64,000 nucleotides of DNA from Thuidium tamariscinum (taxonomy: Eukaryota; Streptophyta; Bryopsida; Hypnales; Thuidiaceae). The notes beneath the pieces were generated by a model that saw only the letters and a list, made by a program, of their open reading frames with translations, did not search any database and was not told the origin of the DNA. The DNA lies in contig OX344749.2 in NCBI GenBank assembly GCA_947034885.2, positions 1,242,501 to 1,306,500 of the forward strand, read 5' to 3'. Both the position numbers and the translations under genes were made by a program. Shown here in pieces: positions 1-64,000 of the stretch. The stretch's first letter is position 1. Every line of letters starts with the position of its first letter.

Positions 1-1016
1 TATTTTCCAACACCAAACGCCCCTTTTCTTCGAAGCCAGACAACAAAGATTCAAAATGCCACAATGACATTCTGACCAGTGACCCCAAATTTGATTTTCG
101 CAAGTAGCTGTAAGTTAGTTGCTGGAAGCACTCATAGATGTGCTGAAAAGGTTTGACATTTTCTGTATTCGTACGTGTTTTTCCTGAGCTTAGCCATATT
201 TAAGATGCGCTACTGAGCTTGCAAATCGGATGGCAATGGAACCACCGCAAGCTCCACGAGGCGACACCTGGATTCCACCCCTGGTCGGTGCCGCTTCTCT
301 CTCACTCATTCTCATACTCATCACTTCACTCATCACTTCACTTACCAGCTGATCGACTCACACTGGCTCTGCACCAAATCCTGACACTGTGTCTCCATCA
401 TGCCACATCTTCATTGTCTCTTCCAATGCCACCCCAGTGGCGGGATCCATACATCTCAAGTGCAGCAGCCGCGGCAGCAGGAGCCTTGACTGTCCCCGAA
501 GTAGCGCGATCGACAGACTTTCACTTGAAATTTGAATCAAAATCAGGATCGGATCAAAGTGTTGGAAGCTCGCCACTCGTGCTGTGTGATCCATACATCT
601 CAAGTGAAGCAGTAGGGAGCCCCAGTACTTACAGCGAGATTTGTGGACTTGTATTTGAGCAGCTTATCAACTATGTGTCGAAGTGTTGCAAGGTCGCCAT
701 TCTTGTTGTGTGATGGATCAAATGGAAGCCTGGAAGATTATGGGTATTGCTATTGTTTCACTGCCGTTCATGCTCCATGACGAGCTGCTTGCAGATTCGT
801 CCTTGCGCCAAGAGTTTGTAGCTGGTGCACGTACTTCAATACTCCTTGCCTAGCTCGTTGAAGCTCACGCCATTTGATCCCGTGATTGGCAGCAAGCGTG
901 TAGTAAGGAGGGATTCAAGAGTTTGCGTCATCATTGGGAGTTTTTTCTCCTTCAATGTTTGATGGGGGAATGCGAGGGAAAGGAACATTAGCAAGCCGGT
1001 GATCGACGTTGGCACT
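1..1016. other. Upstream region of the ERD4-like gene, with short direct repeats
   Basis: No supported gene. It should contain the promoter and 5' leader of the channel gene that starts at 1017. A 19-base sequence beginning GATCCATACATCTC occurs at about 446 and again at about 588, and a related pair (TCGCCA followed by TTGTGTGATGG or CTGTGTGATCC) lies at about 570 and 695, so the stretch seems to have grown by local duplication. A 164-codon open frame at 219-713 starts with a non-ATG codon and resembles nothing I know. Confidence 0.5.
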
Positions 1017-4000
1017 ATGGTGGAGACGTCGTCCTTTATTGTGTCTTTGGTGTTCTCGTCGTGCGTGTTCGTGACTCTGCTCGGAGTATACGTCGTGACT
1101 TCGCGTCGTCCAGGGAATGCCGTCATCTACCACCCGCTGCGCGTGTTACGCGGGGAGGATGTCCCCGCCATTCTCCAAGGGCGGGGTCCTTTCTCTTGGG
1201 CGACCGAGGCCTGGAAAGCTTCGGAAGATGAAGTCGTGAACGCCGCTGGCTTAGACGCCGCGGTCTACCTCCATCTCTTCACCGCAGGTATGTGTCTCTC
1301 AGTTCATTCACGCCTGCATTCGCACAATGGCACCGCTTATGGAGAATCAAAACCTTGTAGAAATTTTTTTAAGGCCAAAAACATTTCGATGCGTGTAACA
1401 GTGTCGTTACGGAGAACGAAAGTCGAGTAGAATTTGGATGTTCTGAGCACGCATTTTGATTGTTATAGTCATTACCGGTGCGTGCGGTTCCGTGACGATT
1501 GTCCACAACGTGACTTTCGCACCGCCTCCAAATGTGCAGCTTTGGAGATCATCGTGTTGTCCGCCGTGTTTTGCATTCCCGTGTTGGTGTCTCTGTCGGC
1601 GAGCAGCAGCTTCAACACGCGCCAGGAGCGATCATCGAATTACGGCCGCGTCGCGTTCAGTGGCTTTGACAACTTGAGCATGGGCAACGTGGAGCCCGGC
1701 AGCTCCAAGATCTGGGGGTTTCTCCTGGGCATGTTCTGGGTGTCGTTCGTGACTTATGCCGTGCTGTGGCGATCGTACGGACGCATCATCACGTTGCGCG
1801 TCCGGCGCCAAGCGTCCACCAGGGCTCGCCCTCAAGAGTTCGCAGTGCTCGTGCGGGACATTCCTCCCCCGTCATCGCCGCATCAGACCCAGGAAGAGCA
1901 CGTCAATGCCTTCTTCCGAAGAGTGCACCCCGGGTCGTATGACCGGTGCATCATCGTCAAAGATCTCCGAAAGGTAAAACCTCCAGGCTATGTTTCAGCA
2001 GTTTGGGTAGGTCATATGGGGATTTTTTATTGTCCATATCTAAATAGTTTTTGACGGATGCATTGTTCTGCACTAATTTTGGTGATATATAATTTAACCC
2101 CATCTGAATTCTATTATTCTCGCAGTATGAGTAATCGAGTTCGTCATCGTGAATCTTTGGTCTTTTAGGGTTTGCATCCGATTTCGGCAATTCATGGTCA
2201 GGGTTTAGGGTCTTGCAAAGCCGTAATTCCTTAAGGGTTAAGTGAAGCCCAAATTGGCTCTCGTTTGTTCCTCGGCAGTTTAGAGTAGGTCACAAGGGGA
2301 TTCGCTTTTGTTCAGTTTCTTATGTTTTTGACCGACAATTGCAATGTTCTTCACTGGTTTTGGTGGTATCAAATGCGATTCCATTTGATCATTATATTAT
2401 CAATCTTGAATCGATCTTAAATCAACCCTATATACGATTTTATCAATTTGATTACTCAGGTAGTCGTTTCATAACCATGAAAGCTTGGTTCATTGCCTTA
2501 TTACCAGGTGGAGAAGTTGTACAAAGAGCGTGAAAAGGTGTTGCGGGATTTGGAACATGCGGAAGCTGTGTTCGATCGATCGAAGAGGAAAGGCGGTGAC
2601 GACGGGGTTCGTCCCGTGCACAAGACGGGGTTCTTGGGTTGCATGGGTCCCGAGGTCGACACAATAGATTACTTGGAAGCTCGTAGTGCGGATCTGACGG
2701 ACCAGTTTGAGGAGGAGCGGAAGCATGTGCTGCAGGCGAAGATTGCATTCACAGCTTTGGTCATTTTCAACAATCGGCGCTCGGCTGCTCAAGCTGGCCA
2801 GGTGAGTTCTTCAATTTCAATTTGGAAATTTATTAATCTATCATCTTTGGCGTGTCTTACTTGGGCTAATTGCACTGTAGCGGACACTCAGAGGAGCAAA
2901 CCTAGCATAGGGTTTCTTCCTGCAAGGTCGATGCTTTAAAGACTTTGTAAATGAAGATGAAGACCCTAATCCTGGTTTGAGGCTGCTCCTCAAAAATCCT
3001 TATAACTTACAAACTCTATGGGGGTCTTAGGTTTCTTTTCTCATTGACCTTTGATTTCTATGAATATATCACTGGCGTCGTTTGAACTTCAGAGAAGGTC
3101 TGCATGGCGGGTCCTTACTCCTAGCCTCATGCAAATCAATGGGATTAAAATACCAGTGTCTAGGGTTTCTTAGGGTTTTAAGGTTTAGGGTTTGTGTGTG
3201 CTACTCGTTACGTTTGTTGATCGGTTGATCGATTGATTGCTGCAGGTTGTGCATACTTTCCATGCTCCGGATTGGAGCGTGACGCCAGCACCAGAGCCCA
3301 ACGCGGTGGTGTGGCGTAATCTGCATATATCGGAATGGGAGCACTGGCTTCGGAAGCTTTTGATCCATATTCCCACCTTTTTGATCATTGTGATGTATGC
3401 AATTCCCATTCTCTTGGTTGCGAGTCTCTTGTCACTTAGCAATCTGGAGGTTATCCTGCCATTCATCAGGTCCATCACCCATGACAAGACCATCCATAAC
3501 ATTTTACAGGTATTCATTCCCGCGCCAATCCAGTTTTCTTTTGCATTTGTTTTCTGAAAGCAAGCCTGCATTGTTGAGGTTTTTTCTTTCTTTTAACCCT
3601 AAAGAACTCAAATGGTCAAAAATTGATTGCGTCTGTATCTGGAGGAGTTGAACAAATCATGTAAGAAGCTTCTATGAAGGTATCAAAATGTACCAATGAT
3701 CATTTCCTAAATTCTTAAGGAATAGAAACATTTTGTCAAAGTTGCTATAATGGAGTAATAGATTTCTAAGTAGATTTTATGTTTTTCGATTGGGCACTTT
3801 CAGGGTTAAAATCCCAGTTGCGCTTGATGTACATGTTTTGATTGTTAGTTTGGGATATTGACATATAGTTTGCTGTCTACGGCAGTCTGATGACGCTGAG
3901 GCACCAAGTGAAGCTTTTGCTCCGAAGTCGGGCACCTCCACGGGGAGACAAGGTGATGACATTTCTGGACAGACTGCGCTGAAGAGGAGTTTTTAATTGC

Positions 4001-6074
4001 AATGATTTTGTATGAAAATCAGGTGTTGTTTGTTTAGTAGTGGCCCCTTGATTCAATGATGTTAAGAAGTTTCAACCTCGATTTCACGTTGCGTTTTCCT
4101 AGAAATAAGGATACTCTATAATTTATTGAAATATGCTTCACCCTTCTATGCTGATTGCACCTCTACAAACACAAATTTTCAATGAATCAGGCATTGGAGG
4201 TGCACAACGTTAGATTTAAAGGTTGGGAGATAAGAAATGGGTTCTCCAAATTTTAAGACTTTGATCCTCTTCAAGCTACTAGAAGCTTCTCCAACTTCTC
4301 CAACGTTTTTTTCTTACTTACACTAGGAAAGATGAGTTTGACTAAACTCAAAAAACTCGAACAAAGATGTAGCACCTCAAACTAATGTGCATTCTCTGCT
4401 TCTGCAGGTTTGGTACCCCAGATCGTCCTGCTGATCTTCCTCGCATTGCCACCACCCATGATGTTTGCTTTATCGAAGGCAGAGGGTTTTGCTTCTCGGT
4501 CTCGGATTGTACGGTCTGCTTCGGCCAAATACTTCTACATCATCATTTTCAATGTCTACTTTGGAGTGACCATCTTTGGCACTATTTTTGCGAATCTCAG
4601 CAGCATCAAGGGAATGGTGGATGAAGACAAGTTCTTAGTTGCTCGTTTGATACGACTGCTTGGCTCCCAATTGCCCCCTGTCGCCATGTACTACATCACG
4701 TACATTGTGCTCAAGTAAGTGCCCGCAGAACCCTTATTATTACACAGTAGCCGTAAACATTTATCAGTCATGCGTACACCATTTGCAATCCGAGTGCCCT
4801 GAACAAAGGAGTTGCGGTTTGTTAACAGGGTTAGTGTTGCAGATGTATGTATTTCATGACATTGATGAGTTGGTTTGTGACAATTGGGGCAGGTTTAGCA
4901 TTGGTTACGGTGTAGAATTGTCGCGCCTCATCTCCTTGATCAGTTTCCATTGGAAACGCAAGTTCAAGTGCCAGTCAGAGTGGGAGAAACGCGAGTCATG
5001 GGCACCGGAAGCCTTCACGTATCACCAGAGCATCCCCAACGACCTTCTCATCTTGACATTGGCCCTGTGCTATGCTGTTATTGCGCCCATGATTCTCGTT
5101 TTTGCCTTCCTTTACTTCTTGCTGGGATGGCTAGTGCAGCGTAATCAGGTTCGAATTTCTCTTTTTTCTTTACAACTCAGATCAGATAATATACATGGAT
5201 CATGTACAGTAGATAGTTTAAAAAAAAAATTTAATCCCTACAGGACCAAGTATTTGTGATCGATTATATTGTGAAAATTATCATTCGAGTGGGACCGAGA
5301 CCTATGTAATTAGAATCAAAGACGAACATTAATGTTGCAACATTGCACATGATGGTCGATACATAAACAAAATTTGGATAAAGGAAACCTCCATGTGACC
5401 TACTTTTTTCTGCTAAAAGATGATGGGACTTCTTGTTGAACCCCTAAAGGGTTAATTATTCATGGTCGCATAACAACCAATTTGATTGATCATATTCTGA
5501 AAAATCTAATTCGAGTGGTGTCAAATTTTGTATCACCAAAACATTGCACTTTTTGGCCAAAAAATGAATATAGAATGTTCAAAAGGAAGTCTTCACATGA
5601 CTTAACCGCCTGCAAACAAAAAAATTATTGTGTTCCCCTATCACGGGGTCTAGTTTAGTGTTTCTCTCTGATTCCTGGTTTGTGATTTCACAGGCTTTGA
5701 ACGTGCATGTCCCGGATTGGGAGAGCAACGGGAGCCTGTGGCCGCACATCCACCACCGAATTCTGGCTGCGCTTTTAGCTGCACAGATCACGGCAATCGT
5801 GTATTTTGCAGTGAAAGAATTTAAATTCACGCCCATCTTGTTAATACTCCCTGCCCTGACACTCATTTTCCATATTTACTGCAAGCGAAAGTTTCGACCC
5901 TTGATTGAGCGGGTGTCACTTTACATGGCCACTGTTGAAACGAAAGAGCAACCTTCCTCGGACGACATTGTTGAGGCCTACACTCCCATTTATTTAAAAG
6001 AGGGTGCTCCAGGGATTGATCGTCGAGATTCCAGCGAACGAGTTTCAAAACCTGATCCCCCTAGTGATGTGTAG
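1017..6074 (+). CDS. ERD4: ERD4/OSCA3.1-like (CSC1-family) hyperosmolality-gated ion channel
   Basis: Multi-pass membrane protein of the CSC1/OSCA (TMEM63-related) family, known as osmotically and mechanically gated cation channels. The text aligns closely with Arabidopsis ERD4 along its whole length; the predicted product is about 735 residues against about 724. Seven exons fit: 1017-1287, 1540-1973, 2508-2801, 3246-3509, about 4407/4408-4714, 4893-5148 and 5694-6074. Order: N-terminal membrane segment and SRRPGN motif (residues 5-40), two more helices near 90-165, the cytosolic loop with FAVLVRDIP and TGFLG (about 185-340), then the pore-side helix bundle (about 350-650) with KAEGFASRSRIVRSASAKYF and a short polar tail. 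ATG 1017 is chosen over an upstream in-frame GTG because it gives MVETSSF, matching the usual MEISSF-like start. Exon joins give family residues at five of six introns. Intron 4 does not: the GT-AG pair 3510/4407 is one base out of frame. Confidence 0.93.
3160..3194 (+). repeat. Interstitial telomere-like (TTTAGGG) cluster in intron 3
   Basis: Four degenerate copies of the plant telomere unit (TAGGGTTT phase) lie just upstream of the acceptor of ERD4-like intron 3. Further single copies occur in intron 2 near 2167-2210. Short telo-box clusters are common near plant promoters and first introns, so they may be regulatory or relics of repair; nothing here decides between these. Confidence 0.6.
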
Positions 6075-9000
6075 TTGATACATTTCTGTACCTTGAAAAT
6101 TTGTACCATTACTAGTTACTATTTGATTCCACCCACTAGAATCATTATTTAGTATTCCTTCTTCAAAGGTAGAGAGGCACACAATGATGCATCTTGCAAG
6201 CTTGAGTTTAGGTAGCTTCGATATTTATTTTAGACACTGTAGAATGTATCTGAAGAGCAACTTCAATGAGCTGTGGATGTTATGGAGTTAGGTTGCTGTG
6301 AGGATGCGGAGTGGAGTGCTCTCTGACTTAGTCTACTCAATTACAGTAGTGGTGAGAACAGAGGATCTTGGATACCATCTTGTTCTATTAGGAGAAATAT
6401 TTGAAGATTAGATTCGCGGCTTCTATTTCTCCTAGTAGTTGACCATTCGTGTATGTAAAGTGATACAGTTATCAGAATTCAGAGTCTGTACCAACAAGGT
6501 ATTTTCTGTGACTCCGTGTGTGAAGTGGCCTTGGACAATGGGTTCCCTCCTTGCTTTGCAACTGCACTGAAGTTACAATTTAACTGAAGCCCACGGTATT
6601 CACGGAAGGTCACACTAACTGGTTATTTTTCAAGAAAATTGTGGTTCGTTCTATTGCAAATGGATGAACAACTGATTCATATGAGTGAGTGGATTAAAAA
6701 TGGTTCAAATGAATGAGTTATTGAATGCAGTTTATCTACTACATTCATGTATCCACAATATAGTCCTGAATGAATGTGATTTTGTGAACAGGTGGATGAG
6801 TTTTAAATGATGAGTACGTAGACCACGTTGTATTACGGCGGTCGCGGTAAGTGAGCTGTCGGTGAGTCCAGCGAGTTGGATCGCCGAAGCGTTTCCCGTC
6901 CTTTGGAGAGAGTACGATTTCTTCAACGATTTCTGTGAAGGACAGACGGGAGGGACGCACCACAGTACTGTGACAACTAACTTACAGCCTATTTGTCAAC
7001 TTCCATACTGCTCTGCCTCTCAATTTGCTGGTTCCGTTCTCTGTTCAGTCTCGCCTCTGGCGTTGCGTCCTCTCTCCCTGCCCTTTGGGGCGTGTACCTG
7101 CCTCCGGGCGTTTTTCACCAGTAAAGCTCCACCCTTGAAGGGTTTCATCCTCTGCCTCTCAATTTGCGTAATTCCGAAGTTAGCCCACGTTTAATTGTTT
7201 CACTCTTGCAGGGATGCACCGATTGAATTAACTTGTGAGCTCCATTCCAACTACATTAATTTCACTGCTGGCAGGTTCATCAGTCCAAGTTTTTTAATTC
7301 TTGTTATTCACGACCGTTTCGATTCATGGTCTAGTGGGTCCTTGAAAGTTGGCAGCGACAAAACCACATAAGTTCGCAAATCACAATGAGAGGCGACGCC
7401 AACCCGAAAGTCTGACATCCGCGGACCAACATGTCAGTCCAGCCTCGTCATATCCATCGACCGTACACTAATCAAAGAGGCATGTTTGAGCTTATTTCCC
7501 AGCATCTCACTGAGGATAGTGCAGGGGCGGTTGAGAGAACCAACAATTGAGGAGCAACTTGGGTCCCATTTCTCAGTTGGGATCCCAATAATACAACGAA
7601 GATAACTCACGACGCCCGCCTGGAGGATAGGTCCGGTCCATCCATTGTGTCCTGACAGATGTCTAACGCCAAATCGGAACTGAAGCTCCGAAGCTCACAA
7701 CTGAGTGACCAAGTCCATATCTTTTTCATCCATCCGCTTCGCACATCCATCCATCGGTCTCATTGGGCCGGTGATTCGTTTCTTCTTGGTCTGAGGTCTT
7801 TGGGTCCGGGGGGTGGCTTGGGAATTGGCTTGGGAGTTGGGACCGTCCTCTTCGTCGCCACGACCTCTCGGAGTGGCGTTGCGTAAGCGACGAGCTGCAT
7901 TTTTCTCGCTTCGTTGTGCTGATCGAATTTCTGCCTTCGTCTCTCTTCTCATGTACAGTTGCAGCTTCCATAGTCACGTTTGGATTCGATCGTGCCAATT
8001 CTTTCTTTTGGGTGCTCTTTTTTGGAAGTCCTCTGCCTTCAATTGCGTTTCTTCCGCTTTAACCCTATTGGAATTCGAGGTGGTGCTCGTGTTGCTGCCT
8101 ATTGAACTCTGTTTTCCATCATGTAGTTAGGTTGTCTCCTGGGCTCCCGGTTTTTGGTTGCGCACTTGACTTGCGCCGGTCATGATTTGGCGTTTGTAGC
8201 GTGACACCCATGCGCAAGCTGATTGTTCTTCTCACGTCTGCGCCCAATTGGCCTCCGATTGGCGGTGACCACTGGGTCCATCTTCCTGCCCCGGTTGCCG
8301 CTCTCCATTGCAGGTAAATTCTCTTCTGTTTGTGTTGATTTGTATCGCCCTGTTGATTCCCTTTTTTTGGCAATTGCGGAAATTTCGCGAATTTGGAGTA
8401 AAGACATTCAAACCGCACGACTACTCTGAGATTGAGAGTTCTTCAATTTGAATATCATTAGTGTTGTAGTCGAAGTTTTTTCGAGACCTCGATCCTCAGA
8501 ACAATTGTGACTCCTTTCTGTGTTCGGTGGTAGAGAGCGGACACCGTTTTCGTTGGCCTCTGATACGTTATGGAACACGTATTAGTGTACTTATTGATGA
8601 TCACCATTTACTGAGTTTGGATCTCACGGTGGCCATTGCTTGAGTGACTACACACTCAAAAGCTTATGATGAGATCCCAAGGTATACAATTCATTTACTC
8701 GCTGGCGCACGATTCCGGGTATTCCATTGAATCATGGATGGGACTTAACAGCATGAATGGTGTATCTAGTTGATCAGTCTCTGTTAGTAATTGATCTGAA
8801 GTGCTAATAGCATCGTGGGTTTTTTATGAGAACATTGACAAAGTATCCTGTCTGGAATGTTGATTTGTTTGTATCAGAGAGCCTGTATCCCGAAATTCCA
8901 CACAGTTGCCATGTCTCAGATGCGGCGAACGATGTTCTTGCCAGGTCCCCGAGGAGGGCCAATCCTGGCTCCGTCCTCTTTGAGAAGCGTAGGGCGCATC

Positions 9001-9686
9001 GGTTGTGAGGTGCAGCATAAACATCAAGCTCTCCTGGAGCACATCCGCCTTCCATTTCGTCTTTTCCGACGTCAGATTCTGGTACACTCAGCCATCTCTC
9101 ATGCCACACTCTCGAGCACACTCTGCAAGTGCACATTCCTCGCATAGTTTCAGAACCTAGTCATGTTAGCTACACATCTGTGTGGGCAACTTCCACATCT
9201 GCAATGAGCCTTTTTATCCCCTGAGGCACTGTCATTAGAGCTGTCTGAGTGTGTGTATATATGCACTCAACCCTCTGTATTGACACACTTTGTAATTACA
9301 CGTTCTTTGTACATTCTAAGAATTCATCCTATTGTGTACACGTCTGATTGGACAAATTCCACATTTTAATCTGTGAATGTATGTGGGTACATTTAGAAGC
9401 CCATTTGTCTCCCCGAGCCAGTGTCATTAGGGAGGGTTCAGTGTGTTCTGATATCCGTCTTTCTGTAGTAGTTGTAACTCTCCTATTTCATAACCTTTCT
9501 CCAGTTCTAGATGATGATTTTCGGGCATTACAAGAAGTATGCTGCAGATATGATCCGTTACTCTTCTGTCTTCACTGAGTTGCACATGTAGTCTTTCTTA
9601 CGAGTCTTTCTTACATTTTTGGCTGTCACTGGGGAGGTTTTCGAGAGTGATAATATTGCTGATCACTAGTGCGTGTGCATGATCAG
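6075..9686. other. Spacer with possible 5' exon of the downstream membrane-protein gene
   Basis: After the channel stop codon, 6075-6700 probably holds its 3' untranslated region. I see no convincing gene in 6700-9600. A strong donor (CAG/GTAAAT) at 8313/8314 follows a pyrimidine-rich stretch 7900-8310 that looks like a leader exon, and may belong to the gene whose last exon starts near 9687. No ATG in that exon is in the right phase for acceptor 9686, so the start codon is unplaced. Open frames at 6862-7194, 7813-8130 and 8857-9147 match nothing I recognise. Confidence 0.4.
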
Positions 9687-10049
9687 GCGGTGCTCTCCTA
9701 CTTGGAATTGGTTTCAAGCCAGCCAGTGTTCTTGTACACGTTATGTTGGACTCTGTTACTGGCGGCCGTTGTGACGATCACAGCATTGAGCTTAGAGGTG
9801 AGTTTCAGCTCCAGCCTCTCTCCATCAATGGAGGTTGTACAGCAGTGTTCAAAAGAAATTAACAAAGCGACAGTCGCGTGCCAGCAATGCTCTCGGCTTC
9901 CTCTGGATGGCCCCAATGATTACCTCTGCGTGCCTGCAAGCCTCTTCCAGAAAACGAGGATGGACTTTGCGGTTCCTCCAATCTTCGCTGGCCTCGTGGT
10001 GGCTGCATCAGCTTTGTTTGTGCAGGGAATGAGCCTGTGGAATTACTAA
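9687..10049 (+). CDS. Last exon of a small two-helix plant membrane protein (family recognised, function unknown)
   Basis: The frame reads AVLSYLELVSSQPVFLYTLC at its start, followed by a hydrophobic run, a loop containing PLDGPNDYLCVPASLFQKTR, a second hydrophobic segment (VPPIFAGLVVAASALFV) and a short tail ending GMSLWNY. This pattern (helix, lumenal or cytosolic loop with a conserved LCxPxxLFxxxxxD block, helix) is that of a short uncharacterised membrane-protein family I have seen in land plants; no biochemical role is known to me. There is no in-frame ATG before the first helix and the frame closes upstream at 9660, so this is an exon, with an acceptor at 9686 (GATCAG) or 9669. About 120 residues are visible, nearly the full family length, so only a few N-terminal residues should come from a missing upstream exon. 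Confidence 0.55.
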   Translation, partial: AVLSYLELVSSQPVFLYTLCWTLLLAAVVTITALSLEVSFSSSLSPSMEVVQQCSKEINKATVACQQCSRLPLDGPNDYLCVPASLFQKTRMDFAVPPIFAGLVVAASALFVQGMSLWNY

Positions 10050-10773
10050 TTATTTCCAGGGGCTGGGAAAGGAGCATTTGTTCCAGTGACATCTACAAAT
10101 ATGGGCTGGGATTCAAACCGGATTACCTGCGTGTACGGTTCAGATAGCAGAGATGATGACTTGGTCTCAAATCTTTCTGTATATTTCTTTAGGCGTTCAA
10201 AGCAAATTAAATTAAGCAGGTACTCAAGTTTCTCATTCTTGACGGAAGACTTGCATATCTCTTACCTTTCGAAGAGAAAGGTCCCGGTACTTGGACAACC
10301 CCCCTGCAATCGTCGTAAGGGTTGAATTCTGTGTGATAAAGAAGTGTCACTCGTCCTGCCATCTCCAGCTCTTCAGCTTCAGGTCCGCATTGGATGTAAG
10401 ATTGTACTATACTAGGGAATTAACACTCATTTGAGCAATTTCTGTTCATGCAATTAACGCTAGCCAGTGAAAGTATGGTGCCCTCCAATCCACCTCACTC
10501 ACATTCCACTTACATTTCCATATTACAATACGAATTGCTGCTGCTTCCAGGAACCGACTCTCTAACAATCGGTAGTATATATGTATGTATAATGCCAGAC
10601 ATGACTCAAAAAACGAGCGCCAAAAACGTTTTAAGAAGTCGCATGGCTCGTATGACACCAAAATGCAAGCTCGAATGAGTCTAATCCCAGCGTAATCCCA
10701 GCTACAAGGATCTGATGAAGAACAAGGAGAAAGGTGCAAAGAAATGGTGAGTCATACAGCAAGTCCCAATCCA
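10050..10773. other. Convergent 3' region between two genes
   Basis: Sits between the end of the plus-strand membrane-protein gene and the end of the minus-strand strictosidine-synthase-like gene, so it should contain both 3' untranslated regions. I see no additional coding signal or repeat. Confidence 0.5.
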
Positions 10774-12352
10774 TTATGCAGAAGGTGCAGGTCGTGGCAG
10801 AGTGTACACCGCCACATGCGGAAGCAGCACGGAGCCCAGGAACAACTTGCCGTCGTGCTCTTCCACCTCGCTCACCATTTTCACCACCTTGCCCTCCTGA
10901 TCCTCCAGCACCTCCTTGAGATCGCCGTTGGGTCCGTAGCGCAGGATCATCCCTTTGGGCCGCCCCGCCAGCAGCCCATACACGTACTTGACGGGGATGG
11001 GCAGTCGGATGACGAGCGCCCACGCCCTTGGGAACTTGCTCATCACCTCCGCCGTCTTCACGCGGTGGCAATGGATGGCCACCCAGAAGTCGCCCGCCTC
11101 GTTGCGGCGCACATTGTCCGGCCATCCGGGCACATCCGCGAAAAGCTCATGCGTGCCGGCCTTAGCGCCCTTGAGCCAGTAGCGCCACAAGCGGGCCATG
11201 CGGCACTCCGCGAAGACGACGAACGTGCCGTCCTTGCTGACCGCGACGCCGTTGGGGAAGCGGAAGCGTTCCAGCAGCACGCTGGTTTCCTTCGTGACGG
11301 GGTTGAACTTGACGAAGCGGCCCGTGGCGTCGCCTTCAATGAGCGACAGGATGAACTGGTTGCGGTGCCAGCGCGTGCTGCTGTCTGTGAAGTAGACGTT
11401 GCCCTCGTCGTCGAAGTCCAGGTCGTTCGTGAACTTCATGCGCACCCCGTCGATCTCGTTTAACACGACCTCCGCTTGGCCGCCCTCAGGACCGACTCTC
11501 ATGATGCCCAAGTAGGCGTCCGCGATCCAAAGCTCCCCGGTCTCCTTGTGAAACCGGAGGCCCAAAGGCCGCCCGCACACCGGCTCCATCGCTAAATTCG
11601 GAGCCACGGGGCTCCTGGGTGCGCACGCAGCCGATCTGCAATGCGGAATCCCAACGCACTGGAAATTGTCATCAATCGCAACCTAATTCGCCGTCATTCC
11701 GTGATGGCAATCACTTAGATTCTAACCGCTCCAAGGTGCTCTAATTTCACATCCACTGCACTGGAGTCCAGATTGAACCCCTCCCATTCCATCATGACTG
11801 GTACTATCATTCTACCAGTCTAATGTAGAGGTGCGTGATGCATTTACACAGCTTGAGTACGTTCAATTTCGTTCTATCGGCGGAAATTCACGACATCGGC
11901 GTCTGGAACCCTAACTCTGATTTCGTTCTATTGCCGTCTGAATTGCGCAAAAAGGACGATACGTGACGAGAATTCTTGCATGCAAGAGCATGAACAATTC
12001 GAGAGCCAATACGTTACCTGTTGGTGGAGGTGTACGCGAATGTGGTCCACCCGAGCTCGGGTCCGTCGTACCGCAGCACGCGGCCATCGCTGACACCCGT
12101 GTACGGTCCCCGCCCTTGCGCGTCAAACGTCAGGCTCTCCGGGCCGAAGAACTGGCCTTCCCACTTGATTTCGGCCGCCTGGAGTTTGTTGTCCGCGTCA
12201 CGAGGGAAGTCCAAATTCACAGGTGCCAGGTCTACGTACTGCGCATTAAAATCCGTGACGCCTCGCCCCAACGCCACCTTCCAAGGGTCCGTCCCCAGCA
12301 CCCACGCCACCCACGCCACCACCCCTAGCGCCAATATTGACAGCGGCCTCAT
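10774..12352 (-). CDS. Strictosidine-synthase-like (APMAP-type) six-bladed beta-propeller protein
   Basis: Two exons, 12352-12018 and 11635-10774, joined by a GT-AG intron that splits an Arg codon, give 398 residues, the normal size for plant strictosidine-synthase-like proteins. Residues 1-20 (MRPLSILALGVVAWVAWVLG) form a signal anchor, expected to put the protein in the ER or secretory route. Family landmarks in order: GPESLTFDAQGRGPYTGVSD near 70-90, TSTNR at the exon join, CGRPLGLRF (132-140), IADAYLGIMRVGPEGG (about 149-164), TNDLDFDDEGNVYFTDSS (about 181-198), EGDATGRFVKFNP (about 211-224), RFPNGVAVSKDG and PGWPDNVR. Real strictosidine synthase makes an indole-alkaloid precursor, but most land-plant relatives lack its catalytic Glu and act as esterases or have unknown roles, so the substrate cannot be named. 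The ATG at 12352 is the first in frame and gives the expected hydrophobic start. Confidence 0.92.
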
Positions 12353-13234
12353 TTTGAACGCTTCCCCGGTCTCTCTCTCGCGCGCGCGCCGTCACTGCAA
12401 TGTCATCAACCCTATGAGCTTAGTAAGCCAGGAAATTGCACCACGCCACTGTTTCTGCAAAAACATGATCAATCCGAACGACTCAGATGATGCAATTGTA
12501 CAGTCTTACTTATCCTCTACCTCCCAATTCTCCCTCTCTCTCTTTTCAATGCCGTTCTCCGACTAAGGTAATAGTTGCGTGAGTGCGATTCTCCGCCCCT
12601 CCAGTCAAGATTCAAAATTTGACCAAATTCACTTCTACCAGAAGACAATGGAGTCCAATTCTATATCCACTGATCTCTATTCTCTCCCCCGCATTCTCTC
12701 TCTGTTAGTGCCTCTCTCTAAACTTCGACAAATTCGAAATGATGGAATGTGTTACTGACCCCAAGTCGCTGCCTCAGAGAAATTCCGTCTCTGCCCACAA
12801 GTCGCAATGTCGGAAGCAGAAATGAAGGGAAGCCACAATGATGGAAGAGAAAGCTAACGTAGTTTACGCATGTGGAGCGCCAGGACTGATTGAGACTTGA
12901 GAAGGGTAGGTGGGGCACACGTCCGATTGCAATCCCATTGGTAGCGCAAGACGTCATTCAACAGAGAGTCTCAGCCTGCAGAGTGTTTGGAAGGTTCCGA
13001 GGGAATTCTATAAATGGCTCCACGTGCATACAAATGTGTAATAAATGTGCTACCATTTTTGAAGGCTCTCCGGAAACTTCTCATCTCTGTTAACCTCAAA
13101 GTGACAAAGAGGACAGAAAGTGTGAGTGACAAAAAATTCCTCACACAGTTTTACTTTGAGTTCAAAGTGCAGTAACTTTTGCATTCAAGGTCTAAATTCA
13201 ATAAAACTTGTTGGGAAAGTCGTGTTCTCCCCTC
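12353..13234. other. Upstream region of the strictosidine-synthase-like gene
   Basis: CT-rich tracts at 12370-12385 and 12525-12545 lie on the plus strand (GA-rich on the transcribed strand), as often found in plant leaders. No gene seen. The base composition turns AT-rich after about 13100. Confidence 0.4.
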
Positions 13235-14010
13235 TAGTTTGTGTGGTGAAATTTTCAGATGAATCCAAGATGTATTGATTTTTTGGAAGCCAATCAAAGT
13301 TCACAACTTCAATTTGAGTTCACCAAACTGCATTTTAGGGCCTTGTATCTCCTTCATCCATTGCTCATTTTCAATAAAATTTGTTGGATTTTGTTTCCCT
13401 TGAAGTATAGTTATTGTGGTAAAGTTTTCATGTCAATCCAAGTTGTTGTGAATGTTTGGGAGCAATTCAAAGTTCAAAATCCTACCATTATTGGAGTACA
13501 ATGAACTTCAGTAGCTTGTCTCTTCTTCATACAAAGTCCATTTTCAATCATTCTTTTTAGAAAAGTTGTACATACTAGTCTAGTTTGTGTGGCTAAAATT
13601 TCATGTTAATCCAAGAATTAATGAGTGACTAAGAAGCATTCTAGTAGAATGAGGTTCAACTTTAGATGTGTTTTTTGCAATTTTTCTTGCTAATATTTGA
13701 CATTTCAAAGCCATTTTGTAGACACAATGAATCAATTGAATGAATTTTTTTTTTACCAATGTGTTTGTAACTAGTTTTGAATCATTTTGTAGTGTAAAGT
13801 TTTTCATTTGAATAGGTTTAGAAATCAAATTTCACCTCCAAATGTATTTTTGGGAAAATTTCAGCATTCATTTTCAACACTAAAACATTATGATCTTGCA
13901 ATTTATTCAGCCAAATGACTCCAAATTTTATACATGTCATCTATAGCATGTACACTACAAGATTGTACGGTTGAGATTTGTATAACTTGAAGACATTTAG
14001 ATCCATAAAG
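13235..14010 (+). repeat. Dispersed repeat with internal units of about 170-180 bp (copy A)
   Basis: The phrase resembling GTGTGGTGAAATTTTCA, followed by AATCCAAG, recurs at about 13242, 13412 and 13587, so the stretch is built of diverged units of roughly 175 bp. The whole block also occurs in reverse orientation at 47990-49080. No coding capacity. The family is unknown to me; it could be a decayed satellite or the non-coding part of a transposon. Confidence 0.7.
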
Positions 14011-16097
14011 CTTCAAAAGCAATGATGTTTTTGAACCCCATAAATTGAATGTTACTATGGAGTTAAGCAATGAGACTCATCTCTAGAATTGACGATTTTT
14101 GAAAAATCATTACAAAAACCTACTTGGAAGAATATTTTGGAATTGAGATGCAAATCAAAGTTGTAGAGTTTGAATTTTAGATTCCATGCATTTGGTTAGA
14201 TTTACCAATGCTATCACTAATATGTTTCTATAAATTTTAGAAGGAAAAATTCAAAATTCCTTCAAAATTCAATTACAAAAAAAATGTTGTCATTTTTGGA
14301 GTAATTTTGTTGGTATGGATTTGAAATGATGTTTATCTTGATATGGTGATTTTTTGAAATTTTTGTATTCTTTGATTCTATGACTTTGTGATTTCAAATC
14401 TTTAATAGAAAGTTATGAACAAGAGGGACACCTAAAGAGAAAATGAATGACAAAAATCCTTTCAAAGAGTATTTAATGAGTTGTTGTTTTTCCCAAATTG
14501 TCAATTTTTGGCAATGACTTCATTTTTACAATTTTAGGTTTGAATTAGAGCCAATGCAATTTTGGCTTAATCAACCACTTGATATACTTTCAAAATTATA
14601 ACTTTAGAAGAATATGTACTCTAGTAACATCAAATCCACCTTTGGCTAGGACAACAACTTCATAAAGTATCTCTAAAAATTAAGGTGACTTTCATCCAAG
14701 GTATAATAATGAGAAATAAATCTAATCTTCAATCCGTACATTGTCTAGAAATTGGATGTCCACATGCTTCAATTAACCCTTGTAAGGTGTAGCTAATTGC
14801 CTGGGCTTGAATTTCTAGTGTTTCACATTTTTGTTCTAGTTCTTTTCTGTATTGGACAAAACATGAAATTATAAACATCTTGGCAAAGTTGTGGAGCAAA
14901 TTACAAGATTAAAAAAATAAAATAAAAGAATTAAAGGAGTAAAAATTATACCTAGGCAAAGATCATATTCTATATATTTACAATGAATACACCAATTTTT
15001 CTCCACACTTCACTAAGGTGTAAAATATTCAAAAAATTACAAAGTATGCTATATACATACCTCAATTCCATCTACTTTTAAGGCCCCAACAAACCAATTC
15101 CTCAAATCCTAAATTTAGATTGTATAAAAAAAATGTAGCATATCTATAGCATATTTTACTAGCCAACATCCTATTAGGAACCACTAACATAGAGGTAGTG
15201 TACATTTTTCTTTCTTCAATGTACCAATAGTTTACATTTCAAGAGGCAGTCGCTTTTAATGATCATTGCATTTCAACTTAACAATTTGTAACTTATTCCA
15301 TGAAGTTTCAAAAATTATGAAACAACTTGGATTAGATGCTAATTCCACTTTCCTTCCTATAAAAATTTATTGAAAATTGTTTCAAAATGTTTAGTTTTCT
15401 CCAAGCACAATGAGCTTATGCATCAAGAACCTTTATTGTCTAGATGAGGCCTGAAACATGTTTCCTAAGGTACTTTTCCACTGGAGGTGCTAAAATAACA
15501 TATGGGATGACAAAATGTGGAGAATGGCAAATGTAGGAAACTTCATTAGAAAATGGGGGGACGGATTGAATCTCGATTTGCATCCATTGTTCAAATTCTA
15601 AGAGGATTTATACATAGACAACTAGAAATACGGCTTGACTTTTTCATAAAGATTGTATGTTTGTATGCCATATAGAAATAATGACATCCCATTTTGTCCA
15701 TGACCAAGTGAATCAACTTTGTCAGGCTTGCAATGGTCTCCATTCAATTATGTCCAGATTGAAAATGCCTCCTACGATTGGTGAATGAAGTACCCTAAGC
15801 TCCCATGTGACTACCGTAGTCACGCATGTACCAAAATAGATCGCAAGAGATAGGTGGTGTTCTCAGATTGCGCCTTCTTGAGTCATCACCTTCAACAATA
15901 TTGTTTGTAAAAGAGAAGGCTGTATATAAAATTCTTTGATCATGCAACGATTGCTTGAAGGCCTACATGTGAGTACACGGATGGAGTGCAAGAATTGGGT
16001 AATTGTTAGGAGCTTTGAGTAGAGGCTGGATTGTACCAAACATTAAATGCCGGTTAGAATTACTTCAGGATTGCTTGAGGCATCATTTAGAGGAAAG
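14011..16097. other. AT-rich spacer, no gene seen
   Basis: Long runs of A and T, no open frame of substance, no terminal repeats that I can pair. Likely decayed repeat DNA. Confidence 0.5.
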
Positions 16098-16407
16098 ATG
16101 GCCAATTTCGTTAAAATGGTAGTATTCCATTAGTTTGACATTTTTGACAGTTCAGACCGCGTGGTCTGAAATCTAAAACAGTCATAGATTTTTGAAATCT
16201 ACATGTGTTGTAGATGTATGAAATCTACACCTGTCCAAGATGTTTAAACTACGCGGTCTGAAATCTAAACTTGTCATAGATTTTGAAAATCTACATACAT
16301 CCTAGATGTTTGAAATCTATACCATTCCTAGATGTCAGTTTTCAATTCAGACCGCACGATCTGAAAAATGGCATAAGGAATACTGCCATTTTAACGAAAT
16401 TCGCCAT
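16098..16407. mobile_element. Non-autonomous TIR element (MITE) of about 310 bp
   Basis: The left end (ATGGCCAATTTCGTTAAAAT) and the reverse complement of the right end (ATGGCGAATTTCGTTAAAAT) match over about 30 bases. The interior holds three copies of a palindromic phrase around CAGACCGCGTGGTCTG and alternating ATCTACA/TGTAGAT stretches, so it can fold extensively. No coding frame. I cannot see a clean target duplication, so the superfamily is unassigned. Confidence 0.65.
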
Positions 16408-18239
16408 AAAGGTGGGTCTTTCATCGTCTCTCCTGTTTTGGTAGGAATTTAGGTGTCTTGTTGAAGTTCAGGGTGTTCAAGTCATGAGCAACTCTCCTAC
16501 TCGAGTACATAGTAGAAGCACGGATGGTCAAGGCAACAATAGAGGGCATCGGGGGCACAATCCTCGCAACATTGGGAGGACTGCAACTCAATGGCCTAAG
16601 CTACCTAGCACCCCAATTGAGCATGCAAATGCAGTTGATTGCGTGTAATGTTGGTTGGAGTCATTTAGTGTGGACCATAGAAAAATTGCCATCATTCAGA
16701 GCACGCTCAATCGGAATTACTTGTTGTCCGTCCTTCTTCCTACACCTACAATAAGTAGGCGAGAAAATAGAACATTAGTTGACAATAGAGTGTGCAAATT
16801 TAGATTTTTTAAGCACATTGATATGTTGTTGGGTTGACAAGAGGGTTGACCAGACTGAGCACCCTCCAAGAAAGATTTGATCGCATTGTATCCCTGTCTA
16901 TTGTCTTTTGTATATGAGACATTATTTGTCCACTAGGGCATGAGGTGCGGCCAAGAGTGAAGCCTCCTGTGTAATTGCCTTTTCTTAAACAGTTCACCAT
17001 AGCAAATCTTATGATGAATAGTTGAGATTCATGAAGTTTGAAAAAATGTAACCATATGTGCTGCATACAGAAGATGACATATAAGCAATCGAGAAGGGCT
17101 AGAAGGTTGGAAGGGCCTTAATTATTCTTGACAAAGTTCTTGTTAGATTCATAGTTTGAAGGTGATAAAGTTTAAAGTTTTGTATTCACCTCAAAGCTTA
17201 CAACTTGCCAATGTTGTAGATATGAGGCTTTGAATTGCACAGTATGGGAGTTGTCCACAATCAATGTGCAGATTTGTAGAATGTTTAAAAGTGTGACCAC
17301 CGTCTTTCACGTGTTCCAAAATTCTTGAGCTTCACAAACACAAAATTCACCTTGTATTCATCAGTTGGATTCAACAAAGGGCCATTCAATATTAGTACAT
17401 GGCTAAATAGTCTTGCATCAATAGCCTTTGATCCTGTGGACATTGGCTCATTGTCATGACGAACAGACACTTTATTCACGCCGGACTGCTTTTCATAGTG
17501 GATCGGAGTTTATTATATTATATTATACATGGCTAAAAAAGTGATGTTGCTTCAAATAGTTTGCAGATTGTAAAAACCCCTCTAGACATTAAAGGGTTAA
17601 GGTAAACTTTCATGTTGTATCAGGATTAGTTTTAAATATTTTATGGAATCAGGAGGCAAAGTTTCCTTCGGTGAGTTTAGTGATCATGATGCATCATGGC
17701 ATGATGCTTTTCCTTCTATATGAAAAGGAAAAAACTAAATTTTAATATATCTTTGCCTTGTTGTCAAACTAGAAATAAATAAGTTTTTTTAGCATACAAT
17801 GTTCAAAATCCTTGTTCAAGATCTAACAAAAATTAAAGATAACTTAATAGCCGAAACCATATTCATTTGCTTACTGGAATGTTTTTGGAATGAGATCTCT
17901 GTACAGATCATGAATGAATTGGTGTAATCCCTCTAGATCCTTATACTCTCCTTGTGAAAAACATTTTGCCCAACATGCATTTCTTGCAATAGAAACTCAA
18001 AAAAATTAGTTGAGGCCTTTCAACTTTGGAAAAATCTCGAGAGTATTTTTGTTGTTTTGATAGCTTTATCACACACAATGCAATGCACTCAAAAGAGGTT
18101 GTCACCTCTTGGTTTGCATTAGTTCCGCCCCCCTTTGTCAAAAAAATCACAAGCCGTTGATTTAAGAAGAAAAAAAGTGCTTCCCCTCCTAAATGTCGTT
18201 GATTTCTTAAGAAATCACAAGCCATTGATCTTTGTGAGA
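16408..18239. other. Spacer, no gene seen
   Basis: Several open frames of 60-90 codons exist (16524-16754, 17066-16809, 17479-17285, 18225-17941), but none has recognisable domains and codon use looks random. Confidence 0.45.
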
Positions 18240-18480
18240 TTTAATTTGAGCTATCCAAATACAAATTCAGAATACAATACCAAATATGGATACAAATACT
18301 TGAATATGGATACTTGAATACTACATACAGATAATTGAATACTAAACATGGATATGGATATGGTTTGCACATATTAGATATAGATACGACACATGGATAT
18401 AGATGTATAGAACCCCATATTAAATATGGAATATGAATATGATATACAAATGTATGTCCCATATTGACTATATGGAATCC
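18240..18480. repeat. Low-complexity ATGGATA-rich tract
   Basis: Variants of ATGGATA, GAATAC and TACAAAT recur irregularly for about 240 bases, interrupted by point changes. It looks like an old short-unit tandem array. Confidence 0.6.
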
Positions 18481-18631
18481 ATCATCTCAAAATTATAAGA
18501 GGAGATGGTGTGTGTAAGTGTATTTAACTAAATTTTAATATTAAAAATTTTACAATGAAATAAAATTTTATAATTTTTGAGCCCATTGTGTAACAGTTTG
18601 TCACACAATGGACAATGACAATGACAATGAG

Positions 18632-18751
18632 CTCAAAAGAGGAAGTTACTACCTATACACAATGTTTGAAAATTTCCAGAAAAATGATGGGTTCAAAAGG
18701 GGCAGTTACTATCCATACTCAGTGTTTGAAAATTTCCAGAAAAACAGCATC
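18632..18751. repeat. 60-bp direct duplication
   Basis: Two adjacent copies of a 60-base unit, each running from TCAAAAG through GTTACTA to GTTTGAAAATTTCCAGAAAA, differ by a few substitutions. Because the period is a multiple of three, the small open frame here shows a protein repeat, but nothing suggests that it is expressed. Confidence 0.65.
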
Positions 18752-19079
18752 GATAAACTTGTAAAACCTTGCTCAATAGTGGCAGAATCTTCTTTAAATT
18801 TTTTAGTAGTTAGAAGCTAAAGAAAAAAGGTTTTGAATTAAGGCAATATTTAATTCTAAAATGAATGACTTCTTTGTGGTCTTCCATTTAATCAAACCTT
18901 TACCCCACAGAAGCATACAACTATCTGTACATAAACATCCTTCAAAATTATCTTCATCTCATCTCAAATTTTCAAGTCTTTTTTTCCTTTTTTATTTGGA
19001 TTTGTACAAAATTTCATTGATAATCTTTAGGTTAAAACATAATTGTGACTATGGATTACTTTTGAATCTATGATTAAAT

Positions 19080-19247
19080 TCATTCTTACAAGTACACATG
19101 TTGGTAGATTTTCAATATCTTTTTCTCACAAATTTTCTTTTAAATTTTAAATTTGGTACATAGGTTATTAACATAGAATTGTCTTGTAAAAAAATTTATT
19201 GTAAAAAACACAATCTTTCAGTCCTTGGGAGGGTGTCAAAGTTGGTA
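19080..19247 (+). repeat. Left part of an older dispersed repeat interrupted by the CACTA element
   Basis: This stretch contains ACACATGTTGGTAGATTTTC and ends with CTTGGGAGGGTGTCAAAGTT immediately before the transposon. The same sequence continues after the transposon at 34000, and related units occur at 34165-34418 and throughout 44911-46315. It is therefore the pre-insertion host repeat. Confidence 0.8.
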
Positions 19248-20599
19248 CACTACAAGAAAATAGGGTCAAATGTGACTGCAAGAGAATGACTTCTTGTCCA
19301 CAATGAGTAAAGAATGACTGCCACTTCCTAATTGCACCATGGTTGCCTTCAAATGAGTGTTTTAGTCATTCTGCAGTTGGAAACATGACTACCAGACGAC
19401 AAAAGAACGAGGTCTATTGTTCATCCACTATTTTCTGTTCACAAAGTTGGAAGAAAGTGATTGGAGTACAGAAAGTTGCAACGTAGTCGTGGATTTGTAC
19501 TGCAAAATGACTTCCTATGCCGTCTTGTAACTGAGGTTCACTTTAGAGTGACTAAAAAATGACTAAATTGACAATAAGAGTCATGTTTTTGGTTAAGTAA
19601 AGGTCAAAGATGGTTGACGTGTCTCTGCTATTTCTTTTACTTCCGGTATTGCCCACAGAAGAACAGGCTATAGGTATTAGATGCAGAATTGTACATAGAA
19701 TTAGCTTAAGAACACTGTCTCGCTTATTATTATATTTTGTAAATTTAATTAGAGTTACATTTTGAAAAAGTCAACTTAGATAGACTCTTCAACTTCTGTA
19801 TATATGACTTCAACCTTAGCTGAAATAACTATGCTTCTAACTTCTTTTCTCTCTTTTCCTTTTTTTCTCTTTTGAATACCAAAATTAAAATTTAAATTAA
19901 AATTTATTTTTTATGTGGGTGCCCTTAATTAATATTTTAGGATTGCACTTCTCACTTTTCAGTATATTTCCTTTTCTTCTATAGTTAATTAAAATTTATG
20001 CTTTCACACATACTTTGCATTTTTTTTTCATTTCCTATTTTTTTTTCTTTTTATTATCTACTAATTATCTTCTTCTTCTTGTTCTATATAAACTTAATTT
20101 TATTTTCTCTTCGTTCATTATTTTGGGTGGTATTTCTTCCCTTCCATATTTTTTTGGTTTTTCTAGGTTTGCTCTTTAGTTCTTCTTCTGGGAGTGTTTA
20201 AGTGATGCAGTAATGATATCACAGGAACAATTTCTGGACATTCCTACCATAGCCCAATACTTCACTTACAAACACCTCATACTGATCACATTTCCATTAG
20301 TTTGGGTCTCCAATACAAGACAGAAAGTAATGTTGTGTAGACATTAAAACTAGCTTAGAGCGACCTCGTCTTACATACATGACTACGCGGTATGTCACAT
20401 ATTACTATAGAATGACTTCTTAAAAATACAGAAAGTTCTGTAGAAGTCATTTTGTAGTTGTCAATGACTAATGCAAAAGAATTACTTCCACTTGAACAGA
20501 ACTAATTCATACTCTGATTTTGCATGAACCACTTTACAATATACGGAGTCACGGACACACTAAATCTATTAGGCATATTCTAACAATGCCCCTATATTC

Positions 20600-23500
20600 C
20601 TAGAATGACTCATGCGCCAATAAATTGTCTTCAGTGGACAATTCGATTGCACCTACCAAATTCACTACTTCAGTGGGAAGAGGCCACCTCTGAGGAGCAG
20701 TCAATCCTTCTGTCTCCACTGACGTGCTAATGAAGGCGTCTGTATTGTCCAGCACTTCCCGCTTGGCTCTTGGTTCTTTACGTAGAACAACTTTCCATCC
20801 CGGTTTGTCGACAACATCCGAGAAAAAAACTTGTGTGGCTTGGCTAGGAAAAATAAAAGGCTCCGACATACGAGGCAGTTTGTGTCGGAAATTTACTACA
20901 AGGAATCCTGCTTCATCTCGGGTATATGTAGGGTTCCCTCGAGTATCTTGGGGCTTTATCCACTCACACCGCAATAGGATGATCTGAGTATGAAGTGTTC
21001 CATAATCCAATGACAATATGTCTTTCAAGACCCCAACATAGTTCACTGACAAGTCTCCAGTACTTCCTGCTGGTTGCTCAAACATTGAAGCAACACCGCT
21101 ATTGTAGCTTATCAATCTATTAGTGCTTTCATCTTCAGCACGGAAGTGGTTACCAAATGCGGTTACCCGTGCATATCGGGTTGCTCGTTGCGAGGGCTTC
21201 TGGCTAAGAAGAAAGCGGTCCATATCCTCAGGATTACGCAAATCCATCTCTGAATCACGCACCGTACTGTGAACCCATTCAGCTAGTGTTGGCGTTGATG
21301 GATTTTCACGTTCCTCAGCTTTCCACTTCCTACATACACCACCTCAATTATTTTTATAACCTTGCACGGAGTGCACGCTTGCATGCCCTGACAGATCTAT
21401 GAAGGCATTTATACTTCAGAACTCTAACAATACATTTCTATAAAGCATGTTCAAATGACTCGCATATGACTACAGGCAGTTCACTGGAAGTCGTATTCAA
21501 GTACTGATTTATGGTTATGACTACGGAACGACTTTGTAATAACTTTTATTCTACTATAGAGCATAAGCTGAACAGAGTATCTAGGACAATTGTGCCCAAG
21601 TAAGCACTTCCAGAACATTCTATTATAGAGATTTGGTGTGAGAATGGATTGAAAGACTTACTCATACAAATCCTGCATACTGGAGACATTTGTGAGCACA
21701 TATTGATGGGCTAGGTCTCGTAGCTCACTACTCATTACGTATGTTTTTCCAGCGCCTTGTAAAACCTCCTCTGCGTCACCATATTCTTCATCTTCATCCC
21801 ATACTCATCTTTGCGTAGCTTCAAATTTGTGCAAGTACTCTGTAATGAAGCCAAGGCACTCATCTTTCAAGTATCCCTCTGCCATACATGCTTCGGGACG
21901 TGCCATGTTTCGAACATGGTTTTTAAGGACCTTCAAGTAACGTTCCACTGGATACATCCATCTTGTACTAACTGGTCCACAAAGGTCAAGTTCCTTTGCA
22001 AGATGATAGGGTAGATGCGTCATGATGTCAAAAAAAGACGGTGGAAATTGCATCTCCAACAACGCCATACTTTCTACAACATCAACCTCTAGTGATGGAA
22101 AATCTGCAGGATTATACACCTTTGTGCAAAGGCGTCGGAAGACCTTGCACATTCGCATCACAGCCATTCGAGGGCCAGGCTGCATCAACCCTCTAAGCGC
22201 TAGAGGCAACAATTGTTGCATTAGAATGTGATAGTCATGGGATTTCAGCCCCCCAAAATTCTTTTTACGAATACACTTACCTATGTCTGAACAGTAACCA
22301 CTCGGTGTCTTCACTGACTCAGTGCAGCGAGCAAACTTCTCAAATTCCTCATCTGACAAAGTGTATGGTGCATGTGGCTTCACCATCTTCCCTGGTTTTC
22401 TTGGATTCGGAGTCAACCAAAGATGCCTTCTAATGTTCCGCCTTTGTAAGTCCCTCCTAACCTTCACAGTGTCTTTCTTGCCTGTTATGGTCTTCAAAAA
22501 ATTCTTGGCCAAATTCAATTCGCAATGCATGACGTCAAGTGTGTAGCGAATGAGGAGATACTGTGAAGGAACAGATCATTCACATAGTCAGTTCCTTCAG
22601 TAACAACACAAATTCTTCCTTCACGTATAGAAACATTGACGGAAATTCAGCCCTCTCTACAGCTTTGAAGAATTAAGCCCTGACTCTCTATAGCTCTTAC
22701 ATTTCATGTCTATACTATGTCACTGCCCACATGAAATCACGGATACCCATCCATCACTTCCCATTGTAATTTGCGTACATTCTTCTATAACTTTGTTTAA
22801 GCAGAAATCAATGTATAATCATTCTACGACAATGTTTCTTCTTTGCTACTCAAAAGTCACTAGAACTCTACTTCGAAACTGTATTTCAGTCGTAATCTAG
22901 TCATTTCCAACTCCTCATGACACAGAGCTTTGTTCCTTACCTTCCAATAAGGGAGTCGATATAGAATGCAGAGGCGCTTCAAACCGTGGAGTTTGGATGG
23001 GTCCCCAGCTGAACCTTCTCTATTTCCAGCTGCTTTCCATGCCTGGAATTCTTCAGCATAGCGCATTTGATCCTCAACACTGACTTCACGTGGTTTTGGC
23101 CGGTCCTCCATTTTTCCATCAAAGTGGTCTTTCATTTCAGCCAATCTGTAAGGATGGTCTTCAGGAAGCCATCGCCTAGTACCTCCATATGTTTGCTTTC
23201 CAAGTTCCATGGAATGCTCAGCACCTAAGTCAATACCACACCAAGGACATGCTGCGTAACCTTGGTGTGAGAATCCACCTACTGTGCCATATCCTGGAAA
23301 GTCATGAATCGTCCACAAGAGCATAGCTCGCAGCTGGAAGGCCCTAGTACCAACATCTTTAGTAATGTCATAGGCCGGAACTCCTGTCCACAACTCGAGA
23401 AGTTCTTCTACAAGGGGCTCGAGATAAACATCAAAAACTTCAGAAGTCACTGACTCCCTCCCTGGAATCAACAAAGCAAGGAGCACAAAAAAAATTTTGG

Positions 23501-24725
23501 TGCTCAACCATGGAGGTAGATTGTAATTGAGCAATAGTACCGGCCAAGTGGACCAAGAAGATTTGTTCTGCTTGAAAGGATTGACTCCGTCTGCAGCTAA
23601 GGCGAAGTGAACATTTCTAGGGTCATTTGCAAATGTAGGATCCACATTATCGTGGAAGTGTCTCCAAGCCTTCGAATCACAAGGGTGCCTGACAAGTCCA
23701 TCTCCTCCGTCCCGGTTGCTTTGGTTTTCTGCATGCCAGACCATTAGTTTCGAGATTGCAGGACTCCTATACATTCTTTGAAGTCGAGGAACTATTGGGA
23801 AGTGTCTCAGGACCTTCAATGGAAACGTCCGGTGCTCTTCATCTCGATATCTGCGTCCACCGCACTTAGGGCACCGGAGATCATTTTCATGTTCCCCACG
23901 AAAGAGAACACATCCTTTTTCACATGCATGTATAGTATTATAAGTCAAACCCAATTTTGTAGTGAGGCTTTTTGCAACATGAAACGTTTTGGGAAGTGTA
24001 TTTCCCTCTGGCAAAATGTGCTACTGCAAGAGGCTAAATAATTCATTTGCACAATGATTACTAACTCCGTGAATGGTACAAAGGTTCATAAGCAGTACAG
24101 TTGTTGCTAGCTTGCTGGCCCTTGATCCCTCATATAACCTCTCCATTGAATCCTCCAGTGTCGTACCATCAAAGTTTGAGTTGTCACCACCTCCATCCGT
24201 GTCCATGTCGACAGCAGTTGGCTCATCCCGGCATTCCTCAGTCTCTGCACCTTCCTCTGGATCCAAGTCCATCATGCTCTCGTGGACAGAGTCAGCAATT
24301 GCAAAAGCATCTGTAAGTTCACGATGAATTCTCTCTGCTGAAGATTCTGGGTTATCCCTTTCGGGTAATGCTTGTTGAACCATGCCGCGTGTGTCTACAT
24401 CTGCATCAACCTCCACTGCAATATTACCATCCATTCCTTGTTCTCCTTCAGCTGGTCTCCAAATCTGCTGCTCCCACTCTTCATCTGAAGAGTCACGGGA
24501 GCCTGGTCCTGTCCAAACCCTACAATTTGGATGTCGTCCATTCTTTATGAGGTGATCTTTGACATTGCGAATTAATAACTTCTTACACCCCCTGCACTTA
24601 GTGCATGGGCAATGTAATTTTTTGACGTTGTATTCTGTAGCCCTTTGCAATTCTCTGATCCACAGGCAGTCATCACGTAATCGTTGCCTATGACTATCAG
24701 AGAGGGGCAATCTTGCTGGTAACAT
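20600..24725 (-). pseudogene. TNP2-like CACTA transposase, three exons with two in-frame stops
   Basis: Exons 24725-22941, 22560-21662 and 21329-20600 join in phase at GT-AG sites and would give about 1137 residues, normal for TNP2-type transposases. Domains in order: N-terminal transposase-associated zinc-binding domain (LHCPCTKCRGCKKL and KNGRHPNCRVW, residues about 35-75); Transposase_21 catalytic region (ILPEGNTLPKTFHVAKSL, CPKCGGRRYRD, ADGVNPFKQNKSSWSTWPV, FPGYGTVGGFSHQGYAACPWC), which ends across intron 1 at LPYWK/YLLIRYTLDVMHCE; a DUF4218-like block (exon 2, RPEACMAEGYLKDECLGF); and a DUF4216-like block (exon 3, VTAFGNHFRAEDESTNR). Two codons in this otherwise collinear frame are stops: TAG at 24023-24021 (between FSLLQ and HILPEG) and TGA at 21807-21805 (between EATQR and VWDEDEEYGD). 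Both are one C-to-T step from sense codons. Everything else reads intact, so silencing was recent or these stops are tolerated. Confidence 0.88.
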
Positions 24726-25315
24726 TTCCCACAGGATTCGATTCTTGAGTGGCTTCTGAAATCACACGACAATCAGTTATGTTGTTAACATCAATCATGA
24801 CCAAACAAAGCCCTATTATCTTTGCAAATATACATAGGCGCAACGGAACTTGAGGACAACTAAAAAATGACACAGTGAATTTGTAGACCACTTGAAAATA
24901 ACTTTTAACACTTGATAATGACTACATAATGGCTTCTGTGACTTATAAATGACTACATAATGGGTTCTGTGACTTATAAATGACTGGAAGAGGACTTCTA
25001 TGTAACTTCAGAATTAGTGAGAACTAAGAAGGTCATTCAGGCCAAAAAATGCAAATGTGAAGAATTTCTCTTCCAGAGGAACATAGACTCATGGATATAG
25101 ACCTCAAATTCTACAGTCAAAAAGAAAATTATCTTTACAAGAAGTCATTCAGAAATTACTCTTGTACTTCTGTTTTTTATAGTGAATGATCATCATTCGG
25201 GATAGAAGAGTGAAATCGAGCAACAAGGAGAAGACAGTCAAGACACTTCAGCAACATGTATGCAAGTATAGAAATTGAAAATGGTGAAATGAAGTCAAAT
25301 GAATGGAGTCTCCCT

Positions 25316-25825
25316 TCATTTATACAGATATTTAGACAATGCAGCCAATGAAAACTTTTTCTTCCTAGGAGTACTTGCATTCCCTTCAGCAATTGACACG
25401 CTCTCGCTAGGACATGTAGCCCCTAAAATGGGCAATTCTTTTGATGCGGTACAAAGACCTGCAGAAGACACATCATTCAGAGCAAGCGCCCCCTCAACCT
25501 CAACTTGGGAACTAACTTTGTACTCAGACTTCTTAGGTTCAACTACATTTTCGAGCAAGAGAGGGTCCTTCTCACATTTGATGTGCCCGCCTGATGCCGA
25601 GTCTTTCTCTCCTTCTCTTTGATTTCTTTCAATGCTCGAGAGCATTGTTTCCTTTGCGGGACTTTTGGTTTGTGCCACCTCTGCAGACGTGTTTGTCACA
25701 TGTAATGTATGGTTTGCTTGGGGTGTATTTTGCAATCCCTTTTCCTCGTCTGAATCAGAAGTAGGCATTCTTCGCCTCTTCCTAGGAAAGAGCGGTGCGG
25801 CTCTTAGAACTCGATGCTTTGGCAT
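25316..25825 (-). CDS. Small basic protein encoded within the CACTA element, function unknown
   Basis: An ATG-started frame of 169 residues with an N-terminal basic cluster (FPRKRRRMPTSDSDEEKG), a Ser/Glu/Lys-rich middle and a second basic cluster near the end (TPRKKKFSLAALSKYLYK). The clusters look like nuclear-localisation signals. It lies just upstream of the transposase on the same strand and may be an exon of a longer transcript: a splice-like exon ending with donor CTCAG/GTAAGG at 26952 lies further upstream. I recognise no family. Low complexity means it could also be a chance frame. Confidence 0.4.
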   Translation of the reverse strand: MPKHRVLRAAPLFPRKRRRMPTSDSDEEKGLQNTPQANHTLHVTNTSAEVAQTKSPAKETMLSSIERNQREGEKDSASGGHIKCEKDPLLLENVVEPKKSEYKVSSQVEVEGALALNDVSSAGLCTASKELPILGATCPSESVSIAEGNASTPRKKKFSLAALSKYLYK

Positions 25826-28098
25826 TGTTTGAGAACTATCTAAAGACTGTTTGTTCTAAATGACACTGAAAAGTAGCAGCACCAATAAGCAGGCCTACTA
25901 AAATCCGGGCTGTGGGCTGCAGAACTCACCTCACTAATTGCTCGATGGCAAACTGCAAAATGTCTTGTATACCCTGAACCAGAATAACGCACCTAGACTC
26001 TTCAAATGCTAGAGGAACCGAATAGCCTAAATAATTGAGCCTGCATGCATTGAAAGACAAATATTAATGCTTGAAAAATACTTTTAGAAAGATGAACAAG
26101 GCCCTCCAAAAAACACCCCTACTAATGACTAGGCATTGTCATAAATAGCTAAATAAGAAATGCATATAAAGATGCAGATTAGAACTATGTAGTAGAAGGC
26201 TTAAAGGTACCTCACTGTGTTTAAAAGATTCAGTAATATGTGGACTGGTATGCATTCAACTTGACCTTTGCTAATAGAAAGCCTAAGGCACCAACACTGA
26301 TTAATGTACAACTCCTATAAAAGAACATCCAAACATGACAAGAACAGAGCTTTGTTGGTGTTGCTGTGAACCTAAACCGCTCTTCTTAAGACCTGCATTC
26401 GATGTATACACTTCTCAAATAATCAAAATTTCTTCATTACACTATTTCAAGGGAAGCCTAGTACTCAATTGTAGAATGAGTTCAATGCCTTCACTTGCCT
26501 CGTTGGACTAAGTCATGACTTAGTCATTGGCTTCGTAGAATAACTAGAAAATTACTAGTCGCACTAGCAATTGAGTTCATCTTGACTTTGAAATGACTTC
26601 ATGAGAACAACTAGCAATGGTAGGCATTGTAACGGAACTCTAAACGACCATACCCCCTGTTCTATATGACTCTGTCAATGGGGACGATAATGAACGTGTG
26701 GGAACGCCAGTTTCATAATCAGAGTATCGAACTAATAATCACAATGATCTGAATCCTCCAGTTGCGCCGGCAATGCACTTGATGCCAAATCAAGGCAAGA
26801 TCGAAAGAGTCTAACTTGTCAATTTCGAAGGAAACCCATACTTATTACTACCTCAACATACAAATTTTCAGCCGCCAATTGTACCCTACCTCATCATGCC
26901 TACAATCTGCTCTATTTCTCTCCAAATACAAGAGACGAGGTTGCCTTACCTGAGGACACAATAGCAGTTTGTGAAGTAGGTGGAGCACTCAATGTTGAAC
27001 TTTTTGACGCTGCAGTTGTAGGAGCAAGAGTGAATTCTGTGGAGCGGTGTATTGAAGCTTGGGCGCTCACGTTGTCACAAACTGCAGAGTAGGGAGAAGA
27101 CGGCGGAAGCACAAGTTATCGTATAGCAACAAGTCACAACCTGCACCCACCTCAATCAGAGTAGAATGGACTCAGCATCGGATAGGACGCCTCCTGAGAA
27201 AACAGAATACGAGCTCTTCCGCGATAGGAATGTCGCAATGTTGGGCAAGGCGTTGGAACCAGTGCTCCGTGCTAAAGCTGACCTATGAGTTCCTCCGCCC
27301 TTCCGTCAAGCATTCTATAGAACTAGAAGTCGCACAGGAGTGTTTAGTTTCTACAAACTCTGTCATCTACACGTCATGTGGTCGTGTCCATGGTTTTGGT
27401 ACACGGAAACGACTTCGTAGTGTCTTCTGCGGGACCTTGAAGACGGAGGTCTCCCGTTTCATGCTTCAGAAGTAGTACAGAACGTTTGGAATTGCATATT
27501 GGGCGGCACACTAGGGTTAAGCGCCGTCATTTCATTAATTTTGGCGTCATTTTCAAAAAATGTCACCTTCTGCTTGTCCTCCAGTCACAGAGAAGTCATT
27601 TCATAGTGATGCACAGTCTGCTAGTAGCGCGCTGAAGTCATTTGTTAGTACTGAAGAAGAAATAGTGTAGTGACGGCGTAGACGTCACCCACTGTTACCA
27701 ACATCATGATAGCCAATGGCCACGTGGAGTTCACCACGTTGTCAAGCACATAGACAATGACCTGTGGAGGGCAATGACAAACCCTAATATGTCAACACTC
27801 AGTGCTAAAGTTTGGCTCTGGATGTGTGATGCGTGCCATACAAAATGCCATTTCTATGGTTTTATATCTTTGGTTGTAGTTGTATTGAGCACAAGATTGA
27901 TTTCTGCAAAATGGTGTGCGTACTACTGACGCTAGGGATGCACACCAAGCTAAGAAGAATGGTGGCGTAGTAATCATGGAGAATAATGTGCAAGAAGAGT
28001 GAGGAAGTGCGGTAACGCAGCAAGGCCTTCGAGGACAAGTGCGGAGGAAGACACGCGCGGGAACCAGCCGAAGAGGACAACCTGGGCAGCGGAGCGAC
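25826..28098. other. CACTA interior: divergent promoter region between the two transcription units
   Basis: No recognisable protein domain. A minus-strand open stretch 27112-26952 (SPYSAVCDNVSAQASIHRST reading) ends at a good donor and could be a 5' exon of the minus-strand unit. 27480-28090 lies between the divergent units and should carry their promoters; AATGACT-type motifs recur here (27580-27660). Tracts at 26000-26900 look like intron or spacer. Confidence 0.4.
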
Positions 28099-30158
28099 AT
28101 GAATTCGGGACGTGATTCTTCTTCGGAGGCGACGCATTCCAATGACGAGGCCATCGCAGCAGGTATGGTGAATCTTGCAATAGTATGTTCCGATGCGCAG
28201 CAGCAATCCATGAAGGAGGCGGCTGCCGTAGGTAATTTGGTTTCCAGCTCCTTTGCTTTGGGTTTAGGGTTCTTGGGTGTGGAGGATGTATCTTAATGTC
28301 CAATTAATTCACAGGGTTAGTAATTACCTTGTTCCTTTGTCCGGTAGGTTTTGTATGTTGCTGTGCTTATTCTTGCGCCCTTATTTGCACCTCTATACAT
28401 GTAAGGCGCATAGCGTGAACTGTTGAAATTTTACCCTAAACATGTTGCCCAATTTGCAATGTGTAGAAACCCAGAAGCCTGTCTTTGACTCCAGTGATGA
28501 GGAGGTGCAAGAGAACGAGGCTCTTTTGGATAGAAGGATAAAAAGAAAGAGGGTCCCTGTAATTCCCAAATCACCAATGAAGTATGCTTCGAGAGGGCCA
28601 ATAATTCCAGAGGGGGCACCAACAGGAGGGCCTTATGGTGCTTGGTCTTGGATTCCTGGGCATTATGTGGCACGGGAGCCTGCAGAAGCACCACTTCCTT
28701 GGTCAGGTGGTCCGCCACCACCGTACTCAGGTGCATGGAGCGAGGGTCCTTCAGCAGGTCCTGTAGACACAGAGGAACGATTCTCAAGGCGGAAAAGGAA
28801 ACAAGCATACGAACTTGGATGCCACGAACGTACCAAGACAGGAGCAAAGCCGAACCGTGTGTTTATTTCTGAGTTAGGCGAAGTGGATGCTGGATGTGAA
28901 GGAAAAAACGCGTGGGATGAAGCAATTCGTGATCTTGTACCAAAATTTTTGGATATGAGCATCGTAGAGTGGTCACAGCAGAAACCAGAGGCAGTGCAGA
29001 AATTGAGATCTGCCATGGATGCTGAGTTTGAATATATGGGCAATCCCCTCAGTAAAACTGGCTTCCGCATTGCAGTAGTAAAATACATGAAGTCAGAGAG
29101 ATCTCGATTGAAGAACAGATATTTGAAAGGCAATGAGAAATGCCCAGTTCATATTAATGACACTCAGTGGCCTAAGCTGATTGATTACTGGAACACTCCA
29201 GCACAAATGCTGAAGGCACAGAAAATGTCAGTTGCTAGGCAAAGCGTGCAAAACTACACACAAGTCGGGAGGAAGGGCAGAGCCGGGAAGGAAGCACAGA
29301 TTGTGAGTGCCACATTCCAATCTTCTTGTCTACTTGTTGGTGCCATACTAATTTCTTGTGGAATGTTGTCTTTCTGTTGCTTCCAATGTTTTTTATGTTT
29401 GTTTTAGGGACGTCATAATGTAATGTACGTCCTATGGTGATGTGGCAGAGGAAAGGCAGGGAGACTAGTCCAGGCATAACCGACATTGCTGAGGGCATGC
29501 GTACTACTGTAGTGGATGCACGCAGGACCACGGTGAGTCCACATTCAGAAGTACTAGTTTCTTAGTTTCAGATTTGTTATAGTCGAAGTTGCTAAATAGG
29601 AAGTCAATGTCTACAGGTAGGTGGTGCCACTTGTCAAGTTCCTTTGCAATTATTGGATCTGAACTTTGTATGGAAGATATTTAAGTTCGGCATGGAAAAT
29701 AGTTCTTCTTGTATAGCTTCCCACAACCCAAACCATTGTGTAATTATAATTGGATGTTGCATGGTCATTGTATAGAGGCTCTCCACTGAAATAATAAACA
29801 ATGGTGTCTTGAATGTATTTCTGATCCGTGTCCATGTCATATTTCTGTTACAGAGGCCAAAACACATTTTTCTAAGTAGTACTTGAAGTGGCAATGTTTT
29901 TTTGGATGTGGAGAGGTCTACTGAGTAGCGATTCAAAAGAACGTAACTTCTTCATTGCGGCAGAAGTTGTGTACACATTTTGCAAGATAGGCAAATGACT
30001 TGTACATGAGCATGGACTAACTTCACTTTCTCTGTTCCATGTTTTGCAATTTTAAGATTGGACGTGCATCAGATTTGGGTCGATGGTCGGCCATGGAGGC
30101 TTGGAAGAAGGATGTCGATGAGAAGTTCAACAAAGTGCTTGCTAGTTCAAGTGTGTAG
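28099..30158 (+). CDS. Second CACTA protein with Ptta/En-Spm (Transposase_24-like) domain
   Basis: Exons 28099-28162, 28467-29302, 29449-29532 and 30057-30158 join in phase and give 361 residues. The N-terminus is acidic and Ser-rich with a nuclear-type basic run (DRRIKRKRVP), followed by a Pro/Gly-rich stretch (residues about 70-130). The conserved part is residues about 165-300, with WPKLIDYWNTPAQMLKAQK, a Ser/Arg/Gln stretch and TQVGRKGRAGKEAQ, the signature of the plant Ptta/En-Spm family, thought to be the TNP1-like DNA-binding partner of the transposase. The frame ends at TAG 30156-30158 after NKVLASSSV, but the same frame stays open immediately afterwards for a further 500 codons, so the stop may be secondary (see next entry). 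Confidence 0.75.
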
Positions 30159-31676
30159 GCAGAAGCCATTGACGATCTCCGCAGCATGTTCAAAAGCTAT
30201 ATGCGAACCTCTGAACACAGTGAGGATGGCAGCCGGTCTATTAAACAGTCTGGGTTAGAACATGAGGCATGTGGGGGATTAACTAATGTGGAAGCAGGTG
30301 GCACCCTACCAAACTCTCGCAAGAAAGTCTTCGAAGGTGATGTGGTTTTGCAGAAAAGTATAGGGGCTCCAGCGAAAAAACGTGAGGCCTTCTCAGACCC
30401 AAGTAAGAATCACGATGCTTCCATGCTTGCAACGGTCGGAGACGTGACATTGTCTTCAGACTCTGATGTGCCTGAAACAAGGAAAACACCCCCTCAGCCA
30501 CCGTTGTTGAAGAAAGAATGGAAGGTGGCAGCAAGAGGCCCCACGGACATGGTGGTTACTCCATTGGAGGGAACAAATCCGATCATTATGGAAGGCACGG
30601 TTACTCCACCAACTCCTACGTCTCCAAACGAAGGCGTTCTTAAATTAGGAGGAGAGACTGAAGAAGGAGGTGACATCCCTAAACCAGGAAGTCCAAAAGG
30701 TGCTTCCAGCCCTCAAGAGATTAATGCAGCCAGTGAAACCGCCGTGGAGGAGGAACCAATTGTGACTGAATTGGCTGGAGGGGCCAACCATGAAGATTCT
30801 TTGGAGAAGTCTACAACTGCAGAACTTGCTGTAGTTGATCCTTCTCAAAAAAAAAGTCGGAGACCAGCAAAGTCTCCCATCAAGGTACAACCTATCTCTA
30901 CAAGAGCTGCGGAATGTGTGTTCAGTGATGTGAAGCTTGGGAAGTCTCTATTCGACATTAGTAGCACAAAAAGAGGTGCGAGTACTGAGGGTAGGCTGAA
31001 GCTGGTAGTTCTGAATATCCATGGTACCCTCCTGGACTGTAGTTTGTTGTCTACTCCGAACCCAAATACTGCAATACGGCCGAGTATAAAAACAGAGCAT
31101 AGGAGAGTAGTCTTCAGACCATGGCTGAAAGCTTTTTTATCCAGGTGTTTCACGCATTTTACAATAGGGTTTTGGGGAAGTGCAACCGTTTCTTACATGG
31201 AAGATATAGTGCCCACCATGCTAGCTGGTGTGAAGGGAGTAGAAAAGCCAATTCCCCTCTTCTTATGGCCTGGAAAACCTTGTGAGACTGAAGAGGATGA
31301 AGGTGGTTTGCCAACGTCAAGGGGAAAGAACCTACACTTAGTATACAAGGGCTGGCCGGCTTTTAACTCAGAGAACACGGTGATAGTGGATAGTAAGAGT
31401 GGTAGGGTAGATTGCAATCCAAAGGCAAACATCATAATCAATACCCCTTTCTATGTGAAGTGGCTTCGAACTTTGGCAGATGACAAAGACTACCTCAAAT
31501 GCTACTTGTGGCCAGTTTTGGAGGCGTTGTGGAAATGTTCTGATGTCAGTTCTTTCCGTATGAAGTATCCTCAAATTATGAACGAATCCATCACTGAAAT
31601 GCTACAGAAACGCAGAAGTGGAACACCGTATGAATTCCTGGACTTTGTGGAAGGTGAGGGGATCCTCAGACCATAG
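30159..31676 (+). CDS. FCP1/NIF-like (HAD) phosphatase domain protein inside the CACTA element, active site degenerate
   Basis: The frame continues in phase after the TAG of the preceding entry (AEAIDDLRSMFKSY), with the first ATG at 30186, from which 496 residues follow. Counting from that Met, residues 1-265 are low-complexity, rich in Pro, Ser, Glu and Lys, with basic patches (QKKSRRPAKSPIK). Residues about 271-455 look like an FCP1-homology phosphatase fold: LKLVVLNIHGTLLD (motif I), RRVVFRPWLKAFLSRCF, FTIGFWGSATVSYMEDIV (motif II region), KNLHLVYKGWPAF and NTVIVDSKSGRVDCNPKANI (motif III). The family's motif I is DxDx(T/V); here both Asp positions are Asn and His (residues 277 and 279), so phosphatase chemistry is unlikely. 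Such domains act on nuclear phosphoproteins in plants. A good donor (AAG/GTGAGG) at 31653 lies before the stop at 31674, so splicing to downstream exons is possible. Capture of a host gene by the transposon is the simplest reading. Confidence 0.65.
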   Translation, partial: AEAIDDLRSMFKSYMRTSEHSEDGSRSIKQSGLEHEACGGLTNVEAGGTLPNSRKKVFEGDVVLQKSIGAPAKKREAFSDPSKNHDASMLATVGDVTLSSDSDVPETRKTPPQPPLLKKEWKVAARGPTDMVVTPLEGTNPIIMEGTVTPPTPTSPNEGVLKLGGETEEGGDIPKPGSPKGASSPQEINAASETAVEEEPIVTELAGGANHEDSLEKSTTAELAVVDPSQKKSRRPAKSPIKVQPISTRAAECVFSDVKLGKSLFDISSTKRGASTEGRLKLVVLNIHGTLLDCSLLSTPNPNTAIRPSIKTEHRRVVFRPWLKAFLSRCFTHFTIGFWGSATVSYMEDIVPTMLAGVKGVEKPIPLFLWPGKPCETEEDEGGLPTSRGKNLHLVYKGWPAFNSENTVIVDSKSGRVDCNPKANIIINTPFYVKWLRTLADDKDYLKCYLWPVLEALWKCSDVSSFRMKYPQIMNESITEMLQKRRSGTPYEFLDFVEGEGILRP

Positions 31677-31748
31677 GGCTGTGTGAAGAGTGCATCCCCT
31701 CACCTTCAGTTGAACATTCTATCTAACATATTCTACATGTGTGCATAG

Positions 31749-32708
31749 GGCAAAACACAGAAGCGAGAGACGCGTGCCCAGTCAGCATCGGCAGCGGAGA
31801 AAAAACGTGACGCTCCCCCCAAAAAGGTTACTTTCTAGTATCCCCCTCCCCTTTTTTGTTAGTACAGGGATTCCAATTCAAAAAACTCTGTACTAAGCTA
31901 TGCTGCATACTATGGTTTTACCTTCTAGACTTTCTATAGGCAGAAGACGTATAAAGTCATATCCAGATCTGAACTTCAGTTGTGGCATGTGCTTGCTTTG
32001 GCACCATTTTGTATAGCCTTTGTGAATTGTGAGGATAGTGCAATGTTAGAAATATTTAGTGCTGACCATAGCTTTGTCTTATATGTCCGTCTGTGTTTTT
32101 ATTGAAGAAAAGGTAATTAGCTATAGTTGTACAGTAAATCTTAGGTATGAAGTATTGCTTCTGCAATAATGTGTGTACATGTGGTACACAAGGGCACAAG
32201 TTTATTGAAGTAATGCTTTGTTTGGAAAGTTTGGTATGCAAGTGTGAAGTTAGGAACTTATCATTCTTTAGTCATATGCCAGTATTGTTATAGTTGCTAA
32301 TGTGCCTAAATTGCCGCAAAGTCATTAGCATGTCTTTTAAAAGTCTAAGAGAAGATACAAACCACAGTTGATGTCGTGTAGGACTCTAGAAATACTTTGT
32401 GTTGTTTGGCCCCACTAACGGGAATTATCACTTGTATGCAGCACTTTAGCCTTGGTGACAAGGTGTTCCTCATGAATCCTCGATCAGTGAGGCAGAAAGT
32501 AGCTGAAGGTTCTATAAGTGGGGTTAGAGGAGAGCACCAATTCCATTTCAAGGAGATTCCAGATTCATGGTTTAAGGTGGACATCACTGAAATTTTGGCA
32601 CCTGGTGTGCCGCTCATGTTCCCCAAAGAAGACATAGACATGACGGAGATACAACATGCAAAGGGGTCAGCCGTTGTGTGGGACAAGAAGTATATGAAGC
32701 ATGCTTGA
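31749..32708 (+). CDS. 3' exons of the plus-strand CACTA unit: basic linker and En/Spm-type C-terminal domain
   Basis: The final exon, 32442-32708 after acceptor TATGCAG, reads HFSLGDKVFLMNP, then VAEGSISGV, WFKVDITEILAPGVPLMFP, and AVVWDKKYMKHA before TGA. The spacing (VAxGxI, a VxV strand, LPxP-like turn, terminal WPxK-like motif) resembles the conserved C-terminal domain found at the end of many plant En/Spm second proteins. A short exon-like stretch 31749-31826 reads GKTQKRETRAQSASAAEKKR and ends at AAG/GTTACT. The exact joins from 31653 are uncertain: the best donor and acceptor pair gives the less plausible frame. Together with the two preceding entries this suggests one long unit of Ptta domain, FCP1-like domain and C-terminal domain. 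Confidence 0.5.
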
Positions 32709-33345
32709 TTACATATGTTTTTTTATCCTGGTGGTAAGTGTTTGTTATGAGGGTAGTTGTACCGTACTAGAACAGCACATAAGTGTTTCTTTTTTTGTTG
32801 TAAATGCTATAGAGACCTTCGAACTCTCTTCATTTTCAGAAAGCAAAAAACTGTCTCTGTTTTTGTTCCTATGAAATCCAAAGTTGTTTTTCCTTTTCAA
32901 ATGCACATGGTTTGCAGAGAATTAGTGATTGTATTCCACTATATTCATGCTATGAAATTTGTGACAAGATAAGTAAGCTTTAATCTATACTTGGAGCACT
33001 CAAGGGAAGCAATGTTTGTGATGTTTTGATGTAAGAAACCATAAGGCACCAGTCCACCATAAGCGTGCACTCTTTATATGGTGATGTGGTACTTCTTAGT
33101 GCTCACTGACTATATTGGAACTTAGATTGTAATCATAAACAAGTAAAGAAGAAATATTGTTCATAGTACTCTCACGGTAGTCAAAGCACTGTTTACAATG
33201 CCTCGACTTCAAGATGACTTTCAAATTACTGCCCACAAATGTAGATGGTAATCGAAAAGCACACCATCAATGACTTTGAAATGACAAGAGAATTACTTAC
33301 TACGTGGCGAACCTATCAATGTCAAAAAACAAACTCACAACTTGT

Positions 33346-33740
33346 AAATGACTAGGGGGCGACTCGTGATGTGGCTGCCCATGTCAGATTTTAACCGGGT
33401 CTCTTCAAACTGGTCTTCACTTGGAAATGACTCTGAGACAACTGCTGATGTGGCTTTCCACGTCAGATTTAAAATGGGTCTCTTCAAACTTGACTTTTGT
33501 TGTAAATGACTCTAAGACAACTGGTGATGTGGCTATCCACGTCAGATTTAAACCGGGTCTCTAAAAACTTGCCTTCACTTGTAAATGACTCTAAGCCAAC
33601 TGGTGATGTGGCTATCCACGTCAGATTTAAACCGGGTCTCTTTAAACTTCCCTTCACTTGTAAATGACTCTGAGACAACTGATGATGTGGCTGTCCACGT
33701 CAGATTTAAACCGGGTCTCTTTAGACTTCAGAATGACTTG
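33346..33740 (+). repeat. Five 79-bp tandem copies in the right subterminal region of the CACTA element
   Basis: Units begin with AAATGACT at 33346, 33425, 33504, 33583 and 33662, an exact 79-base period, and each contains GATGTGGCT, CCACGTCAGATTTAAA and GGGTCTCT. Each unit carries one AATGACT motif, the element-wide subterminal motif, and one CACGTC G-box-like core. Arrays like this in CACTA elements serve as binding sites for the TNP1/TNPA-type protein; that role here is by analogy. Confidence 0.9.
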
Positions 33741-34002
33741 CTTATAAGTGTCCATATGTCAAATGGAGAGGCATTTCCTTACAGTAGGCTTTCTTTATCA
33801 CTTCAACGTCCTCGTCTTTGTCATCCATTTTTCCATCCAAAGAACAAATCGTTGGTGATAGTAAAAACTGAAGTCATTTAAAAACGACTTGTCCACAATG
33901 ACTCTAGGATCCCCCAGTCATTTTGAAGTCACTGTTGTCCGAAATGACTGTTTTGGAGTCATATATTGAAGTCATTTATGTAGGCAATTTTTTGTAGTGG
34001 TA

Positions 34003-34418
34003 GTAGTAAAATTGTCTCTTACAATGATACATGTTGGTAGATCTTCAATATCTTTTTTTGTGTGAATCTTTTGTACTTGAAAATCTCTACACATGTAACC
34101 AATATATAGATGGTTTTATGCCAAAAGCTTCATAGAAAAGGAAAAAAATTTAGTCCTTGGGAGGGTGTCAAAGTTGGCAGTAGTGAAATTTTTCTCACAG
34201 CTACACATGTTGGTAGATTTCACATATCTTCTTTTGTATGGGTCTTTGGGCCTTGAAATTTGGCACATATATAATCAATATAAAGATGACATTGTTCCAA
34301 AATTTTCATTATCAAAGATCAATTACTCAACCCTTGGAAGGCTTTCAAAGTTGGCACATGTGAAATTTTCTTCCCTACAAATGCAAAAACGCCATCTTAA
34401 ATGGTACCCCACTATAGA
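34003..34418 (+). repeat. Right part of the dispersed repeat interrupted by the CACTA element
   Basis: This continues the host repeat after the CACTA insertion. Units start with TACACATGTTGGTAGATTTC-like text at about 34030 and 34203, and GGGTGTCAAAGTTGGCAGTA recurs at about 34155. The stretch ends with GGTACCCCACTATAG at about 34418, matching both outer ends of the large inverted repeat at 44911-46315, so this is an end of the same family. Confidence 0.75.
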
Positions 34419-34422
34419 TGGT

Positions 34423-34668
34423 TGCTACTGTGTGAGCCTAAGAGTGTGAGCCTAATACTATGAGCTTATATGCTTAAAAGACTACATATATCTATAGTGC
34501 ATTTGTCTATAATATAGAAACTTTTTATAATTATAGAGAAACTATACTATAGATACCTTAATTATAGGTGTTAATGTCATAATCACCATCAATGGTTGTT
34601 GTATGTCTACTTATATACAAGCTCAAGGCTCACATGCTCGCATCTTCATGCTCACATACTAGCATTGT
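34423..34668. mobile_element. MITE family X, copy 1 (TIRs around GCTCACATACTAGCA)
   Basis: The left end GGTTGCTACTGTGTGAGCCT pairs with the right end GCTCACATACTAGCATTG. The inside is AT-rich and carries ACTATAGATAC / TATAGTGCAT inverted bits. A relative with the same ends lies at 43264-43497. About 246 bp, non-coding. TSD not clear, so the superfamily is not assigned (hAT-like ends possible). Confidence 0.6.
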
Positions 34669-36580
34669 TGATAGAGAGGTGAAGCTAATGTGTTGTTGAA
34701 GCTATTTGCTTATATTTGCAAAATTGGAGTTAAAGTTTGATGATTAGAGTGTTTTGGAAATCAATTGTGTGAGTAGCGATGAAGATTTGGGATAATTTTT
34801 TTAATGTTTCTAAGTTAATTGATAGAAGAATGGGTTTGCATAATAACTCAAGTGAGAAGATTTTTATTGTCTTCATAGATTGTATTTTAGAAATGAATTA
34901 TAGCTTTCACGCCTATAATGTATTGTAAGTAGAATTCACTATACTCTTAGCATCCTAGAAACTTAGAGTTTTGTAGCCATTTTCAAAGTCGAGTTTTGGA
35001 ATGTTGAAAAGTAGAATATTTGTACATTCTCAAAGAGCACTAGTAGGTGTATAATTTTTGAGTGTGAGGTCGCCATTTTATTGCCATTTAGTATGAGCCA
35101 AAGACCATGTAAAGACCTTTGTCTCGCCTCCTAAAGCTTCATTTCCTTCAATTAAGAAATACTCAAAAATATGCAAAAAATAAAAACAAATAGTGTTGAT
35201 TGACCCTTCCAAACATTTCATTTGTCTTTTGATCAATGATTGCATTGATAGAGGGAAAACTACTACTCAAAGTTGTTTTGTTGGTCATAGATAGCAATTG
35301 AAAGCCAAATTTGATCAATTTGCAACATCACAAGTGTAAAACACAGATCATTTTGGTAAACAAAAAGTGAAGGCCAATAGAAAGATCATTATGGAATAGA
35401 AGAAGTACTTCAAAATTTCAATAAATTGATTCATTAGTAAATGATTGTATTTCTCATTGCTATGGTCATTCTTTAAAAGTGAATTGTTGAAGATTGGTAT
35501 TGTAGTTCAATTTTTGTTGATATTCTTTTTGTTTAACAAGATGATTTTTAGCACAATTTTCTAATCATAACTTGACTATGAGCAATTGAGCTCCTACTCA
35601 ATATTCATCCTCTTTTATGTATCCTATAGGTTTTGTTCTACCTTTGACCATCCTTCTTGTATAAAGGGTTTGTCACTTGCCTTTACTTAACACTACTCCA
35701 TGAGGCACTCAAAGCTAATTCTATATAATTCATTGCACTAATCAAAATTTAGTGCTAAATGAAGTAAAAATAAATATCTAATACTGAATTTTTAACTAAG
35801 TTTTATAAACTTGTCCATGTGGTGGCTCTGCACATATGGCAGCCCTCCCCTTTTGCCTATGTCACAATCTATGAATTTTGAATTTTTGAATATCAAAAAT
35901 TGAATAAAAGATTGGAAGAAAATCAACAAAAATGTCTTGATTGATTGTTGGAATCAAGATGTCCACTAACCAAGAGAAACAATCAACATACATTGGTTCA
36001 TTTTCATGTTATTTTGGACAAAGTTTTTTCATGTAGTGCTCCCACAAATCTTTGTTACTGCACATATTACACAACATTTAAAATTTGCAGACATGCATAC
36101 ATCAAACAAGGTTTGCATCAAGTACGTGGTGGTTGAAATTGAAACCATACTAACCGTAGGAGAGTTGTTTTTTGGCTTTTGGGAATTTGCTCTAAATTGA
36201 ATCCAAACCTGTAATTTGGGTAGGGTGTATCATTTCCCCCCCCTCATTGTAATGGTACAAATTTGAGCTAGAGATGTTAGGGATCCCGTAGGAAAAGAAC
36301 ACACAATGATGTCGCTTAGGGATTGAAAGATTATAAGGTTTGATCATGAGGGTGTTAAATGGATTTGAAGTTACTTTCAATCCTCTTTTCATGTGTTGAA
36401 TCGAAGAATTTGGTCACCCGAGAAAACCATTACGAGGTTACGAGGCATGACATGCATAACCCCGATCAATTTACAGCTCCTCAAAATCTACTTGACAACT
36501 TTTTTGAATGAACTTCCAATGCGATTTTGCCCCCAAGACCGAAGCATCTTTGAGGCCCATTTCTAGGAGCCCTCAACAAC
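34669..36580. other. AT-rich spacer, no gene seen
   Basis: No open frame of note, no paired repeats identified. A C8 run lies at about 36236. Confidence 0.5.
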
Positions 36581-36955
36581 ATGGGAAGTCAAGGATTGGG
36601 GTGGACACCCTTGCACAAAAATCATGATGGATCGGAGAACCTTTCAAAAATGCTAAGTGTTAGGTTTTAGTTAACTTGCAAGTATGTGTTGTTAACGGGA
36701 GCAAAATGGGAAGTCAAGGATTGGGGTAGACACCCTTGCACAAAAATCATGATGGATCGGAGAACCTTTCAAAAATGCTAAGTGTTAGGTTTTAGTTAAC
36801 TTGCAAGTATGTGTTGTTAACGGGAGCAAAATGGGAAGTCAAGGATTGGGGTGGACACCCTTGCACAAAAATCATGATGGATCGGAGAACCTTTCAAAAA
36901 TGCTAAGTGTTAGGTTTTAGTTAACTTGCAAGTATGTGTTGTTAACGGGAGCAAA
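36581..36955 (+). repeat. Three 125-bp tandem copies, almost identical
   Basis: Units start with ATGGGAAGTCAAGGATTGGG at 36581, 36706 and 36831, an exact 125-base period. Copies differ by about one base (GTAGACAC in copy 2 against GTGGACAC), so the array is young or homogenised, unlike the decayed DNA around it. It directly abuts the GC-rich tRNA-like patch that follows. Confidence 0.93.
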
Positions 36956-36972
36956 AGGAAACAAGACTGTGA

Positions 36973-37040
36973 GGGGGGACGGACTCGACCCTGAGACCTG
37001 TCGGTCGGCGCTCCACTCGCCTACCGCTCACCGAGTCCTC
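36973..37040 (-). mobile_element. tRNA-derived SINE-like head (or tRNA-gene relic)
   Basis: Read on the minus strand, this GC-rich patch shows an A-box-like stretch (GGTAGGCGAGTGGAGCGCCG) and, about 25 bases on, a B-box-like GGGTCGAGTCCG, the spacing of a Pol III internal promoter. It does not fold into a convincing complete tRNA, so a tRNA-derived SINE head or tRNA pseudogene fits better. Element borders and a poly(A) or poly(T) tail are not evident. Confidence 0.45.
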
Positions 37041-37492
37041 GGTAACCCGGTAACCCGCGGTCCTTCACTTCCCAAGGTAGCTCCCGTGATAGCTCCCGTG
37101 ATCCCAGGTGACTGTAAATTTCCTACGCTCCATACTTACCAAGTACCGTGATGGCAACAAGCGGTTTTGGCAAGTCAAAAACTCCCTTAAGGTATTTTAG
37201 GGATTATGGATTGCGTCACATTGCAGTGAATGCTGTGAACGGTGAATGCGTATGTCCAAGTGGCAGTTTGGTAGTGGGTAGTAAGTTTGTGCATCATCTT
37301 TCATGTTAATCATCGCTTCGGTGCCTACGGTATCTAATTCTGTTGTTGATCATGATAAGGATTGATTCGATGTTTTTGAATGTTGTGAGTAGTCGGTAGC
37401 AAGTTCAGCTACATTCGTTTTCAACGGCCGTTCCTGTAGGTCTGAAACCCATTATTCAATCATATCATACTGAGTCATTTACTAACATTGTA
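37041..37492. other. Spacer before the TWINKLE-like copy
   Basis: Contains a short direct repeat (TAGCTCCCGTGAT twice, near 37078 and 37092) and otherwise nothing I can assign. No coding text upstream of 37493 resembles the TWINKLE N-terminus. Confidence 0.45.
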
Positions 37493-38788
37493 TTGTATGG
37501 GTTGGATCACATCAAGGGCAATCGAGAGATTGTGATCGTGGAGGGGGAGTTCGACAAGCTGGCCATGTACGAGTCAGGCATCATTAACTGTGTGAGTGTG
37601 CCTGATGGCGCACCTGCTAAAGTCTCCGGAGATCAGATTCCCCCTCCAAGCGAGGACAAGAAGTATGAGTATCTTTGGAACTGCAAAGACTATTTCAAAG
37701 ACGCAACACGAATCATATTGGCAAGTTCTGATTCTGATGAGCCTGGACAAGCACTAGCTGAGGAGCTTGCACGCAGACTTGGACGAGAGCGTTGTTGGCG
37801 CGTCACGTGGCCGGAAGATGAGACTGGGAAACAGTGCAAGGATGCTAACGAGGTCCTCACTTCTTTAGGACCCGAAGCTGCGAAGGACCTTATCAAGACT
37901 GCAGAGCTCTTCCCTATTCGAGGCCTTTTTGGCTTCCAACAGTTTTTTCGAGAAATTGGTGACTAATTCTATCTTCGCCTGGGTGATGAGCGAGGGGTGT
38001 GCGCGGCCTTGATGATATTTACAGGGTGGTGCCTGGTGAGCTCACTGTCGTTACAGGAGTCCCGAATTCTGGCAAGAGTGAGTGGATCGATGCACTCATC
38101 TGTAATTTGAACGGGAATAAGCAGTGGACGTTCGGTCTCTGCTCAATGGAAAACAAGGTGCGTGAGCATGCGAGGAAGCTGTTGGAGAAGCACATCCACC
38201 GCCCGTTTTTCGATGCGCCGTATGCAAGTTCTAATCCACGTATGAGTAAAGAAATCCTGGAGGAAGGAAAGAAAGGGCTACAAGCTAGATTCTTTTTTTC
38301 TTATCCGACATGAGGACGAGGAGCTTCCTTCAGTGGATTGGGTCCTGAATCTTGCTAAGGCCGCTGTGATGCGGTGCGGCATTCGTACGTGGGCTAGCTT
38401 GTGATTGACCCGTATAACGAGCTGGATCATCAGCGTCCTGGGAATCAAACTGAAACGGAGTATATATGTCAGTCAAATGCTGACGAAGATCAAGCGCTTT
38501 GCCCAGCACCATGACTGTCATGTCTGGTTTGTTGCACATCCGAGGCAATTGCAAGTTTGGAAAGGTGAAGCACCTGGTCTGTACGATATTAGCGGCAGCG
38601 CCCATTTCATCAACAAATGCGATAGCGGCATTGTTATCCACCGCAATCGAGATGAAAAAATGGAGCCTCTTGACCAAGTGAAAGTGCTCGTGAAGAAAGT
38701 TCGCAACAAGGCGGCTGGAACTATTGGTGTAGCCACCTTACGATACAACAGGGTCACTGGAGATTATGAGGATGTGAGGGAGGCTTAG
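37493..38788 (+). pseudogene. Truncated TWINKLE-like organellar primase-helicase pseudogene
   Basis: TWINKLE is the plant mitochondrial and plastid DNA primase-helicase. The text matches its C-terminal two-thirds: the Toprim part (IVIVEGEFDKLAMYESG, CVSVPDGAPAKVS, ALAEELARRLGRERCWRVTW), then the RecA-like helicase with VVPGELTVVTGVPNSGKSEW (Walker A), MENKVREHARKLLEKHI, IDPYNELDHQR (Walker B region), HDCHVWFVAHPRQLQ and YDISGSAHFINKCD. The N-terminal zinc-ribbon and start are absent. The copy is broken: TAA at 37964-37966, a frame change near 38010, another near 38310-38400 and another near 38468, and DGDGPG of Toprim is DSDEPG. No introns interrupt it, although the plant gene is multi-exon, which points to a retrocopy, but no poly(A) or target duplication was found. 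Confidence 0.88.
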
Positions 38789-39379
38789 GTGACAGGTCAA
38801 GCTCCGAAACTTCTCATCCTCGAATGTCCTGTAGCAGTCTTTCATTTACGGGGTGTCTGAGCCTGCCTGCGATTTCCCGATTTGTTACCTACCTGAGGAC
38901 AACGTGATTCTTCTTTCCTCATAGAACGAACCCCTTCGTAGAATTTGGAATTCAGTGCCCTGACGACCCCGTGAGACTCTAAAGAAGTTTTGGGTCAACC
39001 CATTAGAGAAAATATCGACTCTCCAGAGGGCCGTCTAACTTTGACAAGCCAATCTATATAAGGATTTCTCTGTCAGTTTGATTTCTGTGTAAAGTGCCCG
39101 ATTCTTGACCGGAGATGCGGTACAGCTTGTGTGAATATCTTCACTGCCACGCAAAATATGTCAGTTTTTACAGCTTTCGTCCAATGAAGTTGAAGAGCTC
39201 GTATTTCGAAGCTCTGATGTTTGGCTGCATTGTTGAGTGCATGACACTTGTCCGTCACAGCTATAGGGGAAAAATTCTGCTTCATACTAAATAAATGGAA
39301 TGAGGGTCCCTTTCGCCACTTCTTAGCTGCCCTCTAAAGAGTCAAGATTTTCTCTAATCCATCTGTGTTAAGTAATTCT
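38789..39379. other. Spacer after the TWINKLE-like copy
   Basis: Could include the 3' untranslated region carried along with the copied TWINKLE transcript. Nothing else is recognisable. Confidence 0.4.
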
Positions 39380-40470
39380 GGGTAAATGCAAGAAACACTT
39401 GTACTATTTGTTGCGTTTCGTCACACCCTAGTTTTTTATTTTTATTTTAGCCATAAATTTTGTGTTTTAGTTCCAAATGACTCAAAATTTATATGGGAGC
39501 TACCCATAGCTATTATGTATCTAAAATGAATTTTGAAGATTTTTCAAAAATAATTTATTATTTTTAAATAGCCCCGAAAATTTCTCACAATACTTGATTT
39601 AAAGGTTCTTAGCACCCCGTATCTCCAAAAAAACGAATTTTGATCTAAAATTTGGAGACGATGGTCTCTTAATAGACTTATAGCTACCTTCCAAAGGAAT
39701 TCTAAAAATATTTATTTTTATGTGTTATAGAAGTTCACAAAGAGAGCTTCATTCTTCATTTTTTTCCAAAGGTATATAACATTATTTTGGTGAGTTTTTT
39801 TGGTCAAATCTCATCACCAAAAAGGTTTTCCAAATTATTTATTTTTATGTATATCTTTAAGAAAAATCCTATTTTTTACAAATTAAAATGTCACAAGTTG
39901 TATTTTCTTCACTAGAATTCTTTGAGAATTCTATGTCCAAAGTTCCGGTGAAGAAAATACAACTTGTGACATTTTAATTTGTAAAAAATAGGATTATTAT
40001 TTTTAAAATATATAAATATACAAAACTTGAAAAAACTTTTTGGTGACAAGATTTGACCAAAAAACTCATCAAAATAATGTTTTATACCTTTGGAAAATCA
40101 TGCAGAATGAAGCTCTCTTTATGGACTTCTACAACACTTAAAAATAAGTATTTTTATAATTCCTTTGTATAGTAGTTACAAGTCTACTAAGAGACCATCC
40201 TCTTCAAATTTTAGTTCAAAATTAGTTTTTTTGGAGATAAATGGTGCTAAAAATCCCTAAATTGAGTATTGTTAGAAATTTTTGGGGCTGTTTAAAAATA
40301 ATAAATTATTTTTGGAAAATATCCAAAATTCATTATAGATACATAATAGCTATGAGTAGCTTTCATATAAATTTTGAATCATTTGGAGCTAAAACACAAA
40401 AGTTATGGCAAAAAAAAAAGTAAAAAACTAGGGTGTGACAAAAGGCTTTAAGTGTTTCTTGCATTCACCC
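39380..40470. mobile_element. Foldback element of about 1.09 kb, arms of about 540 bp
   Basis: The left arm begins GGGTAAATGCAAGAAACACT and the right arm ends with its complement (AGTGTTTCTTGCATTCACCC). The arms match inwards through TCACACCCTAGTTTTTTA, the region near 39600/40240, and a nearly perfect core around GAATTCTTTGAGAATTC at 39915-39931. TTCT occurs directly outside both ends and may be a 4-bp target duplication. No coding frame. Transcription through it would give a very long hairpin RNA. Confidence 0.85.
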
Positions 40471-40739
40471 TTCTTCATTATTTTTATAGAAGCCAAGTGA
40501 GTGAAGCTGTAATAAACGAGAGAAATTTAGAATCTATTTGTCCGATTTACTTTGGATTTTGTTCCTGTGACGCACATGTTCTCTTTATTTTTTTTCGGAG
40601 CAGTAACGGGTGCAAACTGAGTTGCATTGGTTTTCATGTCTCCTATTCGTGCAGTTGGTTGTTTGACATACGGAGAGGGAGTTGCATGAGCAAAAGTGAT
40701 TTGTTGTTGAGGAGTATCCTAAATTTTCGAATCTCCTCC

Positions 40740-40990
40740 TCATTGAAACAATTGATTATTGCAATTCACTACTTGACTTGTTGCTTCATTTAGTATCTGT
40801 GGGTCTTTGACATCTTCTCTTAGGCCTTGTTCAAATTGGTTCGTAAGTGTTTTTTCATCCCAATTGATATCACAAGCCAATTGCCAAAATTTAAGGCACA
40901 TCTTGATGATGAAGGCAAGCCATGGTGAAGGGATCAAATTTTAGTTTTTGCCCAATAGATCTTATCATGGTCTTTAGAGAAGCCTCTACA
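40740..40990 (-). mobile_element. Gag-like fossil of a Ty3/gypsy-type LTR retrotransposon
   Basis: A short minus-strand stretch has the look of the alpha-helical gag region of plant Ty3/gypsy elements (Phe-Trp near the start, a GLRE turn, an acidic Leu/Asn-rich end). No LTRs, protease or polymerase are visible nearby. It is an old, broken remnant; assignment is tentative. Confidence 0.35.
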
Positions 40991-41367
40991 AATGTTGTGA
41001 AGAATAATTTGAAATTGCCTAAGGTCAATGTTCTCATGTAGTGGAGTAAAGCGAGATGAAGTTTGCGCTGTAAGCAAAGTTTCAATTAGATCCACTTGAA
41101 ATTCGTTTGTTCAATAATGTAGAGGTGGAAGGGAGGTACTCAATTGGATTCAATTGGCACTCTCCATAACTTGTAGCATCAAAGTTTCTAGAAGGCTAAA
41201 CTTTGGTTCATTGAATTTGAAATATCTATAAGTTGAGCAAATGGATTCTCTCCTAGAATTATAAACATCGTTGAATCTCTAAATGAAAAACATCACGGGG
41301 TGGTACTTGGTGTAAATTGAGAAGTTCTAGTAGCCTATAATTGTTGTTGAATTTAGTTACAAAATGT

Positions 41368-41563
41368 CACTAAAAGAAACTTGTGTTTTAGATGACGGAT
41401 TTTAGGTGACATCCAATGTAGCAATGTGTGTTTTTATGTTTGGACTAATGTCCGCCATAACATCTTGATGTTATGGCGGACATTAGTCCAAACATAAAAA
41501 CACACATTGCTACATTGGATGTCACCTAAAATCCGTCATCTAAAACACAAGTTTCTTATAGTG
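41368..41563. mobile_element. Perfectly palindromic CACTA-type MITE, 196 bp
   Basis: Ends are CACTAAAAGAAACTTG and, reverse complemented, CACTATAAGAAACTTG. The two halves are almost exact reverse complements over about 95 bases each, meeting at CATCTTGATG. TGT at 41365-41367 and 41564-41566 is a 3-bp target duplication as expected for CACTA elements. Non-coding. Its inner sequence does not resemble the big CACTA at 19248, so it belongs to another family. Near-perfect arms imply recent origin and a strong RNA hairpin if transcribed. Confidence 0.9.
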
Positions 41564-41566
41564 TGT

Positions 41567-43263
41567 TCAATAAGATTGTTCTTCATTGATATGACTCCAA
41601 TGGCTTTTAGAACAACATCTAACTTTGATTCAAGTGAATTGACCATACTAGCTAGTATTCACACTTTTTGACATCTTGAATTCACTTTGAAGGGAAGCTA
41701 AAAGTTTTTTTTATAGAAATAAACTCAATTTGAAGGTGGGCAATCAACAACCTTTAAAACACTAAAATTCATTCTAAAAAGAGGTATAATCCATTCTCAA
41801 TAAAATAAAATAAAAGGCTTTTAATGTAAAACCTCTAAAATGTGCTTTTGAGAAGGGAGGTAATCCACTCTAAATCAAGAAAGATCAAGTTCTACTACTA
41901 TTAGTGGTAGTCGTGACAAATGATCAAGGGTACATAAACCAAAGAATAAGAATTATAATATTATAAAAAATAATATCTCTCTCACAAAAGTACATTGCAC
42001 TAGATTGATAGCTAGATAAGATATAAGACAAGACAACATTGAAACATTGTTCCAAAAATGGTATTGGCAAGATTGAAGAGCCTTTTGTCTTGATTTCAAC
42101 TTATACTAGAGGTTGGTCCTTGAAATAACTTTTGAAAGACTTTGAAAGAGAATACAAGAATCTAGAGGACTATTAAGGTATCTAGGAGGTCTTAAATGTC
42201 CATCATAGGTATGAAAAATGTAGATGGTGATTTTCTCCTTCTTTGTACTAGTTTTTTTAAAATGGTATACATTATATTTAATTATAATGTTGATTACAAC
42301 CTTTGTTATACAACATGTGATGGAATTATCTAAGTGACTTTCATGAAAAAATTTGATGCAGAATAATTAAGTTGTAATTTTTGGAGGGATTGGTACTGCA
42401 CAAAAGCATTGCCTCAATTAAATTTCCCCTTCAAAGATGTATTCAAAATCCTATTAGGTGATTTAGGCTTCAAGGAAAAGTGGACAATCCAAATAGATAA
42501 GATGAAGACAAAATTTTAAACTTCATCAAGTCTAATTTCTATTTTAAGCTAAAACTTTCAAAATTCCCATTGCAATTTGAGCTTTGGAGAATGATATAGT
42601 AGCTTGACTTCAACTATGGTTTACAATATAATCTTTCAATTACATACATTTGAAAATTATTAAAAAAAAATAATATCAAAAACCATAAATTATTCAAAAT
42701 ATCTACTCGCATGTAAAAACCATCAAGATTTTGTTAAGTCTAAATTTAACAAGATAGTGTTGAATTTGATCTAATCATCATCACCAAGGTTATATTGAAT
42801 GTAAAAATACATGATATTTGCTTTAACACTTTCAAAATATTTTCCATTGTTATTCAAAAATTTTCAAGATAGTTAAATTCTTTTTCATATTTAATAATTC
42901 ACTTAAACCACTTTCTATAAATTAAAAAAAAAAACAATTGAATAAGAAATCAACAAAACAAATTTCATTCATAGATAGCACATAGTTTGGTGTAATGTTT
43001 TTTGGAAGATCAATTCAAGTTGATTTTAGAAAGTGTTCAATGCATTTTAATCAAGCTATGTTTTAATTAAAAGAAGTATTATAGCCAAGTTGCTAAACCT
43101 AATTTTTTTTCATTTTGCCACACTTGGAATATGTATCCAAAGTGTGTTTATCAATTCTACCCTTCCTTGTTGATGATAAAAAAAAACTTGAGTTTGTCCT
43201 TAATGGAAGTTTCATTAGCAATTTCAAATTTCGGTGTGTTTTTAGAAGTTGTAGTCAAGTCCA
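41567..43263. other. AT-rich spacer, no gene seen
   Basis: No open frame of note and no repeat structure that I can pair by eye. Confidence 0.5.
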
Positions 43264-43497
43264 ACGATGCTAGTATGTGAACATAAACATGTGAGTATGT
43301 GAGCTTCTAATATGTATACAAGTAGATATATTACCACCTTTGAAGGTGTTTATAGTAAAAATACCTATAATATATATAGGTACATGTAGTATAAATATAC
43401 TCTTATCATAAAAGGTTTCTATAGTATAAGCACCTATACTATAGGTGCATCACCTTTGAGGCTCATAAGCTCACACTACTATGCTCACATACTAGCA
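43264..43497. mobile_element. MITE family X, copy 2
   Basis: Ends are GATGCTAGTATGTGAAC and GCTCACATACTAGCAACC; inside are the same ACTATAGGT / CACCTATA inverted stretches as in copy 1 at 34423-34668. About 234 bp, non-coding. Confidence 0.65.
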
Positions 43498-44910
43498 ACC
43501 GTGTAGCCAAGTCAATAATTTTAGCAATTTGCATTGTAAGCCATGAACCAATTGTTGAACCTCAATAATTTTGTCTTTGCCTTTATTGACCTCTAATCTT
43601 GTGTCAAACATATGATCTTCAAAATTGAAAGGTTGTCCTTGTTTTAATAGTTTCTTCTATGTTGGCTACAACTTTATCCAATTGAGTAGCCAATTTGTCT
43701 TTTGCCCATGATAACCACATAGATACCTCTTGCCAAATATTTGAAATGGTGTTTGACATTCATTTTGCCATTGTTGTAGAACCAAAGTTGCCCAAATAAT
43801 CACATTCAAGTCATTACTTATAACACAACATGCAATAAGCTTCAAAATGTATGAAACTCCATTCTAAGTAGTTCCTTTGCAAATCTTTGTAGAAGGGTTA
43901 AAAAAATTCAACAAAGAAAAATAAAGATTTATAGAAACATATTGCTAAACGGTATTTCAAAGAAGGAAGGTATATGTACTCCATATATAAAATTAAATGG
44001 TATAAAAAAATTGGAAATTTTATTTATTTTTAATTATTTCAACTAATTAAAAATTAATGAACAACTCCAAACTTTGGTTGGGGCACATTGTTTAGAATAC
44101 ACAGTAAAGGTTGTCCATCTTGGTAAAAGAAAAAAGAAATCTACTAATACAATCCATTATAGAAATATTTCCTTACCAAGTTGGAAGCTATTAGACATTT
44201 TTGCTACCACACATTTCTACAATCAAGCTTGCAATGCAAAATAGAATAGAATACGAATATGAATTTAACTTGATAGATAGGTAATTAAGAAAAAAATCAT
44301 TTGAGTCTTCTTTAATTTTAATGATTGAATTCAAGTTGCCATATGGAATGACTTTTCTCAATAAATGTTGTCTAATGTTCATATGAGGTTAACTCCATCC
44401 ATTGATTAGTTTTTTCTCCTTCATAGTCTCCAATGAGTTAACTTGAAATTGTACCTTTTGGTATCTTCTAAAAATTGTTAAAAGGCAAATAGGCTAGGTC
44501 CTAAAAGGAGTTTGTCTTTTGATGAAGCAATTAGCAAAATTGAATATAGTGTACAAGACAAATAGTGGAAAAAAATAGAACTTCAACAAAACCTTCTAAA
44601 TTTGACTTTTCATTAAGCAAAAAAGATGTTGTTGCACAATGAGAGGATTGCCAACCACCAATGCAAACGACATTCATTTTATTCTTAATTCTCCTTGTTT
44701 AACTACCCATTGTGTGTATGTGCAAAATGGGCAATATTGCTAAAGATTTTGGATGGCCTATAAACTTCATAGCTATTGTCGTAGCAACTCACAAAATGTT
44801 CCTGTGGAACCTAACCCTCAAAGTCTTTTAGATTCTTTTATAATTATGAGAGTTGTGAAGCTTTCAATCATCAAGAATCTTTGCTTTGAGAACATTTAAA
44901 AATTATTGTA
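43498..44910. other. AT-rich spacer, no gene seen
   Basis: No recognisable coding sequence or paired repeats. Confidence 0.5.
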
Positions 44911-46315
44911 CAGTGGGGTACCAATCAAAATGTCGTTTTCGAATTCGCAGTGAAAAAAATTTCAATGCTGCCAACTTTGAAAGCCTTCCAAGAGCTCAAA
45001 ATTGGTATTTTACCACGAAATTCTTACCACAAAATCATCTTTAAGTTAATTATATGTGAGCCAAATTTCAAGGCCAAAAAACTCACTAAATAAAAGTTAT
45101 TCAAAATCTACCAACATGGATAGTGGTGAGAAACATTTCACTACTTTCAACTAGTTGACACCTTCCTAAGGATTGAGTTTTTAGTCTTTTGCCATGAAAT
45201 ATTTGTCATGAAACAATCTCTATGTTTTTAACACGTATAACAAATTTCAAGGTCAAAAAGAATTTGTTTAAGAAGATATTGGAAATCTCCCAACAAGTGT
45301 AGTTTTGAGAAAATTTTCACAATTGCCAACTTTGACATCCTGACTCCCAAGGGCTGAAAAATTGGTTTCTTACCATGAATTTTTTTTTGTGAAGTCATCT
45401 CTATGTTGGTAATATGTGCTCTAAATTTCAAATTCAAATGAATTACCAAAAAAAGGATACACAAAATCTCTCAACATGTATAGTTGTGAGGAGGAGTTTT
45501 TGAGCCCTTAGTATAGTGTTATTTTGTGGAGCAAAGTTTGACACGAATGTAAAAACTCAACCTCACAACTATACATGTTGAGAGATTTTGAATCTTTTTT
45601 TTTGGGTGAGTGTTTTGAACTTGAAATTTGGAAAATACATTATCAATATAAAGCTGATCTTATTCCAAAAAATTCATGTTAAATAGACAAATTTCCACCC
45701 CGTGGGAGGGTGTCAAAGTCGGCAATAGTGAAAATTATCTCACAACTACACATGTTGAGAGATTTTGTATATCTTCTTTTTCGTAATTCATTTGAATTTG
45801 AAATTTAGAGCACATATTACCAACATAGAGATGACTTCACAAAAAAAATTCATGGTAAGAAACCAATTTTTCAGCCCTTGGAAGGGTGTCAACGTTGGCA
45901 ATTGTGAAAATTTTCTCAAAACTACACTTGTTGGGAGATTTCCAATATCTTCTTAAAACAAATTCTTTTTTACCTTGAAATTTGTTATACGTGTTAAAAA
46001 CATAGAGATTGTTTCATGACAAATATTTCATGGCAAAAGAATAAAAACTCAATTCTTAGGAAGGTGTCAACTAGTTGAAAGTAGTGAAACGTTTCTCACC
46101 ACTATCCATGGTAGATTTTGAATAACTTTTATTCTGTGAATCTTTTGGACTTGAAATCTGATGCACATATAATTAACTTAAAGATAATGTTGTGGTAAAA
46201 ATTTCGTGGTAAAATACCAACTTTTGAACTCTCGGGAGGCGTTCAAAGTTGGCAGTATTGAAATTTTTCTCACTGTGAATTCGAAAACGACATTTTGATT
46301 GGTACCCCACTGTAC
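44911..46315. repeat. Large inverted repeat (1.4 kb) built of diverged tandem units of about 165-178 bp
   Basis: The outer ends are TACAGTGGGGTACCAATCAA on the left and its complement on the right. Arms converge on a short spacer near 45490-45560. Within each arm a unit containing ACACATGTTGAGAGATTTTG and GGGTGTCAAAGTTGGCAATA-like text recurs roughly every 165-178 bases (right arm at about 45708, 45882, 46060, 46236; left arm reversed). The same unit makes up the repeat that hosts the CACTA element (19080-19247 and 34003-34418). Non-coding; a foldback transposon family is the likeliest nature. Confidence 0.85.
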
Positions 46316-47989
46316 ATGTCAAATCATGTATTTTTAGTTACTAAGCATAAATGACTATTCATATTTAGAATCACCTCATTTTTTAAGACCCAAGCTAGTA
46401 ACCTCCAAGTGTTTTATTTTCTCAAGTAAGGTAGTGATTCGGTTTGATTAGAAAATGCAAGGGTTACATTTGTGATGGCTTTTGACTTGGAGTTGGTTTA
46501 GAGCAATTTGTTGATAGAATCTATTTGTTAAGTGCTAAAGAAGTGAAGAGTTCAATTAGGCTTCTTATATATTTAATTATGCCCTCGTGACTTTACACTT
46601 AAAAAATATGTAGTATTATTGAGGATGTTTTTTAATTGCCACGACTAGAAAATAAGGCTTTGTTTCATGCCATTCCAACAACTATTACAAAATTCTTTAG
46701 GATTCTTTTGATATCCATTTCAATATCAACTTCCAAATAGTTTTTATTTGAAAAATTGAATAATATCTCTATTCCATTGGACATATTGATTTTTCTTCAC
46801 AAACATTTGTTTCATTATCTCTTGATTACTCTTTTCAAGTGGTAATGTGTTTCAAGGGAGATGTCTTCTAAGAATAGATTAGAAGCTAAATATTTGTAAT
46901 TCTCTCACAAATTATTTCTATTAAGTTCAAAGTATTATATTTTTCTTTGGGATTTATATTTGTATACAAAACCCTATTGCCAAAGTCTCTACAACATGAA
47001 CAAACTTAGATACTCTTACATATGCCCTACATTTATCTATATAAATTTTTTTTTAAATATCATCACTTTGGCCCATATTTTCAACATTGTTAGATTTGAA
47101 CCTTTAGTCAACGTCTCTAGTAGCATAGACATTATTGAATTAAATAGCAATAGAAATGATTTTATCTTTATGTAGTTCATGAAAGCATTTGACATTCAAA
47201 ACATGAAACTTAAAAAACTATCATTCCACTTTTTCAATTATGGGCATAACCAAAAAATATAATTATAGATGAAACAACACGCTGTGAACATTACAAAAGA
47301 TCTCATATAATATGAAAAGCAATGCAAAGTTTGCCACAATTTTCTTTGCCTAACTTTCATTTCATATTTTTGGCCTTAGATTCAATCGTAGCTTTACAAT
47401 ATGGCTTCAATTTATGGCTTTAGACAATGAGACATGTCTATTTACACCTTGTACACCCAATATCTATCAATACAGAAATGCGTATAAGATTAAAAATATA
47501 AAATATTGACTACACTAGTTCCAATCTAAAAGTCACCACTAGAATTTCAAAAAAATGGATATTTTTGTATTTGAATTTTTGGAAAATTCAAAACATTCAA
47601 AAAATAAATGAAAGTTATCCATTTTTGCCAATATAAAGGATCTTCTAATCAACTTATTACATATTGAGGGAAAAAGTTATATGATCCATATAGTGATATT
47701 TGATAGAAAGAATTAAAAAAATATTTTGAACACATGTACAATATGGAAATTATGCTATTTTTAAAAACTAATTCATTTCATTCTTGTTATCTAATTTCAA
47801 TGATGTCTTATAGTCTACATAGGCATGATGAGGGCCATTCAATGATGAGTACAAACAATGAGCCTAGGTGTTCTTGTCCAAAATTTATTGGATGAAGAAA
47901 ACAAATCAATCAAGCTTACAATGCCCATTTCCATTAACCCCTCATTGCGTAGAGTCCAAATATCACTAACAACATCCTTGCTTTTCAAG
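46316..47989. other. AT-rich spacer, no gene seen
   Basis: Only short chance frames. No repeat assigned. Confidence 0.5.
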
Positions 47990-49080
47990 CCTTATGACTC
48001 TACATGCCTCAAAGGTATGAAAATCTCAACCATACAATCTTGTAGTGTGCATGTTGTAGATGATGAGGATCAAATTTGGAGTCATTTGATTGTATAGATT
48101 GCAAGATTATAATGTCTTACAACCGGGTTTTTTACTTTTTGAGAAAAAGCCAAGATGGCAATCACTTCAAATTTGGTGAAGCATTGCATTTCTACATTCA
48201 TTCGTCTTTTGGACTTAAAAACACTTTCCCATCATGTTTATACACTTTTTCATCTCAATTTGGCGACTTCATCCATATTTTAAAGAAAAATTGAAAAAAT
48301 TTGGTGAGAAAAGATTACTTTTATTTGGAAAAAAAAAAAAGACATTTATTTTGAAATGGTGCAATTTGGCCCTATGGTCCCAAAAAAAGGGTTGATGTTT
48401 TAATGCTAAAAGAAGATGCTGAAATTTTCCTAAAAACACATTTGGAGGTGAAATTTGATTTCGAAACCTACTCAAATGAAAAAACTTTAACCTCCAAAAT
48501 GATTTGAAATCAACATAAGAAGACATGGGTGAAAAGAATTTCATTCAATTGACTCATTCTTTTTGCAAAATGACTTTGAAATTTCAAAAAATAGCAAAAA
48601 AGGGTGCAAAGAACACATCTATGATTGAATTGAACCTCCTTCTAAAATGCTTTTTAATTTGTACTCACAACTTCTTGGATTGATGTGAAATTATAGCCAC
48701 AAAAATGAGATTAGAATGTGCAACATTAAAAATAAAAAGATTAGAAATAAAAAGAAATTGACACTATATGAAGAAGGAAAAAGCCACCAAAGTTCACTGC
48801 AATTCTAAAATGTTTGGTTTTTGAACTTTGAAATGCTCCTAAAAATTCAAAACAACTTGGATTGCCACGAAGATTTGACCCCAATAACTAGACTTCTAGA
48901 AGAACATAACCCAACTTACAGTTCTTATTGAAAACAAACATTGGATTAAGGAGATGCAAATACCTGAAGTTGGAGCCATCAATTGCACTTTGGTGAATTC
49001 AAGTTGAACCTATGAACTTTGATTGACTCCCAAAACATTTGTACATCTTGGATTGATTTAAAGATTTTACCACACAAAGT
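47990..49080 (-). repeat. Dispersed repeat with internal units of about 170-180 bp (copy B, inverted)
   Basis: The reverse complement of this stretch matches 13235-14010 across several blocks, for example CACTACAAGATTGTATGGTT near 48030, the block around AAATCAAATTTCACCTCCAA near 48450, and ACCTCCTTCTAAAATG near 48640. Copy B holds about 300 extra bases near 48120-48420. The pair is about 35 kb apart in inverted orientation. Confidence 0.7.
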
Positions 49081-50456
49081 AGCCATTAGAAGGGATTTGA
49101 GGGCTCCCAAGGGCCATTTCAATCCAAACTTATACACAAGTTTCAAAGAGGGGTTGGAAATGACAACTTTTTTGACTATTTAAAGCTTCTTCTCTAAAAT
49201 TTGTCCATAACTTTTGATTGGAGATTTAAATTGTCAAACAGAATTTGGAGATCCAACCTAGTGTGATTTTACCCATTTTATTAGTTCAATTTCTTTTGAA
49301 AAGAATTATTCTACTATGCCTAAATGAGGTCTACAATTCTAATTCAAAATTGACTTACATCCATAGAAGCATGCATTAAAAGCACTTATGATAAATCACA
49401 AAAATAATTAAAGAGATGTTTATGGATACTCCAAATTTTATTGACTTTGCTACAATTGAAAATTTTAATCACTCACATGTCACTTAATATTGGTCATTAT
49501 CACATAATTTGAAGTGATAAGAAAGTAGACAAAACAGTAAATATAGATCTTACTTTAATTTGAAAATATTTGATTTCAATTTGTATGCAAAAAAATATTT
49601 TTTTAACCCTCTATTGATTTTGAGATGCCACATTGGAGCAATTGGACGTTTGAAGGTTATATTGACACCTTTACCTTCATTGACTTGTGTCCATTGACAA
49701 TCTCAAACATTTTATAAATTTTCACTTAGATGATTCATCAATTTCCATTTTTTCTAAATTATATTCATAACTATTCTCTTTTGAATTTGAAAATAAGAAT
49801 TTATCTTAGTAGTAGTGACCCTTGTTTATCTAATTGGAAATGTAAAAGACATTAAAAAATGAAATCGTGAATCAAATTAGAATTAAAGATTGGTATTTCT
49901 ATTTGAAAGATGTATATACAACAATTGCATCACCATCGTTCATGTAAATCTAAACCACATGTCCACATCTACTAGGAGTTACGTGCAATCAAAATGAAGC
50001 CCTAAAGATTTTTTTATAAATTGTAAATCTTTTGACTATGAATGTTTAGGTTCAGTTTTGGATATATCTATATTCAAACCTTTGAAAGTTAATAGTTTAT
50101 TCATGTAGTGCCAAGAAAATAATTAGAATTTATTTTCAAGGGTTAACAATGTTGAAATAGTTTACTATAATTTAAAGACCACTCAAACTTTTAAAGATGT
50201 GAAAATTATAGAGTACTACACTTAGATTAGAGACATGAAAATTATAGAGCTTATTTCAAGAGCAATTATATCTTCTCTACAAAATAAAATAATGGATTTG
50301 TCTTTTAACTCAATTTTCAAAATTTTCAAAAGAAGTTTCGGAAGGTTTATAGAAAATTTTCATAGTTGTAATTAGTGTATTTCAATTTCATCATAGAACT
50401 ATGATGAAGCTATGAGCTTTGTTTTCCTTCAATTTCATACTTATTTCTATTTAATA

Positions 50457-50497
<41 letters not shown>

Positions 50498-51534
50498 ATA
50501 GACAATTTCCATTTATTTAATAATTTTTTAAAGAATGAAAACCAAATGTGTTTTAGGATTTCTTTCTCAGGGTTGCAACTTGAATCTCTAATATAAAAAA
50601 ATTTCAATCCAAAATGTATAGTACAAAAATGGAAAGCTATGTTTTTAAATGTAGTACCCAAAGTGTAAAAAGTATTTTTTTCTTCATTTTAAAGGCAAAT
50701 GTCTAACAATCTATATGGTCAAAATTTTAAAATTTCTTCAACACATTTTTATACTAGTTTAATGCAAGATCCTTTGGTTAGATATGTCTATAAAATAATA
50801 TTTACAATGTTAAAATCTAAAATAGAAACAACAATTTTGAATGGTTTTGGGGAAAAGGCCTTCGGGGGTCAAACCAAAAAAATGAATTTTTTTGAATTTG
50901 AGATCACCTAATGAAATGAAACACATCAAATCAAGTTGCTACTCTAATTTCAAATTTTAGAAGTTCATGAATTTGAATTTTTTTTTGCATATTGGACTTT
51001 GAACCTTTTATCATGGATTTCTGATTTTTACGCCATATTTTTATACATTGATCGCTGTATCCAGTGATCACAGCAGCGTTCTGTTTCGTTTTCAAGAACA
51101 GTCAGGGTTGGTTCCCAAGACCCTCCCAAACCATCATACAGCCCAAGTCAGTTTGATTCAACACAGGTCATACACCGTAGACGCTTTGAGAGGAACAAAA
51201 TGTAATGTGGCGGGCGAAGCCAATCACCACAGCCACAATATATGAATAAAAATCATGTCATTCACATCTTCAGCTCCTAAAACAGATGAGAGAAATCCTC
51301 TGGAAGACGTGCCGGTTACCGACACGCATCCGCTCAGGGCTGTCTGTTCAAACCAATATTCCTGAAGGGCTTTTCCACAGACAGTTGATGAAACTCCCGA
51401 ATCAGTCAGGCTGTCTCCATGTCCATTGCAAAATTCCAAACAAGCTACTGAAAATTATCATATCGTAGACAAATCTAGATCTTCGGAGGAGTGGGTATAC
51501 TTAAACCTTAGACACATCAAACGAGCTGAGAAGC
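49081..51534. other. AT-rich spacer and 3' region of the expansin gene
   Basis: 49081-51000 shows no gene. Composition becomes more balanced from about 51040, where the 3' untranslated region of the minus-strand expansin gene is expected (51040-51534). Confidence 0.45.
50461..50494. repeat. (TA)17 microsatellite
   Basis: Seventeen uninterrupted TA dinucleotides. Likely length-variable. Confidence 0.97.
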
Positions 51535-53825
51535 TCACTTGACCTGCTGACCGACGTAGGTTTTCCCGAAGGTCCAGTCTTTGCCGGCAAGTTTACTAAC
51601 GGCAACCTTCTTGTCACTCGTGACGATCTTGATGGAGATAGCTTTACCGCAGTAGTTGCGGGTGCATTGCCAGTTTGCACCCCAGTTTCGGGACATGGGA
51701 GCCCAAGGCAGGTAGTCGCCTTTAATATACACTTCAATCACCACACCTGATCCTCCCACGTTTGTGATTGTCACCAGGTTGAAGTTGCAGTTCCCGTTCA
51801 GAGTGAATCTGATTCCTCCAAGTTTCTTACATGGGACTCTGTGACCCACGAGCAAAAAATCAAAACAAAGCTCTGGCAAATGATTGAGTGAAAAAAATTT
51901 GAAAGACTGCATCATAGATAACAGAAAAAGAATCGGAGGATAAGGATCGTACCTTCGGAACTGCAGGGGCACAATGCCAGCTTTGGGATCGGCAATTTTG
52001 GTGAAGGCGGGGTAAGAAAGGTCAAAGTGCTCGTTGGGTGGGTTACACCATCCGCCGTTGTTTGCACTCTGTCCTGGATTAGGAGGACAGAAATTGGTGG
52101 CGGTCACAACAATGGATCCAGCCTTGCAAGGTTTCCCTTTACCACTGCAGGCTACTTCGTAGCAAGCGCCGCAGGCCATTCCGTTGTTGAAAAGCTTTGC
52201 AGACAATGCGGCAGTATAGACGCCGTACCCCGAGGCGTACAAGTTGCCATAACCGCAGGCACCCGCTGCATACTCACACAGGGACAGCATACTAAACTTC
52301 AGAGACAATAACGATAGCAGTACAAAATATACAAGTGTTGGAGAGGGCAGACAAAACAGGAACCGCTGCTCCCATAGCAGTGCTGGAAGATTACGAACAG
52401 TCCAGAAACATTCAGATGGAAAAATCTAAGAACTCTTGATAGAACAAAAACTCTACACTTACACATGGTTCCAGAAGCGTCCACTCCACCATAGTAAGTG
52501 CACCTCCCTTTCCTCCAAGCTTCAGCAGGCGCAGGTTTCGGAGGCATAGGCCGGTAGGTGCGGGGTGTGGTCAACGAGTAATTTCCGGTTGAATCTGGGA
52601 CTTCCTCACCATATACAGCAAGTGCATCACCTTCTGAGGCTGAGGCATCGTACGTCACAACGCCGTAACCTGATCCATGACTGTTGTCCGAGGAGCTCCC
52701 AATCTCGGGGTAGCCTTGGACCAAAGAGCCCTGGTCTTGAGTGGCCGCAAGCGATAAATCCTCATCGGGCTCAGTGAATGAAGAATCATCCTCGGTTGTC
52801 GCAGAAGAGGCATCGTACGTCACAACGCCGTAACCTGATCCATGACTGTTGTCCGAGGAGCTCCCAATCTCGGGGTAACCTTGGACCAAAGAGCCCTGGT
52901 CTTGAGTGGCCGCAAGCGATAGATCCTCATCGTACTCGGTGAATGAGGAATCATCTTCGGTTGTCGCAGAAGAGGCATCGTACGTCACAACGCCGTAACC
53001 TGATCCATGACTGTTGTCCGAGGAGCTCCCAATCTCGGGGTAACCTTGAACCAAAGTGCCCTGGTCTTGAGTGGCCGCAAGCGATAAATCCTCATCGGAC
53101 TCGGTGAATGAGGAATCGTCTTCGGTTGTCGCAGAAGAGGCATCGTACGTCACAACGCCGTAACCTGATCCATGACTGTTGTCCGAGGAGCTCCCAATCT
53201 CGGGGTAACCTTGGACCAAAGTGCCCTGGTCTTGAGTGGCCGCAAGCGATAGATCCTCATCGGACTCGGTGAATGAGGAATCATCTTCGGTTGTCGCAGA
53301 AGAGGAATCGTACGTCACAACGCCGTAACCTGATCCATGACTGTTGTCCGAGGAGCTCCCAATCTCGGGGTAACCTTGAACCAAAGTGCCCTGGTCCTGA
53401 GTTGCAGCAAGTGACTGTGAATCATCGTCGAATTCGTTTGTGTCGAATCCAGGAGGAATGGCATCGGCCGCTGGAGGGGTGGCGCTCTCCGCAAACGACT
53501 CGGAAACAGTGTCATCTGGTTCGCTGAAATCAAATCCAGAGGGAACCGGATCGGCAGTTGGAGGTGTTGCGCTCATGCTGGTCATGTTCTCTTGGTCAGA
53601 ACGGGCCAGATCGACCAACACCAGAGGGCTACTATCGTCTGCCACCAACACCTCGTTCGCCAGGACTGCGCTGTGGGAGTCACTGGACCCTTCCGTGGTA
53701 TTCGTGATGACTGGCGCCGAGGTTGGAGGATCTGATACCTTCACTTGGGTAATGGTCCCTTGCACCTCTTCAGAACGGACACTGCTGCAGAGCAGCAGTA
53801 ACGCCAATGCCAACACTGCGGCCAT
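51535..53825 (-). CDS. Secreted acidic-repeat protein fused to a complete alpha-expansin
   Basis: Exons 53825-52463, 52265-51953 and 51838-51535 join in phase and give 659 residues, against about 250 for ordinary alpha-expansins. Residues 1-18 (MAAVLALALLLLCSSVRS) are a signal peptide. Residues 19-137 are Ser/Thr/Asp-rich with two PPTADP/PPAADA-type segments. Residues 138 to about 397 are four full and one partial copies of a 55-residue unit (AATQDQGTLVQGYPEIGSSS, then GSGYGVVTYDASSATTED). A Pro-rich hinge (RTYRPMPPKPAPAEAWRKG) leads to the expansin: TYYGGVDASGTM/SGACGYGNLY, CGACYEVAC, TATNFCPPN, WCNPPNEHFDLSYPAF (HFD motif of the GH45-like domain), then the C-terminal cellulose-binding domain with MSRNWGANWQ and DWTFGKTY. 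Introns sit at the two places usual for expansins. Expansins loosen cell walls without hydrolysis; the repeats may anchor or position it in the wall. ATG 53825 gives the signal peptide; an upstream in-frame CTG/ATG-like stretch is leader. Confidence 0.92.
52635..53414 (-). repeat. 165-bp coding tandem repeat of the expansin fusion gene
   Basis: Five units with an exact 165-base period (the phrase encoding YGVVTYDAS recurs at about 53306, 53141, 52976, 52811 and 52647). Units differ at few positions (T/S after DQG, S/Y/P before DEDL), so the array is homogenised and probably length-variable between individuals. Confidence 0.95.
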
Positions 53826-54740
53826 CTTCGTCGACACCCTGGAAACAGAGAGAGGACCAATGCATTTTGAGAATTCGGTGCGAAGAATCACATCACAAAC
53901 TCAATATGAGACGACATAGAGTCTGTACCATTTCCAACTCGCACTGTGGATAGAATCGAGAAATCATTGAAAGTAAGCTCAAGTAACTACAAACCAGCCC
54001 AAGTTCGGTTACCATCCAACAAATCACCTGGATGACGGAAATGGAAACTGATCAATCCTTCACACCCAGAACGTAAAAACACCCGCATTTCAAACTACCC
54101 TACAAACGCACTCCGAAACACGCAAACCAACACAGGAAAGGAAATTGCAGCTCGCGAGTCACAAACCATACCACAAACAACTCGAGCAAACGACACCAAT
54201 CAGATCTTGGCTCACATTGCACTTACATTCTCCTCTCACGGCCAGGTACGCGCTGAAGAACTACCCGTGGTGTTTACAGCGCTACACATTCTTCAAGAAC
54301 TGGGGGCAATGACCATTTCCCAACTCAAACTGCTCGTCAGAAGACCCCAGAAGCTCACACACTCCGATGGCAGCATGGGGGGAGAGTTGTGAACATTTGA
54401 CGGGCGCGGCGGGGAGTGAGGCGCATCGAAACGCGGCGGTGATGGCGGAGCGAGGGGAGACGCCGCGCGATTGAGAAAAACTTGGGGCATTGCTGAGGCA
54501 GGTGCATCACGAGTGCCACGATCTGAGGCCCAGCCACGTTCTCCACAGGCTTGCTGCTACAGAAGTAACAGACCTCAGTTCCGTCCTCCGCCCTTTCGCC
54601 GCCATTGCCGCCATCACCGCCGCGGCTTTCAAACGCTTCCCCATGTTGCTCGGGGGGGAGGCGCTCGGCTGCGGATGTTCCGTGCTGTGTTCGCAATATG
54701 GAGAACCAAAGGGAACGTGGACGTTATAGTGCAGTGATGT
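53826..54740 (-). promoter_or_regulatory. Upstream region of the expansin fusion gene, duplicated upstream of gene 2
   Basis: Just before the ATG is an acceptor-like CTCTGTTTCCAG, so a leader intron is likely. 53826-54420 is closely repeated at 61899-62520 upstream of the second gene. 54380-54700 is strongly GC-rich and its relative at 62490-64000 is split by the LINE. Open frames on both strands here (for example 54696-54355) are not conserved in frame between copies. Confidence 0.55.
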
Positions 54741-57700
54741 TGGAGGCTTTCCTCAATACCGGTACTCAAGTGATACTTGAGACACTTGGTGACATCTGTA
54801 TTAAAAATAGATGATACTTACGTAAAATGTCTCTGCTGGTACTAGAATTTAGCATTAGAAATAAGCAGTAATTTGGCCATTTTCAATCAAAAAATCTACA
54901 TCAAAATTTATTTTTTGGTTGTGGTCAATTGACAAAATAATCAAACATATCTACGCAAACATAACATTCAGTAGCCCATGGAAGGACTGCCTTCCCCTTG
55001 GTGAAGTCGCCATCACATAATTTCATCTGACATTTCTTGGAGTTGCAACTTTAGTTACTAATTGGAGTGGAATACCATTGGTGCTGGATGGAATGGTGTG
55101 GAATATCCCACACCATTTCATCTGCTGGATGGAATGGTGTGGGATATTCCACACCATTTCATCCGCTAGGAGGCAGTGTGACAGTCTGCTACTAAATGTA
55201 ATGAATGTCAAATTCAATAGAAATTAAGTCATTTTTGGAAGGGAAAAAAAAAGATGTCATGTGTCATCTTGTAAGTGGTCTAAAGTGATGTGGAAAATTC
55301 AATTTTGACACTCAAGTGCCAAATCAAACTTTATTGCAATACAAAAATAGACTAATTATAGCACTAATAGACGTAATACTTTTCATTTCACGTTTGGGCC
55401 TACTGTGGAATACAATCATTTGGTTTAGGAGTCTTGAGTAATTGTACATCCATAGATATGAATGAAATATGCAAAATGGAGATGATAATTTGTTCATTAA
55501 TCTAAGCGTACATATATTTGTTTAAGGTGAGTGACATGCTTCAAAGATTTTGTAGCATTTCAACAACTTCATTCATTGTAAAAGGGAGGATATTTCATCC
55601 CAAAATTGATATTGTTTAATGTTGATAAATGAACTAAGAAAAAATAATTCATGTAATTTTTTTTTTCAATCTCATTTTGTGTTGAACAATAATGGCTCTA
55701 ACAATTTGGCAAGAAGTAGTAATTTGTATGGAACCTTATACATAGAAACATAGTAACTTAACATGCCTCATGAAATTATGCCTAAAATGAGAAAACTCAA
55801 GCAAATAGAATGGCACATTTGCAAGTATATTCATGAGTTGGCCTATTTGCATAATTGTCATTTTCAAGCATGACATTAGATGTTTCTTAGCCCTATAAGA
55901 GATTGTTTCAAGGGTGTTATCCAAAACTATTCCCTATGCAATGATCCAACGATTCCTAGTTTGAATTTTTGAAAAAAAATTAAAAATCAACATTTATAAT
56001 TATTATTATAAATTTCCCAAAGTATGTAAAAATTAATTTTTTTTTTAAAAATAAAATTTAAAATAATAATAATAATATTTAAATTTTAATTAATATTATC
56101 TAATGTGGCAATCTCTCAACCATATTAGACTACCCATATGGGAGTGTTCCTAGAATTCACATAGCTTGGAAACCTGTAGTCTTTCAAATGCCCAAAAAAC
56201 ATCTAATGTTAATAATGCCAATAAGAATTTCAAATATTGAATATTTCCAATGGAAATGTACAGTTCAAACATTTATTATGAAATTTTGGATTCTTTTTGT
56301 ACATATTTAATGTTTATTTTAGTAGGCATCTAATGTTGGTATTCTTATGCTACCATTCTATGTTGGTGAGAAGTTGTATTTTTGCCCACTTCATTAGTGT
56401 TTTACATTGATAATGATGTAAGTTAGATAGGTCATTTTAGGCATCTCACTAGTTTCACTAATTAATATAATGCCTCATGAGTCCAACCATAAAGATCCAT
56501 AATAGATTTGATTCATTCCAAAAAAGAGTATTAATGTTAGGTGTCTTGATGCATGTTTTATATCAATGTTTTGTCCATTCACATAGACACAAGTTGGATT
56601 AAAACATTCATGCATTCAACCATGTATGCAACTCTAACCCTTAAAGTACAATTGATTCTTTTAGCAACAAATCAAAATTTAGGAAGGATTTTCTAACATC
56701 ATTTTTTGAAGTTATTCTTTCTATTTACTTTTAAAGATAGAAAATCATATTAGCTTCCAAAAAATAGTTTTTTATTTAATTGGTGCTTAAAAACAAAAAC
56801 TACACCACCATATGCTTAAAAATACTTGAGGCTTAAAAAACATATATTAAATATTAACTTTCATAGATTGTATTGTATTTGGTATAGGGTCGATTCATTC
56901 CATTTAGATTATTGATGTGAAAGTTATAGAATGTTTTGTTTTGTAGCCAACTTCAAAATATTTGTAAAAAATATCATATTGTATTTGTTTCTAAACTTCA
57001 ATTTGCAATTTTCTCAACAAAAGTAATTTTTTGTTTTAATTTTCTTGCTAGAAAAATCTCACTAATGGAATTGGTGTTACTTAGTTCCATCTTGAAAATA
57101 TTAATGATTTAGTCTCTCTTTCCATATTGTACCTCACACCTAACAATTTAAAAAATATATAAACCAATTTCTATTTCCTATATTTACAAATCAATTCTTC
57201 GACATAAAAGTTTTAAAATTTGAATTTAAATTGCAAATCATCTTGAAGTTAATCTTCAACAATTTTTTTCAATTACAATGTTGAGTACCTACTTATGAAA
57301 CATATTTTTGTGCAAATGTATTTATCCTTACAAGAGACAAATATCAAATTTTTGAGATGCATGGAATAATGTAGAAAACTAATAATGTAGGAAACATGAA
57401 ATGAACATTTCATATTCATTTTGATAAAAAAAAATGAACATGAAATGTGCAATTAACATCTTTCAAAGATGTCATTTATATATATAATTTGATCTTCCTT
57501 TTTTATAATTGTAAAACACTAAAATGAATTTGTCCATATTTTCCTCTTTTAAAATAATTTCTTTGTGAAGATTGTAGTAATTTAAAAAATGTTTTAAATA
57601 GTTTGGAGTTTCAACAAAAATGGAGGTCATATTGATAAACATCATAGTATAATTGGTATACTTATTGAGATCACACTAAAAGAAACTTGATAGAAAAGGT

Positions 57701-58107
57701 TTAAGAATGGGCATATTTTAAGCTTTTAAGATATTACCTTCAAAAGGTCACAAATCATAGTTTTAATGATTTCGATTTTTTTTAATTGAATAATATGTAG
57801 ATTATTGGAGTTGTAGTTTTTTAATTTAGGCTAAAAACATTGAAATTATGAATTATTTTCAAATTCAAGTTTAAGTTTCAAAATGATATCCAACACACTT
57901 GCAAGGTCCTTTAATTGTTAAATTGTCAATTCAAAGGTATATGCATTGCCAAAACTTAATACACAAACATCTTACAATTTGCAAGTTTGGAGTTTTTGAA
58001 ATTTTCTTCTATGTTGACATATTCATACCAATCTACTACAAGATTTATAATTAGATATGAGAAATAAACAAATGTTTAGAATTTTTTTCTTTTTACAATA
58101 GATTTCA
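54741..58107. other. AT-rich spacer inside the tandem duplication, no gene seen
   Basis: Apart from the palindromic pair at 55084-55165 and a lone CACTA-type terminus (CACTAAAAGAAACTTG) at 57674, the stretch has only chance frames. Confidence 0.5.
55084..55165. repeat. Two adjacent 41-bp palindromes
   Basis: Units run from CTGGATGGAATGGTGTGG through a central ATAT to CCACACCATTTCATC. Each copy is itself an almost perfect palindrome, and the copies differ by about three bases. Confidence 0.85.
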
Positions 58108-58205
58108 CTAGTAGAAAATTTGCCCAACTCTGTTGTTTTGGTTCTGTTGATGATCAACAGATTTCAGTTGATTATCAAAAATTTGTTAAGTAGATTTTCT
58201 ACTAG
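58108..58205. mobile_element. Small hairpin MITE of about 98 bp
   Basis: Ends are CTAGTAGAAAAT and its complement; the centre is CTGTTGATGATCAACAG. The halves pair imperfectly along the whole length. Flanks do not show a clear target duplication. Confidence 0.45.
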
Positions 58206-59258
58206 AATCAACAAATGTCAAGTGTTTTTTTAGTAAAATATAGTGAGCCATGGAAATTTTGACATAAATATTTGATATTTGTACCATTAATGAATGGATA
58301 GTAGCTACTAGCCTTTATTTTTCCGGCTCTGTGTGGCCAGATTGCACCATTTCAAAATAAATGTCCTTTTTTTGCTGGATAAAAGTAATCTTTTTTGGCT
58401 AGAAATTTTCTAGTTTTTTAAAAAATATGGATGGAGATGCCAAATTTGGATGAAAAAATGTATAAATATGATGGAAAAGTGTTTTTAAGTCCAAAAGATG
58501 GATGAATGCAAAAATACATAGAAAGATTCTCTCATATTCATCTACCAGAAAATGGCTTTGACGTCAATTAAGGGTTAAGCCTTGGAATGCCATCAAGAAA
58601 TTAGTCTCACCAAGAAATTGTCGAAATCTGGCAATATTTAAGCCCCAAAGAATGGCTGATGACGCCCGTGAACGGAGGAGGGATTGGAAGTTTGAACTGT
58701 ACTATTTCTGGGGGATGAGCCCTTTCAGCACTCAATTTCAGTCAGTTTATTGATAACACGCGATGATTGTGCATAATTGTTGGAGTCACTGCAGGTTGAT
58801 TGAAGATGTCTTGGACTTGGAATTCGGTGACAAAGTTATTGATGTTAATCAATGATTTTGGTGTCGTGTTCTCGTTTTGAAGCCGACTCATCCCTGTTTT
58901 TCTGTAAGATTATGGCTTTGTGTGTCTGTTCGTCAAATCCCTTCTACTTCGGATTGCCATTGCATTGTCGTGGATTCGATTTCAGTTACTATCGTAGAAT
59001 AGTGGCAGATATTCGTTTGAGGTTATGAAATGAAACCGCTATGAATATGGGTGAGGGTTGTATTCCAAAGTCAGCACTCCAAATTAGGATGTGAGTTGTA
59101 ACTGACTATCTCAAGGCTTTAGGGTTAACAATAGCATATCATAGAATAGTGGCAGATATTCGTTTCATTCGTTCCACTATGATCGCGTTCAGTTATGCGA
59201 CAATCCACTCCACCGAATTCACTAACTAAAGGTGCGCTGTGGACGCAGATTTAACTTG
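58206..59258. other. Spacer, more balanced composition, no gene seen
   Basis: A 25-base phrase (GAATAGTGGCAGATATTCGT core) occurs twice, near 58997 and 59144. No open frame of substance, though 58630-59200 is less AT-rich than its surroundings and could be part of an untranslated exon. Confidence 0.35.
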
Positions 59259-59267
59259 ATATGATTG

Positions 59268-59505
59268 GGTCGGGGTGAACTGGCCCCCTCGCTCGGCCAC
59301 TTCAAGTAATTCCAGGGTGCAAGTAAAACAAAAAGCTCCCTGTTTTGTGCTTAAATAGTTTAGCCAGTGCACTTCCACTAGCTAATTGGGGGCCTCTGAT
59401 TGCGATTATGAATTCCGAATTCGAAAAAAAATTATTTGCAAAAAATAAAAAATTCCAGTGTTTTCCCAAGTGGCCGAGCGAGGAGGGGTCAAGTTCACCC
59501 CGGCC
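59268..59505. mobile_element. Mutator-like MITE, 238 bp, with 9-bp target duplication
   Basis: The left end GGTCGGGGTGAACTGGCCCC and the reverse complement of the right end GGCCGGGGTGAACTTGACCC continue together through CTCGCTCGGCCACTT, giving TIRs of about 36 bases. ATATGATTG flanks the element at 59259-59267 and 59506-59514, an exact 9-bp duplication typical of Mutator-like elements. Non-coding. Confidence 0.92.
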
Positions 59506-59514
59506 ATATGATTG

Positions 59515-59962
59515 CTAGAACATACTCCGTAGTTAGGTTTTACTGGTTTGAACAGCAAGAATTCCTTTTGGTTTCCATCGTTTGTGAATGTTGTTGAATT
59601 TGTTCATTGAAGTTACTGTCATAAAAATTCTCTCGCATCAAAATTTACTCAGATACTGGTGAGTAGTCCTACATTAGAACCAGTTCTATCGGTTGAGAGG
59701 AGAAAAGGAATGCTGCAAATTGATTCAGGACCTGAGCTGGGTTGGTGAACAATTTTGAGAGCGCTGAATTCTTCTGAGAGATGGGGCTGCGTTGCCATTA
59801 GGATTTGAGCTTAAGCTTAGGTGGCTGTGCAGGTTCAGCAGCAAGGGTGAAGTCTAGGGTTTCGAGTTTCTTTTAACCCTTAAAGGACGGGCCACCATTG
59901 CCGTTTCTTTTTCCCGGCTTTGAAGAGTTCATTTCTGCAGTATGCTTTAAATAACACATCTA
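59515..59962. other. Spacer, no gene seen
   Basis: Short chance frames only. Confidence 0.4.
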
Positions 59963-60215
59963 AGGTGGGTACACCCAAAAGTACTGCAACTTCATACTCT
60001 GCCTATTTACTATTATTAAGTTGTTTAGATTTTTTTGTAGTCTTGTTGGCAAGTGAAAGTAAGTTTCAATGCACCAAAGAATGGAGCATTTGGATACAAT
60101 ATGCAAAAGTTATTAAGTTAAGGGTCAAAGTTTGTTTCTAAAAGTTTGATTTGGAAGTGTACACAGACTGCAGATGACGCTTTAAAGTCAGCTGCGCTTC
60201 TGGGTGTACCCACCT
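59963..60215. mobile_element. TIR element of 253 bp flanked by TA
   Basis: Left end AGGTGGGTACACCCAAAAG and the reverse complement of the right end AGGTGGGTACACCCAGAAG match over about 18 bases, and TA lies directly outside both. A TA target duplication would suggest a Tc1/mariner-type MITE, but the terminus is not the common Stowaway type. Confidence 0.7.
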
Positions 60216-60968
60216 TACATGACAGCCTCTTGACATTGACGCCGAGGACCTAATTAAGTGACCAGCGCAGGATTTATATTTATACAGTTTTCCGTCACGA
60301 GGAGTTCAGATTTGAGTAGAATACCAAGAGATGATGGTTTCATCAAATCCGTACGCGGATTGCTCCGTTGCAGATACAGCAGAGGTGCCTCCCAAATTCC
60401 TACACATGATACTAACGTGACGTAACTACCTTCCGATGGAATGCAAACAGTGATAGTAGTTTAATTTACAATCTGTTACCACAACGTGAAGCAAGATAGG
60501 GATACAGTCTCGTGGCACATATGACGATCAACAGCCTCCCACTTTGAAATTGCTGAAGGAAAATTCAAACAGAAATGATATTCTCTACATCTATTAACTG
60601 GATGGTGATACCCCCAGAAATGCTGTCCTACATCTCATGTTAAAAATGCTTAGAGCGAAACAAATTATTGTATCCTTTACCTGTATCCTCACATTGTGTG
60701 ATGCAAAAAAGTTCCCAAAACCGGAATTATTGACAGTTCAAATTCTACACTTTCAATGAAGCTTAACAAGGTCAGATCACCATATGATGAAAAAAGTATA
60801 GTACAACAATGCGGCAACACTGGTAGGCAATGGTATGATCTTACGAAGACAATGCAGACATATCCAGTCTCCAGAGTGTACCAAGTTGCTTGCCAACGAA
60901 AACATACTCGAATGTGCACAAACCAGGCCTTGGTAGGTCTGTAAATAACCATATGTAGCATAAGGCGT
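60216..60968. other. 3' region of the repeat-protein gene
   Basis: Follows the stop codon of the minus-strand gene at 60969. I looked for an expansin domain in any frame here and found none. Confidence 0.5.
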
Positions 60969-61898
60969 CTAAGGTTGCCCGTAAAAGGCATCGTAAGGGC
61001 GAACCCCGCCGAAGCCAGGTCCAGAAGTGGTGTCTTCGTGTTCCAGAGGGTATTCGTCCTCCTGGTAAGCAGAGAATGAGTCCCCTCCTGCGGCAGATTC
61101 GTCATACGTCTGAACGCCAAAACCTTGACCCTGTGTGTTGTCCTCGGAGCTCCCAATCTCGGGATAACCTTGAACCAGAGTGCCTTCATCCTGGGTTGCA
61201 GCAAACGACAACGGACCATCCTCGGTTGTAGCAGAAGAGGCATCGTACGTCACAACGCCGTAGCCTTGACCCTGTGTGTTGTCCGAGGAGCTCCCAATCT
61301 CGGGGAAGCCTTGGACCAAAGTGCCCTGGTCCTGGGTCGCAGCAAACGACGGTTCATCCTCGGTTGTAGCAGAAGAGGCATCGTAAGTCACAACGCCGTA
61401 ACCTGATCCATGACTGTTGTCCGAGGAGCTCCCAATCTCGGGGAAACCTTGAACCAAAGTGCCCTGGTCCTGAGTTGCAGCAAGTGACTGTGAATCATCG
61501 TCGAATCCGTTTGTGTCGAATCCAGGAGGAATGGCATCGGCCGCTGGAGGGGTGGTGCTCTCCGCAAACGACTCGGAAACAGTGTCATCTGGTTCGCTGA
61601 AATCAAATCCAGAGGGAACCGAATCGGCAGTTGGAGGTGTTGCGCTCATGCTGGTCATGTTCTCTTGGTCAGAACGGGCCAGATCGACCAACACCAGAGG
61701 GCTACTATCGTCTGCCACCAACACCTCGTTCGCCAGGACTGCGCTGTGGGAGTCACTGGACCCTTCCGTGGTATTCGTGATGACTGGCGCCGAGGTTGGA
61801 GGATCTGATACCTTCACTTGGGTAATGGTCCCTTGCACCTCTTCACAACGGACATTGCTGCAGAGCAGCAGTAACGCCACTGCCAACACTGCGGCCAT
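60969..61898 (-). CDS. Secreted acidic-repeat protein, paralogue of the expansin fusion without the expansin
   Basis: Single open frame of 309 residues from ATG 61898. Signal peptide MAAVLAVALLLLCSNVRC, then a leader region almost identical to that of the gene at 53825 (VQGTITQVKVSDPPTSAPVI and onwards to about residue 137), then three diverged repeat units (AATQDQGTLVQGFPEIGSSS, with DNTQGQGYGVVTYDASS in units 2 and 3). The units are shorter than in gene 1, lacking the DDSSFTESDEDL-type end. The C-terminus (SFSAYQEDEYPLEHEDTTSG, ending YDAFYGQP) is unrelated to the hinge and expansin of gene 1. The frame is intact, so it looks like a working gene for a soluble wall or apoplast protein. I recognise no named family; high Asp/Glu/Ser/Thr and regularly spaced Tyr are the main features. 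Confidence 0.85.
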   Translation of the reverse strand: MAAVLAVALLLLCSNVRCEEVQGTITQVKVSDPPTSAPVITNTTEGSSDSHSAVLANEVLVADDSSPLVLVDLARSDQENMTSMSATPPTADSVPSGFDFSEPDDTVSESFAESTTPPAADAIPPGFDTNGFDDDSQSLAATQDQGTLVQGFPEIGSSSDNSHGSGYGVVTYDASSATTEDEPSFAATQDQGTLVQGFPEIGSSSDNTQGQGYGVVTYDASSATTEDGPLSFAATQDEGTLVQGYPEIGSSEDNTQGQGFGVQTYDESAAGGDSFSAYQEDEYPLEHEDTTSGPGFGGVRPYDAFYGQP

Positions 61899-62636
61899 CT
61901 TCGTCGACACCCTGGAAACAGAGAGAGGACCAATGCATTTTGAGAATTCGGTGCAAAGAATCACATCACAAACTCAATATGAGATGACATAGAGTCTGTG
62001 TACCATTTCCGACTCCCACTGTGGACAGAATCGAGAATCATTGAAAGTAAGCTCAAGTGACTACAAACCAACCCAAGTTCGGTTACCCATCCAACGAAGA
62101 ACCTGAATGACGGAAATGTAACCCATCAAAGCACACCATCGTCCTCACCCACACCGTAACAACAGTCACATGACAAACAACCTTACTACTGCTCACCTAA
62201 ACATTCAAAACAACCAAACAAAATGAAACTGCAGATCGCGGCTCAAGAACACCGTATGCCAGTAACACCTGAAACAACGCAGCACCAAATGCTACTAAAA
62301 TCGTGGCTCACATTGCACTTACATTATCCTCTCACAGCCAGGAACGCACTGTAACGACCTCCAGCAAATGTCCGGTATGTCACACAATAGTAATTATAAA
62401 CCAAGAGCCATGAACACTTGCAAACTCGAACTTCTCGTCAGAAGACTCCTGGAGCTCATACTACTATGGCAACATGGGGGGAGTCTTCGTAACATTTCAC
62501 GGCCGCGGCGGTGAGTGAGACGCAGCAGAAGGCGGCGGTGATGGCGGAGTCGAAGTGAAGACGCCGTGGCAATTGAGTCGCGACTTCTGAAATTGCTGGT
62601 AGAAACTTATCACGAGCGCCAGGATATGACGGAGAC
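61899..62636 (-). promoter_or_regulatory. Upstream region of the repeat-protein gene, copy of 53826-54530
   Basis: Near identity to the gene 1 upstream begins at once (leader acceptor CTCTGTTTCCAG included) and fades gradually outward. The two ATGs are 8073 bases apart, giving the tandem-duplication offset. The copy is interrupted at 62638 by a LINE. Confidence 0.6.
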
Positions 62637-62638
62637 TT

Positions 62639-63785
62639 TTTTTTTTTTTTTTTTTCGAATCAAATGGAAGCCCATTGAATTAAAAAGAAACAATACAAGA
62701 CAGCCAAGCCCCGAAAGGCTGGACAAGAAGAAGTAAACCGAGCGGGGTCACCAACAACTAGAGACAAAAGAAACTAGTTGAAAGCACAAGAAGATGGAGG
62801 GGTGTTCTGGTGCCAAATAATGCAATTACTAACTCTAGTGGCAAAGGTCGGAGTACGCATCCAGAGTTGGTCGAATTCTAGCCATAGTCTATCCGTGTGT
62901 TGGGGTTGATGACGAATTCGACGCTATGTCTTCAGGAGTGCTGCGCGACCAGAATCTAGGATACTTTCCCAGAGAGCATTTTTAAAATTAAGAGTGGACC
63001 ATCGATCATGAGCAAATACCCAGCTATTCCTCGAGGTCCAGATAAGCCACAATGCAGACCCTCGCAGTAGTGACCAAATGATTTTAAAGGCTCGAAACTT
63101 CCTAGGGATCGATGTAGCAAAAATGCATTGTTTGAAGTTGAAACGGCGATGTGGTCCCAAGAGAGGTAGAGAGCCTTCGACATGATGGAGTATCGACTGT
63201 GCGTAGAGCCACACTTCACTTGCTTGTGGGCATTCATAGAATCTATGAGCTGGGGATTCCTCAAGCCCTGTTGCACAACACAAGCACCTAGTATCGATAC
63301 CTGGAGCAATTTTTGCCCTCCAAGAGTTGACAGCTATTGCAGTATGCCATACTGACCAAATGAATGCTGATTCCTTTGCTGACCGAGCTATACTCCAAAT
63401 ATCCTTCCACGGTGGTATAAACTGGTGAGGAAGATGATCAGGCCACTTAGAAGGAATAGATTTGCGTAGCTCTTTTCGCTGGGTGAGGAGTTGGCGGCCA
63501 ATATTTGATGAGTAGCTTAATAACGGTTGACCATTTTTCCATCTCCACCTGCCGGGGTCAAAGACTAGAGTTTGTGTGGTACCTGCAAAGAGTAGAAAGG
63601 GAGGTCGATTCTGACCTTTTTGTATCTTTACAACCCTGATTCTTTGAACGTGGCCGGTGATGGCTTCCTCCGATGCAGTGGGTATGAATGAGAGTTTATG
63701 GGACAACCTTCCTACTGTTGCACGTGGTGTCCCTCTTGGTATCGATAACCACTGTGGCTGAGTTGAGGAAGCTTCCATTTGTGGA
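62639..63785 (-). mobile_element. 5'-truncated LINE with poly(A) tail and target duplication
   Basis: Minus-strand orientation: the poly(A) tail appears as an unbroken T run at 62637-62655. ATATGACGGAGACT flanks the insert on both sides (62624-62637 and 63787-63800), a 14-16 bp target duplication. The open frame in 63785-62924 encodes the end of ORF2: a reverse-transcriptase-downstream zinc-binding (zf-RVT) domain with WSVWHTAIAVNSWRAKIAPG, then CLCCATGLEESPAHRFYECP (CxxC...HxxxxC) and a tail with WTSRNSWVF. The reverse transcriptase and endonuclease regions are missing through 5' truncation, as usual for LINE insertions. Clean borders indicate a recent event. Confidence 0.93.
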
Positions 63786-64000
63786 GATATGACGGAGACT
63801 TGAGTGCTTCCGATTTTTTTTTCCCCTTTATTCTTAATATTTGTTGGGTGCAAATGAACGGAAGAATCTCATTGCCTGGAGTGCTACAGGTTTCAGTTTT
63901 CTCCTCCGCCCTCAATGATCAGGCTAGCCGTCATCGCCGCTACGGCTTCCTTAAGCTTCCCCCCGTTTGCTCGGAGGGTAGTGCTCGGCTGCAGGTGTTC
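63786..64000. other. Continuation of the duplicated upstream region beyond the LINE
   Basis: Text from about 63900 (TTCTCCTCCGCCCT, then GCCGTCATCGCCGC and GTGCTCGGCTGCAGG) resembles 54575-54680, so the tandem duplication runs past the window edge. Confidence 0.6.

Follow-up and report, generated by a model that had tools for sequence, protein, structure and literature searches.

An alpha-expansin-like gene with an N-terminal acidic repeat extension, and a stand-alone repeat gene beside it, in the moss Thuidium tamariscinum

A minus-strand gene at 53825-51535 of the window (i.e., the whole stretch of DNA that was analysed, 64,000 nucleotides of contig OX344749.2) comprises three coding exons and yields a predicted product of 659 aa, in which a secreted acidic repeat extension runs in frame into an alpha-expansin (EXPA) body. 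This fusion gene, henceforth called F, adjoins a second gene, S, which encodes a related extension without an expansin. As an explanation of the whole, we regard it as reasonably probable that F is a chimera of a tandem S-type gene copy and an EXPA body, and that the arm of its product acts electrostatically.

Exon structure and expansin body of the fusion gene

The features of F, all on the minus strand, are as follows.

52463..53825 (-), exon 1: codes for the signal peptide, the Ser/Asp-rich part, the repeats and the Pro-rich hinge, and reaches 19 residues into the expansin body
51953..52265 (-), exon 2: the greater part of the DPBB domain
51535..51838 (-), exon 3: remainder of domain 1, then Expansin_C and the stop codon
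52266..52462 (-), intron 1 of the expansin body: 197 nt with GT..AG ends
51839..51952 (-), intron 2 of the expansin body: 114 nt with GT..AG ends
53839..54226 (-), probable 5'-leader intron, predicted from the sequence: donor GTAAGT, acceptor TTTCCAG

Joining the coding exons at the two GT..AG introns gave a CDS of 1980 nt with no internal stop, which agrees with the three-exon model that the earlier note had predicted from the same DNA. Both ends of the leader intron are conserved in S. Retention of the first intron would stop the frame at 52299 and result in an extension-only protein; the second intron is open in the reading frame of the gene, and a transcript that retains it would encode 38 more residues between the two expansin domains.

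The product starts with MAAVLALALLLLCSSVRS, in which the signal peptide was judged by eye, followed by the Ser/Asp-rich stretch, the repeats and the Pro-rich hinge TPRTYRPMPPKPAPAE; the expansin body begins at residue 436. If cleaved after residue 18 (site chosen by eye), the mature extension comprises residues 19-435, i.e., 417 residues; the long extension claimed previously is thus present, but shorter than the 430 residues given for it. The join between repeats and expansin sits inside exon 1, after the remnant of the last repeat and ahead of the expansin, and no second signal peptide was seen by eye before the expansin, the Met of RPMPPKPAP having no hydrophobic stretch after it. Hence, the fusion is independent of splicing, and the possibility of two separate genes misread as one was discarded, as the repeat frame continues into the expansin body within a single exon. 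For its transcription and secretion, the expansin of F would depend on what the repeat gene provides, namely promoter, leader and signal peptide.

The spliced frame was matched by Pfam DPBB_1 at residues 472-556 (E 2.1e-22) and by Expansin_C at residues 568-641 (E 6.6e-21), both above cut-off, which bears out the proposal of a secreted repeat extension in frame with a full alpha-expansin. In the PDB, the body matched four distinct sequences (two entries named beta-expansin, Phl p 1, and one bacterial-type entry), the best being 2hcz, beta-expansin 1a, at E 1.9e-18; the GWCN-containing stretch before HFDL faces a gap in the 2hcz alignment and partly so in that of 1n10. From their motif context, with no named EXPA aligned, the eight conserved Cys of domain 1 (C458, 486, 489, 494, 501, 514, 528, and 562) as well as the four conserved Trp of domain 2 (W604, 611, 615, and 647) were assigned. 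The body holds 12 Cys in all, the four extra ones being 442, 576, 617, and 622; four such extra Cys are unusual in EXPA.

The EXPA motifs were taken from PMC3191482. GxxCGxCY, FRRVPC, HFDL, and GWCN of the alpha-insertion were all present in F, and HATFYG and GGACGY were not exact, being replaced by RCTYYG at 441 and SGACGY at 455. The introns interrupt codons 455 and 559, flanking the Pfam core match at 472-556; in number they fit EXPA, for which two introns are given as usual (PMC11547041 section 7; PMC3680112; PMC3628503), and they may also agree in position with introns A and B of the EXPA DPBB domain. Four Micrasterias proteins without HATFYG and with GGSCGY/F were still placed nearest EXPA (PMC3191482). 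Since these deviate too, F was filed as EXPA-like despite RCTYYG and SGACGY, and its body appears to be of a slightly divergent EXPA type. With plant EXPA it shares both domains, the eight domain-1 Cys, the four intact motifs, the four domain-2 Trp and the number of introns; it differs in its length, its acidic repeat extension, the two altered motifs and the four extra Cys. Because of these altered motifs and extra Cys, activity of the F expansin is not assured.

The neighbouring repeat gene and the proposed origin of the fusion

S was found among the window-wide reading frames of at least 95 codons as a second copy of the extension. The single-gene account of the earlier note is therefore right about the architecture of F, but had missed this gene at 61898-60969. 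The features used for the comparison of the two genes are listed below.

60969..61898 (-), S: encodes a secreted repeat protein of 309 aa on its own, in one coding exon and without an expansin domain
61912..62322 (-), probable intron in the 5' leader of S, predicted from the sequence
53312..54020 (-), stretch of F with about 98% identity to S at about 61385-62094, a putative gene-conversion tract

A distance of 8 kb separates the starts of the two genes, and S shares with F a related promoter, the leader intron, the signal peptide and the repeats. Its first 143 residues equal those of F except for six, and they are followed by a 46-residue and a 47-residue repeat unit, part of a third, then its own ending GGVRPYDAFYGQP and a stop. 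The main alignment (F 52978-54475 vs S 61102-62577) reached 82.8% identity over 1531 columns and spans the upstream region, the leader intron and the start of the repeats; a further block reaches 52627 vs 61081 (76%), and homology resumes farther upstream at 54607-54680 vs 63927-64000 (77%). The two indels in the CDS stretch compared (F 53825-52980; 27 and 24 nt) are both in frame, whereas upstream of the ATG none of the 12 gap runs is a multiple of 3, which supports translation of the extension in both genes. Upstream of S lies a LINE-like insertion at 62637..63926 (-), with approximate ends, a poly-A stretch at about 62655-62637 and a zf-RVT ORF at 62927-63868; the corresponding site upstream of F has no such insertion, and the element may influence how S is expressed.

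Near-identity of the 5' ends spans about 700 bp, with flanks at 70% and 82%. From 70% in the upstream/leader-exon and distal leader-intron segments, identity rose to 92% in the proximal leader intron, 98% in the last piece of the leader and 98.6% across the 429 nt that precede the repeats, then fell to 96% in the core of the first unit and 81.5% after it. The 5' end of the tract in F was set by a change-point test, which placed the shift from 69% to 98% at 54020 and whose value was reached by none of 2000 column permutations under the assumption of independent columns; the 3' end was set by eye. Across the first 143 codons, there were 0 synonymous and 6 nonsynonymous differences, and in the repeats 5, 6, 8, and 9 synonymous differing codons per 42 were counted (units 1/1, 2/2, 3/3, and 2/3, respectively), those in unit 1 lying mostly in its second half as judged by eye. 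Selection acting on the protein would have left synonymous sites free to differ, so that we favour a recent conversion tract of about 700 bp, and the 5' near-identity of F and S is likely to be due to gene conversion. The SHGSG form, found in S unit 1 and all five F units, with TQGQG in S units 2 and 3, hints that F was the donor. S unit 1 keeps a Phe where the five F units have Tyr, and the SHGSG/TQGQG contrast is possibly an old difference between units.

For the expansin region of F, no match to S was found. A tblastn search of the expansin body against the 64-kb window at E up to 10 returned its own exons and six weak matches (E 1.2-9.0), none of them between 52686 and 63253; the match with E 6.7 at 63254-63325 falls in the LINE-like insertion upstream of S and looks like chance. 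Homology of the hinges is weak (score reached by 47 of 2000 shuffles), so that the exact join was not located.

We propose that a tandem copy of a secreted acidic repeat-protein gene was joined, inside a coding exon, to an alpha-expansin body that kept its two introns, and that gene conversion would later have brought the 5' parts of the two genes back to near-identity. An intronless S CDS together with an expansin part carrying two introns indicates that the join was made at the DNA level and not by retroposition. Parsimony favours the gain of an expansin by an S-type gene copy over a loss in S, and the order of events given here is the one suggested by comparison of the two genes.

The converse, an older fusion that was duplicated and then lost the expansin from the S copy, appears unlikely. 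S could be a shortened descendant of the fusion; however, no expansin remnant was detected in the interval and at the tblastn threshold given above, S stops after a C-terminal sequence of its own, and the fusion must have formed earlier anyway. Capture by a CACTA element (tnp2 transposase at 22863-24020) is conceivable as well; only nine tip-like octamers were listed. There is only a very small chance that near-identical repeats gave a false join in assembly or annotation, or that F is a dying gene: units 1-4 of F and the F/S tract are similar enough for copy number and N-terminal tract to be mis-assembled, but the partial last repeat and the expansin meet inside a single exon and outside the repeat array, the reading frame, the splice sites and the stop codon of F are intact, and there is no N in the window.

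Elsewhere in the window, Pfam identified a tnp2 transposase (Transposase_21) ORF at 22863-24020 (-) and a DUF4216 ORF at 20603-21343 (-), which we take to be a CACTA-type element, as well as ORFs for strictosidine synthase at 10777-11682 (-), an RSN1_7TM channel at 4386-4715 (+), Toprim at 37400-37963 (+) and NIF phosphatase at 30159-31673 (+), the full gene of each of the latter four probably being longer. Two further tandem repeats are located at 36577-36956 (125 bp, 3.0 copies, 98%) and 33340-33728 (79 bp, 4.9 copies, 87%).

The acidic extension and its possible action

The repeats of F are organised as follows.

52642..53411 (-), 165-bp tandem array: TRF, 4.7 copies, 96% matches
53396-53232, 53231-53067, 53066-52902, and 52901-52737 (-), complete coding units of F
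from 52736 (-), partial coding unit of F

The array claimed by the earlier note is real, but instead of five 55-residue repeats it contains four complete units, with six pairwise identities of 95.2-98.8%, and a partial fifth that keeps about 32 matching residues. The extension is rich in acidic clusters and carries a net charge of -73 vs +16 for the expansin body, whose pI is 9.4 (mature F, about 4.1). It holds 19 Tyr, three per unit in all five units and four elsewhere. In S, the first repeat Tyr is Phe in two of three units and the second in one of three; the third is kept in all eight units of F and S.

Assignment of the extension to a known family was attempted in several ways. YXY is the cross-link motif of extensins, and SPPP-type motifs together with YXY mark extensin and other hydroxyproline-rich wall proteins; SPPP, SPP, and YXY occur 0 times each in the F extension and in S, and this class was rejected for both. 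Beside DPBB_1 and Expansin_C, no third Pfam family was matched in F up to E 1, leaving the extension unmatched. DUF5982 (PF19412) scored 25.3 bits in S against a cut-off of 23.9 (E 1.4e-5), yet no single stretch passed alone; the score is likely a sum over repeats, and the family was rejected, with no match in F up to E 1. A search for a known repeat family via NCBIfam gave six rows, all far under cut-off, and S had no PDB match up to E 0.1. Pattern searches in viral and prokaryotic contigs gave 2 (viral_contigs) and 15 (genome_contigs) matches, of which 0 were relatives of S, a result that says nothing on plants. The AlphaFold models, with a mean pLDDT of 30.0 (exon 1, 2 sequences) and 32.9 (exons 2-3 read through the intron, 1 sequence), could not be used.

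F would thus encode an expansin that loosens walls and bears a long, strongly negative and probably flexible arm. The most likely effect of such an arm is electrostatic: it would offset the basic expansin surface and reduce unproductive sticking to pectin, and would thereby change the expansin's range of movement and its sites of binding to cellulose, in whichever cells the S-type promoter is active. In the bacterial expansin BsEXLX1, acidic polysaccharides are bound by basic D2 residues, and mutating those residues raised creep (PMC4755413); the acidic bacterial expansin PcExl1 bound more to walls after pectin removal (PMC3995998). Read with these electrostatics, a -73 arm on a +16 body leads us to expect less binding to acidic pectin, and we consider it more likely that the arm keeps the basic expansin off pectin than that it cross-links. 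Expression of F, flexibility of the arm and its effect on binding are inferred here. It is also possible that the arm has no effect on the expansin.

It is doubtful that the extension serves as a carrier or propeptide that is removed along the secretory pathway or in the wall to yield an ordinary expansin and a free S-like protein; S demonstrates that the repeat protein can be encoded alone and the Pro-rich hinge lies directly before the expansin, but no processing site was obvious by eye. Quite unlikely is the function put forward in the earlier note, in which the repeats would anchor or cross-link the expansin in the wall and make a wall-fixed loosening factor, by Tyr coupling or, beyond what that note proposed, by calcium bridges to pectin. 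It draws on the number and regular spacing of Tyr over 417 residues, the conserved third Tyr and the many acidic clusters, and is weakened by the lack of YXY and SPPP in the extension, by the Tyr-to-Phe changes at two of three repeat positions in some S units, and by a dominant charge opposite to that expected for direct pectin binding. A small chance is given to a pH-gated, self-shielded expansin, held idle by the arm until acid releases it: at near-neutral apoplast pH, the arm would fold onto the expansin as a pectin mimic, leaving it mobile and idle, and on acidification of the wall toward pH 4, Asp and Glu would lose charge, the arm would let go and the expansin would engage cellulose, while S, secreted from the same promoter type, would be a free competitor or buffer.

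Relation to known expansins

In a set of 2461 expansins from 57 species, 91.47% were 200-300 aa long (PMC11547041), and the 8.5% outside the usual length may hold cases like F. Modular microbial expansins, e.g., Clavibacter CelA, are fused to GH5, carbohydrate-binding, dockerin or discoidin modules (PMC5072189); they resemble F in that an expansin is joined to another secreted module, but their partners are named domains, whereas F carries an acidic repeat without a Pfam match up to E 1 on a plant EXPA-type body. Micrasterias MdEXP2 is, like F, an EXPA-related streptophyte expansin with added sequence; its addition, a second DPBB and a long extension, is C-terminal, however, and of HFDL only the L is kept (PMC3191482). 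PcExl1 is acidic like F, with the charge on the expansin fold itself instead of on a separate arm (PMC3995998). Group-1 grass pollen EXPB share with F an N-terminal extension of unknown function, but are beta-expansins whose extension has a VPPG-PNITT motif (PMC4021193).

The earlier note knew of no described expansin with this architecture, and this agrees with our literature search: among the matches listed for open-licence PMC full text (titles and abstract starts), none described a plant expansin that carries acidic repeats as an N-terminal extension. The N-terminal extension of group-1 grass pollen EXPB is short. Carey and Cosgrove are said to have surveyed the expansins of Physcomitrella.

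Most plant expansins share one size and layout, and modular expansins are described in microbes. F and the adjoining donor-type gene S would offer a rare view of a chimeric wall protein beside its likely parent. F may also serve as a natural test of whether charge-driven pectin binding limits expansin action, a question on which the published work available concerns bacterial expansins.
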